Source: Chryseobacterium daeguense DSM 19388
Lineage (GTDB): Bacteria; Bacteroidota; Bacteroidia; Flavobacteriales; Weeksellaceae
Assembly: GCF_000430825.1 (NCBI RefSeq)
Contig: NZ_AUMT01000002.1
Span: forward strand, 248,001-312,000
DNA: 64,000 bases
Direction: 5' to 3'
Part shown: one piece after another, positions 1-64,000 of the stretch
Position numbering within the stretch: the stretch's first letter is position 1
How the letters are laid out: each line of letters begins with the position of its first letter
Position numbers and translations under genes: made by a program
Notes under the pieces: model-generated
Databases searched by the model: none
Told to the model about the DNA's origin: nothing
Seen by the model: only the letters and a program-made list of their open reading frames with translations

Positions 1-2
1 GG

Positions 3-353
3 TCTTTAGGGATGGTAAAGCTGGAAATGGAAGTTGGCGGAATGCCGGATAATGAAACAGATATGATTAATCCTGATTTTGGAATGATTGCCCATGCAAT
101 GGGATATCCGGGTAAAAATGTGGATAAGCCGGAGGAAGTGGAAGGTGCTATTCAGGAATGTCTGGATTATAACGGACCCTATCTGCTGAATATATTCACC
201 AACCCGAATGCACTGGCATTGCCTCCGAAGATAGAATTTGAACAGGTATTCGGGATGACAAAAGCAATGACGCAGCTAATGCTCGGCGGTAAAATGGAAG
301 AAGCGCTGGAAACTGTAAAAAGCAATTATAAGCACATCAAAGATTTACTTTAA
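3..353 (+). CDS. PoxB-like thiamine-diphosphate enzyme, C-terminal fragment
   Basis: The reading frame is open from base 3, so the gene starts outside the window and only about 116 C-terminal residues are seen. The visible part begins SLGMVKLEME and ends with the pattern GPYLLNIFTNPNALALPPKI followed by a short helical tail. This matches, from memory, the C-terminal TPP-binding domain of pyruvate oxidase/pyruvate dehydrogenase (quinone) PoxB, which decarboxylates pyruvate to acetate. A related acetolactate-synthase-like enzyme cannot be excluded because the FAD and pyruvate-binding domains are missing from view. No hairpin terminator was seen directly after the stop. Confidence 0.75.
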   Translation, partial: SLGMVKLEMEVGGMPDNETDMINPDFGMIAHAMGYPGKNVDKPEEVEGAIQECLDYNGPYLLNIFTNPNALALPPKIEFEQVFGMTKAMTQLMLGGKMEEALETVKSNYKHIKDLL

Positions 354-426
354 AATATTTTAGATCACCAACAGGACTTCATACTTATAAGTGTGAAGTT
401 TTTGTCTCTAAAGACTATAATTATTT

Positions 427-434
427 ACATTTGC
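427..434 (+). promoter_or_regulatory. Predicted promoter -7 box for the gene at 452
   Basis: TACATTTG fits the Bacteroidota -7 consensus TAnnTTTG. A TTG at 402-404 lies 22 bases upstream as a possible -33 element. The ATG follows 17 bases downstream. Confidence 0.5.
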
Positions 435-451
435 AACCTTAATGTATAGCT

Positions 452-937
452 ATGAAAAATCTTATACTGATAGTTAGCCTTCTGTTATTCAGTCCGGTTT
501 TCGGGCAGTATGATGTAGAGGAAAGGGATGATAATTTTATTACCGAAAATAATAAGAATATTCTCAAAATTGATATTAAAGAACCACTGCTTCAGGTTGC
601 TGTAAAGAATTGTAATGATTTTAAAGCCGCCGGTTTTGAAGGAGGTATTCCTGCCTACACGGATACACTGCGAAAGTATATGTATGTTTATCTCAATACG
701 GATTTTTATGTTCTTAATGGAGATTTTACATTTACTCTTAGTATAGATCAAACCGGAAAAGTGACCAATATTGAAGGTTCCCCAAAGGTAGCTAACAGTG
801 AAGTATTTTTTGATGATATGAAATATGTGGTAAGGAGAATCAAGAAGAACTGGACTCCGGCAATGTGTAACGGGCAGCCCGTAACGTCAAAAGTGAAGAT
901 TAAAATGAACTTATCTTCAATGGGAACGGATGTTTAA
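452..937 (+). CDS. Secreted protein with TonB C-terminal-like domain
   Basis: This 161-residue protein has a typical signal peptide (about residues 1-18, ending SPVFGQ) and a C-terminal half resembling the TonB C-terminal fold: a beta segment around FTLSIDQTGKVTNIEG, then a helix and NWTPAMCNGQPVTSKVKIKM, the usual W-x-P-A-x-x-N-G-x-P-V signature. It has no proline-rich linker or N-terminal membrane anchor, so it is unlikely to be an energy transducer; such free periplasmic domains are common in Bacteroidota and their partner is unknown. The next gene is a longer relative on the same strand, 31 bases downstream, so the two are probably cotranscribed. The function is inferred from fold resemblance only. 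Confidence 0.65.
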   Translation: MKNLILIVSLLLFSPVFGQYDVEERDDNFITENNKNILKIDIKEPLLQVAVKNCNDFKAAGFEGGIPAYTDTLRKYMYVYLNTDFYVLNGDFTFTLSIDQTGKVTNIEGSPKVANSEVFFDDMKYVVRRIKKNWTPAMCNGQPVTSKVKIKMNLSSMGTDV

Positions 938-968
938 AAATGAAATTAAATTATTATAAATAACACAA

Positions 969-1751
969 ATGATTACAAAAATTTTAACCCTCATTTCTAT
1001 TATTTCGATAAATCTGTTCTTCGCCCAGAAAGAAGTATTAGATGGATATCCATATGGCCAGGATTTTTATGCTGGAGGCAAGAATGAACTTGAAAAAGAA
1101 ATGGTAAGAATTGTTAAGGAACAAAAATTACTACCTTGTGAAAACAATGAGGAACAATATTTTGTTCAAATTCTTGTTAATGAAGATTCTTCTATCAATT
1201 ATGTAAAGGATATGGATAGTTTAAACATTAATAAAAATAAATGCGCCTTTGATTTCAGCCGTAAAATTTTCCCCCATTTAAAAAGATGGATTCCTGCAAA
1301 AGAAAATGGTAAATATGTTTCAGCAATCACCCTTGTACAGATAAATCCTTTTTATTTATATCATTCAAAAGACGATCCGAAGAAAAATGAAATGAAAAAT
1401 CCAACATATAAGAAAGGAATGAATGCTTTTATGGAAGAATCAAGAAAGATTTTTGAACAAACAATAAGAAGGAATGAAGATAGAAAAGGTGATTTAACAT
1501 TTACAGTCAATGAAAAAGGGGAAATGGAAAATATCATAATCAGCGGCGATTTTTCTGAAAATGATAAGAAAAATATTATTAATAGCTTTTCCAGAATAAA
1601 AGGACAATGGAACCCTGCCACTTTTAATAACATTCCGGTGAAAACAAAACTTAGGCAGCCAATAGTTCAAAATTTTGATATTCAGATGGAGGTAGAAGAC
1701 GAGATGAAACAATCCATGTATCAAAATATGCGTAATAACAGATATAGATAA
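969..1751 (+). CDS. Secreted protein with two TonB C-terminal-like repeats
   Basis: The protein is 260 residues long with an N-terminal signal peptide (residues 1-20, ending NLFFAQ). Two segments carry the same signature: LKRWIPAKENGKYVSAITLV around residues 100-120 and IKGQWNPATFNNIPVKTKL around residues 211-229. It therefore looks like a tandem duplication of the domain found once in the preceding gene. The C-terminus is rich in Met, Asn and Arg. It probably forms an operon with the gene at 452. No catalytic motif is visible; a periplasmic binding or scaffold role is only a guess. Confidence 0.6.
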   Translation: MITKILTLISIISINLFFAQKEVLDGYPYGQDFYAGGKNELEKEMVRIVKEQKLLPCENNEEQYFVQILVNEDSSINYVKDMDSLNINKNKCAFDFSRKIFPHLKRWIPAKENGKYVSAITLVQINPFYLYHSKDDPKKNEMKNPTYKKGMNAFMEESRKIFEQTIRRNEDRKGDLTFTVNEKGEMENIIISGDFSENDKKNIINSFSRIKGQWNPATFNNIPVKTKLRQPIVQNFDIQMEVEDEMKQSMYQNMRNNRYR

Positions 1752-1779
1752 ATCACTGACATTCTGTCACAATATTTTG

Positions 1780-1787
1780 TATCTTTG
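1780..1787 (+). promoter_or_regulatory. Predicted promoter -7 box for miaB
   Basis: TATCTTTG followed by CAAA is an exact TAnnTTTG box. The start codon of miaB is about 90 bases downstream, giving a leader of roughly 85 bases with short repeats of the type TTCAAGTTTAA/TTGAACC. Confidence 0.6.
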
Positions 1788-1877
1788 CAAATTCAACAAG
1801 TTCAAGTTTAATGTTTGAGTTCAAAAGATACAATTTGAACCTTGAATTTTAAACTTTAACCTTAAACAGATACTAAA

Positions 1878-3317
1878 GTGCAAGAAAAATATATAGACGA
1901 AACGAAACAGGGAGAGGCATTTGCCATCGCAGAAAAAGACGGTAATTCTAAAAAGCTGTTCTTAGAAAGCTATGGCTGCCAGATGAATTTTTCTGATTCT
2001 GAAATTGTAGCCTCTATTCTTAACGAGCAGGGGTATAATACCACTCTTAAAGCTGAAGAAGCAGATCTTATCCTTCTAAATACCTGCTCAATCCGTGAAA
2101 AAGCTGAGCAGACTGTAAGAATGCGTCTTTCTCAGTTCAAAAATCTTAAAAAAGAAAAACCGAATATGACGGTTGGGGTATTAGGATGTATGGCAGAAAG
2201 GCTGAAAACCAAATTCTTAGAGGAAGAGCAGCTGGTAGACCTTGTTGTTGGTCCGGATGCTTACAGAGACTTACCCAATCTTTTAAAAGAAACTGAGGAC
2301 GGAAGAGATGCTATTAACGTAATCCTTTCAAAAGAAGAGACTTATGCTGATATTAATCCGGTTCGTTTAGGTGGAAATGGTGTTACAGCATTCGTTACCA
2401 TTACCAGAGGATGTGATAATATGTGTACATTCTGCGTGGTACCTTTCACAAGAGGTAGAGAAAGAAGCCGTGACCCACATTCTATTTTGGAAGAATGCAA
2501 AGACCTTTGGAATAGCGGATACAAAGAAATTACACTTTTAGGACAAAACGTAGACTCTTATCTTTGGTATGGAGGAGGTCCTAAAAAAGATTTTGCGAAA
2601 GCATCTGAAATGCAGAAAGCAACAGCTGTAAATTTTGCACAATTACTCGATTTAGTAGCTAAAGCAGTGCCCGAAATGAGAATCAGGTTCTCTACATCCA
2701 ATCCTCAGGATATGAGCCTGGATGTATTCAGAATGATGGCAAAGCATGATAATATCTGTAAATATGTTCATTTGCCGGTACAAAGCGGAAGTAACAGGAT
2801 GCTGGAAGCAATGAACAGACAGCATACCCGCGAAGAATATTTAGAATTAATTAAAAAAGCTAAAGAAATAGTTCCTGAAGTTGCATTTTCTCAGGATATG
2901 ATTGTTGGTTTCTGTGATGAGTCCGAGGAAGATCACCAGGATACCTTAAGCCTGATGAAAGAAGTGGAATATGACTACGGCTATATGTTCGCCTATTCAG
3001 AAAGACCAGGCACGCCGGCTCACAAAAAGATGGAAGACAATATTCCTGCAGATGTGAAGCAGAGGCGTTTAGCAGAAGTTATTGCTTTACAGGGCGAATT
3101 GTCCAGAAAACGTATGAAATCTTACGTTGGAAAGACACATAAAATTTTAATAGAAGGAATCTCCAAAAAGAATAAAAACCAATGGAAAGGAAGAAATTCC
3201 CAAAATGCCGTTTGTGTCTTTGATATGCTGGAAGGACAAAAAATTGGTGACATTGTGGACGTTTTTGTTTTTGACAATACGCAGGGCACGCTTTTAGGGG
3301 AAACAGTTAGAATTTAA
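1878..3317 (+). CDS. miaB: tRNA-2-methylthio-N6-dimethylallyladenosine synthase
   Basis: MiaB is a radical-SAM methylthiotransferase that converts i6A37 to ms2i6A37 in tRNAs reading UNN codons. The 479-residue product has the N-terminal MTTase domain with Cys in [24 protein letters not shown] and [10 protein letters not shown] binding one cluster, the radical-SAM motif [16 protein letters not shown] binding the second, and a C-terminal TRAM domain. The start is a GTG: no ATG occurs between it and the conserved GCQMN motif other than inside that motif. The length and all three cluster ligand sets are intact. A 19-base gap separates it from the DUF1016 remnant. Confidence 0.95.
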
Positions 3318-3335
3318 GTTTAAATTCTTCAAATA

Positions 3336-3656
3336 ATGAACAATCTACAATCACAACAACTCTTACAGAATATTTCTGCATTACTGGATAATGCAAGAAA
3401 AAGAGCCGCGGTTGCCATGAATCAGACAATGGTTCTCACTTATTACGGGATCAGCAGGATGATTGTAGAGAACGAACAACATGGAGAAAACCGTGCGGAA
3501 TTTGGAAAAAAAGACAGTAACGAAAGAAAATTCTACGAAATAGAAGGTATTAAAAATAACTGGTGCCTAAGGGAATTACAAAGATATTTTACAGTTTTAC
3601 CGGGTAAACAAGATTATATTAACATTTTAAACTCAGACAATGGAAAAATTTCATAA
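3336..3656 (+). pseudogene. DUF1016 (YhcG-type) nuclease remnant with internal deletion
   Basis: The first 55 or so residues match the DUF1016 N-terminal domain (ISALLDNARKRAAVAMNQ, TYYGISRMIVENEQHGENRA, EFGK). The frame then jumps to FYEIEGIKNNWCLRELQRYF, which in full-length family members (about 330-380 residues, YhcG/PDDEXK type) lies much further on, at the domain boundary before the nuclease domain. The open frame ends soon after with unrelated sequence. It looks like a once complete gene that lost an internal piece in frame and its whole 3' part. The last 17 bases overlap the start of the next gene. It might still be translated, but a nuclease domain is absent. Confidence 0.6.
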
Positions 3657-4071
3657 ATATTGCCTAAGTGTATTGTTGGTAATAATCTGCAGTAATATTT
3701 CGGCGCAGATTACGAATGGAACCGCTGAAAGTGACGACTGTAAGCAATTGTATGAGCTTTATAACCGGATTTTAAATCAAACATGCGAAAGCTCGCAGCG
3801 ATTTTGTTTTAAGGAAAATACAAAACCCAACTTTGCCATTCAGCAGAAGCAAAATGCAATTGATCTTCTGGGCAAAATTCCAAAAGGAAAAAAACAAGAC
3901 TTTTTATCAAAAAACAAATCCGGAGCAGATTTTTCTGAGAAAGAAAAGCACGATCAGCTCCTGAAAAATTTCGAAAAAACCGGTAAGGAAAATTTCTTTA
4001 CCAATGTATTATATTTTAAAACTAAAGTTTCAAAGGTCAGAAACAAAGATTATTTAAGTGTGATTGGTTAA
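3640..4071 (+). CDS. Small secreted protein of unknown function
   Basis: The 143-residue product has a signal peptide (LSVLLVIICSNISAQ, cleavage near residue 23) and four Cys in the mature part, three of them clustered (DDCKQLYELYNRILNQTCESSQRFC), which suggests disulfides. The C-terminal half is Lys-rich and charged. I do not recognise a family. It overlaps the DUF1016 remnant by 17 bases, so it may depend on miaB transcription, or the overlap may be a by-product of the deletion. No terminator hairpin was found before the next gene. Confidence 0.5.
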   Translation: MEKFHKYCLSVLLVIICSNISAQITNGTAESDDCKQLYELYNRILNQTCESSQRFCFKENTKPNFAIQQKQNAIDLLGKIPKGKKQDFLSKNKSGADFSEKEKHDQLLKNFEKTGKENFFTNVLYFKTKVSKVRNKDYLSVIG

Positions 4072-4160
4072 TTAATAAGGGTAATTTTAAATCAATTCAA
4101 GCAATTAACTAATATTTTACAGATAAAAAACAACTGTAAAACAAAAATAATCTAATACTT

Positions 4161-5450
4161 ATGAGCAACGAGCTACAAAATATAAAAAACCGTTTCGGAA
4201 TTATCGGAAACTTTCCTGCTTTAAACCGTGCCTTGGAAAAAGCAATCCAGGTGGCACCCACAGATATTTCAGTATTGGTAATCGGGGAAAGTGGAGTTGG
4301 GAAAGAATTTATTCCTAAAATCATTCATTCAGAATCAAAAAGAAAACATCAGCCTTATATTGTAGTAAACTGCGGAGCAATCCCGGAAGGAACCATAGAT
4401 TCTGAGTTATTCGGGCACGAAAAAGGAGCATTTACCGGGGCAACGGCTACCAGAAAAGGATATTTCGAAGTGGCAGACGGCGGAACTATTTTCCTTGATG
4501 AGGTGGGTGAGCTGCCACTGCAGACCCAGGTTCGTCTTTTAAGGGTTCTGGAAAGCGGCGAATTCATGAAAGTGGGATCTTCCCAGGTTCAGAAAACCAA
4601 TGTAAGAATCGTGGCCGCTACCAATGTCAATATGATGAAAGCCATTCAGGACGGAAGATTCCGTGAGGATTTATACTACCGTCTGAATACGGTGCAGATT
4701 GATATGCCGCCTTTGAGAGAAAGAAAAGGAGACGTTCATCTTTTGTTCCGTAAATTTGCCATTGATTTTGCAGAAAAATACAGAATGCCGGAACTGGAGC
4801 TGGAACCGAGCGCTGTACATTATATCGAAAATTATACTTTCCCGGGGAACATCCGTCAGCTGAGAAATCTGGTGGAGCAAATGACCGTCGTAGAAAGAAA
4901 CAGACACGTTACCGTTGAGAAATTGGCGGAATATATCCCTATGGATGCCCATCTTCCGATGGTTGTCAATGCCCCGAATTCCCAAAAGCAAAGTGACTTC
5001 AGCAGTGAAAGAGAAATTATGTACAAAATTCTATTTGACATGCGAAGCGATATTAATGATTTAAAATCCTTAACTTCGGAACTGATAAAGAACCGCGGAA
5101 CCGCAGATCTGAGCAATCATGAGAAAAATTTAATTAATAGAATTTATACTCCTGAAACACAGCAGAATGCAGCTCCGAATTCTTTATTGTATTTTGAAAA
5201 TGCCAATGATAATCCCGTAATTCAGAATCCGACAATTATTTCAAGTCCGGAAGATAGTTATGAAGATATTGAGGATATTGAAATTGAGGAAAACAGGCCA
5301 GAATCCCTTTCTCTTCAGAATAACGAGAAAGATTTGATTATCAAAGCATTGGAAAAGCATAAAGGAAGGCGGAACAAAGCGGCAGATGAACTGGGAATTT
5401 CACAAAGAACCTTATACAGAAAAATAAAACAATATAACCTAGAAGAATAA
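4161..5450 (+). CDS. Sigma-54-dependent transcriptional activator without receiver domain
   Basis: This enhancer-binding protein activates RpoN promoters. Visible: Walker A GESGVGKE (residues 42-49), the sigma-54 loop GAFTGA (89-94), Walker B GGTIFLDEVGEL, the arginine-finger region RFREDLYYRLN, and a Fis-type helix-turn-helix at the C-terminus (GRRNKAADELGISQRTLYRK). There is no N-terminal receiver, PAS or GAF domain: the AAA+ core starts by about residue 15. A long acidic linker (about residues 290-385) separates the AAA+ core and the HTH. It heads a tight operon with LptE, so it may control envelope genes; that role is inferred. The signal that activates it is not evident. Confidence 0.9.
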   Translation: MSNELQNIKNRFGIIGNFPALNRALEKAIQVAPTDISVLVIGESGVGKEFIPKIIHSESKRKHQPYIVVNCGAIPEGTIDSELFGHEKGAFTGATATRKGYFEVADGGTIFLDEVGELPLQTQVRLLRVLESGEFMKVGSSQVQKTNVRIVAATNVNMMKAIQDGRFREDLYYRLNTVQIDMPPLRERKGDVHLLFRKFAIDFAEKYRMPELELEPSAVHYIENYTFPGNIRQLRNLVEQMTVVERNRHVTVEKLAEYIPMDAHLPMVVNAPNSQKQSDFSSEREIMYKILFDMRSDINDLKSLTSELIKNRGTADLSNHEKNLINRIYTPETQQNAAPNSLLYFENANDNPVIQNPTIISSPEDSYEDIEDIEIEENRPESLSLQNNEKDLIIKALEKHKGRRNKAADELGISQRTLYRKIKQYNLEE

Positions 5451-5454
5451 AATT

Positions 5455-6147
5455 ATGATGCAAATCAACGCAAAACCAGTCAATTTTAAATTTAATGAAT
5501 ATCTGAGTAACGGATATGAGTTTTTGAAAAGTAACTTCGGAGATATCTTCCTCGCATTTATTTTTTGTATCATCATGTCAATTATTCCTTTTTGCGGATT
5601 AGTGGCGGTTGGAAATATGTACAAATATCTTAGAAAGCTAAGAAGAGGGCAGAATGCTGCGCCGGGAGAAATTTTTAATTTTGATGATTTTGCGCCTTAT
5701 TTTATTTTGCAGTTAATTATTATAGGGGGTATATTCGCGCTTTATATTCCGCTGATTATCATTATGCTGATTACGCAGAATGGAGGGGAGCCTTCACCGG
5801 TAGCTTCATTTATTATGATACCTTATATGATAGTGGTTTATATTGGTGTTTTGGTGGTTGCTTTAAAAGCTTTTTACATGGCAGCGCTCATCTCATTAGG
5901 TGGAGTAAAAGACATAAAAACAGCATGGAATATGTCTAAAATAATGACAAAAGATAATCTATTGTCTATTTTCCTTTTCTGCATTGTGGTAAGTATTCTT
6001 TCACAATTGGGGATCATTCTTTGCGGAATTGGAATATTTTTGACGCTGCCTTATTTATATGTTACGAATTATTTTGCTTTTGAAGATGCAATGCAGCAGA
6101 TTGAGCATGACGAAATAAAAGAAATCGGATCTAAAAATGAATTTTAA
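5455..6147 (+). CDS. Polytopic inner-membrane protein, unknown function
   Basis: The 230-residue product has about five hydrophobic segments: IFLAFIFCIIMSIIPFCGLV, YFILQLIIIGGIFALYIPLI, a third around MIVVYIGVLVVALKAF, a fourth around LLSIFLFCIVVSILSQLGI, and a fifth IGIFLTLPYLYVTNYFAF. The pattern resembles DUF4013/DUF975-type bacterial membrane proteins, but I cannot assign it firmly. It begins four bases after the sigma-54 activator stop (ATG at 5455, or the adjacent ATG at 5458) and its end overlaps lptE by 11 bases, so translation is probably coupled. Confidence 0.65.
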   Translation: MMQINAKPVNFKFNEYLSNGYEFLKSNFGDIFLAFIFCIIMSIIPFCGLVAVGNMYKYLRKLRRGQNAAPGEIFNFDDFAPYFILQLIIIGGIFALYIPLIIIMLITQNGGEPSPVASFIMIPYMIVVYIGVLVVALKAFYMAALISLGGVKDIKTAWNMSKIMTKDNLLSIFLFCIVVSILSQLGIILCGIGIFLTLPYLYVTNYFAFEDAMQQIEHDEIKEIGSKNEF

Positions 6148-6694
6148 AATTAAAAAAAATATCAAAATACAACGGCAAGCTTTTTTATGGTTTTTATTGC
6201 TGTGCCTTACGATGCTTCATTCGTGCTACAGCTTTACAGGCTCTTCTTTAACGGATGAGAAAACGATCCAGATCAATGAATTTCCGAACAATGCAGCTTT
6301 GGTAAATCCTACATTATCGCAGCAGTTTTCTACGGATATTCAGAACCGTTTTTTACAGAGAACCACTTTAAAAGGAACAAAAGAAAATCCTGATATTCTG
6401 GTGGAAGGTGAGATTACAGATTATTCTATCACACCTACAACCATCGGGTCAAATACAATAACGAACCAAAATACCGGCGGGGTTGTCAATGAATCCCAAA
6501 ACAAGCTTACGATAACAGTGAAAGTACATTATGAAAACAAGCTTCACCCGGATTTCAGCTTTGACAGGACGTATTCTGATGAGGCGGTGTTCAACAGCAA
6601 TCTATCGCAGTCTGATATTGAAACATCTCAGGTGAAAATTGCGACAGACAGAATTATTAATAAAATATTTAACGATATTGTAGCGAATTGGTAA
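6137..6694 (+). CDS. lptE: LPS assembly lipoprotein LptE family
   Basis: LptE plugs the LptD barrel and helps insert lipopolysaccharide into the outer leaflet. The 185-residue product has a hydrophobic leader ending LTMLHSC, a plausible lipobox with the lipidated Cys near residue 31. The mature part YSFTGSSLTDEKTIQINEFPN and the following VNPTLSQQFSTDIQNRF fit the Bacteroidota LptE family, as does the two-residue spacing to the downstream TPR-type gene. It overlaps the preceding gene by 11 bases. No lptD is in the window. Confidence 0.8.
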   Translation: MNFKIKKNIKIQRQAFLWFLLLCLTMLHSCYSFTGSSLTDEKTIQINEFPNNAALVNPTLSQQFSTDIQNRFLQRTTLKGTKENPDILVEGEITDYSITPTTIGSNTITNQNTGGVVNESQNKLTITVKVHYENKLHPDFSFDRTYSDEAVFNSNLSQSDIETSQVKIATDRIINKIFNDIVANW

Positions 6695-6695
6695 G

Positions 6696-8741
6696 ATGAA
6701 TCATAGAGTTTTAGAATTATTAAAGGCCCCGAAAAATATTCAGTCAGAGGATCTCGATCTTCTGAAAGAGGAAATTAATTCTTTTCCCTATGTTCAAAAT
6801 ATCAGAGCTTTGTACCTGTACGGAGTTCATGTTCATGATAAAGAAAACTATCAGAAGGTACTTTCTACAACGGCGGCTTACACTACGGATAAAAAGATTT
6901 TATACCAGTTAATCAACGGTAAAATTCAACACAGGACTAAGCCTGAGATTACAAAAGAAAAACCCGCTCAGGCAGAGAACCCGCTTAAAATTTTATATCA
7001 GACAAAAGCAGGAAGCTTCCCCATTAAAAGAGAAGAGATTTCAGTTGTGGAAACAGAGCCTGAAGCAATTGAAAATATAAAGGAGGAGGAAACAGACAAA
7101 AAAGAACAATTCTCCATTCTTCCTACACCGCCGCAGGAGATCAAACATCTGTATGTGAACGGGGAACGCAACAGGATTTTATTTGAAGGTGAAGAAAACT
7201 TCCTTGAAGATGAAAATGTAGACAGGATTGATCTTGAATCTACTTTAGAATCCGTATCTATTGTTACGCAAAAAACAGAAAAGCCAACGGATAATATTCA
7301 GGGAAATATACATAACGAGGAAATTCCTGTTAAAGAAACGCCTGAAATAGTTGAAGAATTTACTCCTGAAACCATTATCGAAGAAGAGAATATAACTTCA
7401 GAAGCTGAAAAAGAAATTGTAAATGAATCGGAATTAAGTTTCCATGAAACACAATCTTTCTTGCCGGATGTTCAGGTTAATACCAATAAAACGGAAGACA
7501 CAGAAAAGCCTGCAGAAGAGGTTAAAGAATTCGCTAAAACTATTGAATCAGCAGATTTTACTCCTGAAAAAATCATTAATGAAGATAAAATTTCCTCTGA
7601 AAAGGAGACAAAATCTGTTCGTGATGATGAGGAGTTAAGTTTCCACGGAATGCCGTCTTTTTTGCCGGAAGTAAAAATACAGGCTAACGCTGATGAAAAG
7701 GCTCCGGAAATTTCAAAACCAACAATCAATAAGCATGAAGAGGAAATGCGTCGCCTGATTGAAGAGGTTGAGAAAAAAATGAAAGAAAAAGCCGCATCGC
7801 AGGAAATTAAAAAAGAAGAAGAACCGGAAAATATTGGCCATGATATCAGTTTTGCAGAGACACAGAGTTTTGAAGTAAAACCATCAGAACCAGTTACTAA
7901 GAAAGAAGATAAGCCAGAGCCGGCTGCTTTAACAGATATTGTTGAAGATAAATCAGACCAGAAGATTGAAGAAACTCAGGTTAATTCTTCATGGAAGCCC
8001 ATGTTTTTCGAATCTAATTTGCCGGACTCTCTAATTAACAAATCTGTAGAAATTCCTTCTGCTCCAAAGCCGGAAGTTTCCCAGACAGAAGCTAAAAATG
8101 AGGATGTCATTAAACCAGAAGAAATTCTGCCTGAAATAGAAGAAATTCCTGAGCTGGTATTAGATGAATCTGAAAAATTTGAAGGCCATACGCAAGAGCT
8201 GCAAATAGATGAGGAAGCTCCCGAAGCTCCACAGGAGAAAAAAGAGGAAGCTCCGGTAATGAATGTATCTTTCTTCGGTTCCGGATGGACGCTTTCCCAA
8301 TCTGAAAGGCAGGAAAATAACCGCGACACAAAAGAAGAAAATAAGGAAATTAAACAGGAAAAAACCGAAACTAATGCTGCTCAGAATCCTGACAGCAATG
8401 TTCCAGGGTTTATCAATACTTGGCAGAGCTGGCTGAAAATCGACAGAACGGAAGAAAGAGGAAAAGATAAAACAGAGGTTAAAAAGAAAGTAATTGAAGC
8501 CTTCATTGAAAATAATCCTAAAATCAGTCAGTTAAAAGAAGAAGTCAACTTCGTTGTAAAGGAAAAAAATGATGATATTTCACACCTTATGACGGAGACT
8601 CTTGCCAATCTTTATATTGAGCAAAAGCTTTATACAAAAGCAATAAAAGCTTTCGAAGCACTGATTAAAAAAACGCCTGAAAAGAAAGAATATTACGAAG
8701 GAAAAATTCAGGAAATAAAAGATTTCAGAAGTAAAAATTAA
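6696..8741 (+). CDS. Long acidic repeat protein with C-terminal TPR-like domain
   Basis: The 681-residue product starts with an ordered segment (residues 1-80, EDLDLLKEEINSFPYVQNIR), runs through about 470 residues of Glu/Lys/Pro-rich, probably disordered sequence, and ends in a helical TPR-like domain (about 560-681, LANLYIEQKLYTKAIKAFEAL). Within the disordered part a short motif recurs: ELSFHETQSFLP from residue 246, ELSFHGMPSFLP from 313, DISFAETQSF from 383, and a weaker VSFFGSGW at 524. There is no signal peptide or membrane segment, so it is probably cytoplasmic. It follows lptE by one base. Its function is unknown; the motif spacing suggests a multivalent binding partner. Confidence 0.7.
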   Translation: MNHRVLELLKAPKNIQSEDLDLLKEEINSFPYVQNIRALYLYGVHVHDKENYQKVLSTTAAYTTDKKILYQLINGKIQHRTKPEITKEKPAQAENPLKILYQTKAGSFPIKREEISVVETEPEAIENIKEEETDKKEQFSILPTPPQEIKHLYVNGERNRILFEGEENFLEDENVDRIDLESTLESVSIVTQKTEKPTDNIQGNIHNEEIPVKETPEIVEEFTPETIIEEENITSEAEKEIVNESELSFHETQSFLPDVQVNTNKTEDTEKPAEEVKEFAKTIESADFTPEKIINEDKISSEKETKSVRDDEELSFHGMPSFLPEVKIQANADEKAPEISKPTINKHEEEMRRLIEEVEKKMKEKAASQEIKKEEEPENIGHDISFAETQSFEVKPSEPVTKKEDKPEPAALTDIVEDKSDQKIEETQVNSSWKPMFFESNLPDSLINKSVEIPSAPKPEVSQTEAKNEDVIKPEEILPEIEEIPELVLDESEKFEGHTQELQIDEEAPEAPQEKKEEAPVMNVSFFGSGWTLSQSERQENNRDTKEENKEIKQEKTETNAAQNPDSNVPGFINTWQSWLKIDRTEERGKDKTEVKKKVIEAFIENNPKISQLKEEVNFVVKEKNDDISHLMTETLANLYIEQKLYTKAIKAFEALIKKTPEKKEYYEGKIQEIKDFRSKN

Positions 8742-8745
8742 AATA

Positions 8746-8931
8746 ATGAATATTCTGGTAATAACGCCTTTCGAAATCCTGTTTGTAGCGATAGCAGTAA
8801 TAATATTATATATTGTGGCAATTTCTATTTTATTTAAAAAGAAATCTGGGATATTGCCTTATTTAGCATTACTCATATTTCCTGTATTGGCTCCGGTAGG
8901 AATCATTCTTGGAAATTTTAAAAGAAAATAA
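8746..8931 (+). CDS. Small two-helix membrane protein
   Basis: This 61-residue product is almost entirely two transmembrane segments (FEILFVAIAVIILYIVAISI and YLALLIFPVLAPVGIILGNF) joined by KKKSG and ending FKRK. The layout resembles the PLDc_N-type small membrane domain, but that is tentative. It starts four bases after the TPR-type gene and is followed at once by a terminator, so it is the last gene of the sigma-54 activator/lptE operon. Confidence 0.6.
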   Translation: MNILVITPFEILFVAIAVIILYIVAISILFKKKSGILPYLALLIFPVLAPVGIILGNFKRK

Positions 8932-8960
8932 AAAAAGGCTGAAATTTCAGCCTTTTTTTA
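8931..8960. terminator. Bidirectional intrinsic terminator
   Basis: The perfect stem AAAAAGGCTGAAA/TTTCAGCCTTTTT overlaps the stop of the small membrane gene and lies just beyond the end of the minus-strand DUF4126 gene. Its flanking A and T runs let it serve both converging operons. Confidence 0.85.
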
Positions 8961-9569
8961 TTCAGTATGATTGATAACATCTTTGCTGGGTCTTAATTTC
9001 CGCCACGCTTTCCGCCCTACAAATATTACAAATAGTACCAGTGCAATCGCGCAGATAGCCGCAATAATGGGAGCCGCCATTGCTAGCACAGACATAATTC
9101 CCGCTCCGGCCGTTTCGGTGGTGCCTACTACAGAATTCCCAATTCCTCCCGTTGTTGCTGTGGAAGCTGCCCGAAGTCCGGCAAATCCTGAGCTGATTGT
9201 GGCTGCTGTTCCGCCTCCTGCAATCAGCGCCAGTGCCCATTGGGGAAATGTTCCAAGATCTGCAAACTGACTTGCAAATAATACAGAACCTGCCACTGTA
9301 GCCATTGGAACCGAGATTGTATCTAATAAATGGTCTACAAAAGGAATATAATAGGCTAAAATCTCAATTACCGTAGCGATTCCTGTTGTAATAAGTGTTG
9401 GAAGCCCGGCAAGCCATTCGAAATTCTCATTCATCGGAATCCAGTGAAGATAAGAGGCCAGGCTCACAGCAAACATCGGCAGAAATACCCTGAAGCCGGT
9501 TGCAGCAGCAAGTCCAATACCGATAAACGCGCTTACCACATAAGGTAAATAAGGAACGTTGTCTAACAT
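8958..9569 (-). CDS. DUF4126 family membrane protein
   Basis: The 203-residue product matches the DUF4126 family: VVSAFIGIGLAAATGFRVFL near the N-terminus, WLAGLPTLITTGIATVIEIL in the middle, and the small-residue-rich stretch GLRAASTATTGGIGN before two C-terminal hydrophobic segments. It has about five membrane segments and a basic tail (GRKAWRKLRPSKD). No biochemical function is established for the family to my knowledge. It is a single-gene unit with its own promoter-like box at 9601-9608. Confidence 0.8.
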   Translation of the reverse strand: MLDNVPYLPYVVSAFIGIGLAAATGFRVFLPMFAVSLASYLHWIPMNENFEWLAGLPTLITTGIATVIEILAYYIPFVDHLLDTISVPMATVAGSVLFASQFADLGTFPQWALALIAGGGTAATISSGFAGLRAASTATTGGIGNSVVGTTETAGAGIMSVLAMAAPIIAAICAIALVLFVIFVGRKAWRKLRPSKDVINHTE

Positions 9570-9600
9570 ATTAATTTTCAGATTTGTTTCCTTAAAGTTA

Positions 9601-9608
9601 CAAAAATA
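9601..9608 (-). promoter_or_regulatory. Predicted promoter -7 box for the DUF4126 gene
   Basis: On the minus strand this reads TATTTTTG, an exact TAnnTTTG box, 31 bases upstream of the start codon. Confidence 0.45.
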
Positions 9609-9651
9609 TATTTTTAAAAAATTTCAATTATTAAAAGAAATCTCCCCGAAC

Positions 9652-9717
9652 ATCTGTGTCAATCTGTGAAAATCTGTGGTTATTTTTCTCCCGCGGATTT
9701 CACAGATTGACACAGAT
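9652..9717. repeat. Inverted repeat, 17-base perfect arms
   Basis: ATCTGTGTCAATCTGTG (9652-9668) is repeated as its exact complement at 9701-9717, with a 32-base centre that contains a further related half site (AATCTGTGG and CCGCGGATT). It sits between rnpA and the DUF4126 gene, both on the minus strand. No T-run follows either arm, so it looks more like a REP-type element than a simple terminator. Confidence 0.75.
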
Positions 9718-9759
9718 ACTTACGCTTTATCTTTATTAAAATGATAATTTAAAAAAAAA

Positions 9760-10134
9760 TCAAGATTTTTTCTGAGCCTGGCAAAGCTTTTTAAACTGTG
9801 CTTCCACATCCTGGAATTTCTGTGGCATTTCATGAGAAGCCCAAAACATCATCGCCATCGTTTTCTCCCCGAAAGCTTCCTTGAACAGGTCTTTATTTAA
9901 GCGGTAGCATTCTCTCAAAAGTCTTTTGATGCGGTTCCTGTGAACTGCTTTTTTGAAATATTTTTTAGAAACAGATACGGCAAACTTTGTACTGTCTACG
10001 GGAGTTGTTGGTTTGTTTTTAAGGATAATAATTCTCAGATTCCCATTCGTTTTCCATTTACCTTTTTCAAAAAGTAAAGTAATCTCAGCATTTTTTTTGA
10101 GTTTTTCGGCTCTGGGATATTTGAAGTTTGTCAT
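9760..10134 (-). CDS. rnpA: Ribonuclease P protein component
   Basis: RnpA binds the catalytic RNA of RNase P and helps process tRNA 5' ends. The 124-residue product has the start motif YPRAEKLKKNAEI, the central FAVSVSKKYFKKAVHRNRIKRLLRE with the conserved RNR motif, and normal length. rpmH, the classical upstream neighbour, is not here: the next gene upstream is tcdA, with an inverted-repeat element between them, as is common in Bacteroidota where the two genes are often apart. Confidence 0.93.
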   Translation of the reverse strand: MTNFKYPRAEKLKKNAEITLLFEKGKWKTNGNLRIIILKNKPTTPVDSTKFAVSVSKKYFKKAVHRNRIKRLLRECYRLNKDLFKEAFGEKTMAMMFWASHEMPQKFQDVEAQFKKLCQAQKKS

Positions 10135-10172
10135 TTACGGACTGTAAATATAAGGTATAATTTTTATTGTTT

Positions 10173-10267
10173 AAGATGCTTCGATAGATTCGTACGTATT
10201 GCTATAAATGTACTAATTATGACTGTTAGTATTTGAAAATGTCTTGCTGAGACTATCGAAGCATCTT
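10173..10267. repeat. 95-base element with 15-base terminal inverted repeats
   Basis: AAGATGCTTCGATAG (10173-10187) is matched exactly by its complement at 10253-10267. The interior carries no ORF. Bases 10238-10262 are related to 17892-17916 on the opposite strand (shared GCTTCGA and CAGCAAGACATT). It fills the gap between tcdA and rnpA. The form fits a small palindromic dispersed repeat or MITE-like remnant; no target-site duplication is obvious. Confidence 0.7.
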
Positions 10268-10277
10268 ATTAAAAATA

Positions 10278-11003
10278 TTAATCTTTTTTAGTTAAATAAT
10301 TAATAACCTCCGCAGCAGCATACAACCCGAAAATTGCGGGAATAAAGCTTATCGTACCGTAAAAAGATCTTTTATAATTGGTTCCGTCAGTCATTTTCAG
10401 GCTTTCTTCGTTTTGTATCTCATTGGAAAAAACACAACGGATACCTTTATTAATTTTCTCTTTTTTTAATCTTTTCCTCACCTGTCTTGCCAGGTGACAA
10501 TTGTGGCTTTTGCTGATGTCGCGTACCATTACCATGCTCGGATCCGTTTTGCCGCCGGCACCCATAGAGCTTACGACTTTTATTTTTCTTCTTCTGGCAG
10601 CAATGAGAAGAGTAAGTTTCGGAGTTAAACTGTCAATGCAATCCAGGATATAATCAAATTTACCTTCATCAAGCACCTCATTCATCCTTTCCGGGTTAAG
10701 GAACTCATTGATTTTGATTAAATTAAGCTTAGGGTTTATGTCCAGAAGCCTTTCAGCTACCACTTCCACCTTATGTTTCCCTACGGTTGAATGCAGGGCA
10801 GGTAACTGTCTGTTAATGTTAGTGATATCTACGGTATCTCCATCCACGATGGTCATGTTTCCAACCCCTGCTCTGGCCAGAAATTCGGCTGCAAATGAAC
10901 CGACTCCGCCTAAACCTACCACAAGAACAGTCGCTTTATTCAGCTTTTCCAAACCTTCTTCCTTGATGAGAAGTTCCGTTCTTTCCAACCAGTATTTATC
11001 CAT
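10278..11003 (-). CDS. tcdA: tRNA threonylcarbamoyladenosine dehydratase
   Basis: TcdA uses ATP to cyclise t6A37 of ANN-decoding tRNAs to ct6A. The 241-residue ThiF/E1-like product shows the nucleotide-binding loop VVGLGGVGSFAAEFLARAGV (about residues 28-47), the acidic/arginine motif DGDTVDITNINRQ, and DYILDCIDSLTPKL. It lacks the CxxC zinc pairs seen in MoeB/ThiF, which supports TcdA. Its start overlaps the end of tatD by 8 bases, so the two are translationally coupled. Confidence 0.88.
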   Translation of the reverse strand: MDKYWLERTELLIKEEGLEKLNKATVLVVGLGGVGSFAAEFLARAGVGNMTIVDGDTVDITNINRQLPALHSTVGKHKVEVVAERLLDINPKLNLIKINEFLNPERMNEVLDEGKFDYILDCIDSLTPKLTLLIAARRRKIKVVSSMGAGGKTDPSMVMVRDISKSHNCHLARQVRKRLKKEKINKGIRCVFSNEIQNEESLKMTDGTNYKRSFYGTISFIPAIFGLYAAAEVINYLTKKD

Positions 11004-11628
11004 TTTTTATCGTCTCTAAATTTTCTAAAATCTGCTTATTTAAATTTTCCAGAGAAATTTCCTTTATTTCCGAAGCTTTTTGATACAATTCTTCGAGATT
11101 GAAATCGTCATTGTCCGTTTCCAGAAAAATTTTGTTTAAAGGAGTGCTTTTCAAAGTATTTTGCAAAGATAAATTATACAAAACCGCTTTTCCAAAACTC
11201 AGGTAAAAATTATTTTTAAGAAGATCATCCGCAATGCTCTGCTTTTTATTGAAACCATGAATAATCATCGGCTGTTCAGTGTATTTTTTAAATGAAATTA
11301 TTTCGTAAAATTTCCTGACGCAATGAATAATTATAGGTTTTTTAATCTCATTAGCGAATTTTATTTGTCTTAAAAAAACGTCTTCCTGTATTTTCTGATC
11401 AACCTCAACAAAGGAATCAAGGCCGCACTCTCCAATAGCAAAGCAATTTTCTTTAATGTTCGATGTAAGCCAGCGGAATTGGTTTTCCATATTATTAACA
11501 TCAATATCTTTCGGATGAATGCCTGTTGAATAAGGAATGTTAGCCGGAACATCGTAATAGTCGAGGTTGTAGATTCCGAATGCTGTATTTTTTTTATGGT
11601 GATGAAAATCAAAAAATTCCATTTTCAA
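10996..11628 (-). CDS. TatD-family metal-dependent hydrolase
   Basis: Metal ligands of the TatD amidohydrolase-like fold are visible in order: FDFHHHKK (residues 6-13), GECGLDS, PIIIHCVRKF, MIIHGFNKK and LETDNDD. At 210 residues it is shorter than the typical 255-265 residue TatD enzymes, with shortened loops, as seen in Bacteroidota paralogues. Family members are 3'-5' exonucleases or uncharacterised hydrolases. It forms a two-gene operon with tcdA (8-base overlap). Confidence 0.8.
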   Translation of the reverse strand: MKMEFFDFHHHKKNTAFGIYNLDYYDVPANIPYSTGIHPKDIDVNNMENQFRWLTSNIKENCFAIGECGLDSFVEVDQKIQEDVFLRQIKFANEIKKPIIIHCVRKFYEIISFKKYTEQPMIIHGFNKKQSIADDLLKNNFYLSFGKAVLYNLSLQNTLKSTPLNKIFLETDNDDFNLEELYQKASEIKEISLENLNKQILENLETIKNG

Positions 11629-11719
11629 AAATACTATTAATTTAGATTTAACGTAAATTTCTTAAACGAACGTTTATAAATCTGTTAAAAATTTCTTAAC
11701 TTTACTAAAAGTACACTTC

Positions 11720-12349
11720 ATGAAGAAAAAATTTACAGAAAAACAAATCCATATTTTAGACATTGCCGAGGAGCTGATCGCAAAGAAAGGCTACGAAGGG
11801 ACATCTGTAAGGGACATCTGCTCAAAAGCGAATATCAATGTAGCGATGATCTCTTATTATTTTGGGTCTAAAGAAAAAATGATGTCATACCTTTATCAGT
11901 ACAGGGTATTGAAAACAAGGGAAAACTTTTCAGAATTTGCTGATACGATTAAGGATGGTAAACCGGAAATGCAAATGAAAGAAATTATTAAATATATTGT
12001 CTCTCAGTTATTTAAATATAATTATTTTCATGGATTCGTTACCCAGGAGCTTCGTCACACGGAAAATCTGAAAGATGAGCTGCTGGATTTTTACCAGTTA
12101 TTTGTTAAAAAGCTTGATGAGGTGATTAAAAAAGGGGTTGCATCTGGGGTTTTTACCTTTACCCCAAAGCCTGAAGATGTTCTTACAACCATTATAGGGT
12201 CTACTTTATTTGTGATACGCAACAGAAATTTTTACGAGTTGTATGTTCCGAATAAAAATGAGGAAACCTACGCCAAAGAAGCGGAAAAAAAGGTAAGAAT
12301 GAATCTCCTGATGAGCGTTTTTGCAATTTTGGGATACGCAACAGACTAA
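11720..12349 (+). CDS. TetR/AcrR-family transcriptional regulator
   Basis: The N-terminal helix-turn-helix (IHILDIAEELIAKKGYEGTS, then VRDICSKANINVAMISYYFGSKE, residues 9-55) is typical TetR. The C-terminal ligand domain has no assignable specificity. The total of 209 residues is normal. It is monocistronic, divergent from tatD; the 91-base gap contains imperfect AACGTTTA/TAAACGTT-type half sites (ACGTAAATT, AACGTTTATA) that could be an operator. Its target genes are not evident. Confidence 0.88.
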   Translation: MKKKFTEKQIHILDIAEELIAKKGYEGTSVRDICSKANINVAMISYYFGSKEKMMSYLYQYRVLKTRENFSEFADTIKDGKPEMQMKEIIKYIVSQLFKYNYFHGFVTQELRHTENLKDELLDFYQLFVKKLDEVIKKGVASGVFTFTPKPEDVLTTIIGSTLFVIRNRNFYELYVPNKNEETYAKEAEKKVRMNLLMSVFAILGYATD

Positions 12350-12396
12350 AAATACGTTAAATAATCATAAAAAAAAATCTATTGACAAAAAAGTTA

Positions 12397-12404
12397 TATT
12401 TTTG
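12397..12404 (+). promoter_or_regulatory. Predicted promoter -7 box for bamD
   Basis: TATTTTTG followed by CAAAT is an exact TAnnTTTG box, about 50 bases before the bamD start codon. A TTGACA sits upstream at 12382-12387, closer than the usual -33 spacing. Confidence 0.5.
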
Positions 12405-12452
12405 CAAATTAGTAAATCGGCTTTATAATCCGAAAACTGTTGAATTTTTTAT

Positions 12453-13448
12453 ATGAAAAAATATATTTTAGGTCTTTTTGCTGTAGCTGTTGTAGCATCA
12501 TGTGTGAGTCAGCAGGAAAAAGCGATGAAAAGTGCTGATAAGAATTTCATCTTGAAGGCGGCTAATGATAATTTTGCTAAAAAGAAATGGAAAAATGCTT
12601 TAGCACTTTATGACAGGCTTCCCAACCTTGTTGCAGGAACAGATGATGCCCCGAATGTGGTTTTCAATTCTGCGTATGCAAATTATTACGATAAAAATTA
12701 TAAACTGGCAGGCCACCAGTTCAAAAACTTCTCAGTAAGCTTTCCTCAGGACAGCAGAAAAGAAGAAGCAGCTTATATGTCGGCTTTATGTTACTATGAA
12801 GGATCTATGGATTATAACCTGGATCAGTCCAGTACAGAACTAGCTATCAATGAACTGCAGGACTTTTTGAACAATTATCCTACATCGGAAAGATCAAAAA
12901 ATATCAATACGCTGATTGAAGAATTATCTTATAAGCTGGAATTTAAATCTTACGAAAACGCAAGGCAATATTTCAACATGGGAGATTATAAAGCAGCAAA
13001 CGTAGCATTGGAAAATGTACTGGAAGATTTCCCAAGTACAAAGCTTCGTCCGAAAATTTATGATTATATCATGAAGTCTCGTTATGAGCTGGCTGTAAAA
13101 TCAGTTTATGATCTTAAAGATGAGCGTATTGAGAGCGCACTGGCTTTCTCAAGACAGGTTGAAAAAGAGCTTCCGAATACAGAATATGCCAAAACAGCCT
13201 TGGATCTGAGACAAAAACTTGAAAAAGAGAAAAAAGATTTCGTAGTTGTTAAGAAAAATACAGAAGCAAGAATTGCAGCATTAACGGAAAGACAGAAAAA
13301 GCTTGAAGCTCAGAACGCTGAAAAGACAAAAACAGAGCAGCAGATGAGAGATCAGGTAGAAGCTGAGAAGAAAGCAACACAGATCCAGAGGGACAGCGCG
13401 GCACTTCAGACCCCTCCACCGGCAGCGACTTTCAAAATTCAAAGATAA
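12453..13448 (+). CDS. bamD: Outer-membrane assembly lipoprotein BamD
   Basis: BamD is the TPR lipoprotein partner of BamA in beta-barrel insertion. The 331-residue product has a lipoprotein signal (LFAVAVVASC, Cys17) and tandem TPR-like repeats covering about residues 30-240 (ALYDRLPNLV, AGHQFKNFSVSFPQDSRKEEA, ELQDFLNNYPTSERS, ALENVLEDFPSTKLRPKIYD). A C-terminal charged coiled coil (about 255-320) extends beyond E. coli BamD and is usual in Bacteroidota. The rpoZ gene follows at 41 bases with its own promoter box. Confidence 0.9.
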   Translation: MKKYILGLFAVAVVASCVSQQEKAMKSADKNFILKAANDNFAKKKWKNALALYDRLPNLVAGTDDAPNVVFNSAYANYYDKNYKLAGHQFKNFSVSFPQDSRKEEAAYMSALCYYEGSMDYNLDQSSTELAINELQDFLNNYPTSERSKNINTLIEELSYKLEFKSYENARQYFNMGDYKAANVALENVLEDFPSTKLRPKIYDYIMKSRYELAVKSVYDLKDERIESALAFSRQVEKELPNTEYAKTALDLRQKLEKEKKDFVVVKKNTEARIAALTERQKKLEAQNAEKTKTEQQMRDQVEAEKKATQIQRDSAALQTPPPAATFKIQR

Positions 13449-13452
13449 TTCG

Positions 13453-13460
13453 TAAATTTG
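13453..13460 (+). promoter_or_regulatory. Predicted promoter -7 box for rpoZ
   Basis: TAAATTTG, then CGAAC, lies in the 41-base bamD-rpoZ gap and fits TAnnTTTG exactly; rpoZ may be transcribed separately as well as by read-through. Confidence 0.45.
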
Positions 13461-13489
13461 CGAACTTAAATAAAATTAATATTCTCAAA

Positions 13490-13813
13490 ATGAGTGTAAA
13501 AGATACAAAAGCAGAAGTAAACACGATTACTTACGATAAGGATAAGATTGAAGACAAAGTAGGTTCAATCTACGAAGCGATTGTTATCATGGGAAAAAGA
13601 GCAGAGCAGATCAATGCTGAAATTCGTACGGAATTGCATAACAAGCTTGATGAGTTTGCTGTTCATAATTCTACATTGGAAGAAGTTTTCGAAAACAGAG
13701 AGCAGATCGAAATCTCAAAACATTACGAAAAACTTCCAAAGCCGACTTCTATTGCAATTGAAGAATGGCTGAATGAAGATATTTACTTCAGAAAAACTGA
13801 AGAAAGAAAATAA
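13490..13813 (+). CDS. rpoZ: DNA-directed RNA polymerase omega subunit
   Basis: The 107-residue product contains the Rpb6/omega signature in the Bacteroidota form: KVGSIYEAIVIMGKRAEQIN followed by a short conserved helix and LEEVFENREQIEISKHYEKLPKPTSIAIEEW. Omega assists folding and assembly of the beta' subunit. The order bamD-rpoZ-coaBC-DUF4835-recN is one I recall as conserved in Flavobacteriia. A hairpin terminator follows. Confidence 0.85.
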   Translation: MSVKDTKAEVNTITYDKDKIEDKVGSIYEAIVIMGKRAEQINAEIRTELHNKLDEFAVHNSTLEEVFENREQIEISKHYEKLPKPTSIAIEEWLNEDIYFRKTEERK

Positions 13814-13837
13814 AAATCATTTGTGTTTTTTATATAT

Positions 13838-13880
13838 AAAGGTCATAGAAGAAATTATTCTTTTATGACCTTTGTTGTTT
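13838..13880 (+). terminator. Intrinsic terminator after rpoZ
   Basis: AAAGGTCATA (13838-13847) pairs with TATGACCTTT (13864-13873), followed by a T-rich tract interrupted by single G bases. Confidence 0.65.
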
Positions 13881-13982
13881 ATATACGTTTACAATTCTGT
13901 GCCTTGCGTAAAAAGCATTAGGATTAAAAACGGATATTCAATTAAAATTAAGTAATTTAGTATTCTTAAAAAATTAAACTGA

Positions 13983-15185
13983 ATGAGCCTTTCCGGGAAA
14001 AAAATTCTCATCGCAATTTCTGGAGGAATTGCCGCTTACAAAGCTCACTTTCTGATCAGAGATTTTGTGAAGAAAGGAGCGGAAGTACAGGTTATTATGA
14101 CTCCCGATGCAGAACATTTTGTAACTAAGCTGAGCATTTCCACGTTATCCAAAAATCCTGTTTATACAGACTTTTACAGTGATAACGGAACCTGGAACAG
14201 CCATGTGGAAATGGCGCTGTGGGCAGATGTAATGGTTGTTGCGCCATGTACTGCCAATACATTAGCGAAAATGGTTCACGGGATGTGTGATAACCTGGTA
14301 ATTGCCACTTATATGTCTGCAAAATGCCCTGTTTTTATTGCTCCAGCGATGGATTTGGACATGTATGCACACCCTTCTACAAAGCAAAATTTGGAAATGG
14401 CGGAAGATTTCGGACACTTTATCATTCCTGCTGAAAGCGGCGAGCTGGCAAGTGGATTGATAGGCCAGGGAAGAATGGCCGAACCGGAAACGATTGCAAA
14501 TGCCATCGAAATATTTTTTAATTCAAATAATATCAGGACTTTAAAGGGCAAAACGGTTCTCATTACTGCCGGACCTACATACGAAGCCATTGATCCCGTG
14601 CGATTTATCGGGAATCATTCTTCCGGGAAAATGGGCTTTTCTCTGGCAGAAGAAGCATCAAAAAGAGGAGCGAAAGTTATTTTGATTTCTGGGCCAAGCG
14701 CTCAAACTATTAATGATAAAAATATTGATCTTCATAAAGTAACTTCAGCAAAAGAAATGCTGGCAAAAGTGTTTGAATTTTATGACACAATAGATATAGG
14801 AATTGCCAGTGCTGCCGTTGCAGACTACGCTCCGAAAGAAGTGGCAAAAGAGAAAATCAAGAAAAATGATGAGAATTTAACGATTGAATTAGTAAAAAAT
14901 CCGGATATTCTCAAAACAATGGGCGAAAAGAAAACACACCAGTTCCTGGTTGGTTTTGCTCTCGAAACCCAGAATGAAGAGGAAAATGCAAAAGCCAAAT
15001 TAGCCAAGAAAAATCTGGATATGATTGTTCTGAATTCTCTTCGGGATGAAGGCGCAGGTTTTAAAAATGATACCAACAAAATAAAAATATTTACCTCTAC
15101 GGAAAAGAAAGAATTTACTCTGAAATCTAAAGATGATGTTGCAAAAGACATTTTGGATTTCGTTGAGTCTCAACTTTTAAAATAA
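13983..15185 (+). CDS. coaBC: Bifunctional phosphopantothenoylcysteine decarboxylase/ligase
   Basis: CoaBC performs two steps of coenzyme A synthesis: ligation of cysteine to 4'-phosphopantothenate (CoaB) and decarboxylation to 4'-phosphopantetheine (CoaC). The CoaC flavoprotein half occupies about residues 1-180 (SGGIAAYKAH, the catalytic His in NSHVEMALWADVMVVAPCTA, PAMDLDMY) and the CoaB half the remainder (VLITAGPTYEAIDPVRFIGN, ASAAVADYAP, KNPDIL). The 400-residue length is normal. It is followed at 36 bases by the DUF4835 gene. Confidence 0.95.
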   Translation: MSLSGKKILIAISGGIAAYKAHFLIRDFVKKGAEVQVIMTPDAEHFVTKLSISTLSKNPVYTDFYSDNGTWNSHVEMALWADVMVVAPCTANTLAKMVHGMCDNLVIATYMSAKCPVFIAPAMDLDMYAHPSTKQNLEMAEDFGHFIIPAESGELASGLIGQGRMAEPETIANAIEIFFNSNNIRTLKGKTVLITAGPTYEAIDPVRFIGNHSSGKMGFSLAEEASKRGAKVILISGPSAQTINDKNIDLHKVTSAKEMLAKVFEFYDTIDIGIASAAVADYAPKEVAKEKIKKNDENLTIELVKNPDILKTMGEKKTHQFLVGFALETQNEEENAKAKLAKKNLDMIVLNSLRDEGAGFKNDTNKIKIFTSTEKKEFTLKSKDDVAKDILDFVESQLLK

Positions 15186-15221
15186 TTTTAATAAATTTCC
15201 GTTCTCAATTTTTAATAGATA

Positions 15222-16130
15222 ATGAAAAAGATTATAAGCCTATTTTTACTGCTTTTCTTATATAATATTAGTTTTTCTCAAGAATTATTGGCAACCGTTC
15301 AGGTGAATTCCCAGCAGCTGGGAGGAAGTAACCAGTCAGCTTACAAAGCCCTCGAGAAAAGCTTGCGCGACTTTATCAATAACACGAGCTGGACAGGAAA
15401 AAGACTCCAGAACTTCGAAAAAATAAAATGCAATTTTGCCATTGTAATTACCGAAAGAGACGGAAACCGTTTCCGTGGAAATATGGTAGTTCAGGCGGTG
15501 CGGCCGGTCTATAATACCACTTATGAGTCGCCGCTTATCAATTTACAGGATCAGAGATTTTCTTTCGATTATATTGAAAATGAGAATCTTATCTTTAATG
15601 AAAGACAGTTTTCCGGAAAAAATTTAATTGATGTTATCAGTTTTTATGTGTATGTTATTTTAGGGATTGATGCAGACAGCTTCCAGTCGATGGCGGGAAC
15701 ACAATGGTTCCAGAAAGCCCAGCAGATCGCGCAGAACGGAGAATCTCAGAATACTTACGACGGATGGAAGCAGATCAACGAGCCTAGAAGCCGTTCGATT
15801 TTAATTAAAGAAATTATGAGCCCGAACTGGAGCCAAATAAGAGCTACCATCTATTCTTATCACAGAGCAGGTTTGGATAATTTATTCAATCAGGATCAGA
15901 CAGCGGGCAAAAAAGTGATTTTTGATGCTTTAATGCAGCTTAAACAATATGAAAATACCTTCCAGCAGGCGTATTTTTTCAATCTTTTCATAGATACAAA
16001 AGCGGACGAGATATTTAATATTTTCAATTCCGGGAATAATGGCGGAATTGTGCTGGGAGATCTTAAAAATGAAATGACCATTTTATCTCCGAAAAATATA
16101 GATGCCAGATGGAGCAAATGGAAACAGTAA
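15222..16130 (+). CDS. DUF4835 family secreted protein, PorD-like
   Basis: The 302-residue product has a signal peptide (residues 1-19, ending ISFSQ) and matches DUF4835: ATVQVNSQQLGGSNQSAYKA, SLRDFINNTSWTG, CNFAIVITERDGNRFRGNMV, and the end motif MTILSPKNIDARWSKWKQ. Family members include P. gingivalis PorD, linked to type IX secretion; the exact role is unclear to me. It lies between coaBC and recN. The three proteins with T9SS sorting tails in this window are consistent with a working T9SS in this organism. Confidence 0.8.
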   Translation: MKKIISLFLLLFLYNISFSQELLATVQVNSQQLGGSNQSAYKALEKSLRDFINNTSWTGKRLQNFEKIKCNFAIVITERDGNRFRGNMVVQAVRPVYNTTYESPLINLQDQRFSFDYIENENLIFNERQFSGKNLIDVISFYVYVILGIDADSFQSMAGTQWFQKAQQIAQNGESQNTYDGWKQINEPRSRSILIKEIMSPNWSQIRATIYSYHRAGLDNLFNQDQTAGKKVIFDALMQLKQYENTFQQAYFFNLFIDTKADEIFNIFNSGNNGGIVLGDLKNEMTILSPKNIDARWSKWKQ

Positions 16131-16160
16131 TGTTCGCTTGAATTCTGACGTCTAAAGTTC

Positions 16161-16168
16161 TATATTTG
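16161..16168 (+). promoter_or_regulatory. Predicted promoter -7 box for recN
   Basis: TATATTTG followed by CAATAG lies in the 65-base gap before recN and fits TAnnTTTG exactly; recN starts 28 bases downstream. Confidence 0.5.
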
Positions 16169-16195
16169 CAATAGCTAAGTAATCTGCTATTATCA

Positions 16196-17845
16196 ATGCT
16201 TTCGAGAATTTACATTAAAAATTTTGCCCTGATTGATACCCTTGAAGTATCATTGCACAACGGTTTACAGGTAATCACTGGTGAGACTGGTGCGGGAAAA
16301 TCTATTATTTTAGGTGCTTTACGGCTGATTTTAGGCGAAAGGGCGGATGTAAAATCCATTTCAAACGCAGAAGAAAAAAGCATTGTGGAAACTGAATTTG
16401 ATTTAAATAATCGATTCAAAAAATTCTTTGTTGAAAATGATCTTGATTATGAGCACCAGACGATTATCCGAAGGGAAATCTTGCCATCCGGAAAATCAAG
16501 GGCTTTTATCAATGATGTTCCGGTGACTCTGGATATTTTAAAGGAACTATCCTCTCAATTGATTGATATTCATTCACAGTTTGAAACATCAAATCTTTTT
16601 ACCTCCGAATACCAGTTTAAAATTATCGACGGACTTTCTGAAAACAGGCAGCTCATTGAGGAATACCAACATGAATTTTCAGATTTTCAAAGCTTAAAAA
16701 CACAGCTTAAAAAATATCAGACACAGCTTTCCGAAAGCAATAAAGAAAGTGATTATAAGACATTTCTTTTGAATGAGCTTGAAGAACTTCAGCTGGATAA
16801 TGTGGATTATGAAGAGCTTCAGAATCAGTTATCTGTTCAGGAAAACGCAGAAATGATCTCCGAAAACCTTGCGCAGGTGTTATCAAGATTTCATCAGGAA
16901 GAAGTGGGAATTCTGTCTTTCTTTAATGAAGCAAAAAACAAACTTTCTAAAATTGCAGAAGTTTCTAACAGCTTTGCAGAGCTTGATGAAAGGCTGGAAA
17001 CCTCTTTTGTGGAATTAAAAGACATCATTTCAGAGCTTGAAAATGAAGCTGAGGAAATTGAAATAAATCCTGAAAATCTAGCTTTACTAACAGATTTAAA
17101 CAACAGGATTAATAATCTTTTTGTAAAGCATAATGTATCTGATATTAATGAATTGAAAGAAATCAGGGATCAGCTGTCCGGCGAACAAAAAGGTGCATCC
17201 GAATTGGAATCTTTGATCTCGGATATAGAAGAAAATATCATTAAACAGGAGAAAAAACTCCAGACTTTAGCTGAAAAGCTTTCTAAAAACAGGAAAAAAA
17301 ATATTCCGGTTTTCATTCAGAAGGCAGAAGGTCTGCTTAAAAAATTAGGACTGGAAAAAGCAAGAGTTGATATTGATTTACAAAATACCTCAGATTTTAA
17401 CCTCTTTGGAAAAGAAAACATACAGCTTTTGTTTCAGGCGAATTCCGGGTTTCCTTTAAAACCGATCCAGATCGCTATTTCAGGAGGTGAAAGATCAAGA
17501 GTGATGTTAGCCGTAAAAAAAATCATTGCGGAAAGTGATGAGCTTCCCACTTTGATTTTAGATGAAATCGACACCGGAGTTTCCGGAAAAGTAGCTGAAG
17601 AAATAGGAAATCTGATGCGCGAAATGTCTGCGGATATGCAGCTCATCGTAATTTCTCACCTTGCACAGGTTGCTGCAAAAGGAAATAATAATTACAAAGT
17701 AGTAAAAAAGGACGTTGCCGGAAAAACCCAATCCACAATTGTTTCTTTAAATGAAGAAGAAAAGCTGAACGAAATTGCCCAATTGCTTTCCGGAAGTAAG
17801 ATTACGGAAGCGGCTTTAGCGCAGGCAAAAGAATTGATAGGCTAA
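16196..17845 (+). CDS. recN: DNA repair protein RecN
   Basis: RecN is an SMC-like ATPase that acts in double-strand break repair. The 549-residue product has Walker A GETGAGKS near residue 30, the Q-loop and RREILPSGKSRAFINDVPV region, a long coiled coil (about 160-380), the ABC signature ISGGERSRVMLA and Walker B LPTLILDEIDTGVSGKVAEE, then the switch His in VISHLAQVAA. Everything is intact. It is the last gene of the bamD-recN cluster. Confidence 0.95.
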   Translation: MLSRIYIKNFALIDTLEVSLHNGLQVITGETGAGKSIILGALRLILGERADVKSISNAEEKSIVETEFDLNNRFKKFFVENDLDYEHQTIIRREILPSGKSRAFINDVPVTLDILKELSSQLIDIHSQFETSNLFTSEYQFKIIDGLSENRQLIEEYQHEFSDFQSLKTQLKKYQTQLSESNKESDYKTFLLNELEELQLDNVDYEELQNQLSVQENAEMISENLAQVLSRFHQEEVGILSFFNEAKNKLSKIAEVSNSFAELDERLETSFVELKDIISELENEAEEIEINPENLALLTDLNNRINNLFVKHNVSDINELKEIRDQLSGEQKGASELESLISDIEENIIKQEKKLQTLAEKLSKNRKKNIPVFIQKAEGLLKKLGLEKARVDIDLQNTSDFNLFGKENIQLLFQANSGFPLKPIQIAISGGERSRVMLAVKKIIAESDELPTLILDEIDTGVSGKVAEEIGNLMREMSADMQLIVISHLAQVAAKGNNNYKVVKKDVAGKTQSTIVSLNEEEKLNEIAQLLSGSKITEAALAQAKELIG

Positions 17846-17891
17846 ATTATTCCCAATTGTATTCTACGGCTCTCAAAATATTATGCAAAAG

Positions 17892-17916
17892 GCTTCGAGA
17901 ATCCCAGCAAGACATT
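17892..17916 (-). repeat. Partial copy of the 10173-10267 repeat
   Basis: This 25-base stretch shares GCTTCGA and CAGCAAGACATT with the complement of 10238-10262, about 21 matches in 25 positions by eye. It lies between recN and the DUF5687 gene, flanked by a loose inverted repeat (AAATATTATGCAA upstream, TTGCATATTTT downstream). Confidence 0.5.
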
Positions 17917-17990
17917 GCATATTTTAATAATGGTATTTGAAAAGATGTAACATTTTTACTCATATATTTACTAATGTAAAAAAAGTAACT

Positions 17991-19457
17991 ATGTTTTTTA
18001 AATTCCTGAGATTAGAATTCAAAAGTTTTTTCCGGGGCAGTTCTTTAGGGATCAATCTGGCGATGAAGATTCTTCGCTTTATCGGAATCCTTTATTTTAT
18101 GCTTTGTCTGGCAGGAGGCGCGTTTGCAGCGTTTTATCTTATACAAGAAGAGATGCACCAGGATCCTGTAAAAGTTGTTTCAAGGTTTTTAATTGCGGCC
18201 TGGGCTGTTGATTTGATGCTAAAATATTTGTGGCAGGAGTTGCCTACTCAGAATATCAAGCCTTTCCTTACACTAAACATTCCGAAAAAAACACTTGTCA
18301 ATTATATGCTCGGGAAAACATTCCTGTCTGCTCTGAGCTGGTTGAACTCCCTGTTTTTTGTTACTTTTTGCGGAATTGCATTATTCAACGGATATAGTGT
18401 TGTAAGTGTTTTAGGATGGTTTATCGGGGTTTCTCTTTTATTTTATCTGAATAATTTTATCAATATACTTTTTAATGATAAAGAAAATGTTGCCATTGTT
18501 GTAGGATGTATTTTTGCTGCGGTTGGAGGACTTGCTTATTACAATATTGTCCCTGTCTTGTCTTATTCTGAAAGATTTTTCTATAATTTTTTTGAAAGAC
18601 CTTATTTTGCATTGCTCTCAATACTTTTATTTTCTGTTTTGTGGAAGGTTTGCTATCATCACATCAGGAAAATATTTTATCTCGATGAAGGTCTGGAAGC
18701 TAAAAAGACAATCGGGAAAACCGAAAATATTGCTTTCTTAAATAAATACGGCGCCATTGGAACTTTCATTAACAATGATATTAAAATGCTGAGAAGAAAT
18801 AAAGTGACTAAAGGCATTTTATTAGGAAGCCTTTTGTTTCTTTTTTACGGGCTTCTGATGTTTTCTTCTCCCATTTACAAAACACCTGCAATGATGATGT
18901 TTATGGGATTGTTTGTAACGGGCGGATTTCAGTTCATGTTCGGGCAGCGGGTTCCTGCGTTCGACAGCTCTTACTATCCTTTAATGATGACACTCAATGT
19001 TCCGTACAAAGAATATTTAAAGGCAAAATGGTGGCTGATGAATATTGTTACCGGAATTTCTATTATCCTGGCGATCTGCTATGCTTATTTCGGGTGGGAA
19101 ATGTATGTTACTTTTTTTGCGGCGGGAATTTATAATATTGGAGTTAATTCTCAGTTTACACTTTGGTCAGGCGCCTTTAACAAAACCCAGATTGATTTGA
19201 ATGCAAAAGAAAAAAGATTCGGGCAGAAAAATAGTTTTAATATGAAATCATTGCTGCTGCTGATTCCTAAAATGATTTTACCTATGGCCGTTTTCGGTCT
19301 GATGCAGTATTTCTTTGGGATAACGGCGGGAGTTATCAGTATTGCGATCCTAGGGTTAATAGGATTTTTATTAAGGGAAAAAATCTTCGATATCATCGTA
19401 AAGCACTATAAAGTAGAAAAATACAGCACATTAGAAGCCTTCAAAAACAAAGATTAA
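17991..19457 (+). CDS. DUF5687 family ABC exporter permease
   Basis: The 488-residue integral membrane protein has about 10-12 hydrophobic segments and matches the DUF5687 family of Bacteroidota (FFKFLRLEFKSFFRG at the start; INNDIKMLRRNKVTKG in the middle; AFDSSYYPLMMTLNVPYKEYL). An in-frame upstream ATG at 17937 would add 18 residues, but the conserved product begins MFFKFLRLE at 17991, so I chose that. It stops one base before the ABC ATPase starts. Together they look like an ABC-2-type exporter; the substrate is unknown. Confidence 0.8.
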   Translation: MFFKFLRLEFKSFFRGSSLGINLAMKILRFIGILYFMLCLAGGAFAAFYLIQEEMHQDPVKVVSRFLIAAWAVDLMLKYLWQELPTQNIKPFLTLNIPKKTLVNYMLGKTFLSALSWLNSLFFVTFCGIALFNGYSVVSVLGWFIGVSLLFYLNNFINILFNDKENVAIVVGCIFAAVGGLAYYNIVPVLSYSERFFYNFFERPYFALLSILLFSVLWKVCYHHIRKIFYLDEGLEAKKTIGKTENIAFLNKYGAIGTFINNDIKMLRRNKVTKGILLGSLLFLFYGLLMFSSPIYKTPAMMMFMGLFVTGGFQFMFGQRVPAFDSSYYPLMMTLNVPYKEYLKAKWWLMNIVTGISIILAICYAYFGWEMYVTFFAAGIYNIGVNSQFTLWSGAFNKTQIDLNAKEKRFGQKNSFNMKSLLLLIPKMILPMAVFGLMQYFFGITAGVISIAILGLIGFLLREKIFDIIVKHYKVEKYSTLEAFKNKD

Positions 19458-19458
19458 T

Positions 19459-20196
19459 ATGATTACGATTAATAATTTATCAAAAACTTACGGTAAAGCA
19501 ACCGTTTTGAATATAGAAAGCCTTGAAATCCCAAACGGTGAAACTTTCGGGCTGGTAGGAAATAACGGAGCGGGAAAAACTACGCTTTTCAGTTTAATGC
19601 TGGACCTGATTCAGCCTACCACCGGTTTTGTAAGCATAGACGGGATCAAAGTAAATGAATCTGAGGCATGGAAAAATAAAGTTTCGGCATTTGTAGATGA
19701 TTCTTTTTTGATCGGATACCTTACACCGGAAGAATATTTTTATTTTATCGGTGAATTAAGAGGGCAGAACAAAGCTTCCGTAGATGAATTTCTGAAGCAG
19801 TTTCATGATTTATTTAATGGTGAAATTTTAAATTCAGGTAAATACGTCCGGGATCTTTCCAAGGGAAACCAGAAAAAAGTAGGAATTGTAGGAGCCATCA
19901 TTGGAAATCCGGAAATCATTATTCTAGACGAGCCTTTCGCTAATCTTGATCCTTCTACACAGATTAAGCTTAAAAATTTAATCAAAGAATTATCAAAGCA
20001 GGAGGGTGTAACTTTTCTCATCTCCAGCCATGACCTTTCTCATACTACGGAAGTCTGCAACCGAATTGTTGTTGTAAATAAAGGCCTTCTGGTAAAAGAT
20101 ATTCAGACCAATCCTGAAACATTGAAAGATCTGGAGCAGTATTTTGCGGATCAGGTTTCCAAACCGGTGGAAACTATAGATATAACATTAAGCTAA
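19459..20196 (+). CDS. ABC transporter ATP-binding protein
   Basis: The 245-residue ATPase has Walker A GNNGAGKTTLF (residues 34-44), signature RDLSKGNQKKVGIVGAI (LSKGN is a variant of LSGGQ), Walker B EIIILDEPFANLDP and the H-loop SSHDLSHTTE. It pairs with the DUF5687 permease one base upstream and is followed by a terminator, so the two form a closed operon. Confidence 0.9.
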   Translation: MITINNLSKTYGKATVLNIESLEIPNGETFGLVGNNGAGKTTLFSLMLDLIQPTTGFVSIDGIKVNESEAWKNKVSAFVDDSFLIGYLTPEEYFYFIGELRGQNKASVDEFLKQFHDLFNGEILNSGKYVRDLSKGNQKKVGIVGAIIGNPEIIILDEPFANLDPSTQIKLKNLIKELSKQEGVTFLISSHDLSHTTEVCNRIVVVNKGLLVKDIQTNPETLKDLEQYFADQVSKPVETIDITLS

Positions 20197-20222
20197 ACCT
20201 TGAAGGGTTGAAATACGATACA

Positions 20223-20249
20223 AAAAACCTCAGAATTCCTGAGGTTTTT
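20223..20249. terminator. Bidirectional intrinsic terminator
   Basis: AAAAACCTCAG/CTGAGGTTTTT with a 5-base loop. It separates the ABC operon (plus) from fumC (minus) and is nearly symmetric, so it can act on both. Confidence 0.85.
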
Positions 20250-20276
20250 GCGTTCAATTATTCAATAAATAATATT

Positions 20277-21671
20277 TTATTTCAAGCTTCCCACCATATC
20301 TTCAGGCTTCACCCACTCATCAAATTGCTCGGCAGTTAAAAGTCCGAGGTTTACGGCTTCTTCTTTCAAAGTTGTTCCGTTTTTGTGGGCTGTTTTAGCA
20401 ATTTTAGCTGCATTTTCATACCCGATGTGTGTATTCAAAGCGGTTACAAGCATTAAAGATTTGTCAACAAGCTCTTTTATTCTTTCATGATTCGGCTCAA
20501 TTCCTACGGCACAATGATCATTAAATGAAATGCATGCGTCCGCAATCAACTGAGCAGACTGTAAGAAATTGTAAGCCATTACCGGTTTAAAAACATTCAG
20601 TTCATAATTTCCCTGCGTTCCGGCGAAAGAAATCGTAGTATCATTTCCTAAAACCTGTGCACAAACCATTGTCATTGCTTCATTTTGTGTAGGATTTACC
20701 TTTCCGGGCATAATGGAAGAACCCGGCTCGTTTTCCGGAATGTGAATTTCCCCGATTCCCGAACGCGGCCCGGAAGCCAATAGCCTGATATCCTGAGCAA
20801 TTTTATACAAGGAAACCGCCAATTGCTTTAAAGCTCCGTGAGATTCTACAATCGCATCATGAGCTGCTAATGCTTCAAATTTATTCTTTGCTGTTACAAA
20901 AGGAAGGTTTGTAAATTTTGCAATGTATTCCGCAACTTTTACATCATAGCCTTGAGGTGTGTTTAAGCCGGTTCCAACCGCCGTTCCGCCCAAAGCAAGT
21001 TCGGAAAGGTGTGGCAATGTGTTTTTTAAAGCTTTAATTCCATAATTCAACTGGGCAACATATCCCGAAAATTCCTGACCTAAAGTCAAAGGAGTGGCAT
21101 CCATTAAATGCGTTCTACCGATTTTAACGATGTCTTTAAAAACTTCTGATTTTTGAGCTAAAGTATCTCTTAATTTTTCAACCGCAGGAATGGTTGTTTC
21201 CACTACTTTTTTATAAGCCGCGATGTGCATGGCTGTTGGATAAGTGTCGTTGGAAGACTGAGATTTATTCACATCATCATTCGGATGGATTTCGGATTTG
21301 TCGCCCAACGTTCCGCCGTTGTTTACATGAGCTCTGTTGGAAATCACCTCATTTACGTTCATGTTAGACTGTGTTCCCGAACCGGTTTGCCAGATTACCA
21401 ATGGAAATTGATCATTTAATTTTCCTTCAAGGATTTCGTCGCAGACTTTTGCGATCATGTCTCTTTTTTCAGAGGAAAGAATTCCCAAATCGGTGTTGGT
21501 AAATGCTGCAGCTTTTTTTAAGTAAGCAAAAGCTTCGATGATTTCGTGCGGCATAGAACTTTCCGGGCCAATTTTGAAATTGTTTCTCGAACGTTCCGTT
21601 TGTGCACCCCAAAACTTATCCGCAGGAACCTGCACTTCGCCCATGGTGTCTTTTTCTATTCTGTAATTCAT
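20277..21671 (-). CDS. fumC: Class II fumarate hydratase
   Basis: FumC is the oxygen-stable, cofactor-free fumarase that interconverts fumarate and L-malate in the TCA cycle. The 464-residue product has [13 protein letters not shown], the conserved [18 protein letters not shown], the catalytic-region [20 protein letters not shown], and the flexible SS loop [15 protein letters not shown]. The length is normal. It is divergent from a class I fumarase gene, so two unrelated enzymes for the same reaction lie side by side. Confidence 0.96.
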
Positions 21672-21717
21672 TATTCTGTAATTTTTTAATTTTTATTGAA
21701 GTATATTTTTTATGTCT

Positions 21718-21751
21718 CAAACCTAATGGGTTTTTAAAACCTGTTAGGTTT
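21718..21751. repeat. Short palindromic repeat (AAACCTGTTAGGTTT type)
   Basis: The near-perfect palindrome begins AAACCTAATGGGTTTT and ends AAAACCTGTTAGGTTT. It lies in the fumC/fumA divergent region. A diverged relative, sharing CAAAACCTGTTAGG-type sequence, is at 46144-46171. Confidence 0.55.
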
Positions 21752-21874
21752 CAAAGAATTTAATTTAAAATAAGCATTCTTAAAATTAAGCAAACCTTAA
21801 AAAACTCGCAATTTATAATCATTATAAATATCAATCTAAGTCACTGATTTTACTCATGCTTTTTTCGTAAGCCG

Positions 21875-21882
21875 TATTTTTG
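21875..21882 (+). promoter_or_regulatory. Predicted promoter -7 box for the class I fumarase
   Basis: TATTTTTG followed by CACC fits TAnnTTTG; the start codon is 18 bases downstream, implying a short leader. Confidence 0.55.
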
Positions 21883-21900
21883 CACCATTAAAAAATTGAA

Positions 21901-23508
21901 ATGGAATTTAGATATCAGGATCCGTATCCGATTCAGAAAGATGATACGGTGTACAAGAAGCTTACTTCAGATTATGTAAAAGTAGAAAAGCTGGGTGAAA
22001 GAGAAATCTTAACCATTGATCCGAAAGGTCTTGAGCTGTTGGCTGAAGAAGCAATGGCAGACGTTTCTTTTATGCTTCGTTCTTCACATTTAGAAAGTTT
22101 GAGAAGAATTATTGATGATCCTGAAGCTACAGATAATGACAGATTCGTTGCTTACAACTTATTGCAAAATGCTGCGGTTGCTGCGGAAGGGGCTTTACCT
22201 TCCTGTCAGGACACGGGGACGGCAATTGTAATGGGTAAAAAAGGAGAAAATGTGTACACGGGAGTGGATGATGGTGAATATTTAAGCAGAGGAATTTATA
22301 ACACCTATCAAAAAAGAAATTTAAGATATTCTCAAATCGTTCCGCTTACGATGTTCGATGAAAAAAATTCCGGGTCTAATCTTCCGGCCCAGATTGATAT
22401 TTATACCAAAAAAGGAGATTACTATGAATTTTTGTTCTTAACAAAAGGAGGAGGTTCCGCCAATAAAACCTTCCTTTATCAAAAGACAAAATCTTTATTG
22501 AATGAAAAATCCCTGGAAGAATTCATCAAAGAGAAAATTTCAGATTTGGGAACAGCAGCTTGTCCGCCTTATCATTTGGCTCTGGTTATCGGGGGAACTT
22601 CTGCGGAAGCTAACCTGGCAGCGGTAAAAAAAGCATCAGCAAAATATTATGACAATCTTCCTACGGAGGGAAATGAAGCCGGACAGGCGTTCAGAGACCT
22701 GGAATGGGAAGCAAGAGTTCAGAAAATATGCCAGGAAAGTGCCATTGGAGCACAGTTTGGAGGGAAATATTTAACGCATGACGTTAGAGTGATCAGGCTT
22801 CCTCGCCATGCCGCTTCCTGCCCTGTTGGAATGGGTGTTTCCTGCTCTGCAGACCGAAATATTAAAGGGAAAATTACTAAAGAAGGTATCTTCTTAGAGC
22901 AACTGGAGCAGGATCCAAAGAGATTTTTACCGGATACTCCGCCACACTTAGAAGCTGCCGTTGAAATTGATCTGAATAAGCCAATGCCTGAAATTCTAGC
23001 TGAGCTTTCAAAATATCCTATCAAAACAAGATTAAAACTGAACGGAACGCTGATTGTTGCCAGAGATATTGCCCATGCAAAAATCAAAGAATTGTTAGAC
23101 AGCGGGCAGCCAATGCCTGAATATTTCAAAAATCACCCGATTTATTACGCAGGACCTGCAAAAACTCCTGAAGGAATGGCTTCGGGGAGCTTTGGGCCTA
23201 CTACTGCTGGAAGAATGGACGTGTATGTAGATGAATTCCAAAGCCACGGCGGAAGCATGATCATGCTGGCAAAAGGAAACAGAAGCAAAGACGTTACTAA
23301 TGCCTGCGGAAAGTACGGTGGGTTCTATTTAGGGTCTATCGGGGGGCCGGCTGCTATTTTAGCCAAAGACAATATTTTGTCTGTCGAGGTTGTTGATTTC
23401 CCTGAATTAGGAATGGAAGCGGTGAGAAAGATCGAAGTAAGGGATTTCCCGGCGTTCATCATTACAGATGATAAAGGAAACGATTTCTTCGCAGATCTTG
23501 CACATTAA
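21901..23508 (+). CDS. fumA: Class I (iron-sulfur) fumarate hydratase
   Basis: This is the oxygen-sensitive 4Fe-4S fumarase. The single 535-residue chain contains both alpha-type (N-terminal) and beta-type (C-terminal) domains as in E. coli FumA/FumB. Candidate cluster ligands are the Cys of [30 protein letters not shown] and TNACGKYGG. The beta part holds the conserved [18 protein letters not shown] and [15 protein letters not shown]. It is monocistronic with its own promoter, divergent from fumC. In Bacteroidota the pair could allow fumarase activity under both oxygen stress and iron-replete conditions; that regulation is inferred. Confidence 0.93.
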
Positions 23509-23574
23509 TTAATTTAAAATCAAAACAAATTTCAAAATAGGGCACTTATATTTGTTTAAAAAACAAAAAAGTCC

Positions 23575-23582
23575 TACTTTTG
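23575..23582 (+). promoter_or_regulatory. Predicted promoter -7 box for the gene at 23602
   Basis: TACTTTTG followed by CCTAAA fits TAnnTTTG, 19 bases before the start codon; it separates this gene from fumA. Confidence 0.5.
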
Positions 23583-23601
23583 CCTAAAATCTTTAAGAAA
23601 A

Positions 23602-23898
23602 ATGATAACGATTTTATCAGCATTTTGGCCGTTTTACCAGTTCCTTTGGACAATCTTTTTCTTTACTATGTTCTTAGTAGGTTTCTGGTGTATCTTTATG
23701 TTCTTCGGATTGGTAATTCCAATGTGGTTGACAGAAGGTTTGAAAGAATATTTCGGGAAAATAAAACCATTTGATCCTGAAGATATTAGGAGTAAAATGA
23801 TTTATGAGCAGGAAGGTGTAGAAGTTATCTACAACGAGCCTAAAGGGCATGGGCCTTTTATTCATGATCACAGTCACGATAGTCACGGACATCATTAA
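23602..23898 (+). CDS. Small membrane protein with histidine-rich tail
   Basis: The 98-residue product has one long or two short hydrophobic segments (about residues 8-42, FYQFLWTIFFFTMFLVGFWC then IFMFFGLVIPMWL), a middle soluble part (GLKEYFGKIKPFDPEDIRSK) and a His-rich end HDHSHDSHGHH. Seven of the last eleven residues are His or are flanked by Asp/Ser, so metal binding is plausible. I do not recognise the family. An overlapping frame starting at 23580 gives a less convincing protein. It is monocistronic. Confidence 0.55.
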   Translation: MITILSAFWPFYQFLWTIFFFTMFLVGFWCIFMFFGLVIPMWLTEGLKEYFGKIKPFDPEDIRSKMIYEQEGVEVIYNEPKGHGPFIHDHSHDSHGHH

Positions 23899-23992
23899 TT
23901 GATTGTCATTGTTTTCTCACCTGAATTCTGAGAAAGCAATATCAAAGCAAAACAACATATATAAGCCACTTATTTCGGTAGGTGGTTTTTCT

Positions 23993-24859
23993 TTATTCAT
24001 TTCTCAACTTTTCCGGGGACATTCCGAATTTCTTTTTGAAAGCTCTTGTAAAGTTCTGTACATATTCATAGCCGCATTCAATAGCAATCTCCTTGATCAT
24101 CAAATCTTTGTTGATGATCAGCTTCCTGGCTTTTAGCATTCTCAGTTCGGCCATATAATCGCTTACTGTAATATTGTATTGTACTTTGAATTCTCTCCGT
24201 ATTTTATTCTGATTAATACCAATCAGTCTTCCGATATCTTCTACTTTAATGTTTTTATGATAATTTTCGTCCACAAATTTTTTTACCGTGAACGGGATTC
24301 TCGGAGTTTCCTCTAAAGTATTTTTTTCATTAAACTGATCAAAAATCAGAAGTAAGAGCTTGATAATTTTAGCTTCTACGAATAACTTCTGCATCACTCC
24401 TTTTTTTGAATAACTTATGATTTCCCTTAAAATGATGTGCATTTCAACAGTCATAGACGGTGGAGTCTGCTTATGAAGAAAAATGTAATTATTCCTGATC
24501 ATGCATTCCAATATATCAGCATTTTCTTTGTTGGATTCCGGATTGATGAGGTTTGAAATATAATTATAATTCATCTCAATCTGCAGATATTTTAGAAACT
24601 CTTGGCTTTCTGTCCAAAGTTTTGCGGCGCTTTCCTTTGAAGAATAGTGTAAAATATATTGATTTTTTCTGAACAAAAATTTTGCTCCACAATCTTCTGC
24701 TTCCAGATTGATGTTCTGGCTCAGGAAAAAAAGCAGATTAAAGCTGGATTGGCTTTCAATCATCTTTTCTGAAGATTTTCCGGAATTCAAACCCTCATGC
24801 AAAATGATTTTAATGTCATCAGATTTGAACAATAATCCTTTATTAGGTAGGCTCTTCAT
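23993..24859 (-). CDS. AraC-family transcriptional regulator
   Basis: The C-terminal 100 residues form the double helix-turn-helix of AraC/XylS regulators (VEDIGRLIGINQNKIRREFK, then LMIKEIAIECGYEYVQNFTRAFKKKFGMSPEKLRNE). The N-terminal 180 residues have no recognisable sugar-binding cupin motif, like the Bacteroidota AraC-type regulators of unknown ligand. It is divergent from the FISUMP/T9SS gene, 148 bases away, and may control it. The length of 288 residues is normal. Confidence 0.85.
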   Translation of the reverse strand: MKSLPNKGLLFKSDDIKIILHEGLNSGKSSEKMIESQSSFNLLFFLSQNINLEAEDCGAKFLFRKNQYILHYSSKESAAKLWTESQEFLKYLQIEMNYNYISNLINPESNKENADILECMIRNNYIFLHKQTPPSMTVEMHIILREIISYSKKGVMQKLFVEAKIIKLLLLIFDQFNEKNTLEETPRIPFTVKKFVDENYHKNIKVEDIGRLIGINQNKIRREFKVQYNITVSDYMAELRMLKARKLIINKDLMIKEIAIECGYEYVQNFTRAFKKKFGMSPEKLRNE

Positions 24860-24954
24860 TGGAAAATTTTTTCTGGTGGTACAATTTCAAATAAAAGCTG
24901 ATTGTAGGATAACAAAAAGTTGGGAAATGATAACTTGAGGTTAAATATGTCAAC

Positions 24955-24962
24955 TAATTTTG
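24955..24962 (+). promoter_or_regulatory. Predicted promoter for the FISUMP/T9SS gene
   Basis: TAATTTTG fits TAnnTTTG, with TTG at 24935-24937 as a -33 element, 17 bases upstream. A GCGCAAAATT sequence follows. The start codon is 45 bases downstream. Confidence 0.55.
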
Positions 24963-25007
24963 CGCAAAATTAAATATAATTTAGAATAAATAAAAATAAT
25001 ATTAATT

Positions 25008-27077
25008 ATGTTCGGAAAATTACAGATTGCGGTGCGGAAATTAGGAGCGGGTTTTAGCCTGATGCTCATCGCAGGAAATTTGATATATGCCCAGCAATGG
25101 GAAGACGTAGGAGGAGTACAGACGGTTTCCGCAGCCGGAAGCAGCTATAATAATTTAGTCATAAAAAACGGAAAATATTATCTTTCTTATTATGATATTT
25201 CTGTTGCGAAGGGCTCAGTTCAGGTGTTCGACGGTTCTTCATGGTCGTATGTTGGCGGAAGTGCGGGAATTACAACCGGAACAGCGACTTTTAATTCTTT
25301 AAGCCTTGACGGGCAGGGAAATATATACTATACAAACCAGGGAAATGGATTAGAGGTTCGTCAGTTTAACGGTACTTCATGGTCACAATTGGCAAGTCCT
25401 ACAACATCAACGGTTAATTATCAGGCCTCTGCTGTCTCACCTTCAAATATTCCGTTCACTTACTCCACTCATAATTCCGGAACTGTGCAGCGTTACGTGG
25501 GAGGAGTTTGGGAGCAGGTGGGAAATACAGGATTTTCAAATGGAGCCTCCTTCGCCGAAATGGTTATCGGGACAAACAATAAAGTTTATACCTGCAATAT
25601 TTCAGGCGGAGTAAGGGTGCATGAGAATAGTGTAACGGCAACCGGGGCAGAGAGCTGGATTTTAGCGGGTGGAAACATTGTGGATGCATCATCTTCCGGG
25701 GAACAGTATAATGCAGATATTGCTATTGATGGAAATAACAATCTCTTTGTTGCTTATGTTTCAAATTCAGCGAACGGGCAGAAATTAAATGTAAAAAAAT
25801 TTGACGGCACCAGCTGGGCTCAATTAGGAAACGCCAATTTTTCTTCAGGAAAAATTCAGCATGTAGCGATTGCCGTCACTTCTGGAGGAATACCTTATGT
25901 AGTTGCCAGCCGTTGGGAAAATGATGATTTTTTAAGAAATACCGTTTACAAATTAGATGCTGTTACCCAAACATGGGGCGTATTTGGAGGAAACTTTATA
26001 TCTGACGGCCAGGCGACTTTCAATGATCTGGCGGTTGATAGCGTGAATAATTATCTTGTTGCGGCCTATTCTCAGGACGGGACCAAAGTAAAAAGAATTT
26101 CTCTGGCCAATACCAATACTCCGGGATGTAATAATACAGATCCGGGAACCAATACGGGTGATCTTGGATGTGTAACATTCAATTACAGAGGACAGGCTGT
26201 GACCTGTACAACTGTAAGAGGAGCAGACGGAAAAATCTGGCTTCAGCAAAATTTAGGAAGCACAAAAGTTGCGGGCTCATTTGATGATGCTGACTCTTTT
26301 GGAGATCTTTTCCAGTGGGGAAGATGGGATGATGGACATCAGCTGAGAAATTCAGCAACCACAAATGCTCCATCTGTTAATTCACCGGACGGTTTGGCGG
26401 GTATTACACAATTTATCTTAGGTCCAAGCGGAGCTTCCTGGTGGGCTGCCAATGCAACCAGTGATACATGGAAAGCAGATACGGTTGGTGGCATTACATC
26501 AGCAAACGGAGCAGATCCCTGTAAGGCAATCGGGCAGGGTTGGAGACTTCCGACGACCGCAGAATGGGTAACTCTGGTGGGAGTGGAAGGAATCAGCAAT
26601 CCCGCAACGGCATACGCAAGCTATTTAAAATTACCGGCGGGAGGCTACAGAAGCAGTTCCACCGGAAACCTTACTTACGTAGGACAGCGGGGTTATTTCT
26701 GGAGCTCGGATACGGCTAATTCCGGAGGGAAATATCTTTATGTAGGATCCACTATTGTAACGCCTACTTCCGGAGGTCCAAGAGGGCAGGGAGAATCGGT
26801 AAGGTGTACTAAAGATATTACAGGTTTGGGTACTTCTGATATTCATAACGGATTAAAAACAGTGGGTGTTTACCCAAATCCCACCAACGGAATTTTAAAT
26901 ATTAAAACCGATTCGGCTATTGATACAGTAGCTGTAAACAATATTGTAGGCCAAAAGCTCAATGTTCTGTTTTCCGGTAACCAGATTAATATGCAGGGAC
27001 TTCCTAATGGAGTATATATTATAGAATTAAAATTAAAGAACGGACAGATGTTCTCTAAAAAAGTGGTTAAAAATTAA
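25008..27077 (+). CDS. T9SS-exported FISUMP-domain surface protein
   Basis: The 689-residue product has a signal peptide (LGAGFSLMLIAGNLIYAQ, residues 13-30), a repeat-rich N-terminal half with propeller-like units of the type FDGSSWSYVGG, FNGTSWSQLAS, FDGTSWAQLGN, then a Fibrobacter succinogenes major paralogous (FISUMP) domain (about 390-600: CTTVRGADGKIWLQQNLGST, GWRLPTTAEWVTLVG, GYFWSSDTANSGG, SVRCTK), and a C-terminal type A sorting domain (GVYPNPTNGILNIK ... LPNGVYIIELKLKNGQMFSK). It is therefore secreted by T9SS and probably anchored or released at the surface. The ligand is unknown; FISUMP is distantly related to formylglycine-enzyme/C-type-lectin-like folds. Confidence 0.85.
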   Translation: MFGKLQIAVRKLGAGFSLMLIAGNLIYAQQWEDVGGVQTVSAAGSSYNNLVIKNGKYYLSYYDISVAKGSVQVFDGSSWSYVGGSAGITTGTATFNSLSLDGQGNIYYTNQGNGLEVRQFNGTSWSQLASPTTSTVNYQASAVSPSNIPFTYSTHNSGTVQRYVGGVWEQVGNTGFSNGASFAEMVIGTNNKVYTCNISGGVRVHENSVTATGAESWILAGGNIVDASSSGEQYNADIAIDGNNNLFVAYVSNSANGQKLNVKKFDGTSWAQLGNANFSSGKIQHVAIAVTSGGIPYVVASRWENDDFLRNTVYKLDAVTQTWGVFGGNFISDGQATFNDLAVDSVNNYLVAAYSQDGTKVKRISLANTNTPGCNNTDPGTNTGDLGCVTFNYRGQAVTCTTVRGADGKIWLQQNLGSTKVAGSFDDADSFGDLFQWGRWDDGHQLRNSATTNAPSVNSPDGLAGITQFILGPSGASWWAANATSDTWKADTVGGITSANGADPCKAIGQGWRLPTTAEWVTLVGVEGISNPATAYASYLKLPAGGYRSSSTGNLTYVGQRGYFWSSDTANSGGKYLYVGSTIVTPTSGGPRGQGESVRCTKDITGLGTSDIHNGLKTVGVYPNPTNGILNIKTDSAIDTVAVNNIVGQKLNVLFSGNQINMQGLPNGVYIIELKLKNGQMFSKKVVKN

Positions 27078-27158
27078 TTTCCACGTATTTGATTGACTGG
27101 CAAAAGGCTTTGCAAAAAGTCTTTCGTTTTGATAATTAGTTCATTTAAATTACATAGG

Positions 27159-27193
27159 GAATCCGGCGCGGGACAAAGTCCCGCGCCGGATTC
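27159..27193. repeat. GC-rich perfect hairpin, 16-base arms
   Basis: GAATCCGGCGCGGGAC (27159-27174) is followed by a 3-base AAA loop and its exact complement at 27178-27193. The arms are about 75% GC in an AT-rich region. It lies between the stop of the FISUMP gene and the convergent Ohr pseudogene. There is no long T-run, so it may be a terminator-like barrier or a dispersed REP-type element. Confidence 0.8.
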
Positions 27194-27224
27194 TGTTTAG
27201 AAAATACAGGTAAATATGAGAAGA

Positions 27225-27654
27225 TCAGACGATATTAATTTCCACATTAATATTTCCTCTGAACATTTTAGAATACGGACAGGTTTGATGAGCCTCTTCA
27301 GTGAGTATTTTTGCCGTTTTGTTGTCAATTCCCGGAAGGCTTACGTTAAGGCGGGCTTGTAAAAAATAAGCGTCATCATCCATGCAAAGGTCAACTTCAG
27401 CATCAACGGCAGTATCCTGAGAAAGTCTTATTTTTCTTTTTCTGGCGGCTATTCCCAAGGCTCCGATAAAACATGCCGACCATCCTGCTGCAAAAAGCTG
27501 CTCCGGATTTGTTCCCTGCTCATTTCCTCCCGGAGTGGAAAGCTTTATATTAAGATTACCGTCAGAGCTTTTAGAAAAACCTTCGCGGCCTCCTTGTTGT
27601 ATGCGTCTTCCCTGTATATAAAACTTTTCCCTTGTTTAAAACTTTATTTTCCAT
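27225..27654 (-). pseudogene. Ohr/OsmC organic hydroperoxide resistance gene with one-base frameshift
   Basis: The full Ohr protein can be read only by removing one base. From the ATG at 27652-27654 the frame gives MENKVLNKGKVLYTGKTHTT, then breaks at about 27594-27596; skipping one base restores GGREGFSKSSDGNLNIKLST, the first catalytic Cys in AAGWSACFIGAL and the second in AHQTCPYSKMF, to RGNINVEINIV. Total 430 bases, exactly 142 codons plus stop plus one base. Ohr reduces organic peroxides with lipoyl-dependent recycling. Both catalytic Cys are intact, so this may be sequencing error or a very recent mutation. Confidence 0.8.
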
Positions 27655-27673
27655 TTTTTAAAATTATGTTGTT

Positions 27674-27714
27674 AATTATGAATTATGAATTATGAATTAT
27701 GAATTATGAATTAT
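27674..27714. repeat. Tandem heptamer repeat (AATTATG)n
   Basis: Five consecutive AATTATG units plus a partial sixth occupy the gap between the Ohr start and the alpha/beta hydrolase stop. The unit is 7 bases, so slippage would change the spacing in the Ohr upstream region. Confidence 0.85.
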
Positions 27715-28263
27715 TTAGAATATCCGTCTACCTCAATGATTGCTGCCGCAAATGATTCCGGGTCTTCCTGAGGAACATTATGGCCAATTCCTTTTAAAAT
27801 TTTATGCGAATATTTTCCGGTAAATTGCCCCGCATAGGCTTTTCCATCTGCAAGGGTTCCGTCAAAATCACTGCTTATTGTAACAGTGGGAACTGTAATT
27901 ATAGGTCTTGTTGAAAGCTTTTTTTCAAGATCATCATATTTTGATTCACCTTTAGCCAGAGACAGTCTCCAACGGTAATTATGCATCACAATGGCTACAT
28001 GGTCAGCATTATTGAATGACTGAGCTGTCCGGTCATAGGTCTTTTTATCAAAATTCCAGAGCGGCGAAGCTGTTTTCCAGATGAGTTTATTGAAATCGTA
28101 GGTAGCCTACATTCAGGACACCGGCATTGATCTGTTTTAGGGTTCCCAGGGAAGATTCCGGCTGTTGAGCATTTAATCCTACGTTTAAAACAAAGACAAA
28201 TATTGCGCTGATCAAATATTTTCTAAAGAAATATATTTTTGTAGGTAATGAGTTGTGATGCAT
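27711..28263 (-). pseudogene. Secreted alpha/beta-hydrolase remnant with internal deletion
   Basis: The start at 28263 encodes a signal peptide (ISAIFVFVLNVGLNAQ) and SSLGTLKQINAGVLNVGY, the usual N-terminus of epoxide-hydrolase-like alpha/beta hydrolases. The sequence then jumps, out of frame, at about 28102-28108 to the family's C-terminal part (DFNKLIWKTASPLWNFDKKT, NADHVAIVMHNYRWRL, TISSDFDGTLADG, ILKGIGHNVPQEDPESFA). The lid, nucleophile elbow and oxyanion residues, roughly 140-150 residues, are missing. The His (GIGHNVPQE) of the triad remains. The junction reads GGCTACCTACG, with a CTAC tandem compatible with deletion between short repeats. The product cannot be active. Confidence 0.75.
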
Positions 28264-28514
28264 AATTTTTTAGGTTTAAAATTGATGCCTCAAAAGTAGA
28301 AATGCTAATCAAACGAAACCATTATAAACAATATCAAACGGACAAAGTCAACCGTAAAACGGACAAAAAGAAGATTAAAGTAAAAGCGAGAAAATGTGTT
28401 AGTTAATGCATAGTATTTCAGAAGGTTAAAGTTTATCTTTTTTCAATTAAATATGAATAATTCCTAGAAAATGAATTATTTTCGTAAAGTACTAACTTAA
28501 AAAAAGAAATTTTT

Positions 28515-31355
28515 ATGAAGAAATTTTATTCCGGTGTGCTGCTCTTTGCAATAGCTTTGGTTTTTGGCCAGATAAGCTATACAATCACACCAAATCCTTT
28601 CAATGAAACAGATGCAATTACCCTTACCGTACCGGGAAACCAGATTGATGAAGCGGCTTGGGGGGTCTCAAATAATGCAGTTTATATCTGGACATGGTCT
28701 TTGGACACCAATTGTCAGAATAGCCAGGATTGCCCTACCAATGGGAGCTGGAACAATTCGAATGAATTAAACAAATTAAATTATAATTCCACAACAGACA
28801 CTTATTCCCTATCCTTTACGCCTACTGCTTTTTACGGCAGAACCGGGATCGGAAGATTTGGTTTTTTATTAAAAGATAAAACAGGTGCGCACCAGACTTC
28901 ACCGGATATTTTTGTAAATGTGGGAGTCTTAAATCTTAACATGACCAATCCGGCTGCGAACAGCTTGACATCCGTTCCAACGGGAAATTCCATCAATATT
29001 ACTGCTTCCACAAACGTCAACGCAACGTTCCAGTTAAAGGCAAACGGAGCAGTAGTGAATTCTACTTCCACGCCTTCGCAGTCTTATGCTTATAACTACA
29101 CGGTAACTGGTGATGCCAATATGGAGCTGATCGCGACGGATGCCAACTCAAGTGTAAAAAATGCATCTTTCATTCTGCAGGTTCCGAGAACCGTTATTTC
29201 TGAAGCTATTCCGAACTGGATGAGGCAGGGAATCAATTATCATCCTACAGACAACACTAAGGTTGGGCTTGCTTTATATGCTCCATCTAAAGATTTCGTT
29301 CATGTGATTGGCAGTTTTAATAACTGGACGGTGAATGATACCTATTTAATGAAGAGAGATACTACAAATCCGGACCTGTACTGGATTGAATTGAGCGGAT
29401 TAACTCCTCAGCAGTTATACACTTTTCAATACAGAACAAATGATCTGAGAAAAGTTGCAGATCCATATTCTCCGCAGATTTTGTCTTCTTATGATGACCA
29501 GTGGATTTCGGCGTCTACTTACCCGAATCTTCCTCCTTTTCCTGCCGGACAGGGCTTCGAGGTTTCTATGTTTAAAACAGGGCAAACTGCGTACAACTGG
29601 CAGGTAACCAATTTTCAGCGACCTTCAAAAGAGAATCTTGTTGTTTATGAATTGCTGTTAAGAGACTTTACTCAGGAGAAAAACTGGCAGTCTTTAATTA
29701 ATAAAATTACGTATTTAAAAGGATTAAATATTAATGCTATCGAGCTTCTTCCGATCATGGAGTTTGAAGGAAATCTTTCCTGGGGATACAATACATCCTT
29801 TCATTATGCTTTAGATAAAGCTTATGGAACGCCGGAAAAATTTAAGGAGTTTGTAGATCTCTGCCACCAGAATGGTATTGCCGTGATTTTGGATATTGCA
29901 TTCAACCATGCTACAGGGCGTTCTCCGCTGGCCAGACTTTGGAATATTGACCCGGATGGAGACGGTTACGGGAATATTGCAGCTAATAATCCTTATTTTA
30001 ATCAGGTTCCTAAACATTCTTATAATGTCTTTAATGATTTTAACCATACAAGTCCTTCAACTAAATATTACGTTGAAAGATGTCTGCAGCAATGGCTGAC
30101 AGAATATAAAATAGACGGGTTCCGTTGGGATCTTACGAAAGGCTTTACACAAAGCTGCTCTGAAAACGATGAAACCTGTACAAACGCTTACCAGCAGGAC
30201 AGGGTTGATATTTTGAAATACTATGCAGACAAGCAATGGGCAATTGATCCAAATTCTTATATGATTTTTGAACATTTGGGCACAGATCAGGAAGAGCAGC
30301 AATGGGCCAACTACAAAATTGCAGAGGGAAAAGGTGTTATGCTTTGGAATAAGCAGACAGAGCCTTACAACCAGAATACAATGGGCTACAAGGAAAACAG
30401 CAGTTACGACAGGATGAATCACGCGCTTCATGGCTTCACAAATATGCATACTGTAGGTTATGGCGAAAGTCATGATGAAGAAAGGCTAATGTATAAAAAC
30501 CTTGAATATGGAGCAATCAATGGTTCTTACAGCGTTAAAAACCTGAACACAGCTCTTGAAAGAATGAAAACGTTCGGGGCAACATTCTTCACGATTCCTG
30601 GCCCGAAAATGATCTGGCAGTTTGGGGAGTTAGGTTATGAATTCAGTATCAACAGATGTCCGGACGGTTCCATCAACAGTGGCTGCAGAACAGATGAGAA
30701 GCCTGTAGCATTTACTTTAGGATATGATACAAATGCGAACAGAAAAGCAGTTTATGACACCTGGGCAAAGATTATCAACATCAGAAACACTTATCCGGTT
30801 TTCAAATCCAAAACATACAGTGTTGAATCTAATAACCTTGCAAATGATCCAAACGGGTTGATTACGAGAATTTACGTTTATGATAATTTACTGACCAACG
30901 GAATGAAAAATGTAGTAGTTCTTGCCAACTACACGACTGCATCACAGGATGTAGTGCCATATTTCCCGTATGTTGGGCAATGGCAGAATTTAATGGATAA
31001 TTCTGTGTCAAATATTACATCTACAACGGCTCCAATTACTCTTCAGCCCGGAGAATTCAGGATTTTCGGGAATTATGTGGGGAATTTATCTACAATCGAT
31101 GAAAACGCAGCAAACAGATTATCCCTTCAGATTGCAGATAACCCAGTAAAAAAAGGTTTAGCAAAATTGATTTATCATAAAGCTAAAAACGGAGCCGTCA
31201 CCATCTTCGATATGAGCGGTAAAAAAATAGATTCGTTTAAATTAAAAAATGAAGACGGAACTTATGAATTAAAAGCAAATTATCCAGCAGGAACATATTT
31301 GGTTCATTTGAATTCAGATACAGGAATTGCAATTCAGAAAATGATCATTAAATAA
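28515..31355 (+). CDS. T9SS-exported GH13 alpha-amylase family protein
   Basis: The 946-residue product has a signal peptide (residues 1-18, ending ALVFGQ), an N-terminal starch-binding/E-set region, a CBM48-like domain (about 245-325, VHVIGSFNNW), a GH13 barrel and a type A T9SS sorting tail (QIADNPVKKGLAKLIYHKAK ... PAGTYLVHLNSDTGIAIQKM). Catalytic features: ILDIAFNHATG, the nucleophile D539 in GFRWDLTKGF, the acid/base E586 in MIFEHLG and the transition-state D654 in SHDEER. It would cleave alpha-1,4-glucans at the cell surface. It is monocistronic; no SusCD pair is adjacent. The substrate preference is not readable here. Confidence 0.9.
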   Translation: MKKFYSGVLLFAIALVFGQISYTITPNPFNETDAITLTVPGNQIDEAAWGVSNNAVYIWTWSLDTNCQNSQDCPTNGSWNNSNELNKLNYNSTTDTYSLSFTPTAFYGRTGIGRFGFLLKDKTGAHQTSPDIFVNVGVLNLNMTNPAANSLTSVPTGNSINITASTNVNATFQLKANGAVVNSTSTPSQSYAYNYTVTGDANMELIATDANSSVKNASFILQVPRTVISEAIPNWMRQGINYHPTDNTKVGLALYAPSKDFVHVIGSFNNWTVNDTYLMKRDTTNPDLYWIELSGLTPQQLYTFQYRTNDLRKVADPYSPQILSSYDDQWISASTYPNLPPFPAGQGFEVSMFKTGQTAYNWQVTNFQRPSKENLVVYELLLRDFTQEKNWQSLINKITYLKGLNINAIELLPIMEFEGNLSWGYNTSFHYALDKAYGTPEKFKEFVDLCHQNGIAVILDIAFNHATGRSPLARLWNIDPDGDGYGNIAANNPYFNQVPKHSYNVFNDFNHTSPSTKYYVERCLQQWLTEYKIDGFRWDLTKGFTQSCSENDETCTNAYQQDRVDILKYYADKQWAIDPNSYMIFEHLGTDQEEQQWANYKIAEGKGVMLWNKQTEPYNQNTMGYKENSSYDRMNHALHGFTNMHTVGYGESHDEERLMYKNLEYGAINGSYSVKNLNTALERMKTFGATFFTIPGPKMIWQFGELGYEFSINRCPDGSINSGCRTDEKPVAFTLGYDTNANRKAVYDTWAKIINIRNTYPVFKSKTYSVESNNLANDPNGLITRIYVYDNLLTNGMKNVVVLANYTTASQDVVPYFPYVGQWQNLMDNSVSNITSTTAPITLQPGEFRIFGNYVGNLSTIDENAANRLSLQIADNPVKKGLAKLIYHKAKNGAVTIFDMSGKKIDSFKLKNEDGTYELKANYPAGTYLVHLNSDTGIAIQKMIIK

Positions 31356-31367
31356 CGATCCACTGCT

Positions 31368-31431
31368 CAAATTCCCTTCCTCTGGAGGGGTGGCGAAAAT
31401 TCAGAGAATTTTTGACGGGGTGGCTTAAAAA
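31368..31431. repeat. Dispersed intergenic repeat, copy 1
   Basis: The 64-base stretch with core TGGCGAAAATTCAGAGAATT and GACGGGGTGG recurs at 51578-51640. About 55 of 62 positions match by eye. It lies directly after the GH13 gene. The inner AAAATTC.GAGAATTTTT is a short imperfect palindrome. Confidence 0.8.
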
Positions 31432-31457
31432 CTCAAAGTAATTTGACAATATTCAAC

Positions 31458-31486
31458 AAGAGAGGCAGAATAGCCTCTCTTTTTTA
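31458..31486 (+). terminator. Intrinsic terminator after the GH13 gene
   Basis: AAGAGAGGC (31458-31466) pairs with GCCTCTCTT (31473-31481) and runs into TTTTT; it also insulates the riboswitch transcript that starts about 60 bases on. Confidence 0.85.
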
Positions 31487-31534
31487 TTTCCTTATATACA
31501 ATTCATAATTTTTTGTAAAATAAAAATATTAGTC

Positions 31535-31542
31535 TACCTTTG
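31535..31542 (+). promoter_or_regulatory. Predicted promoter of the SAM-riboswitch transcript
   Basis: TACCTTTG fits TAnnTTTG, with a TTG at 31513-31515 exactly 19 bases upstream as a -33 element. The expected start lies just before the riboswitch P1 stem. Confidence 0.65.
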
Positions 31543-31549
31543 CAGTAGA

Positions 31550-31652
31550 TTTATCAAGAAAGGTGGAGGGATTTGGCCCTGTGAAACCTTAGCAACCGAC
31601 ACATTTCCAGTGTGTAAAGGTGCTAATTCCAACCCGGATGGGGGAAGATAAA
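31550..31652 (+). promoter_or_regulatory. SAM-I (S-box) riboswitch
   Basis: The aptamer has the conserved S-box layout. P1 is TTTATC (31550-31555) with GATAAA (31647-31652). Between them occur CAAGAAAGGTGGAGGGA, then GGCCCTGTGAAACC, AGCAACC, a P3 hairpin GACACA...TGTGT, then AAGGTGCTAATTCC, CCC...GGGG and GGGGAAGATAA. These are the canonical invariant blocks of the S-adenosylmethionine-I class. SAM binding normally stabilises P1 and shuts off the downstream gene. The controlled operon is the TonB receptor and amino-acid permease at 31748-35498. Downstream, GATA plus CAAAAATT can instead pair with AATTTTTATC at 31666-31676, a possible alternative to P1. Confidence 0.92.
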
Positions 31653-31747
31653 GGCAAAAATTCTCAATTTTTATCCATTTCTTGAATAATCTTTGCAAAC
31701 GGATTGTGTCCGTTGGGGTTTATTATTAATTTTGCAAAAAACAAAAG

Positions 31748-34195
31748 ATGAAAAAACTAAGCATTTCTATAACATTGCTTGGAGCGGTTTTCATATCAGC
31801 TCAGGAAAAGGAAAAAGAAACTCAAATTGAAGATGTAGTCATTGTCGGAAACCGAAATGTAAAAAGAACAAAAGTGGAAACTCCGGTTCCCGTAGATATT
31901 ATCAGCATCGAAAAAATTCAAAAATCTTCACCTCAAATTACCGTTCAGGAGTTACTGAACTACGTTATACCTTCCTTTAATTCCGTAAAACAGACGTCTT
32001 CAGACGGTACCGAACATATTGATCCTGTTTCGTTAAGAGGGATGGGTCCGGATCAGGTACTAGTTTTAGTGAACGGAAAAAGAAGACATACAACCTCTTT
32101 GGTTAATTATCAAAATACAGTCGGGAACGGCTCTGTAGGAACAGATTTAGGAACAATTCCTGTAATTGCGATCGACAGGATAGAAGTTCTAAGGGATGGC
32201 GCTGCTGCACAATACGGTTCTGATGCCATTGCAGGAGTTATCAATATTATTTTAAAGAAAAATGTAGGAGGTACCGCAAGCCTTAATTACGGTATTTCAG
32301 GAAGAAATGACGGCGAAACTTACCAGGCAGGAGCAAATTACGGAACATCATTAGGAAAAAAAGACGGATATATTAATCTTTCTTTACAATTAAGCCATAA
32401 AGGAAAAACGACAAGAACGCAGAATCATAATCTTGATATTTTCGGAGATAATTTTGCTTATGACTTTGCAGATAATCCTGATGCTGCAAGGGCTTCAGAC
32501 GATGAAATTATTAAGCAGAGAGGCTTAAGCCGTGATGATTTTAATTTCCAGATTGGCGATGCGCAGATAAGACAGGCCCAATTGTTTGTTAATACCGAAT
32601 ACCCGGTTAATGATCAGTTTAAAATCTATTCTTTTGGAGGTTTTAGCATAAAAGAAGGGCAGGGTTTTGGTTTCAGAAGGCTTCCGAGTGAAACTTCCAA
32701 TAATGTGTATTCTATCTATCCAAACGGTTTTCAGCCCACTTTAGGTTCGAAAATCTATGATATTTCTTATGCAGTAGGCGCAAAATACAATACCAACAAT
32801 TGGTTTTTTGATCTAAGCAATACTTTCGGGAGCAATACTTTTAATTACGATGTCAGCAATACGGTCAATGCTTCTCTTGGGGCAAAATCACCAACAAGCT
32901 TCAAGGCTGGATCGCACAGCTTCCTTCAGAATACGATAAATCTTGATGTTTCGAAGAATATAAATAATTTCAATATTGCTTTCGGGGGAGAATTCAGATT
33001 TGAGCAGTATGACATCAAAGCAGGTGAGGAAGCTTCTTATGCGAGATATGATATTAATGGAAATATAGCTGTTCCAGGATCCACAGTTCCGGTTGTAGGA
33101 GCGGGAGGTTCACAGTCCTTTATTGGATTTTCACCGGATAATGCTTTGTCGAAGTCCAGGCATTCTACAGCAGTTTATGCAGATGTTTCTTATGATTTAG
33201 ATAAAAAATTAAATATAGATTTAGCCGGAAGATTTGAAAATTATTCAGATTTCGGAAGCACTTTAAATGGAAAATTAGCTGTAAGATATGAATTTGTGAA
33301 AAATTATGCGATTCGTGCTGCGGTGGGAACAGGTTTCAGAGCTCCTTCACTCCAGCAGCAGTATTTTAATAATTCTTATGCGGATATTTCGACAACTGGA
33401 AATGAGATTGTAAAAAAAGGAATATTTACAAATTATAGTAAAGCTGCAGAAGTTTTAGGTTTTGATAAGCTTAAACAGGAAACTTCTGTTAATGGAAGTG
33501 TCGGATTCACCCTAAAACCTGCCCGTGGGTTATTTATAACATTGGATGGTTACTGGATTGGAGTCAAAGACAGAATCGTAATCACAAGCAATATCACAGA
33601 TTCAAGATTGCAGGATCCTAATATTGTGGGTGCGGGAAATGAGGTCGAAAGTGCAAGGTTTTTCGCCAATGCCATCGACACGGAAACAAAAGGTGTAGAC
33701 TTGGTCGTTTCTTATGACTGGAAAGTAGGTGGTGGAAATTTAAACATCAATCTTGCAGGAAATTACACCGAAACAAAAATCAAAGATTTCCATTTTCCTG
33801 CCAATCTGCAAACTCCGCAAAACGAATTCTTCGGGCCGGATCAGATCAATATCATAGAAACGTTATCCCCAAAAACAAAGGCTACTTTAGGTCTTAATTA
33901 TGGAATCGGAAGATTCAATTTCCTTGTGAGGAATACCTATTTCGGAAAGGTGATAAGAGACGGTTATCCGTTTGGAGGTGTTCAGGAATTTGCACCTAAA
34001 GTGGTGACAGATGTAAGTGTAGGCTACAATTTCACCAAAACCATTAACCTTACCGTAGGTGCCAATAATGTTTTTGATGTCTTCCCGGATCTTCAGATAT
34101 ATGAAAATTCATATTTTGGTGTTTTCAAATACGCTCCGGTTCAGATGGGAACATTGGGAAATTACTTCTTCGGAAGGCTTAATTTTACATTTTAA
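31748..34195 (+). CDS. TonB-dependent outer-membrane receptor, SAM-riboswitch controlled
   Basis: The 815-residue product has a signal peptide (LSISITLLGAVFISAQ), a TonB box region (TQIEDVVIVGN), a plug domain (KIQKSSPQITVQELLNYVIPS; IDRIEVLRDGAAAQYGSDAI; INIILKKN) and a 22-strand-type barrel ending in NYFFGRLNFTF with the terminal aromatic. There is no SusD partner, and no carboxypeptidase-like N-terminal extension, so it is a classical transporter type. It is the first gene after the SAM-I riboswitch and lies 4 bases from an amino-acid permease. Together they suggest uptake of methionine, a methionine peptide or derivative; the substrate is inferred from regulation only. Confidence 0.88.
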   Translation: MKKLSISITLLGAVFISAQEKEKETQIEDVVIVGNRNVKRTKVETPVPVDIISIEKIQKSSPQITVQELLNYVIPSFNSVKQTSSDGTEHIDPVSLRGMGPDQVLVLVNGKRRHTTSLVNYQNTVGNGSVGTDLGTIPVIAIDRIEVLRDGAAAQYGSDAIAGVINIILKKNVGGTASLNYGISGRNDGETYQAGANYGTSLGKKDGYINLSLQLSHKGKTTRTQNHNLDIFGDNFAYDFADNPDAARASDDEIIKQRGLSRDDFNFQIGDAQIRQAQLFVNTEYPVNDQFKIYSFGGFSIKEGQGFGFRRLPSETSNNVYSIYPNGFQPTLGSKIYDISYAVGAKYNTNNWFFDLSNTFGSNTFNYDVSNTVNASLGAKSPTSFKAGSHSFLQNTINLDVSKNINNFNIAFGGEFRFEQYDIKAGEEASYARYDINGNIAVPGSTVPVVGAGGSQSFIGFSPDNALSKSRHSTAVYADVSYDLDKKLNIDLAGRFENYSDFGSTLNGKLAVRYEFVKNYAIRAAVGTGFRAPSLQQQYFNNSYADISTTGNEIVKKGIFTNYSKAAEVLGFDKLKQETSVNGSVGFTLKPARGLFITLDGYWIGVKDRIVITSNITDSRLQDPNIVGAGNEVESARFFANAIDTETKGVDLVVSYDWKVGGGNLNINLAGNYTETKIKDFHFPANLQTPQNEFFGPDQINIIETLSPKTKATLGLNYGIGRFNFLVRNTYFGKVIRDGYPFGGVQEFAPKVVTDVSVGYNFTKTINLTVGANNVFDVFPDLQIYENSYFGVFKYAPVQMGTLGNYFFGRLNFTF

Positions 34196-34199
34196 TTAA

Positions 34200-35498
34200 A
34201 TGGAAAACACGTCACATCAAATCGGCTGGAAAACCGCAGTAGCCATTGTCGTTTCGAATATGATCGGCACTGGGATTTTTACGACGCTGGGCTTCCAGCT
34301 GGCTGATATTACGAATAGCTACAGCATCCTTGCTCTTTGGATTATCGGCGGAGTTCTTGCCCTGTTCGGAGCATTTTGCTATGCCGAGCTGGGTTCTCAT
34401 TTCAAAGGAAACGGTGGTGATTTTATTTATCTTAAAGAAACGTATCATCCGGTTTTAGGATATCTTGTCAGCTGGATTTCACTAATTATCGGGTTTTCTT
34501 CACCGGTGGCTCTGGCGGCTCTGGCGATGTCGAAATACCTTTCTGTATTTGATTTTTCTTTTGGGAACGGCTTTGCAATAGGAATGATTTTTCTTGTTGC
34601 TATTTTTTTATCTTTTAGTTTAAAGGCTTCCAGCAGGTTTCATAACTTCTTTACTTTTATTAAGATCGCGTTTATAATTGTTTTGATTTTTCTTGGGGTA
34701 TGGCTTTCTGAGCCTGAGGTAGGAAACAGCCTGCAGTTTGATGCTTCGTGGAAGGATGAGATCATGCTTCCTGCTTTTGCAACATCTTTGGTTTTTGTAA
34801 CATATTCCTATACAGGTTGGAATTCAGCGTCTTATATTGCAGGGGAAATTAAAGATGTTCAGAAAAATCTTCCGAAATCTCTTATTATAGGAACAGTTTT
34901 CGTAACGGTCTGTTATCTTCTGGTAAATTTTACTATGCTCAAGCATGCTCCGGTAGCGCAATTGGCAGGTAAGGAAGATGTGATGGGGGAGGCTGCAAAC
35001 AATATGCTGGGACATACGTTCGGAAAAGTGGTGAATGTATTTATTGCTTTACAGCTTGTAGCTACAATCAGCGGTTATTTATGGGTAGGTTCCAGGCTTA
35101 CGCAGGCTTTTGCTAAAGAAAACCGCCTGTGGAAATCTTTATCTGTGAATAATAAAAGGGGAATCCCGGTGCGGGCTATTTTTGCGCATGCCGTGATTGC
35201 CACATTAATAATTTTGACGGGGAGCTTCAAAGAAATTTTTGTGTATACGGCCTTTATTCTTCAGCTGTTTGCCAGTCTGGCGATTTCCACGGCCTATTTT
35301 ATTGAAAAAGATCAGCGGAAAATATTTAAGTCGAATCTATTCTATATTTTTCCGACAGTTTTCCTGTTGTTCAGTGTTTACATCTTATATTTTACGTTAA
35401 TTCATAATCCGAAGGAAAGCATTATCGGATTGGGAATTGTAGCCGTAGGAGTGGTTTTATATTGGATTGATAAAAAGCTTTCTAAGGCTGATTCTTAA
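34200..35498 (+). CDS. APC-family amino-acid permease, probable methionine-type importer
   Basis: The 432-residue product has 12 hydrophobic segments and the APC superfamily start TAVAIVVSNMIGTGIFTTLG, where the GTG motif of TM1 binds the substrate backbone, plus FGAFCYAELGSHFKGNGGDF in TM2 and TYSYTGWNSASYIAGEIKDV in TM6. It starts 4 bases after the TonB receptor and shares its SAM-I riboswitch. In the scheme inferred here the receptor carries the substrate over the outer membrane and this permease over the inner membrane. A bases-later terminator is not obvious. Confidence 0.85.
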   Translation: MENTSHQIGWKTAVAIVVSNMIGTGIFTTLGFQLADITNSYSILALWIIGGVLALFGAFCYAELGSHFKGNGGDFIYLKETYHPVLGYLVSWISLIIGFSSPVALAALAMSKYLSVFDFSFGNGFAIGMIFLVAIFLSFSLKASSRFHNFFTFIKIAFIIVLIFLGVWLSEPEVGNSLQFDASWKDEIMLPAFATSLVFVTYSYTGWNSASYIAGEIKDVQKNLPKSLIIGTVFVTVCYLLVNFTMLKHAPVAQLAGKEDVMGEAANNMLGHTFGKVVNVFIALQLVATISGYLWVGSRLTQAFAKENRLWKSLSVNNKRGIPVRAIFAHAVIATLIILTGSFKEIFVYTAFILQLFASLAISTAYFIEKDQRKIFKSNLFYIFPTVFLLFSVYILYFTLIHNPKESIIGLGIVAVGVVLYWIDKKLSKADS

Positions 35499-35590
35499 TT
35501 TAAATATAACTTTTTTAAGCTATCAAAATTATAAGCTTACCTAAAGAATAATGTAATCAAATGGTTATTGAGTTTTGAATTAATAATCCG

Positions 35591-35598
35591 TATCTTTG
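35591..35598 (+). promoter_or_regulatory. Predicted promoter -7 box for prfA
   Basis: TATCTTTG followed by CACCC fits TAnnTTTG, 19 bases before the prfA start codon. Confidence 0.6.
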
Positions 35599-35617
35599 CA
35601 CCCACAAAATTTTCATA

Positions 35618-36703
35618 ATGTCTAAATCATTAATTCCAAAATTAGAAGCGATAAAACAGAGATATAATGAGGTGGCAGACCTTATTATACAGCCTGATGT
35701 CATTTCAGACCAAAAAAGATATTCTTCTTTAAACAAAGAATACAGCGATTTGGGGAAAATTGTAAAAGTTTACGATCAATATAAAGGTGCTTTGGATACC
35801 ATTGAAGAATCAGACGAAATTATTGCGGATGGTTCTGACAAGGAGTTTGTAGAACTGGCAAAAATAGAGAAAAACGAAGCATTAGAAAAAATTCCGGGAT
35901 TGGAAGAAGAATTAAAAGTATTATTAATTCCTAAAGATCCTGCGGATGATAAAAACGTAATCGTGGAGCTTCGTGCCGGAACCGGTGGAGATGAAGCAGC
36001 TATTTTCGTGGAAGATATTTACAGAATGTATTCCATGTATTTCAAAACGAAAGGATGGAGACATGAGATTACGGATTCTAATGAAGCGGCAAAAGGCTAC
36101 AAAGAATTAATCATGAAGGTAGAAGGTGAAGGCGTTTACGGAATCATGAAATTCGAGTCCGGGGTTCACCGTGTACAGCGTGTTCCGGAGACAGAATCTC
36201 AGGGCAGGGTTCACACTTCTGCAATTACTGTGGCTGTTCTTCCTGAAGCTGAAGAAGTAGATGTGGAAATCAACCCGGCGGATATTGAAATGCAGACTTC
36301 ACGTTCAGGTGGAGCCGGTGGTCAGAACGTAAACAAGGTAGAAACAAAAGTACAGCTTACGCACAAGCCTTCCGGATTGGTGGTAGTTTGTCAGCAGGCA
36401 CGTTCCCAGCTGGCTAACCGTGAACTGGCCATGGAAATGCTTCGTGCTAAATTATATGATATCAAATTGCAGGAAGTGCAGGGAGATATTGCAGCTCAAA
36501 GAAAAACGATGGTTTCTACAGGTGACCGTTCTGCAAAGATCAAAACGTACAATTATCCTCAGGGAAGAGTTACGGATCACAGAATCAATAAGTCGATGTA
36601 CAATCTTGATGCCTACATGAATGGAGATATTTCTGAAATGATTGATGCAGTAATCATGGCAGAAAATGCAGAAAAGATGAAAGGTGAAGAAGAAAACTTA
36701 TAA
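35618..36703 (+). CDS. prfA: Peptide chain release factor 1
   Basis: RF1 ends translation at UAA and UAG. The 361-residue product has the N-terminal helical domain, the codon-recognition motif region (about 185-190, [14 protein letters not shown]), and the catalytic loop [15 protein letters not shown] with the GGQ at residues 234-236. Its length is standard. It is monocistronic with its own promoter and terminator. A second GGQ protein, PrfH, is encoded at 48462. Confidence 0.97.
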
Positions 36704-36718
36704 AAATAAAAATCAATT

Positions 36719-36749
36719 AAAGTCTCCGGTTTTCCGGGGACTTTTTTTT
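36719..36749 (+). terminator. Intrinsic terminator after prfA
   Basis: AAAGTCTCCGG/CCGGGGACTTT with a TTTT loop and a T8 tail. Confidence 0.9.
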
Positions 36750-36867
36750 AGTCGTAAATATTGATTTTGGATGTTTTTATTTAAAAAAATCAGATAAACG
36801 CGCTGTTTAAATTTAAAATTTTATTCAAAATGATGTTATTGTGGTATTTTTTTACACAAATAATAAA

Positions 36868-36875
36868 TATATTTG
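36868..36875 (+). promoter_or_regulatory. Predicted promoter -7 box for the gene at 36934
   Basis: TATATTTG followed by CACG fits TAnnTTTG. The transcript would begin just at a hairpin (36881-36900, GCTCTT...GGGAGC) that is followed by seven T bases, so a terminator-like structure lies at the 5' end. Confidence 0.55.
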
Positions 36876-36933
36876 CACGCGCTCTTGGGTTTTCGGGAGC
36901 TTTTTTTATACACTAAATTTAAAAAATATACTA

Positions 36934-37596
36934 ATGAGGACCTTTAATGCTTTAATTGTATTGATGCTTATTTTTTGCTTTCACAATCTGAAATCACAAA
37001 ATATCCAGACACCTGAAAATGTGTTTAATCTTTATTTTAATTCTTTTGTTAAATATGATGATGATTCACTAAAGGAACTTAACAGCTATCTCATTAATTT
37101 CCTGGGAAAAGACAATACCCACAAGATGAATCTCAGGGATTCTTCAGACGAAAGAGTAGATTATTTTACCAATATTTTTCTTTCCAATCTTTCTGCCGAT
37201 ATGGCCGCTGCCTGTAAGGTAGAAGCAAAAAACTATTTCACTGTTTTAGTTAATAATTTTAAAGAAGCGAAATACACCATCAAAAGCATAGAAAAACATT
37301 CAGATGAAAAGCTGAAGGATCAGGAGTTTTCTGAAGTAGTCTTCGAGGCACGCTTTAAAGTTCCCAGCGCTTCTGATAAAAATATGGGTGATCTTAAAAA
37401 AATTGGCCCGGGTGAGATGAGAAAATACCTCATAGATCTTACCAATCATCTTAAAAACGCGGATAAAGTGGTTTCTTCAGAACAAAAGTTTAATTTATAT
37501 CAAATGAAGGATGACCGTGGAACATTCTACTGGAATGGCGGGCCGCAGGAGCTTGCCTGGAAGCTTAATGAATTTTATTTTAAAAATATCAATTAA
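36934..37596 (+). CDS. Secreted protein of unknown function
   Basis: The 220-residue product has a signal peptide (FNALIVLMLIFCFHNLKSQ). The chosen start at 36934 is the one that begins the signal peptide; an in-frame upstream GTG-type start at 36841 would include the promoter and hairpin. The mature part (ENVFNLYFNSFVKYDDDSL, SADMAAACKVEAKNYFTVLV, ending TFYWNGGPQELAWKLNEF) is not a family I recognise. It is a single-gene unit with its own terminator. Confidence 0.6.
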   Translation: MRTFNALIVLMLIFCFHNLKSQNIQTPENVFNLYFNSFVKYDDDSLKELNSYLINFLGKDNTHKMNLRDSSDERVDYFTNIFLSNLSADMAAACKVEAKNYFTVLVNNFKEAKYTIKSIEKHSDEKLKDQEFSEVVFEARFKVPSASDKNMGDLKKIGPGEMRKYLIDLTNHLKNADKVVSSEQKFNLYQMKDDRGTFYWNGGPQELAWKLNEFYFKNIN

Positions 37597-37604
37597 TAAA
37601 GAGG

Positions 37605-37629
37605 AGCTGTATTTTGTACAGCTTTTTTT
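37605..37629 (+). terminator. Intrinsic terminator
   Basis: AGCTGTA/TACAGCT with a 5-base loop and a T7 tail, between the gene at 36934 and the prolyl oligopeptidase. Confidence 0.85.
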
Positions 37630-37645
37630 ATTAAAGCAGATTGCT

Positions 37646-37653
37646 TATTTTTG
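37646..37653 (+). promoter_or_regulatory. Predicted promoter -7 box for the prolyl oligopeptidase
   Basis: TATTTTTG fits TAnnTTTG. It lies upstream of the ATG at 37671 but inside a longer in-frame reading from a TTG at 37641, which supports 37671 as the true start. Confidence 0.5.
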
Positions 37654-37670
37654 AGAAAATCGAATTTGAT

Positions 37671-39779
37671 ATGAAACTGAAACCTTTCTTATTGACCGCC
37701 GGAGTTTTGTTTTCGGCAACATTTTATTCACAAAAAATGACGTATCCAAAAGCAATAAAAGGAAGCCAGACAGATACTTACTTCGGAACTGCTGTGGCAG
37801 ACCCTTTCAGAGATCTTGAAAATGATTCTGAAGCAACCAGAAAATGGGTAGACGAAGAAGTGGCACACAGCCAGAGCTATCTTTCTAAAATACCGTTCAG
37901 AGATCAAATTAAAAAACAACTGACAGATATCTGGAACTACGAAAAAATTTCGGCACCTTTCAAAGAAGGAGATTATACTTATTTTACAAAAAATGACGGC
38001 CTTCAGGCACAGGCTGTTTATTACAGGACAAACAATAAAACCAAAACCACAGAAGTTTTCCTGGATCCGAATAAATTTTCCGAAAAAGGAACAACTTCTC
38101 TTTCGCAGCTTTCATTCAACAAGAAAGGAAATCTTGCCGCTTATTCCATTTCAGAAGGCGGAAGCGACTGGAACAAGATCATTATCATTGATGCAATCAC
38201 AAAAAAACAGATTGATGAAACTTTAGTGGATGTAAAATTCAGCGGAATTTCCTGGCAGGGTGATGAAGGATTCTACTATTCAAGCTATGACAAGCCGAAA
38301 GAAGGCACCGTACTTTCCGGAATGACAGACAGGCATAAGGTGTACTTTCATAAATTAGGGACGAAGCAAGCTGAAGATAAATTGATTTTCGGAGGAGATC
38401 AGACTCCAAGAAGATACCTGGGAGCCGGTGTTTCAGAAGATCAGCGATATCTTATTATTTCCGCGGCCAATGCTACCAGTGGAAACGAATTGTATATTAA
38501 AGATTTAAAAAACGGGGGAGATTTCATCCAGATCAACAAAGGTTTCGATATTAATGCAAATATTGTAGATACACAGGGCGATGATATTTTTATTTATACG
38601 GATAAAGATGCCCCAAATGGACGATTAGTTAAGACCTCAATCAAAAATCCTGCCCCTGAAACATGGAAAGATGTAATTCCACAGACCGAAAATGTATTGG
38701 GAATTAACACAGGCGGCGGCTACTTCTTCGCAACTTATATGATCGATGCTATTGATCAGGTAAAACAATATGATAGAAGCGGAAAGCTGATCAGGGAAAT
38801 AAATCTTCCAGGAAAAGGAAATCTTTCAGGTTTGGGAGGAAAGGAAAAAGAAAAGGAGCTTTATTATTCTTTTACCAATTATACTACCCCCGGAACGATT
38901 TATAAATTTAACGCAGATACCGGAAAATCAGAAGTATATCAGAAACCGAATGTGAAATTTAACCCTGATAATTACGTGTCTGAGCAGGTTTTCTATACCT
39001 CAAAAGACGGGACGAAAATCCCAATGATGATCAATTATAAAAAAGGAACAAAGCTGGATGGTAAAAATCCAGCGATTTTATATTCCTACGGAGGGTTTAA
39101 TATCAGTTTACAGCCTGCTTTTTCAGTTGTAAATGCTATTTGGATGGAAAATGGAGGGATTTATGCAGTTCCTAACATCCGTGGCGGAGGAGAATATGGC
39201 AAAAAATGGCATGATGCGGGAACCAAGCAGCAGAAGAAAAATGTTTTCGAAGATTTCATTGCTGCAGGAGAATATTTGCAAAGTAAAGGCTATACTTCAA
39301 AAGAATATATGGCGCTTTCAGGAAGATCAAACGGAGGATTGCTTGTAGGTGCTACCATGACCATGCGTCCTGATTTAGCAAGAGTAGCCTTTCCGGGAGT
39401 TGGTGTTTTGGATATGCTGAGGTACAATAAATTTACAGCAGGAGCAGGATGGTCTTATGATTACGGTACAGCAGAAGACAGCAAAGAAATGTTTGAGTAT
39501 TTAAAATCTTATTCTCCGGTTCATAATGTGAAGGCGGGAGTTTGCTATCCTTCAACAATGATTATTACAAGTGATCATGACGACAGGGTAGTTCCTGCGC
39601 ATTCTTTTAAATTCGGTGCAGAATTGCAGGAAAAACAGGCTTGCAGCAACCCGATTTTATTAAGAATCGAAAAAAACGCAGGTCATGGAGCCGGAAGATC
39701 TACAGAGCAGGTGATCAGTGAGAATGCAGATTTGATTTCTTTTGCTCTTTTTGAAATGGGGGTTAAAAAAATAAAATAA
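37671..39779 (+). CDS. Secreted prolyl oligopeptidase, S9A family
   Basis: This serine peptidase cleaves after proline in short peptides. The 702-residue product has a signal peptide (FLLTAGVLFSATFYSQ), so it is likely periplasmic, a seven-bladed propeller (about 80-420) and a C-terminal alpha/beta-hydrolase domain. The triad is visible: S553 in LSGRSNGGLLVG, D638 in SDHDDRVVP and H672 in NAGHGAG. The oxyanion-region NIRGGGEYGKKWHDAG is conserved. The length is normal for the family (Flavobacterium meningosepticum enzyme is similar). It is monocistronic. Confidence 0.93.
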   Translation: MKLKPFLLTAGVLFSATFYSQKMTYPKAIKGSQTDTYFGTAVADPFRDLENDSEATRKWVDEEVAHSQSYLSKIPFRDQIKKQLTDIWNYEKISAPFKEGDYTYFTKNDGLQAQAVYYRTNNKTKTTEVFLDPNKFSEKGTTSLSQLSFNKKGNLAAYSISEGGSDWNKIIIIDAITKKQIDETLVDVKFSGISWQGDEGFYYSSYDKPKEGTVLSGMTDRHKVYFHKLGTKQAEDKLIFGGDQTPRRYLGAGVSEDQRYLIISAANATSGNELYIKDLKNGGDFIQINKGFDINANIVDTQGDDIFIYTDKDAPNGRLVKTSIKNPAPETWKDVIPQTENVLGINTGGGYFFATYMIDAIDQVKQYDRSGKLIREINLPGKGNLSGLGGKEKEKELYYSFTNYTTPGTIYKFNADTGKSEVYQKPNVKFNPDNYVSEQVFYTSKDGTKIPMMINYKKGTKLDGKNPAILYSYGGFNISLQPAFSVVNAIWMENGGIYAVPNIRGGGEYGKKWHDAGTKQQKKNVFEDFIAAGEYLQSKGYTSKEYMALSGRSNGGLLVGATMTMRPDLARVAFPGVGVLDMLRYNKFTAGAGWSYDYGTAEDSKEMFEYLKSYSPVHNVKAGVCYPSTMIITSDHDDRVVPAHSFKFGAELQEKQACSNPILLRIEKNAGHGAGRSTEQVISENADLISFALFEMGVKKIK

Positions 39780-39794
39780 TAAAAATTATAAAAT

Positions 39795-39833
39795 AAGCGG
39801 TTGTTTTTTCAATAAACAGCCGTTTGTTTTTTG
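39795..39833 (+). terminator. Probable terminator after the prolyl oligopeptidase
   Basis: AAGCGGTTGTTT pairs with AAACAGCCGTTT, allowing two G-U pairs, followed by a T-rich tract. Confidence 0.6.
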
Positions 39834-39851
39834 TTTTCTGCTAAGAATTTA

Positions 39852-39859
39852 TAAATTTG
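39852..39859 (+). promoter_or_regulatory. Predicted promoter -7 box for the metalloprotease gene
   Basis: TAAATTTG fits TAnnTTTG; the start codon is 39 bases downstream. Confidence 0.5.
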
Positions 39860-39898
39860 TTAAATATAATTTTTTAAAAATAAAAAGATTAATTTTTT

Positions 39899-42850
39899 AT
39901 GAAAAAAAGAGTTTTACTCATTTGTGCATTAGCGGGTCTTGGTACCAGTGTTTATGCACAGCGATGGGAGCAGGTTTCCCAAAAGACTTCCGAAATCAGG
40001 AAAGAAGTAGAGGTGAAGTTTGCTTATAAAGTAGATTTAGCCAATCTGAGAAATATGCTGAGAGATGCAGTTGAAACAGGTCCTAATGCAAAGGCGGTGA
40101 TTGTTTCCCTGCCAACAGTAGAAGGCAAAATAGAAAAATTTGCGGTTTACAGTAACCCGGTAATGGAAAAATCTTTAGCAGATCAGTACCAGCTTGGTTC
40201 TTATGTAGGTGTAGGTGTGGAAGATCCTTCAAAATACATAAGATTCAGTACATCTCCTACTGAAATCCAGTCCATGATTATTAAAGATGGGGTATTTCAG
40301 TTCTTAGAGCCTATCAGCTCTGATAAGAAAACGTATGGGGTATTCTTTAAAACTAAAAGAACAAAAGATGAAGCTGGTTTTGAATGTGGTACGGAAGAAA
40401 AAAATATTAAAGACATTAAGGCTTTAAAAGAAAACGGGAAAAAAAAGCTTTCTAACGTAGGGATTACAAGCAGACCTTCAAGTACAAAATACAGAACGTA
40501 CAGGCTGGCATTATCCACAACGGGAGAATATACTTCATTGTTCGGAGGTGTTGCAGGAGCTCTGACACAGATGAATAATACTATGACCCGTGTTAATGGT
40601 GTTTTTGAGAAAGATTTTGGTATCCATTTAAATATTCAGAACTACCCGGGAATCATCTTTCCAGATTCAGCGACTGACCCTTACACAAATAATTTAAATT
40701 TACAATTACAGCAGACCCTGACTTCACAAGTAGGAAATGCAAATTATGATATCGGGCACGTATTCAATGCTGACGGTGGAGACGGTAATGCGGGATGTAT
40801 CGGCTGTATTTGTACTAATCCGGCAACAAGTACTACATTAGCAAAAGGTTCAGGATATACTCAGAATACTACTCCTCAGGGAGATACATTTGATATTGAT
40901 TATGTAGCTCACGAAATGGGGCATCAGCTGGGAGGAAACCACACGTATTCAAACCTTTCAGAAGGTTCCGGAGTAAATGTAGAGCCGGGTGGTGGTACTA
41001 CTATCATGGGGTATGCAGGTATTACAGGTGACAATGTTCAGATGAATTCTGATGCGTATTTCCATTATTCTTCCGTTGATCAGATACTTACAAACTTAGA
41101 ATCAAAACCTACATGTGGAGTATCAACGGATATTACTACTAATACGCCTCCGGTAATCGCTCCGCTTACTGCATATAATGTTCCTAAAGGGACAGCTTAT
41201 TATCTGGAAACAACTGCAACGGATGCTCAAAATGACCCTTTGAAGTATACATGGGAGCAGTATGACAGTGTAGATGACTTCGGATCTATCTCAGGAGACA
41301 GCGGTTGGGGATACAATCCTCAGGGAGCCCTTACAAGATCATATTTTGGAACTACAAGCGGAAGAAGATATTTCCCTAGCTTACTTCAGGTAATGAACGG
41401 ACAGCTAACGAATAAAACAAACTGGGAAACTGTTTCTTATATTCCTAGAGCATTAAACTATGCTGTTACTGTAAGAGATGAAAATGCGGTAAGACCAATG
41501 CTTTCTTCTTCAGAAACTACAGTAACTGTTGGAAATGACGGGCCATTTAAATTTAACGGTCTTACAACTTCTTCAGTTTTATATAACAATGCTTCCAATA
41601 CCATTTATTGGGAAGTTGCCAATACGACGGCTGCACCTTATAATGTAGCAAACGTAAAAATAGATTATACTACTAATAATGGAACTACATGGACAGACCT
41701 GGTAGCTTCTACGCCAAATACAGGAAGCTACACCGCACAAATGCCATCAGGCTTATCGGGTGCAGTTAAGTTGAGAGTTTCAGCAATTGGAAATGTATTC
41801 TATGCGGTATCTCCGGCAATAAACGTTGGAGCTGCACCAACTTCTACAACGAATGCTCCTACAGGTGTTTCTACAATAGATACAGAAGTTTTCAGAACGA
41901 CAGCAAGAGTTTCTTGGAATGCTGTTCCGGGTGCTACATACGCTATTAATTACAGAAAAGCAGGTGTTACAACCTGGACGGCTACTACAAGTACTGTAAA
42001 CTCTGTAGTCTTGAATTCGCTTGAAGATGAAACAAACTACGAAGTACAGGTAGCTGCTGTTGTAAACACAGTGCCGGGAAGTTATTCTTCTAATTATACA
42101 TTTAAAACTAAAGCATTAAAAACAGGAGTTGATTATTGTATTTTAAATACAGGTTACCCGTATGTAGGAAATATCGGAAGAGTGCAGGTTGCAAATGTTG
42201 ATTATACAGATGCTTCTTTAAGATCTTATAAGGATCGTAGTGAAGTTCCTGCTAATTTCATCAACCTTGTAAAAGGAACATCATACCCTATAAGTGTCTT
42301 CGGAGTTTATACTCAGAATGCGCCGATGACCTATAATGTATGGATTGATTATAACAGAAACGGTGCTTTTGAAGCTTCTGAAAAAGTATATACAAGTGCT
42401 GCTGTCTTACCGAATTCCAATGGTGTAGGTTTAGCTTCAGGTAACTTCACTGTTCCTGCTACAGCTTATTCAGGGGATAAAACAACGAGAATGAGAATAG
42501 CAAGTAACTTTAATGCTGCTCTTACAAGTGCATGCGGAAATATTCCAAGTGGAGCAGGTTCTGTAATGGACTTTACCGTTAGAATTACAGATACAGCGCT
42601 TGCTGTGGATGAAACGGCAGACACAAAATCAGGAATTGAAATTTATCCGAATCCTGCTGATACTTTTGTTGGAGTTAGAAATCTGAAAGGTAAGGCTGAT
42701 TATAAAATTTTCAGTGCTGAAGGAAGATTAGTACAGAGTGGTAAGCTTGACGATCAGATTATCAATGTGACTGGTTTAGTAAAAGGAATGTATATCATCA
42801 CAATAAAAGATGAAACAAAAACATACACTACTAAATTGATTAAGAAATAA
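39899..42850 (+). CDS. T9SS-exported reprolysin-like zinc metalloprotease
   Basis: The 983-residue product has a signal peptide (LLICALAGLGTSVYAQ), a propeptide-like region (about 25-190), a metzincin catalytic domain with HEMGHQLGGNH (zinc ligands H338, H342, H348) and the Met-turn region TTIMGYAG, a fibronectin-type III domain (about 655-745, TARVSWNAVPGATYAINYRK), a GEVED domain (about 800-890, YNVWIDYNRNGAFEASE) and a type A T9SS sorting tail (GIEIYPNPADTFVGV ... KGMYIITIKDETKTYTTK). It matches the M12B/M72-type secreted proteases of Bacteroidota. It would act on extracellular proteins. Confidence 0.9.
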   Translation: MKKRVLLICALAGLGTSVYAQRWEQVSQKTSEIRKEVEVKFAYKVDLANLRNMLRDAVETGPNAKAVIVSLPTVEGKIEKFAVYSNPVMEKSLADQYQLGSYVGVGVEDPSKYIRFSTSPTEIQSMIIKDGVFQFLEPISSDKKTYGVFFKTKRTKDEAGFECGTEEKNIKDIKALKENGKKKLSNVGITSRPSSTKYRTYRLALSTTGEYTSLFGGVAGALTQMNNTMTRVNGVFEKDFGIHLNIQNYPGIIFPDSATDPYTNNLNLQLQQTLTSQVGNANYDIGHVFNADGGDGNAGCIGCICTNPATSTTLAKGSGYTQNTTPQGDTFDIDYVAHEMGHQLGGNHTYSNLSEGSGVNVEPGGGTTIMGYAGITGDNVQMNSDAYFHYSSVDQILTNLESKPTCGVSTDITTNTPPVIAPLTAYNVPKGTAYYLETTATDAQNDPLKYTWEQYDSVDDFGSISGDSGWGYNPQGALTRSYFGTTSGRRYFPSLLQVMNGQLTNKTNWETVSYIPRALNYAVTVRDENAVRPMLSSSETTVTVGNDGPFKFNGLTTSSVLYNNASNTIYWEVANTTAAPYNVANVKIDYTTNNGTTWTDLVASTPNTGSYTAQMPSGLSGAVKLRVSAIGNVFYAVSPAINVGAAPTSTTNAPTGVSTIDTEVFRTTARVSWNAVPGATYAINYRKAGVTTWTATTSTVNSVVLNSLEDETNYEVQVAAVVNTVPGSYSSNYTFKTKALKTGVDYCILNTGYPYVGNIGRVQVANVDYTDASLRSYKDRSEVPANFINLVKGTSYPISVFGVYTQNAPMTYNVWIDYNRNGAFEASEKVYTSAAVLPNSNGVGLASGNFTVPATAYSGDKTTRMRIASNFNAALTSACGNIPSGAGSVMDFTVRITDTALAVDETADTKSGIEIYPNPADTFVGVRNLKGKADYKIFSAEGRLVQSGKLDDQIINVTGLVKGMYIITIKDETKTYTTKLIKK

Positions 42851-42867
42851 TAGTTAATTACAAATAA

Positions 42868-42905
42868 AAAAGGCTCCGGTTATAATTTTAACCGGAGCTT
42901 TTATT
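42868..42905 (+). terminator. Intrinsic terminator after the metalloprotease
   Basis: GCTCCGGTTA (42873-42882) pairs with TAACCGGAGC (42889-42898), followed by TTTTATTTTT. Confidence 0.9.
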
Positions 42906-43026
42906 TTTAATTCCGGGCAGATCTTGCTATATTTTAAATAATTATAATGCTGATAATCATAAAATTAATGTAAAATAAATATTATCTCAAAAATCCGTAT
43001 TTTTAGCCATCAATAAATCTGATCAT

Positions 43027-45144
43027 ATGAGAAGGGAAGTTCAAAATAAAACTCCTCAATTTACTATAACCGAAAAAAACACGGAAATCTATCCCTTTGA
43101 AAAGGATGGATTGCAGCTGAAATCTTCTTACAAACCGGAAGATATTAAAAATCAGGAACTCACACAGACAACGCCGGGAATCGAACCTTATTTGAGAGGC
43201 CCGTATTCCACCATGTATGTTCAAAAACCGTGGACGATTCGTCAGTATGCGGGTTTTTCTACGGCAGAGGAATCCAATGCCTTTTACAGAAGAAATTTGG
43301 CGGCAGGACAAAAAGGACTTTCTGTGGCATTTGATTTAGCAACTCACAGAGGCTATGACTCAGATCATGCGAGAGTGGTAGGTGATGTAGGAAAAGCCGG
43401 AGTAGCCATTGATTCCGTAGAAGATATGAAGATTTTATTCAATGAAATTCCATTAGATCAGATTTCAGTTTCCATGACAATGAATGGCGCCGTTCTTCCG
43501 GTCTTATCTTTTTATATTGTCGCGGCAGAGGAGCAGGGAGTTTCTCAGGAATTGCTTTCAGGAACTATTCAGAATGATATTTTGAAAGAATTCATGGTGA
43601 GAAATACATACATTTACCCACCTGCGCCATCCATGAAAATCATTGCAGATATTTTCGAATATACGTCTAAAAATATCCCGAAATTTAATTCAATTTCAAT
43701 TTCAGGCTATCACATGCAGGAAGCCGGTGCAACACCGGTTCTCGAAATGGCATACACGCTTGCAGATGGGCTGGAATATGTGAGAACAGGAATAAAAGCA
43801 GGAATGAACGTCGATGATTTCGCACCAAGATTATCCTTTTTCTGGGCAATCGGGATGAATCACTTCATGGAAGTTGCAAAAATGCGTGCCGCAAGATATA
43901 TTTGGGCCACTCTTTTAAAGCAATTTAACCCGCAAAATCCAAAATCTTTAGCATTAAGAACCCATTCTCAGACGTCAGGATGGTCTTTAACAGAGCAGGA
44001 ACCGTTTAACAATATTACCAGGACGGCCATTGAAGCGCTGTCTTCAGCGTTAGGAGGAACTCAGTCTCTTCACACCAATGCTTTGGACGAAGCTATTGCG
44101 CTTCCAACGGATTATTCAGCGAAAATTGCAAGAAATACTCAGATTATCCTTCAGCAGGAAAGCGGAATCTGCGATGTGGTGGATCCGATGGGCGGAAGCA
44201 ATTTGGTTGAAAGTCTCACTCAGCAGATGATCGAAGAAGCAATGAAATACATTGATGAGGTTGAGCAGGAAGGCGGAATGACAAAGGCTATCGAAGCCGG
44301 AATTCCAAAGATGAGAATTGAAGAAGCAGCAGCAAAAAAACAGGCGAAAATTGATAGCGGAGAAGAGTTTATTATCGGGGTTAATTCTTTCAGGTCTGCA
44401 TTAAAGCAGGATCAGATTGATATTTTGGATATAGACAATACGGAGGTTCGAAGAAAACAGATCGAAAGATTAAATTCAATAAAATCAAACAGAAATTCTG
44501 AAGCAGTAGAACAGATTCTAAATGAAATCCGTGAAAGTGCAAAAACAGGAACCGGAAATCTTCTGGCATTATGCATTGAAGCAGCACGCAGACGAGTGAC
44601 GCTGGGTGAGATGAGCGATGCAATGGAAGAAAGTTTCGGAAGATATAAAGCTAATATTAAAACAATTTCCGGTGTATATGCCATGAATGCAGGTAAAAAT
44701 GAATACTTTGAAAAAGCGCTTCATCTTACTCAGAAATTTGAAGAGGAAGAAGGGCGCCGGCCAAGATTGATGGTTGCAAAAATGGGTCAGGACGGACACG
44801 ACAGAGGGGCAAAAGTAGTGGCAACAGCATTTGCAGATATGGGATTTGACGTCGACGTGGCGCCTTTATTCCAGACGCCGGAAGAGGTGGCAAAACAGGC
44901 GGTTGAAAATGACATCCATATTTTAGGTGTTTCATCTTTGGCGGCAGGTCACAAAACACTGGTTCCGCAAGTAGTAGAAGAACTGAAAAAGCTTGGTGCA
45001 GACGATATCACCATCGTTGTAGGAGGAGTAATTCCTCAGCAGGATTATGAGTTTTTATATGCTAACGGAGCAGACTTTATTTTCGGTCCCGGAACGAACC
45101 TTCCGAAGTGTGCTGTAGATATTTTAGAGAAATTTTTAAATTAA
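43027..45144 (+). CDS. scpA: Methylmalonyl-CoA mutase, large (catalytic) subunit
   Basis: This adenosylcobalamin enzyme interconverts (R)-methylmalonyl-CoA and succinyl-CoA. The 705-residue chain has the catalytic barrel ([50 protein letters not shown]) and the C-terminal B12-binding domain with DGHDRG (D589, H591 as the lower axial ligand, G594). The length matches the catalytic chain (MutB in heterodimeric systems). The small subunit gene is not adjacent. The chaperone gene meaB is 6.6 kb downstream. It is presumably needed for propionate or branched-chain oxidation. Confidence 0.95.
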
Positions 45145-45204
45145 ATTAATTTCAATAAATAATAAGTTGCATGGCTTTTGTATAGTTTAATGAAAATTTT
45201 CATT

Positions 45205-45706
45205 ATGGCTTATACAGTAGTTTCAGTATTTCCGGTGACTGTAGATACAGAGGAAATTAAAAAAGATTTAATAGAAAACGGCTTGGATGAAGCAAACATT
45301 ATTGTTTCAAAATCAAGCGTGGAAAGTGGACTGTCAACTGATCATTATCAGGAAGACGAGCAGACAAAAGGTTTCTTCGAATATACATTCGCACACGATG
45401 CAGAAATGTTAGATGCTTACCGAAAGCACAGCATTGGAAGAAATAATATAGTTGTTTATGCAAATGATCTTGAACAGGCGATGACTGCTAATTCTATATT
45501 AAACAAAAACGGGGCTCTTGAGGTGTATAGAAAACCGTCCGACAAGCAGACGGATATCCCGGAAGGAATGACGGAAGAAGAATATAACGGCATTATTGCA
45601 AAAGCAAAGCACAAACATTTACTTCCTCAGATCAGAAAGGGTTTACCATCCCAATGTAGTCAAAGGAATGGATGATCCCATGGACGATCTTGGTTCAAAA
45701 GATTAA
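45205..45706 (+). pseudogene. General-stress-type protein with 3' one-base frameshift
   Basis: From the ATG at 45205 the frame gives MAYTVVSVFPVTVDTEEIKK ... NNIVVYANDLEQAMTANSIL, resembling YflT-like general stress proteins. At GGG 45639-45641 the frame changes: as read, the protein ends GLPSQCSQRNG at 45675. Dropping one G gives IRKVYHPNVVKGMDDPMDDL and a stop at 45706, a more natural, acidic end. An upstream ATG at 45190 (MKIFIMAYT) is possible. The frameshift could be a consensus error; the required shift is +1, not a -1 slippery event. Confidence 0.6.
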
Positions 45707-45723
45707 ACTAAAAGTTTAAAGAT

Positions 45724-45762
45724 AAAAAAGTCTGGAAATAATAATTTTCAGACTTTTTTTTG
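45724..45762 (+). terminator. Intrinsic terminator after the stress-type gene
   Basis: AAAAAAGTCTG (45724-45734) pairs with CAGACTTTTTT (45749-45759), 18 bases after the corrected stop. Confidence 0.85.
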
Positions 45763-45801
45763 TTTTTCTTAAAAAAATATTTGGTGAATAAAAAAATATT
45801 C

Positions 45802-45809
45802 TATCTTTG
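45802..45809 (+). promoter_or_regulatory. Predicted promoter of an orphan short transcript
   Basis: TATCTTTG followed by CACC is an exact TAnnTTTG box in a gene-free stretch. A terminator follows 145 bases later, so the pair defines a short stand-alone unit. Confidence 0.6.
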
Positions 45810-45850
45810 CACCTGAAAATCAAGTTTAACCAATAAAAAATAACGAAGCA

Positions 45851-45934
45851 ATGTTCAAATTTCAAAAGAATTCTCCGTCTGGATTGCCGCTTACAGTGGT
45901 AAGGCTTCGTGGTTTGGTACACTCTTTAGAATAA
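45851..45934 (+). CDS. Candidate 27-residue small protein or leader
   Basis: The ORF starts ATGTTCAAATTTCAAAAG and ends with TAA, giving MFKFQKNSPSG ... VVRLRGLVHSLE, basic and without a membrane segment. It lies between a good promoter box (45802) and a strong terminator (45952), and no other gene lies between. The sequence also forms a closing stem, ACGAAGC (45843-45849) with GCTTCGT (45904-45910), so it could equally be a structured small RNA. The reading frame alone is weak evidence. The RtcB operon starts 250 bases beyond. Confidence 0.35.
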   Translation: MFKFQKNSPSGLPLTVVRLRGLVHSLE

Positions 45935-45951
45935 CAGTATAATGAAATATC

Positions 45952-45985
45952 AAAACCCGAAGTCGTAAAGATTTCGGGTTTTTTA
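45952..45985 (+). terminator. Strong terminator of the orphan short transcript
   Basis: AAAACCCGAA (45952-45961) pairs with TTCGGGTTTT (45973-45982), a 10-base perfect stem followed by T bases. Confidence 0.9.
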
Positions 45986-46044
45986 TTGCGCAATATTTCA
46001 AAACTCAAACAAGTTTTCCCGGAATCTTTTTTTATAAAATTTAG

Positions 46045-46134
46045 GAGCTGATCCCGCTTTCCACTATATCTTTTTATTACGGCCTCCGCTTCGCTGCGGC
46101 CGCCACAAAAAAGGATGCCGTTGCAATCGGGGCT
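46045..46134. repeat. GC-rich nested inverted-repeat element
   Basis: Nested arms are visible: GGCC(T)CCGC and GCTGCGGCC close to each other around a TTC loop (46081-46101), TATATCTTTTT pairs with AAAAAAGGAT, and the outer AGC..CCCG pairs with CGGGGCT. The GC-rich core stands out from AT-rich surroundings. The stretch 45986-46234 holds no convincing ORF. I believe similar elements occur between genes in Chryseobacterium, but I cannot check that here. A 15-residue-like palindrome of the AAACCTGTTAGGTTT type follows at 46144. Confidence 0.55.
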
Positions 46135-46143
46135 AGTAACAAA

Positions 46144-46171
46144 GCTCTAACAGTCAAAACCTGTTAGGCTT
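46144..46171. repeat. Diverged copy of the short palindrome at 21718
   Basis: CTAACAG (46146-46152) pairs with CTGTTAG (46161-46167), and AAAACCTGTTAGG is shared with 21736-21748. It lies 64 bases before the start of the RtcB operon. Confidence 0.45.
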
Positions 46172-46234
46172 GAATAACGTCAACTAAAATTAAGTTGATG
46201 AAGATTTATGCCTCACCTCTAATATCTATAATTA

Positions 46235-46987
46235 ATGGAAAATGATAACCTTCTGTTTTCAAGATTAAGAAGTCTGAGAAGCAGAAAAAGAATAATAAAA
46301 AAAGATGTAGAAAAACAGATTAGAAAAAAGTATTTACGTAGCGATGAACTTTGGAAAATAAAAAGAAATATTCCGTTAGTACCATTGGAAAAACCATATC
46401 AAAAGGGTTTTGTAAGGTTTTTTGTGGTAAGAGATGATGTAAAACGATCCAAAAACGGAGATTTTTTCCAAGGAATACTGAATAAAATCAATACAAAAAT
46501 GTATTCCGAAACCAGAAAATTCATAAAGAAAAAAAGAAAATTCGGACGAAAGATCTATGTTGAAAGAGATCAGAAATTGGTTCAGCTTTCAGCATATCAG
46601 TGGAACGATCCAAAGTTAGGGTTAACACCCCGAGAAAAACAATATTTTCTGAAAAAGGAAGAATACAATTCATTCAGAAAAAGGTATAACATTTACTACG
46701 AATTTATCGAACCTTGGAGATTTGCATTAAGGGTAGAACCTAACATAATTACCCATTACAAACCTTTAAACTCTGATTTGGAGAAAGAATATGATGAACT
46801 CAATTCTTATTTAAATCAACATAAAATTGTTGGACTAATCAATAAGAAAATTCATGGTAAATCAGGAAACTGGAAATGCTACGGTAAAGAAGCTAATCTT
46901 GTCGAAAGTAAAAAATACTTTCACTACAAAATATCTGCAGCAGAGATTGCAGAAGTCTTAGAGGACTTTAGTGTCCAAAAATTTTAA
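46235..46987 (+). CDS. Unknown basic protein, first gene of the RtcB-PrfH operon
   Basis: The 250-residue product is strongly basic, with a Lys/Arg-rich N-terminus (LRSLRSRKRIIKKDVEKQIR) and an internal KFIKKKRKFGRKI. It contains no signal peptide, membrane segment or catalytic motif that I recognise. Aromatic and charged repeats (YQWNDPKLGLTPREKQYFLK; FIEPWRFALRVEPNIITHYK) suggest an ordered fold, possibly RNA-binding. It lies 9 bases before rtcB and is separated from upstream genes by gene-free DNA, so it is probably the first gene of the operon. The function is unknown; a part in RNA recognition is an inference from charge and context. Confidence 0.65.
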   Translation: MENDNLLFSRLRSLRSRKRIIKKDVEKQIRKKYLRSDELWKIKRNIPLVPLEKPYQKGFVRFFVVRDDVKRSKNGDFFQGILNKINTKMYSETRKFIKKKRKFGRKIYVERDQKLVQLSAYQWNDPKLGLTPREKQYFLKKEEYNSFRKRYNIYYEFIEPWRFALRVEPNIITHYKPLNSDLEKEYDELNSYLNQHKIVGLINKKIHGKSGNWKCYGKEANLVESKKYFHYKISAAEIAEVLEDFSVQKF

Positions 46988-46996
46988 ACAAAAACA

Positions 46997-48388
46997 ATGG
47001 GAAATTTAAAACTTAAAGGAAAAGATATATTAAAAATAGGTTATCCAAACAATCAGAGCGTAAATATCGCTTTGGAAGTTATGAAAAGGAATTTTGCAAC
47101 CAAAAATATTCATCATGTGAAATCTCTTTTAAAGGAAATCCTGATCAATCCGGAGAATTTTGAAAAAGATTTAACCTTCGGACAAATCGCAGAAGCCCTG
47201 CTTTCATCAAAGAAAACAGAAAAAAGAATGCTCAATACAAACCGGGCTTCTTTTCAGGTTTTCGGAAATAATATTTCAGATGAAGCAAAGAATCAATTGT
47301 ACACTGCATTGAAGCTGCCCATTGCAACACAGGGAGCTTTGATGCCTGATGCACACAGCGGCTATGGACTTCCGATAGGAGGAGTTCTGGCGGTGGAAAA
47401 TGCCGTGATTCCGTATGGGGTCGGAATGGATATTGGCTGCCGAATGAGCCTCAGTATTTTGGATACGCCCGTTTCATATCTTGACGGAGCAAGAGACAAA
47501 TATGAAAAAGCTCTTGCCGAACACACAAAATTCGGGATGTACGAAACGCACAAATCTCATGTCGATCACGAAATTTTCGACAGAGATACGTTCGATTTAA
47601 TTCCGATTTTGAGAAGACTAAAAGGAAAAGCCATCAAACAAATGGGAAGTTCCGGTGGCGGAAATCACTTTGTAGAGTTCGGGGAAGTGGAAATCACTGA
47701 AGAAGACGAGCAGATCGGGCTTCCGAAAGGAAAATACCTCGGAATTCTTTCTCACAGTGGTTCGCGCGGATTGGGAGCTGAGATCGCTCAATATTATTCA
47801 AGAGTTGCTACAGAGCAATGTCCGTTGCCGAAAGAAGCGCAGAACTTCGCATGGCTGGATCTGAACACGCATCTCGGATTAGAATATTGGACGGCGATGA
47901 ATTTGGCGGGAGATTATGCTTCAGCATGTCATGATGATATTCACAGAAGATTGGTGAAGGCAGTTGGTGGAAGAGTGAAAGCCAAAATTGAAAATCATCA
48001 CAATTTCGCCTGGAAAGAATTCCACAACGGAAAAGAAGTGATCGTCCACAGAAAGGGCGCCACTCCGGCCAATGAAAATGAATTGGGAATGATCCCCGGA
48101 TCAATGACCGCAAAAGGTTTCATCGTTCGCGGTAAAGGAAATCCGGATTCTTTGAATTCAGCTTCACACGGAGCTGGAAGAGCACATTCCAGAGGTGAAT
48201 GCCGAAGTCTTTTTACGCAAAATGACATCAAAAAAGAATTAAAACTAAAAAATGTCACCTTGATGGGTGGAAATACAGAAGAAGCACCCATGGCATATAA
48301 AGACATCAATGAAGTCATGAATGCTCAAAGTGAGCTGGTAGATATTCTTGGAACTTTTCAGCCTAGAATTGTGAGAATGGATAAGTAA
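46997..48388 (+). CDS. rtcB: RNA-splicing ligase RtcB, PrfH-associated type
   Basis: RtcB joins 2',3'-cyclic-phosphate and 5'-OH RNA ends with GTP and Mn2+. The 463-residue product has the metal Cys C148 in GMDIGCRMSL, histidines in GNHFVEF, SHSGSRGLG and HHNFAW, and H391 in SASHGAGRAHSR, the position of the guanylylated His in the family. It is followed by prfH, the arrangement known as RtcB2-PrfH. In E. coli-type systems this pair repairs ribosomes whose 16S 3' end was cut in the decoding centre. A 14-base inverted repeat lies between the two genes. The start at 46997 follows the previous stop by 9 bases. Confidence 0.93.
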   Translation: MGNLKLKGKDILKIGYPNNQSVNIALEVMKRNFATKNIHHVKSLLKEILINPENFEKDLTFGQIAEALLSSKKTEKRMLNTNRASFQVFGNNISDEAKNQLYTALKLPIATQGALMPDAHSGYGLPIGGVLAVENAVIPYGVGMDIGCRMSLSILDTPVSYLDGARDKYEKALAEHTKFGMYETHKSHVDHEIFDRDTFDLIPILRRLKGKAIKQMGSSGGGNHFVEFGEVEITEEDEQIGLPKGKYLGILSHSGSRGLGAEIAQYYSRVATEQCPLPKEAQNFAWLDLNTHLGLEYWTAMNLAGDYASACHDDIHRRLVKAVGGRVKAKIENHHNFAWKEFHNGKEVIVHRKGATPANENELGMIPGSMTAKGFIVRGKGNPDSLNSASHGAGRAHSRGECRSLFTQNDIKKELKLKNVTLMGGNTEEAPMAYKDINEVMNAQSELVDILGTFQPRIVRMDK

Positions 48389-48400
48389 TTTTTGTTGCAA

Positions 48401-48440
48401 GTTTCTGGTTATTAGTTTCCGATTAATAATAACCAGAAAC
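48401..48440. repeat. Inverted repeat between rtcB and prfH
   Basis: GTTTCTGGTTATTA (48401-48414) is matched exactly by TAATAACCAGAAAC (48427-48440) with a 12-base loop. No T-run follows, so full termination is unlikely; it may trim or stabilise the mRNA between the genes. Confidence 0.7.
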
Positions 48441-48461
48441 CAGAAACTAAACTAAATTAAA

Positions 48462-49160
48462 ATGGACAAATTAATACAAATAACCTCAGGAAGAGGACCT
48501 TTAGAATGCCAATGGGTAGTAGCAAAAGTTCTGAAGGTTTTCCTTGAGGATGCAAAAGATAATAAAATAGAGTATGAAATCATCCACCGCGAAAATGGTG
48601 ATGAAAATCTGACCCTGAAATCCGTAACCATTCTTTTAAAAGCAAAAAATATAAATGAATTTTTAAAAAGCTGGCTCGGGAGCATTTGCTGGACAGGAAA
48701 AAGTACATTCCGCAAACTTCATAAAAGAAGCAACTGGTTCATTGGCATTTTTGAGCTTGAAGGTTTGGAGAAAATTGATTTTAAAGAAAAAGATATTCAG
48801 TTCCAGACAACAAGAAGCCAGGGAAGTGGCGGCCAGAACGTGAACAAGGTAAATACAGCTGTCCGGGCAACTCACGTTCCTACAGGGCAAAGTGTTTTCG
48901 TACAGGATTCACGTTCGCAGCTGGAAAATAAAAAGCTGTCAATCACAAGATTAAAGGAAAATGTGCTGGAACAGAATATTATTCAGCTTCAAAAAAGGAT
49001 GCAGGAAACCTGGAACAATCATTTGCAGGTGCAAAGAGGAAACCCGGTCCGTACATTTTCCGGAACAGATTTTAAAAAGAATTATCAGGAAAAATCCTTT
49101 AAAAAACAAAGAAATATTCTGAAAAATGAATTAAAAAACTACAAAAATGACCTTAACTAA
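48462..49160 (+). CDS. prfH: Peptide chain release factor H
   Basis: PrfH is a release-factor-like protein with the peptidyl hydrolase loop but no normal codon-reading domain. The 232-residue product begins MDKLIQITSGRGPLECQWVV, typical of PrfH, and has the GGQ loop at residues 123-125 ([18 protein letters not shown]) and a basic C-terminus (KKNYQEKSFKKQRNILKNEL). It frees peptide from ribosomes with a cleaved 16S 3' end so that the RtcB partner can reseal the RNA. It lies 73 bases after rtcB. The last 14 bases overlap the next gene. Confidence 0.93.
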   Translation: MDKLIQITSGRGPLECQWVVAKVLKVFLEDAKDNKIEYEIIHRENGDENLTLKSVTILLKAKNINEFLKSWLGSICWTGKSTFRKLHKRSNWFIGIFELEGLEKIDFKEKDIQFQTTRSQGSGGQNVNKVNTAVRATHVPTGQSVFVQDSRSQLENKKLSITRLKENVLEQNIIQLQKRMQETWNNHLQVQRGNPVRTFSGTDFKKNYQEKSFKKQRNILKNELKNYKNDLN

Positions 49161-49662
49161 AAGTAAATATTACTTCGAGGCGCTGGATAATTATCCTTAC
49201 AGCCTGCCGGATTGTCTGGAAGCACTAAACTATGCTTTGTCTTACGATCCTGAAGATGCAGACAGTCTTTGTCTGATGGGAAGAATTTACAGCGAAATGC
49301 TGAACGATTACGAAAAAGCAAAGCTGTATTTTGAAGAAGCAATGCAATGTGATGTTACGAATTTAAATGTTCCGCAATATTATATTAAATGTCTTTTGGA
49401 TAATGATGACCTTCAGGAAGCAGATAAGTTGATAGCTTATTCTTTGAAAATTAAAGGGATAGACAAGGTTTCTTTATGGATGTACAGATCCTTACTTTCA
49501 GAAAAAAGAGGAAGCTTGATCAACGCGTTAAAATTTCTGGAAGAAGCTGAAAAATATTGCTTTACCGAGTACAGTTTGAATACAGTAAAAGACCGAAAGA
49601 AATTTGTGAAATCTAAAATGCCGAGGAAAAAAGCAAATAAAAAGAAGAAGGAGACGGATTAA
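49147..49662 (+). CDS. TPR-repeat protein, end of the RtcB-PrfH operon
   Basis: The 171-residue product has tetratricopeptide-like units (LEALNYALSYDPEDADSLCL, MGRIYSEMLNDYEKAKLYFEEAMQCD, then LLDNDDLQEADKLIAYSLKI, SLLSEKRGSLINALKFLEEA) and a very basic tail (KKFVKSKMPRKKANKKKKE). The start overlaps prfH by 14 bases, so the two are probably translationally coupled, and a terminator overlaps its stop. The tail suggests nucleic acid or ribosome binding. Its role in rescue is inferred only. Confidence 0.7.
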   Translation: MTLTKSKYYFEALDNYPYSLPDCLEALNYALSYDPEDADSLCLMGRIYSEMLNDYEKAKLYFEEAMQCDVTNLNVPQYYIKCLLDNDDLQEADKLIAYSLKIKGIDKVSLWMYRSLLSEKRGSLINALKFLEEAEKYCFTEYSLNTVKDRKKFVKSKMPRKKANKKKKETD

Positions 49663-49675
49663 GTCTCCTTTTTTT
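49648..49675 (+). terminator. Terminator overlapping the TPR gene stop
   Basis: AAGGAGAC (49648-49655) pairs with GTCTCCTT (49663-49670) and runs into T7; the stop codon lies in the loop. It closes the unknown-rtcB-prfH-TPR operon. Confidence 0.9.
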
Positions 49676-49687
49676 GTAGCTTTAATT

Positions 49688-50680
49688 ATGGAATTACGGT
49701 TTGAATTAAAACAACTTTACTTAAAGGAAACATTCTCAATCTCTTATGGAAATTATGATAAAAGGGAAGCGTTGCTGATAGAATTATCACATCAAAATTA
49801 CAAAGGCTATGGAGAATGCGTGGCCATTGATTATTACCAGATTAACCTTCAGGATTTTATAGTAAAATTAAAACAAATCCAGCTTCGAATCGAAGCCATG
49901 AAAATCAATCATCCGAAAGAATTTTTTCAAAATTTATTAAGCTTAAATCTTCATCCGTTTTTGCTTTCTGCACTGGACTGTGGCTATTGGGATCTTTTCG
50001 GAAAGCTGGAAAACAAAAGCTTTATTGAATTAAATCAGCTTCCTTCTGAAAATTTATCTGAAAGTTCAATCACTATTTCCATAGGAGAAATAGATCATCA
50101 GATTAAAAAAATTGAAAACAGCAGCTGGAATAAATTCAAAGTAAAATGCAATGGCTTACATAAAAATAATATTGAAAGGCTTTTAAAATTAAATAGAAAC
50201 ATTGCCTTGGATTCCAACGCAAGTTTTACCGATGAAGATTGTATCTGGCTTCAGGAAAATTTTGATATTCAAAAGTTTTCCTATTTAGAACAGCCAAGAC
50301 CGATTGACCGCTATAAAATTTTAAAAAAAGAAAGTTTTGCCAATTGGATGGCGGATGAAGATGCTCAGGATTTACATTCTTTGGATGAGTTAGTTCCGTA
50401 TTACAAAAGCATCAATATCAAATTAATGAAGTGCGGCGGATTGACTCCTGCTTTAGAAATGATTAAAAGAGCGCGCGAGCTGAACTATAAAATCATGATC
50501 GGCTGCATGACGGAATCTACTATTGGAATTTCTGCAGGATGTGCCCTCACAGGGCTTACAGATTATGCTGACCTTGACGGAGCCAATCTTATTTCCAATG
50601 ATTATGCCACCGGAAGCTTTGTTGAAAACGGAAAAATAATCTTATCCGACAAACCTGGTTTGGGGATTGATTTAAAGTGA
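49688..50680 (+). CDS. Dipeptide epimerase, enolase superfamily
   Basis: The 330-residue product fits the L-Ala-D/L-Glu epimerase group. The KxK motif (SWNKFKVKCNG) and metal ligands (LDSNAS, LEQPRPIDRYK, MADED) are in order, followed by the second base Lys in SINIKLMKCGGLT and the end motif GCMTESTIGISAG. The enzyme would interconvert L-Ala-D-Glu from recycled murein with L-Ala-L-Glu. The specificity could also be another dipeptide. It starts just after the terminator at 49648-49675, and is probably transcribed from its own, unseen promoter. Confidence 0.85.
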   Translation: MELRFELKQLYLKETFSISYGNYDKREALLIELSHQNYKGYGECVAIDYYQINLQDFIVKLKQIQLRIEAMKINHPKEFFQNLLSLNLHPFLLSALDCGYWDLFGKLENKSFIELNQLPSENLSESSITISIGEIDHQIKKIENSSWNKFKVKCNGLHKNNIERLLKLNRNIALDSNASFTDEDCIWLQENFDIQKFSYLEQPRPIDRYKILKKESFANWMADEDAQDLHSLDELVPYYKSINIKLMKCGGLTPALEMIKRARELNYKIMIGCMTESTIGISAGCALTGLTDYADLDGANLISNDYATGSFVENGKIILSDKPGLGIDLK

Positions 50681-50817
50681 ACTATCAAATTGTAAATAAT
50701 CATTCGTCTTGTTTTCAATGATCATTTGCTAAGTGAAATGCCCTTGAAACAAAAAGTTAACATTCTCAAAAATAAAGATCTTTACGTCTTAGCATCAAGA
50801 ACGATAAAAATCAAAAT

Positions 50818-50847
50818 AAAATAGACTTCAACAGAAGCCTATTTTTT
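50818..50847. terminator. Bidirectional terminator
   Basis: AAAATAGACTTC (50818-50829) pairs with GAAGCCTATTTT (50834-50845) with one G-U pair; it separates the epimerase gene from the convergent cytochrome c genes. Confidence 0.75.
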
Positions 50848-51130
50848 ATTTACAGAAATTAAATAATCGTAAACCATTTGATGCTGATCATCACTCAGTT
50901 TAGCTCTTGGAGCCATTCTGCTTAGGGTTTTTATCCATCCCTGATCGTCATGCTTTTCAGGATTGGGTAATCCGTGACATTTTGTTGCAGGAGTTTTCAA
51001 AAATGGTTTTTCCCTGAGCCAGCTGTTCGGATGAGGTGTATTTTGGTCCGGTTACAGCAGTACTTTTCGGTCCGCAGGATGTCACCATCAGTGCGGAAAT
51101 CAGAAACATACCAAAAATCAATTTTTTCAT
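50839..51130 (-). pseudogene. Cytochrome c-type lipoprotein with one-base frameshift
   Basis: From the ATG at 51128-51130 the frame gives a lipoprotein signal (FLISALMVTSC), then AVTGPKYTSSEQLAQGKTIF and ENSCNK before breaking at an A4 run (T4 at 50980-50983 on the plus strand). Dropping one A restores the CNKCH heme motif and GLPNPEKHDDQGWIKTLSRM ... LSDDQHQMVYDYLISVNKK. The 292 bases are exactly 96 codons plus stop plus one. It is a paralogue of the intact gene at 51153, 22 bases away. It may be a homopolymer error rather than a dead gene. Confidence 0.8.
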
Positions 51131-51152
51131 ATTATTATTTTTTTGAAGTGAT

Positions 51153-51446
51153 TTATTTTTTCACAGAAACCACGTAATCATAAACCCATTGATGCTGCTC
51201 GTCTGTAAGCTTAGCTTTTGGGGCCATCGAATTCATAATCCCAACCCACTGAACTGATGTATGAGCCGTAGGATCAGGTAATTTGTGACATCTGCCGCAT
51301 GAATTTTCAAAAATGGTTTTTCCCTGTGCAATTTGCTCGGCTGTAGAAGTTGCAGGTCCCGTAGGAGCTGTAGCTGTAGAGGCTTTCGATGTACATGATG
51401 CCAATAAAACAGCAGTAAATGATGCTACAGCGATAATTTTTCTCAT
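51153..51446 (-). CDS. Cytochrome c-type heme lipoprotein
   Basis: The 97-residue product has a lipoprotein signal (TAVLLASC, Cys18), a short Ala/Thr-rich linker and a single heme motif CGRCH (ENSCGRCHKLPDP), with a distal Met in SMAPKAKL as a likely sixth ligand. It ends HQWVYDYVVSVKK, nearly the same as its tandem neighbour. It would be a small periplasmic electron carrier. Its partner oxidase or reductase is not in the window. The promoter box at 51469-51476 serves the pair. Confidence 0.88.
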   Translation of the reverse strand: MRKIIAVASFTAVLLASCTSKASTATAPTGPATSTAEQIAQGKTIFENSCGRCHKLPDPTAHTSVQWVGIMNSMAPKAKLTDEQHQWVYDYVVSVKK

Positions 51447-51468
51447 TAGTTTAAAAATTTGATTTAAA

Positions 51469-51476
51469 CAAATGTA
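51469..51476 (-). promoter_or_regulatory. Predicted promoter -7 box for the cytochrome c pair
   Basis: On the minus strand this reads TACATTTG, an exact TAnnTTTG box, 22 bases upstream of the start codon at 51446. Confidence 0.5.
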
Positions 51477-51577
51477 GCAAAAACCCGTCCGAGAGAATAA
51501 AGCCGGTCTTAATTTAGAAGAAGTACAAATAATTTGTGTAAATGAATTGTAAATCCCTTATTTCAAATATAGCGCGG

Positions 51578-51640
51578 AAAATTCTCCTCCTCTGGAGTGG
51601 TGGCGAAAATTCGGAGAATTTTTGACGGGGTGGTTTAAGA
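51578..51640. repeat. Dispersed intergenic repeat, copy 2
   Basis: This is the second copy of the repeat at 31368-31431, sharing CCTCCTCTGGAG-like, GGTGGCGAAAATTC and GAGAATTTTTGACGGGGTGG. It lies between the cytochrome c genes and meaB. Both copies have the same orientation. Confidence 0.8.
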
Positions 51641-51702
51641 AATTAATAACCTAAAAAATAAACGAAAATGAATTCACTATTGACCATTGACGTTTAATTG
51701 TC

Positions 51703-51710
51703 TATTTTTG
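51703..51710 (+). promoter_or_regulatory. Predicted promoter -7 box for meaB
   Basis: TATTTTTG fits TAnnTTTG with TTG at 51680-51682, 20 bases upstream. It lies inside the longer in-frame reading from 51698, which supports the ATG at 51716. Confidence 0.5.
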
Positions 51711-51715
51711 AATCA

Positions 51716-52702
51716 ATGAAATTTTCTACAGAAGAGTTAATAGAAGGAATACGGTCAGGAAACAAACGCCTGATCGCAAAAGCTATTACTTTAGTTGAAA
51801 GTAAAAAGGCTGAACACAGACTACAAGCCGAGGAATTATTGAAGCAGATCATGCCATTTACAGGAAATTCAATCAGGGTAGGGGTTACAGGAGTTCCGGG
51901 TGCGGGAAAATCAACTTTTATAGAAAATTTCGGAAGGCTGGCGATTTCTAATGGAAAAAAAGTGGCTGTTTTAGCCATTGATCCCAGTTCAGCCATCAAT
52001 AAAGGCAGCATTTTGGGTGATAAAACCAGAATGGAAGAGCTTGCAAAAGAAGAAAATGCTTTTATCCGCCCTTCTCCCAGCTCGGGATTCTTAGGAGGTG
52101 TTGCCAATACTACTTTTGAAACCATGATGATCTGTGAAGCAGCAGGTTATGATTATATTTTAATTGAAACTGTAGGAGTTGGCCAGTCTGAAGTGCTGGT
52201 TGCGGATATTACGGACGTGTTTTTGTTTTTAAAAATAATCGGTGGTGGAGATGAGCTTCAGGGAATCAAGCGCGGAATTATGGAAATGGTGGATATCATT
52301 TTCATTAATAAAGTGGATGCTGATAACCTTCAGAAAGCAAAAAATACAAGACTTGAATTAAAAAGAGCATTAGATTTTATTCCGCCAAAAGAAAAAAACT
52401 GGAAAGTTCCTGTATTGTTCGGATCTGCTTTGAACAATGAAGGTCTGGGTGAGGTTTTTAATAAAATTGATGAATTCATTAACCTTAAAAAGAAAACCAA
52501 CCGCTTCGAAGAAGTAAGAATTCAGCAGGCAGAAAAACGGTTTGAATATTGGGTTCAGGAATATATTTTATCGATGATGAAAAAAAATGATTCCGTGGAA
52601 GAGGCGTATATTCAGCACAAAAAAAATGCTTCGACGATGGTTTCCAATCCAAGCACCGAAGCAAAATTATTTGTTGAAAAATTCTTATCTGAGAATAAAT
52701 AA
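51716..52702 (+). CDS. meaB: Methylmalonyl-CoA mutase-associated GTPase
   Basis: MeaB (ArgK family) guards the mutase: it uses GTP to load adenosylcobalamin and eject inactivated cofactor. The 328-residue product has the G1 motif GVPGAGKSTFIENFG, the base-recognition NKVD, and AIDPSSAINKGSILGDKTRM typical of the family. The start at 51716 is chosen over a TTG at 51698 that would overlap the -7 box. The mutase gene lies 6.6 kb upstream on the same strand. meaB is alone in its unit and is followed by a short terminator. Confidence 0.92.
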   Translation: MKFSTEELIEGIRSGNKRLIAKAITLVESKKAEHRLQAEELLKQIMPFTGNSIRVGVTGVPGAGKSTFIENFGRLAISNGKKVAVLAIDPSSAINKGSILGDKTRMEELAKEENAFIRPSPSSGFLGGVANTTFETMMICEAAGYDYILIETVGVGQSEVLVADITDVFLFLKIIGGGDELQGIKRGIMEMVDIIFINKVDADNLQKAKNTRLELKRALDFIPPKEKNWKVPVLFGSALNNEGLGEVFNKIDEFINLKKKTNRFEEVRIQQAEKRFEYWVQEYILSMMKKNDSVEEAYIQHKKNASTMVSNPSTEAKLFVEKFLSENK

Positions 52703-52775
52703 CTTAATTTTCCCATTTAGATATTTTAATAGCAGTCTGAGGGTAGCTGTATGATTTTACGCTGTCAGGCTGAGG

Positions 52776-52795
52776 AGGCTTTCGAAGCCTTTTTA
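52776..52795. terminator. Terminator after meaB
   Basis: AGGCTT/AAGCCT with a 3-base loop and TTTTT tail; the convergent DUF4251 gene ends immediately beyond. Confidence 0.6.
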
Positions 52796-52799
52796 ATGA

Positions 52800-53345
52800 T
52801 TAAGGCTGAGGTTTTACCTCTTCATTTTTTGTGATGTAGCCGTCATAAGAAATTGGCTGTCTGTCGTTACTCCTAATGGATGTGAATGCTTTTCCGTTCT
52901 TAAAAACTTCAATGATTATTTCATCTGCATTGCTCACATCATTCGGTTTAATTCTTACTACCCAGTTTCCTTTTTTGTTTTGAGATTTGTTTACCGTAAA
53001 ATCTTTTGAGGTAAATCTGTAGCTGTTTTTATCGCTGTTACCATAACTAGGGTTGAAAACTCTCCCGAAATAAGGAAGAACCACTTCCAGCTTGTCACTT
53101 CTTAAATCAATACTGTAATTTCCTCCGGTAAGATCCAAGATCCTTGTTGAGGTAGAATTCGGTAAGGAATTCATCACGTTTATCACATCATAATTGGTAG
53201 GTGTTGCTCTTTCTGCACGGAAGGAGAAATCCTGAGAATTCACCAGCATGTTTACCGTTTGAGAATCCATCCCGCTTTGGGAGGAGCAGTTTTGGAAGAG
53301 AAACAAAAATCCGAAAATAAATATGATAGAAATATACTTTTTCAT
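52800..53345 (-). CDS. DUF4251 family lipoprotein
   Basis: The 181-residue product starts MKKYISIIFIFGFLFLFQNC, a lipoprotein signal with Cys at residue 20. The mature part matches DUF4251 (QDFSFRAERATPTNYDVINV, GGNYSIDLRSDKLEVVLPYF, NWVVRIKPNDVSNADEIIIE). An in-frame upstream ATG at 53378 would add 11 residues before the signal, so 53345 is preferred. It is monocistronic. The family has no established function. Confidence 0.8.
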   Translation of the reverse strand: MKKYISIIFIFGFLFLFQNCSSQSGMDSQTVNMLVNSQDFSFRAERATPTNYDVINVMNSLPNSTSTRILDLTGGNYSIDLRSDKLEVVLPYFGRVFNPSYGNSDKNSYRFTSKDFTVNKSQNKKGNWVVRIKPNDVSNADEIIIEVFKNGKAFTSIRSNDRQPISYDGYITKNEEVKPQP

Positions 53346-53386
53346 GATCGTAAAATAATTATTAAATTTAAATAGCAAAATGTATG

Positions 53387-53394
53387 CAAATATA
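53387..53394 (-). promoter_or_regulatory. Predicted promoter -7 box for the DUF4251 gene
   Basis: On the minus strand this reads TATATTTG, an exact TAnnTTTG box, about 42 bases upstream of the start codon. Confidence 0.5.
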
Positions 53395-53453
53395 TGCCTT
53401 CCGAATACTTTTGGAATAAAAATTGTTAAGGTTGAACTAATACACTCAAAACT

Positions 53454-54260
53454 ATGAAATTAAATTTTTTATTAGGAATAGGAGCGGTTGCTCTGTCAGT
53501 TGTAGCTTGTACAACAAACCCTATTACGGGACGATCTTCTTTGCAATTAGCAAATAACTCAGAAATTATGACCATGTCTGCCCAGGAATATAAATCTACT
53601 TTGGGTAAATCAAAAGTAATTACAGGAACGGCAGATGCTAAAAGAGTGGTAAGTGTGGGATCCAGAATAAAGTCTGCAGCAGAAAGATATTATCAGTCTA
53701 TCGGACGTTCTGCGGACCTTACGAATTACAATTGGGAGTTTAATCTTTTACAGAGCAACGAACTGAACGCATGGTGTATGCCGGGCGGAAAAGTAGCCGT
53801 TTATACAGGGATTTTACCTGTTACAAAAAATGATAACGGACTTGCCGTAGTAATGGGGCACGAGGTTTCCCACGCATTGGCAGGACATGGAAACGAAAGA
53901 ATTTCTCAGGCTATGGTAGCACAGTACGGAGGCGCTATTCTTGGCGGAACTATTTCAAATGCTCAGTGGGCAAGTGTTTTCCAGAAAGTTTATCCTATCG
54001 GTTCTCAAGTGGCGTTATTAAAATATGGCAGAAACCAGGAGTCTGAAGCAGATAAAATGGGACTATACCTGATGGGAATGGCCGGATACGATCCAAGAGA
54101 GGCAGTTCCTTTCTGGGGAAGAATGGAAGCTGCATCCAAAGGTGCAAGACAACCGGAATTCCTTTCTACCCACCCAAACCCGGAAACAAGAATTTCAGAT
54201 ATCAATAAAGATCTTCCTCAGGCGCTTGAATATTATAAGGCAGCAGGTGGAAAGATATAA
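53454..54260 (+). CDS. M48-family metallopeptidase lipoprotein
   Basis: The 268-residue product has a lipoprotein signal (IGAVALSVVAC) and the M48 zinc motif in VVMGHEVSHALAGHGNER, with the third ligand Glu in NQESEADKMGLYLMGMAGYD, and the conserved FLSTHPNPETRISDI. It resembles periplasmic quality-control proteases of the LoiP/BepA type. As a lipoprotein it would be anchored in a membrane facing the periplasm. It is monocistronic, with a terminator at 54289. Confidence 0.9.
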   Translation: MKLNFLLGIGAVALSVVACTTNPITGRSSLQLANNSEIMTMSAQEYKSTLGKSKVITGTADAKRVVSVGSRIKSAAERYYQSIGRSADLTNYNWEFNLLQSNELNAWCMPGGKVAVYTGILPVTKNDNGLAVVMGHEVSHALAGHGNERISQAMVAQYGGAILGGTISNAQWASVFQKVYPIGSQVALLKYGRNQESEADKMGLYLMGMAGYDPREAVPFWGRMEAASKGARQPEFLSTHPNPETRISDINKDLPQALEYYKAAGGKI

Positions 54261-54288
54261 ACGAATATAGAATTTTAATCTTGAGCAG

Positions 54289-54326
54289 GCCTTATTAAAT
54301 TTTTAGTAAATTTGATGAGGCTTTTT
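54289..54326 (+). terminator. Terminator after the M48 protease
   Basis: GCCTTATTAAAT pairs with ATTTGATGAGGC around an AT-rich loop, followed by TTTTT; it is imperfect but followed by a run. Confidence 0.55.
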
Positions 54327-54354
54327 AATTTTTTAACCACTTAAACACAACATC

Positions 54355-54669
54355 ATGAAAAGTTTATCACTTACAGGACTGGTTCTTTTGGCCGTTTCAG
54401 CTTTACTTTTTTATCTTACAACAGATTTTGCCGTAGAACAAATCAGGATGCCCCATATCATGGGAATAATGGCCGGGATAGGGATAGGCTTAATTATCGG
54501 CGGATTGGTAGGCTATGTAAGTAAAGGAAGCGCCATCAAGCAGGAGCAGAAAAGAAAAGAATTTAAACAATTACAAAAAGATAAAGAAGATCTGGAAAAG
54601 CAGGCTGCAGATATTGCAAGACGTGAAGCAGAACTCAGAAATCAACAAAATCAAAATCCTCAAATTTAA
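54355..54669 (+). CDS. Small membrane protein with C-terminal coiled coil
   Basis: The 104-residue product has two membrane segments (LTGLVLLAVSALLFYLTTDF and MAGIGIGLIIGGLVGYVSKG) followed by a basic/acidic coiled coil (QEQKRKEFKQLQKDKEDLEK, DIARREAELRNQQNQ). It matches no family that I can name. A perfect palindromic terminator overlaps its stop, so it is a single-gene unit. Confidence 0.6.
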   Translation: MKSLSLTGLVLLAVSALLFYLTTDFAVEQIRMPHIMGIMAGIGIGLIIGGLVGYVSKGSAIKQEQKRKEFKQLQKDKEDLEKQAADIARREAELRNQQNQNPQI

Positions 54670-54686
54670 ATTTGAGGATTTTTTAT
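54653..54686. terminator. Bidirectional terminator overlapping the stop codon
   Basis: AAAATCCTCAAATTT (54653-54667) is followed at once by its exact complement (54668-54682), then T bases. It serves the small membrane protein and the convergent beta-barrel gene. Confidence 0.85.
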
Positions 54687-54706
54687 AAATCAATTTTTAA
54701 ATCTGA

Positions 54707-55324
54707 TTAAAATTTGTATCCGACACCTACCATAAACAGGTTCGGTCTGTTGTCATATCTAACTTCTTCTCCGGTTACCCTGTTGATAAAGTTTCTGGAA
54801 TCTTTGCTGAAAGCACCTTCATACTTTGCATTTAAAATCAATTTAGAGATTTCTACCTGGGCTCCGAATTGGTAGCCTACCGTAAAATTGTCTCTTGCAT
54901 TTTCATTAAAATCATTGAAAGTATCCTCTTTACTTAAATTGTAGCTCGCTACAGGACCTACAAAAACCCCTAAAGTATTACCTAAAATATTGTAACCCAA
55001 TAAAACAGGTACATCAATACGGTTACTTTTAATATCAAAAGTAGTATTGGAAGTAGGGTCTGTAAAATCACTTTTAAAATGCGTGTAATACAATTCCGGC
55101 ATCAGAAATAAAGAAGCCGGTAACGGAACTCTTAATGAAAGACCCACATTGAAGCCTACATTATTTTTCCCTTCTCCTTCTATTGCCTGGTTTACTGATC
55201 CTTTAATATTCTTCCATGAAGGAGATCCTGTCGGGAATATGATATTCGCTTTACCCGCCAGTGAGATCTGTGCAGAAGCGAATAAAGAAAAACCGATTAA
55301 TGCTAAACTAAGTACCTTTTTCAT
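54707..55324 (-). CDS. Outer-membrane beta-barrel protein
   Basis: The 205-residue product has a signal peptide (SLALIGFSLFASAQ) and alternating hydrophobic strands ending in a terminal aromatic, FMVGVGYKF, as in porin-family/OmpW-like eight-stranded barrels (NNVGFNVGLSLRVPLPASLF, YQFGAQVEISKLILNAKYEG). The start overlaps the mlaF-like ATPase by 17 bases. This coupling suggests it may work with that transporter, for instance as an outer-membrane partner, but that is inferred. Confidence 0.7.
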   Translation of the reverse strand: MKKVLSLALIGFSLFASAQISLAGKANIIFPTGSPSWKNIKGSVNQAIEGEGKNNVGFNVGLSLRVPLPASLFLMPELYYTHFKSDFTDPTSNTTFDIKSNRIDVPVLLGYNILGNTLGVFVGPVASYNLSKEDTFNDFNENARDNFTVGYQFGAQVEISKLILNAKYEGAFSKDSRNFINRVTGEEVRYDNRPNLFMVGVGYKF

Positions 55325-56123
55325 TTTCGTCTATTTTTGTGATTGTATTATCAATAGTTTTATTGTTCTCCAGTAAATATTCTCTCAGTTCCTTGAAAAG
55401 CTCCGATGAATAAACGAAGTCTATCAAATTTTTATTGCCTGCAGTAATGAGAATGTCTTTATTGCCTTCCCATTCTTTAATTCCTAATCTTAGGTAAACA
55501 ATTTTCTCGCCAATCGTCATTACAGAGTTCATATCGTGCGTATTGATGATGGTGGTAGTATTATATTCTTGTGTGATTTCCAGAAGAAGATCGTCAATGA
55601 CATTGGATGTATAAGGATCCAGTCCGGAGTTCGGCTCGTCACAGAAAAGGTATTTCGGGTTGTTTACAATTGCTCTTGCAATGGCAACACGCTTCTGCAT
55701 TCCCCCTGAGATTTCGGACGGGAATTTTCTATTGGCCTTATCAAGATGTACTCTTCCGATAACTTCAAAAACACGTTTCTTTTTCTCCCTGAAGCTTAGA
55801 TTGGTAAACATATCCAGAGGAAACATAATATTTTCCTCTACCGTAAGCGAGTCAAACAAAGCACTTCCCTGAAATACGGTCCCGATTTCCGAACGAAGAT
55901 GCTGCTTTTCTTCACGCGTCATCACATTAATATCTCTCCCGTCAAAAAGGATTTCTCCTGAAGTGGGTTGGTAAACATTTAGTAAGCTTTTCAGGAAAAC
56001 GGTTTTACCGGATCCACTCTGCCCGATGATAAGATTTACTTTTCCTTTATCAAAAGAGGTTGAAATACCTTTAAGAACTTCAACTTCATCAAAACTTTTT
56101 TTAAGATCTTTTACCTCAATCAT
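55308..56123 (-). CDS. MlaF-like phospholipid-transport ABC ATPase
   Basis: The 271-residue ATPase has Walker A GQSGSGKT, the signature ISGGMQKRVAIARAI and Walker B LFCDEPNSGLDP, the sequence variants typical of MlaF/Ttg2A-type transporters that move lipids between the membranes. It starts directly at the end of the mlaE-like gene (no gap). No mlaD/MCE-domain gene is adjacent, so the substrate-binding part is probably encoded elsewhere. Confidence 0.88.
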   Translation of the reverse strand: MIEVKDLKKSFDEVEVLKGISTSFDKGKVNLIIGQSGSGKTVFLKSLLNVYQPTSGEILFDGRDINVMTREEKQHLRSEIGTVFQGSALFDSLTVEENIMFPLDMFTNLSFREKKKRVFEVIGRVHLDKANRKFPSEISGGMQKRVAIARAIVNNPKYLFCDEPNSGLDPYTSNVIDDLLLEITQEYNTTTIINTHDMNSVMTIGEKIVYLRLGIKEWEGNKDILITAGNKNLIDFVYSSELFKELREYLLENNKTIDNTITKIDENEKGT

Positions 56124-56876
56124 TTAGCTTAATATTAATTGGGTTAATAATAATTCGGAAAGGATGATAAATACCATCGTCCAAACTACCGCCTGTGTAC
56201 TCGCTCTACCTACTTCCAAAGAACCTCCCTTCACATTATACCCGAAATAAGAAGGAACCGTTGCAATAATATAAGCAAAAACTATGGTTTTCGTAAAAGC
56301 ATAGTAAATGAAAAGATTCGGCATATACATCTGAATACCCGTGATATAGTCATTGGTAGTCCAGTTTCCGGTTAAAATTCCGGCTACATAACCTCCGCCG
56401 ATACCAAATACAATACTGATGGCAATCAGCAATGGATTGAAAATAACGCAGGCCAGTATTTTTGGTAAAATAAGGAAGTTGGGAGAATTTACGCCCATAA
56501 TGTCCAGAGCATCTATCTGTTCAGAAACCCTCATTGTACCGATACTTGAAGCAATATAAGAACCTACTTTTCCCGCCAGAATCAAACTGATAATGGTGGG
56601 TGAAAATTCCAGAACCAATACGGCTTTTGTAGCATAACCCACAAATGAAGGCGGGATCGGGAAATCTGAAGCATCAAAGTTATTAAACATTTGAATGGCT
56701 ACTACGGCCCCCACGAATATAGATGTAAAGATCACCAACCCGAATGAGTTGACTCCCAAATCATTGATTTCTCTCATGAACAGCTTCCAGAATACCTTCA
56801 TTTTCTGAGGTTTCTGCATGGATTTACCCATGAGGATCATGTATTCTCCTACTGCTGTAAAAAACTTTTTTAACAT
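56124..56876 (-). CDS. MlaE-like lipid-transport permease
   Basis: The 250-residue membrane protein matches the MlaE/YrbE family: VNSFGLVIFTSIFVGAVVAI, VLEFSPTIISLILAGKVGSY, IASSIGTMRVSEQIDALDIM and SYFGYNVKGGSLEVGRASTQ. It has about six membrane segments. It pairs with the ATPase encoded without gap at 55308-56123. Related systems maintain outer-membrane lipid asymmetry. Confidence 0.9.
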   Translation of the reverse strand: MLKKFFTAVGEYMILMGKSMQKPQKMKVFWKLFMREINDLGVNSFGLVIFTSIFVGAVVAIQMFNNFDASDFPIPPSFVGYATKAVLVLEFSPTIISLILAGKVGSYIASSIGTMRVSEQIDALDIMGVNSPNFLILPKILACVIFNPLLIAISIVFGIGGGYVAGILTGNWTTNDYITGIQMYMPNLFIYYAFTKTIVFAYIIATVPSYFGYNVKGGSLEVGRASTQAVVWTMVFIILSELLLTQLILS

Positions 56877-56980
56877 TCTGCTAAATTAGACTTTTTTTAT
56901 TTAATTAGATTAAGATTGAGGCTAAGACTGAGGCCGGAATTAATGTTAAATTAAAATTACATTTACCCTTTTCCTACATC

Positions 56981-58351
56981 CTATTTTGCATTTTTATCAC
57001 CACCTACAACCAACAAAACGGTCTTTAAAATGATAACAAGATCCAGTACAAAACTCCAGTTTCTTACATAAAAGGCGTCTGCCAGAACCCGTTTATTCAT
57101 TTCCACTTCCACATCTCCTGCATCTCCCCGAAGCCCGTTTACCTGTGCAAGCCCGGTAATTCCGGGGCTTACCATGCTTCTCAGGCTGTACCGACCGATT
57201 TTCGGCTTATAATAATTGTCTACTGCCAGCATGTGCGGTCTGGGACCTACAACGGACATTTCACCTTTCAGCACATTCAAAAACTGCGGCATCTCATCAA
57301 GGCTTGTTTTTCTTAAAAATTTACCGATTCTGGTAATCCTTGAATCATTTTCACTTGTAGTTTTTGTGGTAGATTCGTCATTTACAATCATGGTCCGGAA
57401 CTTAATGCAGCTAAAAACCTCTTCATGAAAACCATATCTTCTCTGTATGAAAAAAACGGGCCCTTTTGATGAAGATTTAATTAAAATTGCAATAATCGGG
57501 AACAGCCACGAACAAATCCCAACTAAAATAATGACGGAAAAAAGAATATCGAAAGTTCTTTTCAGTAAAAAATTAGAATAATAATCTAAAGGATATTTTG
57601 CCTGGTTCAGAACGGGTTGTGTCTGAATATATCCCATGTCATACAAAAAGAAATCACTTTGTGTAATACTGGGGATCAGGGAAATATGTACTTTATTATC
57701 CTCTGCAAGCAGGAATATTTCTTTTTCTGTTTTTTCTTCGTAAGAATTTTCTATAGGAATAAATAAGGTGTGGATCCCGTTCGTTTTCCAGAATTCTACT
57801 AATTCTTTACTCTTTATTTCGGAGTTATTGTATTCGAAAATTTTGTAACCGTAATCTTTTCTTTCCTTTAAAATATTCTTTAAAACTTCTGTGGAGCTGT
57901 TTTCACTTAAAAACATGATGTTCCTGTGATTGATCCCCAGACTTCTTACATATTTAATCCCGAAAAATATTAATGATTTAGTTAAAAATATAAAGAAGAA
58001 AAGATAAAAAGACAGCCAGTAAATATCAGAATTAAAAAATACATTATAGCTTACTTTTCCTATCAGCAATACTCCAAGAATAAACAGCAAAAAATGTACG
58101 AGAAGCCTTTCCAGAAACAGCGTATAGGTAAGGTTTCTGGGGATATTGTAAATTCTTGTCCTGCCGCTAAGAAGCATCCAGAACAAAAATAATAATACCA
58201 AAGAAAAAACGTTCTGATACCAGGTTTCCTGATTGTATTTGAGGTCCTGATTTCTGCTGACGAAAAAGAATATAAAAATAGATGCAATAACCAGGAGGTC
58301 AAGCAAAACAATGATCGATTTCAGGTATCTAGAGTATCGAATTCTCTGCAT
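56981..58351 (-). CDS. Polyprenyl glycosylphosphotransferase (initiating sugar transferase)
   Basis: The 456-residue product has four or five N-terminal membrane segments (SIIVLLDLLVIASIFIFFFV, and others) and a CoA-binding-like middle domain. The C-terminal bacterial sugar transferase domain has RTFDILFSVIILVGIC, FIQRRYGFHEEVFSCIKFRT, RKTSLDEMPQFLNVLKGEMS, VVGPRPHM and SVSPGITGLAQVNG-like SMVSPGITGLAQVNGLRGDA. It matches the WcaJ/PssY type that transfers a sugar phosphate to undecaprenyl phosphate to begin exopolysaccharide or O-antigen synthesis. No other glycosyltransferase is adjacent. Confidence 0.9.
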   Translation of the reverse strand: MQRIRYSRYLKSIIVLLDLLVIASIFIFFFVSRNQDLKYNQETWYQNVFSLVLLFLFWMLLSGRTRIYNIPRNLTYTLFLERLLVHFLLFILGVLLIGKVSYNVFFNSDIYWLSFYLFFFIFLTKSLIFFGIKYVRSLGINHRNIMFLSENSSTEVLKNILKERKDYGYKIFEYNNSEIKSKELVEFWKTNGIHTLFIPIENSYEEKTEKEIFLLAEDNKVHISLIPSITQSDFFLYDMGYIQTQPVLNQAKYPLDYYSNFLLKRTFDILFSVIILVGICSWLFPIIAILIKSSSKGPVFFIQRRYGFHEEVFSCIKFRTMIVNDESTTKTTSENDSRITRIGKFLRKTSLDEMPQFLNVLKGEMSVVGPRPHMLAVDNYYKPKIGRYSLRSMVSPGITGLAQVNGLRGDAGDVEVEMNKRVLADAFYVRNWSFVLDLVIILKTVLLVVGGDKNAK

Positions 58352-58393
58352 CTATGAGTATTAACGGATACGAAGGGCTAATTTACATAAATT

Positions 58394-59023
58394 TTACGGG
58401 ATATTGAGATACTTATGGGTCTGAACTGATGCTCTCCATTCTGGATGTTCCAAAATGAAGTCTGTGATTTTCGGGTACATTTCGTCTCGTTTGCTCCATT
58501 CGCTTTGAAGATATAATGTACAGTTTGCCGAAACTTTTGCCGCCTGTTCCTGAGCAAATTTGAAATCGTTATTATTAAAAACAATCACTTTAAGCTCGTG
58601 AGCTTTCTGATAGATTTCCTCTTTTGGAAGCCCCGTTTTCTTAGGGGAAAGGGTAATCCAGTCAATGTGACCGCTCATTGGGTAAGCCCCTGAAGTTTCA
58701 ATATGAATGGTGCATCCCAGGTCTTTTAATCTGGAAGTTAAAATATCAAGATTCCACATTAGAGGTTCTCCCCCTGTTAAAACGATTGTTTTACAGTGTT
58801 TTGCTGCGGTTTCAGCAATTTCTTCCGCATTCATTAATGGATGTAAATTCGGGTCCCAGCTTTCTTTTACATCACACCAGTGACACCCGACATCGCAGCC
58901 GCCTAGTCTTATGAAATAAGCTGCTTTCCCGGTATGTGCTCCTTCTCCCTGAAGAGTGTAAAAATGCTCCATCACAGGGAGCATTTTACCTTCTTTTAAT
59001 AAAATATCTTCTTCTATTTTCAT
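58394..59023 (-). CDS. queE: 7-carboxy-7-deazaguanine synthase
   Basis: QueE is a radical-SAM enzyme in synthesis of queuosine and other 7-deazaguanines. The product of about 209 residues shows FYTLQGEGAHTGKAAYFIRL, the cluster motif GGCDVGCHWCDVKESW (CxxxCxxC), TIVLTGGEPLMWN and IHIETSGAYP. The start at 59023 (MKIEEDIL) is preferred to 59062, which would overlap folD by 32 bases. It follows folD by 7 bases, so the two are likely cotranscribed. No queC or queD gene is in the window. Confidence 0.9.
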   Translation of the reverse strand: MKIEEDILLKEGKMLPVMEHFYTLQGEGAHTGKAAYFIRLGGCDVGCHWCDVKESWDPNLHPLMNAEEIAETAAKHCKTIVLTGGEPLMWNLDILTSRLKDLGCTIHIETSGAYPMSGHIDWITLSPKKTGLPKEEIYQKAHELKVIVFNNNDFKFAQEQAAKVSANCTLYLQSEWSKRDEMYPKITDFILEHPEWRASVQTHKYLNIP

Positions 59024-59030
59024 TTTAAAA

Positions 59031-59915
59031 TTAGTCGTTATAGACCGAAGTTTTGTAAGCAATGATGGTATTTTTCATCAGCATCGCTCTTGTCATAGGC
59101 CCAACTCCTCCCGGAACAGGCGTGATCCAGCTTGCTTTTGCCGCGCAGCTGTCAAAATCTACGTCGCCTGCAAGATAATATCCTTTCGGAGAATCGTTGT
59201 CTACTCTTGTAATACCTACGTCTACAATCACGGCTCCTTCTTTGATCATATCTCCTTTCAGGAAATGAGGATCACCTAAAGCTGTAATAACGATGTCTGC
59301 CTTTTTAGTATATTCTTCGATGTCTTTTGTATAAGAGTGTGTCAAAGTAACCGTAGAGTTTCCCGGGAAATCTTTTCTTCCCATCAGGATACTCATTGGT
59401 CTTCCCACAATTTTACTTCTCCCGATGATTACACAGTCTTTACCTTTTGTTTCAATATTATATCTTTCCAATAATGTTAAAATCCCGAACGGTGTTGCAG
59501 GCAGGAATGTATCCATTTCCAAGGCCATTTTACCGAAGTTTTCAGGGTGGAATCCGTCTACATCCTTTCTTGGATCGATAGCGTTGATGATTTTTTCCTG
59601 ATCAATCTGATCCGGTAAAGGCAGCTGAACGATAAATCCGTCAACGGCTTTAGATTTATTTAATTCATCGATTTTTTCCAATAATTCAGATTCAGAAACC
59701 GTGCTTGGAAATTTGATTAAGCTGGATTGAAAACCCACTTCTTCACAGTCTTTCACTTTAGCATTTACATACGCTTTACTTGCTCCGTTGTTTCCAACGA
59801 GAATAGCCACCAGGTGGGGTGCTCTTCTTTTGCTTTCAAGAATTTTTTCAACTTCAGCCTTTATTTCCTGTTTTATTTCTTTGGATACTTTTAATCCGTC
59901 AAGAATTTCTGCCAT
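59031..59915 (-). CDS. folD: Methylenetetrahydrofolate dehydrogenase/cyclohydrolase
   Basis: FolD links methylene-THF and formyl-THF in one-carbon metabolism, using NADP. The 294-residue product has the active-site Lys in SKAYVNAKVKDCEEVGF, the substrate segment QLPLPDQIDQEKIINAIDPR, KDVDGFHPEN, the Rossmann GRSKIVGRPMSILM and the end motif TPVPGGVGPMTRAMLM. The length is normal. It is cotranscribed with the upstream FkbM gene (6-base gap). Confidence 0.95.
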   Translation of the reverse strand: MAEILDGLKVSKEIKQEIKAEVEKILESKRRAPHLVAILVGNNGASKAYVNAKVKDCEEVGFQSSLIKFPSTVSESELLEKIDELNKSKAVDGFIVQLPLPDQIDQEKIINAIDPRKDVDGFHPENFGKMALEMDTFLPATPFGILTLLERYNIETKGKDCVIIGRSKIVGRPMSILMGRKDFPGNSTVTLTHSYTKDIEEYTKKADIVITALGDPHFLKGDMIKEGAVIVDVGITRVDNDSPKGYYLAGDVDFDSCAAKASWITPVPGGVGPMTRAMLMKNTIIAYKTSVYND

Positions 59916-59921
59916 TTTTTA

Positions 59922-60635
59922 TTATTGCTTAATTAGATTTTTATTTATTAATGAGATTTCCTCAAATGTTTCAGAAATACCAAAAACTAAGAAACCATGT
60001 TCTCTGAGATTCCCTAGCATGTTTATAGTTTTTTGTTTTCCATCATTAAAGAAACGTTCGTGAATTTCAACCAGAATTTGCCCAATTTCAATATCAGAAT
60101 TTAAAATATTTTCAATTACATCATACTCTGAACCTTCTATATCTATTTTTAAAACATCTATTTTTTTATGACCTAATTCAGCAGAAATGTCGCTTAAATT
60201 TTTAAGCTGAACTTCAATCTTGGAATCCAGATTCACATTACTCTGCTGTATAGTGCTTCCGGATACATAATCCGGATTTTTAGGAAGATAAAATATATCT
60301 TTCATGGTTTTACTACCAATCCCATAATCAAAGAAGCTAAACTTAGAGGGAATATTCTGTGAAGCTATCCAGTTAATAGATTTAGGAGTGGGGTCAAAGC
60401 CAAATACAAAACTTTTGAACTTATTGATCACGCCCAAATCAAAAGAAATGTCTTCACCAATACCAAAAGAATAGACGATAGAGTTTTGATTCAAAAACTC
60501 GGGGGCAATAAAAAAGCCTCCATAATCATTACCAAGCCATTCTTTTTTAAGATCAATATCTTTTTTCAGATGTTTTGTATGGGAACTTAATGATAATTTA
60601 ATAAAATTAATTTTTCGTTTAATTGTGTTAAGCAT
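59922..60635 (-). CDS. FkbM-family methyltransferase
   Basis: The 237-residue product shows the FkbM methyltransferase pattern: [20 protein letters not shown] for the SAM-binding region, then [20 protein letters not shown], the family hallmark, and [10 protein letters not shown]. FkbM enzymes methylate sugars or glycolipids, usually in polysaccharide clusters. Here it overlaps the end of pgi by 8 bases and precedes folD by 6 bases, an unusual neighbourhood. Base composition appears a little more AT-rich than its neighbours, compatible with transfer, though I have not measured it. Confidence 0.8.
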
Positions 60636-62268
60636 GTTTTTTATAATAATTGATTAATCCATTTGTAGAGCTGTCGTGAGAGCTAATTGTTTCATTACTT
60701 TCAAGTTCCGACAGGATTTTATTAGCCAGCACTTTTCCTAATTCCACCCCGAACTGGTCGAAGCTGAAAATATTCCAGATCACACCCTGTACAAAAATTT
60801 TGTGCTCGTACATGGCAATCAGCTGGCCTAATGAAAAAGGAGTTAGTTCTTTGAATAGTATTGAGTTAGTAGGTGTGTTTCCGTGGAAAACCTTGTAGTT
60901 TAATACGAAATCAATTTCCTCATCAGTCTTTCCTGCATTTCTTAATTCTTCCTCAACTTCCTCTTCCGTTTTCCCGAAGGCGAGTGCCTCGGTCTGAGCA
61001 AAGAAGTTTGCCAGTAATTTATCCTGATGATCAGAAACTTTGTTTGGGCTTTTTACATAGGCAATAAAATCAGCAGGAATCAGCTCGGTTCCCTGGTGAA
61101 TCAGTTGATAGAAAGCGTGTTGTCCATTAGTTCCCGGTTCTCCCCAAATAATGGGTCCCGTTTCATATTCTACGAATTCTCCATTTCTGTCAACACATTT
61201 ACCGTTACTTTCCATGTCTCCCTGTTGAAGATACGCTGCAAACCTGTCTAAATACTGAGAATAAGGAAGAATGGCATACGTTGTTGCCGCATAAAAATTA
61301 CGATACCAGATTCCAATTAATCCCATCAAAACGGGAATGTTTTCAGAGAAATCTGCCGTTTGGAAATACTGATCTGTGTCGTAAGCTCCTTTTAATAATT
61401 GTTCAAAATTTTCATATCCTACTGCCAGAACAATGCTTAAACCAATGGCGCTCCATAATGAATATCTTCCGCCGACCCAATCCCAAAATTCGAAAATGTT
61501 TTCCTCTGCAATTCCGAAGTCTTTAACTGATTGAACATTAGTAGATAAAGCTACAAAATGTTTTGCAACATCTTCCTGCTTTCCTGCTTTTAAAAACCAG
61601 TCTTTTGCAGAGTTTGCATTTGTCATGGTTTCCTGGGTGGTAAATGTTTTTGAAGCAATGATGAATAGAGTAGTTTCAGGATTTAGATTTTTTACAACTT
61701 CTGCAATATGATTTCCGTCTACATTGGAAACAAAATGTACATTTAATCTTGTTTTAAAATGCTTCAAAGCCGAAACAACCATCACAGGGCCCAAATCTGA
61801 ACCCCCGATTCCGATGTTCACAACATCTGTAATTTCTTTTCCGCTGAAACCTTTATGCTCTCCTGAAATAATACTTTCAGAAAAAGATTTCATTTGGTTT
61901 AAAACCCTTTTAATCTGAGGCTTTATATTTTCTCCGTCTACCAGAATTTCCTTATCGGAAAAATCCCTCAAAGCTGTATGTAAAACTGCTCTTCCTTCTG
62001 TTTCATTGATCTTGTCTCCCGAAAACATTTTGGAAATAGCATCTTTTAATTCACATTCTTCTGCCAGGTTTAAAAGAAGATTTTTTGTTTTGGAATCTAT
62101 TAAGTTTTTTGAATAATCAAATAAAAAACCAGGTCTTTTGACTGAAAATTCATTAAAGCGGTTCGGATTGTATGCAAAAAGGCTTCTCAGGTCAAAATCA
62201 TTATTTGCGAATTGTTCGTCTAAAGCTTTCCAGCTGTTGGTTTGAGTAGGATTTATTTTTGATAGCAT
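60628..62268 (-). CDS. pgi: Glucose-6-phosphate isomerase
   Basis: Pgi interconverts glucose-6-phosphate and fructose-6-phosphate. The 546-residue product has [27 protein letters not shown], the signature [20 protein letters not shown], catalytic Glu/His region [20 protein letters not shown] and a normal length. It is the first gene of a minus-strand series that may run through FkbM, folD and queE. A promoter box lies at 62347-62354. Confidence 0.96.
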
Positions 62269-62346
62269 ATATTTAGAAATTAAGGTTTTACGGATAAGGA
62301 CTTTGGATTACGAATGATCTGATCCTTATGCAAAATTATTGATTTG

Positions 62347-62354
62347 CAAATTTA
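62347..62354 (-). promoter_or_regulatory. Predicted promoter -7 box for pgi
   Basis: On the minus strand this reads TAAATTTG, an exact TAnnTTTG box, about 79 bases upstream of the start codon. Confidence 0.5.
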
Positions 62355-62503
62355 AGGAATTTTACTTCAATGATGTTAATTGGTGATTAAAAATAGGTAA
62401 TTGGCTTTATGAGACATATTAAATAATAACGATGTCTTTGCTATTAATAAAATACAGATAGATTAAAATTGTTATTTTAGATTTATATTTTTAATTTAAA
62501 ACA

Positions 62504-63934
62504 ATGATCAATAGAAGAGAATTTATTAAAAAATCAGGAATCGGGTTGGGCTTTTTTGCGATACCCACATCTGCGAAGTTTTTTTATGCCGATAATTATA
62601 TTTCGAAAAGGCCTGCATTAGATCAAAGAAAATTCACTTCCAAGGCTGTTGAAAAAACAATCACAACAGTAAAAAAGTCCATTGTTGATGAAGAACTGGC
62701 GTGGATGTTTGAGAATTGTTTCCCCAATACATTAGATACTACGGTAAAATATTACAATAAAAACGGAAAACCGTATACGTACGTCATCACCGGGGATATT
62801 GATGCGATGTGGCTTCGGGATTCTTCAGCGCAGGTGTATCCTTATTTGAGCCTTGCTAACGAAGATGAGCAATTAAAAAATCTGTTGAAAGGTGTTATCA
62901 ATAAACAAGTAGAATGCGTTCTTCTTGATCCTTATGCTAATGCCTTTTTCGATGACAGCAGTAAAATAAGCGAATGGAAAAGTGATGGAACATTGATGAA
63001 GCCCGGCGTCCATGAGCGGAAATGGGAGGTTGATTCCCTCTGCTATGTGATGCGGCTGTCTTATAATTATTGGAAAAAAACAGGAGACTCCTCAGTTTTT
63101 GATTCCGACTGGAAAAAGGCAATGCTTCTGATCCTACAGACTTTTAAAGAACAGCAGAGAAAAGATTCAAAAGGGTCGTATGCATTTCAAAGGGCAAACG
63201 GTAATGCTTTAGATACACAATTTGCAGCCGGTTTTGGAAATCCCACCAAGAAAATAGGCTTGATCCACTCCATGTTCAGGCCTTCTGATGATGCTACTTT
63301 TTATCCGTTTCTGATTTCTTCCAATATGTTTGCAGTGGTTTCTCTGAGGGAAACAGCGCAGATTTTTTCAATAATTTTAAAGGATGAAAATTCTTCGGCT
63401 CAATTTAAGAATTTGGCTGAAGAAGTGGATGGAGCTATTCAGAAATATGCTATTTTAAATCATCCTGAAGCAGGAAAAATTTATGCATTGGAAATTGATG
63501 GATTTGGAAACGCCTTATTTATGGATGATGCCAATGTTCCGAACTTATTATCAATTCCTTATCTGGGTTACAGATCAAAAGACGACGAAGTGTATAAAAA
63601 TACACGGAAGTTTTCTTTAAGCCATTCTAATCCCTGGTTTAGTGAAGGTAAATTTGCGAAAGGAATCGGCGGTCCGCATATAGGGGAGCACAAAATCTGG
63701 CCTTTGGGCTTAATTATGCAGGCTTTAACGACTGATGAGGATGAAGAGATTATTTCATGCTTAAAAATGCTAAAAAACACTCATGCCGGAACCGGATTTA
63801 TCCATGAATCTTTTGATGTAAATAATCCGAAAGATTTTACAAGATCTTGGTTTGCTTGGGCGAATACGCTCTTCGGAGAACTGATTCTCCATCTTTATAC
63901 CACAAAACCCGAAATTCTGAAAAGGAAATTTTAG
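62504..63934 (+). CDS. GH125 exo-alpha-1,6-mannosidase with twin-arginine signal
   Basis: The 476-residue product matches glycoside hydrolase family 125, a metal-independent inverting exo-mannosidase. Visible: ITGDIDAMWLRDSSAQVYPY, HERKWEVDSLCYVMRLSYNY, IHSMFRPSDDATFYPFLIS, SHSNPWFSEG, GIGGPHIGEHKIWPLGLIMQ, and the end GFIHESFDVNNPKDFTRSWF. The N-terminus INRREFIKKSGIGLGFFAIP carries a twin-arginine motif (RREFIK), so export of a folded enzyme to the periplasm is likely. It is monocistronic, with a terminator after it. Confidence 0.9.
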   Translation: MINRREFIKKSGIGLGFFAIPTSAKFFYADNYISKRPALDQRKFTSKAVEKTITTVKKSIVDEELAWMFENCFPNTLDTTVKYYNKNGKPYTYVITGDIDAMWLRDSSAQVYPYLSLANEDEQLKNLLKGVINKQVECVLLDPYANAFFDDSSKISEWKSDGTLMKPGVHERKWEVDSLCYVMRLSYNYWKKTGDSSVFDSDWKKAMLLILQTFKEQQRKDSKGSYAFQRANGNALDTQFAAGFGNPTKKIGLIHSMFRPSDDATFYPFLISSNMFAVVSLRETAQIFSIILKDENSSAQFKNLAEEVDGAIQKYAILNHPEAGKIYALEIDGFGNALFMDDANVPNLLSIPYLGYRSKDDEVYKNTRKFSLSHSNPWFSEGKFAKGIGGPHIGEHKIWPLGLIMQALTTDEDEEIISCLKMLKNTHAGTGFIHESFDVNNPKDFTRSWFAWANTLFGELILHLYTTKPEILKRKF

Positions 63935-63937
63935 ATA

Positions 63938-63972
63938 AAAAACCTCCAAAAAATCTGGAGGTTTCTCTTTTT
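63938..63972 (+). terminator. Terminator after the GH125 gene
   Basis: AAACCTCCA (63940-63948) pairs with TGGAGGTTT (63956-63964), followed by TCTCTTTTTT. Confidence 0.85.
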
Positions 63973-64000
63973 TAAAAGATCGCTTCATTCAATCAATTGT

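What the first reader, a model, noticed from the sequence alone, without database searches (positions are those of the whole stretch)
46235..49675. RtcB-PrfH operon with an unrecognised basic protein and a TPR protein
Gene order is unknown basic protein, rtcB, prfH, TPR protein with a basic tail, closed by a terminator. RtcB-PrfH is established for repair and rescue of ribosomes cut in 16S rRNA. The first gene starts 9 bases before rtcB and the fourth overlaps prfH, so they are likely part of the same response. The 250-residue first protein is very basic and matches no family I recognise, so it may be an added RNA-recognition or processing factor, or the source or sensor of the damage.
Basis: partly seen in the sequence, partly recalled or inferred. 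Interest (0 to 1): 0.75.

Follow-up and report, generated by a model that had tools for sequence, protein, structure and literature searches.

The report
Accessory protein of ribosomal RNA-repair operon
This bacterium carries a gene set thought to rescue and re-seal toxin-damaged ribosomes, and its first gene makes a very basic, unstudied protein that goes with this set in several bacterial families; the gene set is known, the protein's job is not.

Summary
Four same-strand genes lie at 46235-49662: a 250-residue basic protein (here P1; pI 9.9, net +27), rtcB, prfH and a TPR gene, then a terminator-like hairpin. PrfH passes its family cut-off. RtcB passes Pfam's cut-off but not that of the PrfH-associated TIGR03073. 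P1 matches no family.

The association is real. In 395 Bacteroidota genomes P1 matches in 11 and PrfH in 28; all 11 P1 genomes have PrfH. A second, very divergent P1 branch also overlaps rtcB starts. P1 directly precedes rtcB in 65 of 72 fetched loci. P1 is optional, evolves fast under purifying selection, and is often broken or lost while rtcB-prfH stays. TPR follows prfH in 19 of 21 loci outside the genus.

It is not wholly new: Burroughs and Aravind (2019, PMC6514570) listed TPR, nucleotidyltransferase, zinc-ribbon and a homologue-less charged protein as accessories of this system; P1 is very probably the last.

Best explanation: an RNA-binding partner, most likely of RtcB, that helps it reach or hold broken ribosomal RNA. 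This is inferred, not shown. P1's core is predicted with high confidence (pLDDT 92); no clear match among solved folds was found.

The parts
46235..46987 (+). P1: 250-aa basic protein without a database family; predicted long N-terminal helix (residues 14-45), alpha/beta core (46-181), helical C-terminal part
46997..48388 (+). rtcB, RNA ligase family (463 aa)
   Evidence: PF01139 270.9 bits over cut-off 27; below the TIGR03073 cut-off
48401..48440 (+). 14-bp hairpin in the rtcB-prfH gap, the place where many relatives carry extra genes; no T-run follows
   Evidence: z -5.40; for relatives
48462..49160 (+). prfH, peptide chain release factor H (232 aa, GGQ present)
   Evidence: TIGR03072 211.8 bits over cut-off 166.65; near relative of PDB 9mor
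49147..49662 (+). TPR protein with basic tail (171 aa), overlaps prfH by 14 nt
   Evidence: TPR rows below cut-offs; conserved after prfH
49643..49675 (+). terminator-like hairpin with T-run closing the operon
   Evidence: z -4.05
45952..45982 (+). terminator-like hairpin upstream of P1, perhaps the end of an earlier short transcript
   Evidence: z -5.22

Best explanation
The four genes form a flavobacterial version of the RtcB-PrfH ribosome rescue-and-repair operon. Known steps (from relatives, not shown here): when a ribonuclease toxin cuts 16S rRNA in the decoding centre, PrfH enters the jammed ribosome, releases the peptide and lets the subunits part, and RtcB re-seals the 2',3'-cyclic-phosphate and 5'-OH ends. 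Inferred step: P1 is a basic RNA- or ribosome-binding partner, most likely of RtcB and made just ahead of it, that brings the ligase to the damaged subunit or holds the broken ends. It suits particular kinds of damage, so it is changed and lost faster than the ligase. TPR is a scaffold that joins the parts (proposed by Burroughs and Aravind 2019; untested).
For: P1 sits against rtcB across lineages: directly before it in 65 of 72 genome-contig loci. In 10 loci of Empedobacter, Algoriella, Paenimyroides and phylum-sample genomes outside the genus the distance is -11 to +15 nt. A branch only 15-19% identical to P1 (hhalign probability 96, E 3.3e-9; identities) overlaps the rtcB start by 16 nt in L134, L170 and L171. 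In genome G105 the order is shuffled, yet RtcB, P1, ZnR, PrfH and TPR stay within about 8 kb. Co-occurrence: 11 of 11 P1 genomes are among the 28 of 395 with PrfH (hypergeometric 2.7e-14, or 1.7e-11 without the genus). P1 and rtcB are kept side by side in genome G003, which has no PrfH over the cut-off. Basic in all 56 members examined (pI 9.7-10.2, net +18 to +31). The 26 columns invariant in 16 diverse members hold many Arg, Lys and aromatic residues, no His and two acids, D68 and E134. P1 and RtcB divergence correlate (r 0.90 over 75 loci; 15 non-Chryseobacterium loci r 0.50, 5 of 5000 permutations as high). No archease, a known RtcB helper, was found in this genome.
Against: No binding or activity is shown. 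P1 is dispensable: 18 of 60 genus genomes have no match and 3 more have it in pieces, yet 59 of 60 hold prfH sequence. In Capnocytophaga the genes are spread: in G360 (L095) P1, rtcB and prfH lie over about 10 kb of one contig; in G364 P1 and prfH lie about 10 kb apart with rtcB on another contig; C. catalasegens (G362) has P1 but no PrfH over the cut-off and only a 29%-identical RtcB. So a special tie to RtcB rather than to the whole system rests on position and on G003. The correlation of distances may only reflect shared descent. No fold match supports RNA binding.
Confidence: 0.47

Rival explanations
1. P1 is an antidote (immunity-type) protein against one particular ribonuclease toxin, kept next to the general repair genes.
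For: Fast evolution and repeated breakage (dN/dS 0.15 against 0.026 for RtcB; at least 13 genus genomes with fragments only). In Capnocytophaga L099 it lies some kilobases from SUKH and DUF4304 proteins; in L097 a SUKH-SUFU protein and in L095 a NADAR protein is its neighbour.
Against: P1 is strongly basic, whereas nuclease inhibitors are usually acidic (recalled). The close place before rtcB in several families is not expected of a toxin-specific antidote. No toxin partner was identified.
Confidence: 0.17
2. P1 is an RNA-processing enzyme that trims or prepares broken rRNA ends for RtcB.
For: Conserved Arg/Lys/aromatic set in an ordered core; further rRNA degradation may follow colicin E3 cleavage (PMC9223846 Discussion, read), so end preparation could be needed.
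Against: No conserved His in 16 diverse members, and only K27, L51, P54, G58 and T173 invariant over all 19 rows (the alignment of the far branch is uncertain). No enzyme fold match.
Confidence: 0.15
3. P1 is the source of the damage: a ribonuclease toxin whose effect RtcB-PrfH undoes.
For: Basic, often broken while rtcB-prfH stays. MazF rows in Foldseek only at E 2.1 and worse, which is chance level.
Against: No conserved His or obvious catalytic set; purifying selection; rtcB-prfH is kept where P1 is lost, which a toxin-antidote pair would not need.
Confidence: 0.07
4. P1 regulates the operon (nucleic-acid-binding repressor or damage sensor).
For: First gene of the operon; at least 10 of the 13 VIA rows of the core model are winged-helix-type proteins by title or recalled fold, but only at Z 2.0-3.1.
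Against: Such Z values are chance level by the tool's own note; in G105 P1 lies after rtcB.
Confidence: 0.08

Closest known systems
RtcB2-PrfH module of E. coli ATCC25922 (PMC9223846; abstract, Introduction and Discussion read)
   Same: rtcB and prfH as neighbours in one operon; counter-toxin ribosome rescue and 16S rRNA re-ligation is the expected function
   Different: Described there as a two-gene module; here a P1 gene comes before and a TPR gene after; the RtcB here does not reach the TIGR03073 cut-off
RFH-RtcB neighbourhoods with accessory genes (Burroughs and Aravind 2019, PMC6514570; section 2.4 read, Figure 4 legend and other passages seen)
   Same: Lists TPR, Pol-beta nucleotidyltransferase, zinc-ribbon protein and a charged protein without homologues ('RFR' unknown domains in the legend); genes of these kinds occur in the loci surveyed here (the nucleotidyltransferase rows are below Pfam cut-offs)
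   Different: The text gives no accession that I could read, so that their fourth protein is P1 is inferred. The divergent P1 branch, the loss counts, the rate contrast and the core model were not in the passages I read
Archease (RtcB cofactor; PMC3973293, start of abstract seen in a search listing)
   Same: Small protein encoded beside RtcB that helps the ligase
   Different: P1 has no Pfam match and no archease is found in this genome

Membership tests
RtcB-PrfH (RFH-RtcB) repair operon | PrfH of the TIGR03072 family with GGQ motif | tested here: met
   211.8 bits vs cut-off 166.65; GGQ in the sequence
RtcB-PrfH (RFH-RtcB) repair operon | RtcB-family ligase gene beside prfH | tested here: met
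   PF01139 270.9 bits vs 27; 73 nt before prfH
TIGR03073 (release-factor-associated RtcB) | RtcB reaches the curated cut-off | tested here: not met
   140.9 bits vs 271.8; so it is an RtcB beside PrfH, not a member of that equivalog
RtcB-PrfH (RFH-RtcB) repair operon | Rescue and 16S re-ligation after decoding-centre cleavage | not testable with these tools
   protection from colicin E3 reported for E. coli in PMC9223846
'RFR' charged accessory protein of Burroughs and Aravind 2019 (item 4) | Encoded with RtcB and PrfH | tested here: met
   69 of 72 P1 loci have PrfH in the flank held and 2 of the other 3 have it farther along the same contig; 11 of 11 P1 genomes of the phylum sample are PrfH+
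'RFR' charged accessory protein of Burroughs and Aravind 2019 (item 4) | No detectable homologues among known families | tested here: met
   no match above a cut-off or clearly beyond chance
'RFR' charged accessory protein of Burroughs and Aravind 2019 (item 4) | Highly charged helical regions | tested here: met
   net +27, helix 14-45 in the model
'RFR' charged accessory protein of Burroughs and Aravind 2019 (item 4) | Same sequences as in their supplement | not testable with these tools
Archease | Matches PF01951 | tested here: not met
   P1 has no Pfam row; PF01951 not found in the own genome
Nuclease-toxin immunity protein | Lies beside its cognate toxin or in immunity arrays | tested here: inconclusive
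   SUKH and DUF4304 proteins in the same Capnocytophaga locus; no toxin gene identified
MazF-type or other ribonuclease toxin | Shared fold and catalytic residues | tested here: inconclusive
   MazF rows only at Foldseek E 2.1 or worse; no conserved His in the family

The most novel reading that the evidence does not exclude
P1 is a new-fold, dedicated RtcB subunit that aims the ligase at broken ribosomal RNA, so that RtcB repair systems choose their lesion through swappable accessory proteins (P1 of two far-diverged branches, the nucleotidyltransferase, the zinc-ribbon protein) clustered around a fixed ligase, and need PrfH only for ribosomes caught in translation.
Probability: 0.26. Interest if true: 0.72.

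Novelty: new member of a known kind. Interest (0 to 1): 0.45.

Why it matters
Repair of toxin-cut ribosomes has been worked out for RtcB and PrfH alone. A conserved further protein placed against the ligase gene could explain how RtcB finds its lesion, and a test system exists (colicin E3 nuclease in E. coli). The high-confidence core without a clear match to a solved structure is also a good target for structure determination.

Tried and rejected
Read-through or fusion of P1 with rtcB: in the window both are in one frame, but in 28 of 30 loci the gap is 10-27 nt in mixed frames, so rejected. (The other two: L028 has 535 nt; for L001, the window's own copy, the script began at a wrong ATG and its row is void.)

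P1 without PrfH in Capnocytophaga: my first reading, from flanks of 8 kb. 

Remote homology of P1: profiles against PDB sequences gave only weak rows (phosphohydrolase 0.013, phytase 0.014, translin 0.23 and 0.72). No relative among viral contigs: 75 stretches matched a pattern, none was confirmed. Fold searches: whole model Foldseek best E 0.60, VIA best Z 5.7 and 2 of 996 chains at Z 5 or more, BFVD best E 0.23; core alone Foldseek best E 1.1, VIA best Z 3.3, 14 of 550 chains at Z 2 or more, mostly winged-helix proteins. No fold is claimed and none excluded.

Further members of the divergent branch: its profile in 246 genomes of the order found only the three genomes used to build it, plus 10 genomes with ordinary P1.

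Promoter: the sigma-70 scan is at chance (22 found, 24.1 expected). The Bacteroidota-type pattern (recalled) gives one site at 45780-45809, before the upstream terminator, and 8 in the window against 5.75 expected. No operon promoter is claimed.

Papers: searches for PrfH with RtcB, for RNA repair terms, for Chryseobacterium with RtcB, and for RFH with RtcB listed no paper on P1 that I could recognise. The 2016 Burroughs and Aravind RNA-repair paper (recalled) was not among the 10 of 25 records listed. PDB codes 9mor/9mq4 gave three unrelated papers.

Limits: the genome-contig scan used patterns from Chryseobacterium sequences, so it favours near relatives. Related genomes are not independent: six of the eight non-Chryseobacterium P1 genomes in the phylum sample are one genus. 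The dN/dS medians come from 12 loci that I chose. Alignment A2 holds the window's P1 and 55 of the 67 distinct P1 proteins. A first correlation held one locus twice (L139 = L094); one search replaces it. TIGR03072 at E 1e-30 also catches release factor 2; only matches over the cut-off were counted.
Full report
WHAT IS THERE. The four genes are as described: P1 46235-46987, rtcB 46997-48388, prfH 48462-49160 and TPR 49147-49662, with a terminator-like hairpin at 49643-49675. P1 has pI 9.93 and net charge +27; PrfH +14, RtcB +3, TPR 0. PrfH passes its NCBIfam cut-off and RtcB its Pfam cut-off. RtcB fails the TIGR03073 cut-off, so it is a different RtcB branch beside PrfH. The nearest solved PrfH, 9mor, aligns over residues 2-225 at E 6.7e-100; its organism is not given by the tool. 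The host genus is most likely Chryseobacterium: the same-genus genome G024 has a contig of exactly the length of one from Chryseobacterium sp. Leaf405.

P1 IS A REAL, UNNAMED FAMILY. It has no family match above any cut-off. P1 and RtcB differ in rate: for 12 chosen Chryseobacterium loci the median identity is 73% for P1, 96% RtcB, 89% PrfH and 82% TPR, with dN/dS 0.15, 0.026, 0.067 and 0.049. So P1 is under purifying selection but much looser than the ligase.

DISTRIBUTION. Of 60 genomes of the genus, 42 have a P1 match, 3 of these in pieces (G007, G019, G046); prfH sequence is in 59 of 60 (G003 has none over the cut-off; G004 and G040 hold it in two pieces). For the 18 genomes without a P1 match, rtcB was found in 17 of the 18 fetched stretches; the other (G004) ends at the contig edge. 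One of the 18, G010, has a C-terminal remnant of P1 by profile. In the family, 116 of 320 genomes match, in 3 of 33 genera, and at least 13 of the genus matches are fragments or remnants. In 395 genomes drawn over the phylum, P1 matches in 11 (one, G447 at E 1.6e-6, is the divergent branch) and PrfH is over its cut-off in 28. All 11 lie within the 28: hypergeometric 2.7e-14, or 1.7e-11 for the 8 of 8 outside the genus. These values ignore shared descent.

NEIGHBOURHOOD. A scan of species-level genomes brought 72 loci: Chryseobacterium (and one unnamed Weeksellaceae), plus Empedobacter sedimenti, Algoriella xinjiangensis, Paenimyroides tangerinum and three Capnocytophaga. P1 is directly followed by rtcB in 65 of 72. 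In 4 a 162-residue unknown protein lies between; in 1 (L095) rtcB is 3.7 kb away; in 2 (L097, L099) no rtcB is in the flank. PrfH is in the flank in 69 of 72 and TPR in 63 of 72; 67 of 72 have a P1 ORF of 230 residues or more. In Empedobacter, Algoriella and Paenimyroides RtcB is only 57-59% and PrfH 50% identical to the window's, yet P1 (45-48%) still comes first. Of the 21 PrfH-bearing phylum-sample genomes outside the genus, all 21 have rtcB near prfH, 19 have TPR, 7 have P1, 2 more have the divergent branch, 6 the zinc-ribbon gene and 4 the nucleotidyltransferase-like gene. The window has neither of the last two. In the 72 loci the nucleotidyltransferase-like gene sits between rtcB and prfH in 55 and the zinc-ribbon gene occurs in 12 (Pfam hints).

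A SECOND BRANCH. Looking at what precedes rtcB in loci without a P1 match showed basic proteins of 224-231 residues: one each in L134, L170 and L171 that overlaps the rtcB start by 16 nt, and a second copy in L170. Profile against profile, this branch aligns with P1 over 157 columns (probability 96, E 3.3e-9), and its profile finds ordinary P1 proteins in turn at E 4e-5 to 9e-7 in 10 genomes. Identity is only 15-19%, so the residue alignment is uncertain.

PARTNER. Position points to rtcB: in 13 of 13 non-Chryseobacterium loci where P1 or the divergent branch comes just before rtcB, the distance is -16 to +15 nt, which suggests coupled translation. G003 keeps P1 and rtcB side by side without prfH. 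Against: in Capnocytophaga the parts are scattered. In G360, P1, a NADAR protein, a zinc-ribbon protein, rtcB and prfH lie over about 10 kb of one contig. In G364, P1 and prfH lie about 10 kb apart on one contig with no rtcB found between them, and rtcB is on another contig. G362 has P1 but no PrfH over the cut-off and only a 29% RtcB. P1 and RtcB distances correlate (r 0.90 for 75 loci, 0.70 for 60 Chryseobacterium, 0.50 for the 15 others), which shared descent alone could give.

STRUCTURE. The whole-protein model has pLDDT 83 and pTM 0.60. The core alone (residues 46-181) reaches pLDDT 92 and pTM 0.77. Neither has a clear match in the PDB, nor the whole model in BFVD. Weak winged-helix rows (Z up to 3.1) are not evidence. 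In 16 diverse members 26 columns are invariant, among them R10, R15, R19, K27, R61, R66, K84, W161 and R162, with D68 and E134 the only acids and no His. This looks more like an RNA-binding surface than a hydrolase site, but that is inference.

MECHANISM. Shown by others for E. coli: RtcB2-PrfH protects from colicin E3, and rtcB2 alone on a high-copy plasmid also protects (PMC9223846: abstract, Introduction and Discussion read). Those authors suggest that PrfH might attract RtcB2 to damaged ribosomes and that further rRNA degradation may follow the cut. I infer that P1 does for this RtcB what they suggest of PrfH: brings it to, or holds, the broken rRNA. I give this 0.47; antidote, end-processing, regulator and toxin readings share about the same total.

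PRIOR ART. PMC6514570 (section 2.4 read in full; other passages) reports accessory genes around RFH-RtcB: TPR, a Pol-beta nucleotidyltransferase, a zinc-ribbon protein with a basic helix, and a protein with no detectable homologues and highly charged helical regions; [quoted passage not shown] The first three fit what I found, and P1 fits the fourth. I could not read the supplement, so the identity is inferred at about 0.85. PMC1586002 (passages only) is the older report of the two-gene operon. The finding is therefore a member of a published kind. Not in the passages read: the divergent branch, the counts of loss, the rate contrast and the core model.

VERDICT. Observation confirmed; association strongly supported; role open. 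Interest 0.45.

Noticed in passing
L129:8117-9916 (genome G003): Several tandem copies (period about 226 bp) of the 3' end of rtcB with a hairpin lie just after rtcB, and this genome has no PrfH over the cut-off. Origin unexplained.
   Followed up: partly
L032:10231-10776 and 54 further loci: A 181-aa nucleotidyltransferase-like protein (GGWAWHF...DIDVFV; NTP_transf_5, aminoglycoside adenylyltransferase and Lnu rows below cut-offs) sits between rtcB and prfH in 55 of 72 loci but not in the window.
   Followed up: partly
L037:10887-11474; L040:10739-11359; L054:8775-9263: Three further optional genes in the operon of relatives: a 195-aa zinc-ribbon protein (DUF7836 just over its cut-off, YnfU- and Lar-like rows below), a 206-aa and a 162-aa protein without Pfam match.
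   Followed up: partly
window 46046-46138 (-): Flavo-1 RNA (Rfam RF01705, 60.6 bits) antisense just upstream of P1; the genome has at least 20 copies over the cut-off (150 of 1159 first-look candidates scored), so it looks like a dispersed element.
   Followed up: partly
window 45851-45934 (+): Short ORF of 27 codons (MFKFQKNSPSGLPLTVVRLRGLVHSLE, read) behind a Bacteroidota-type promoter match (pattern at chance frequency) and before a terminator-like hairpin; perhaps a leader peptide or small RNA.
   Followed up: no
L095:3232-3852 and L099:2422-5600: Capnocytophaga P1 genes lie in stretches that also hold NADAR, SUKH and DUF4304 proteins, a setting like toxin-immunity islands.
   Followed up: partly
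L167:3432-4949 and 7015-8415 (genome G380): Two RtcB genes within 5 kb, the second beside prfH.
   Followed up: no
own genome G000:C1:75874-76968: A second, distant RtcB (30% identical) elsewhere in the genome.
   Followed up: no
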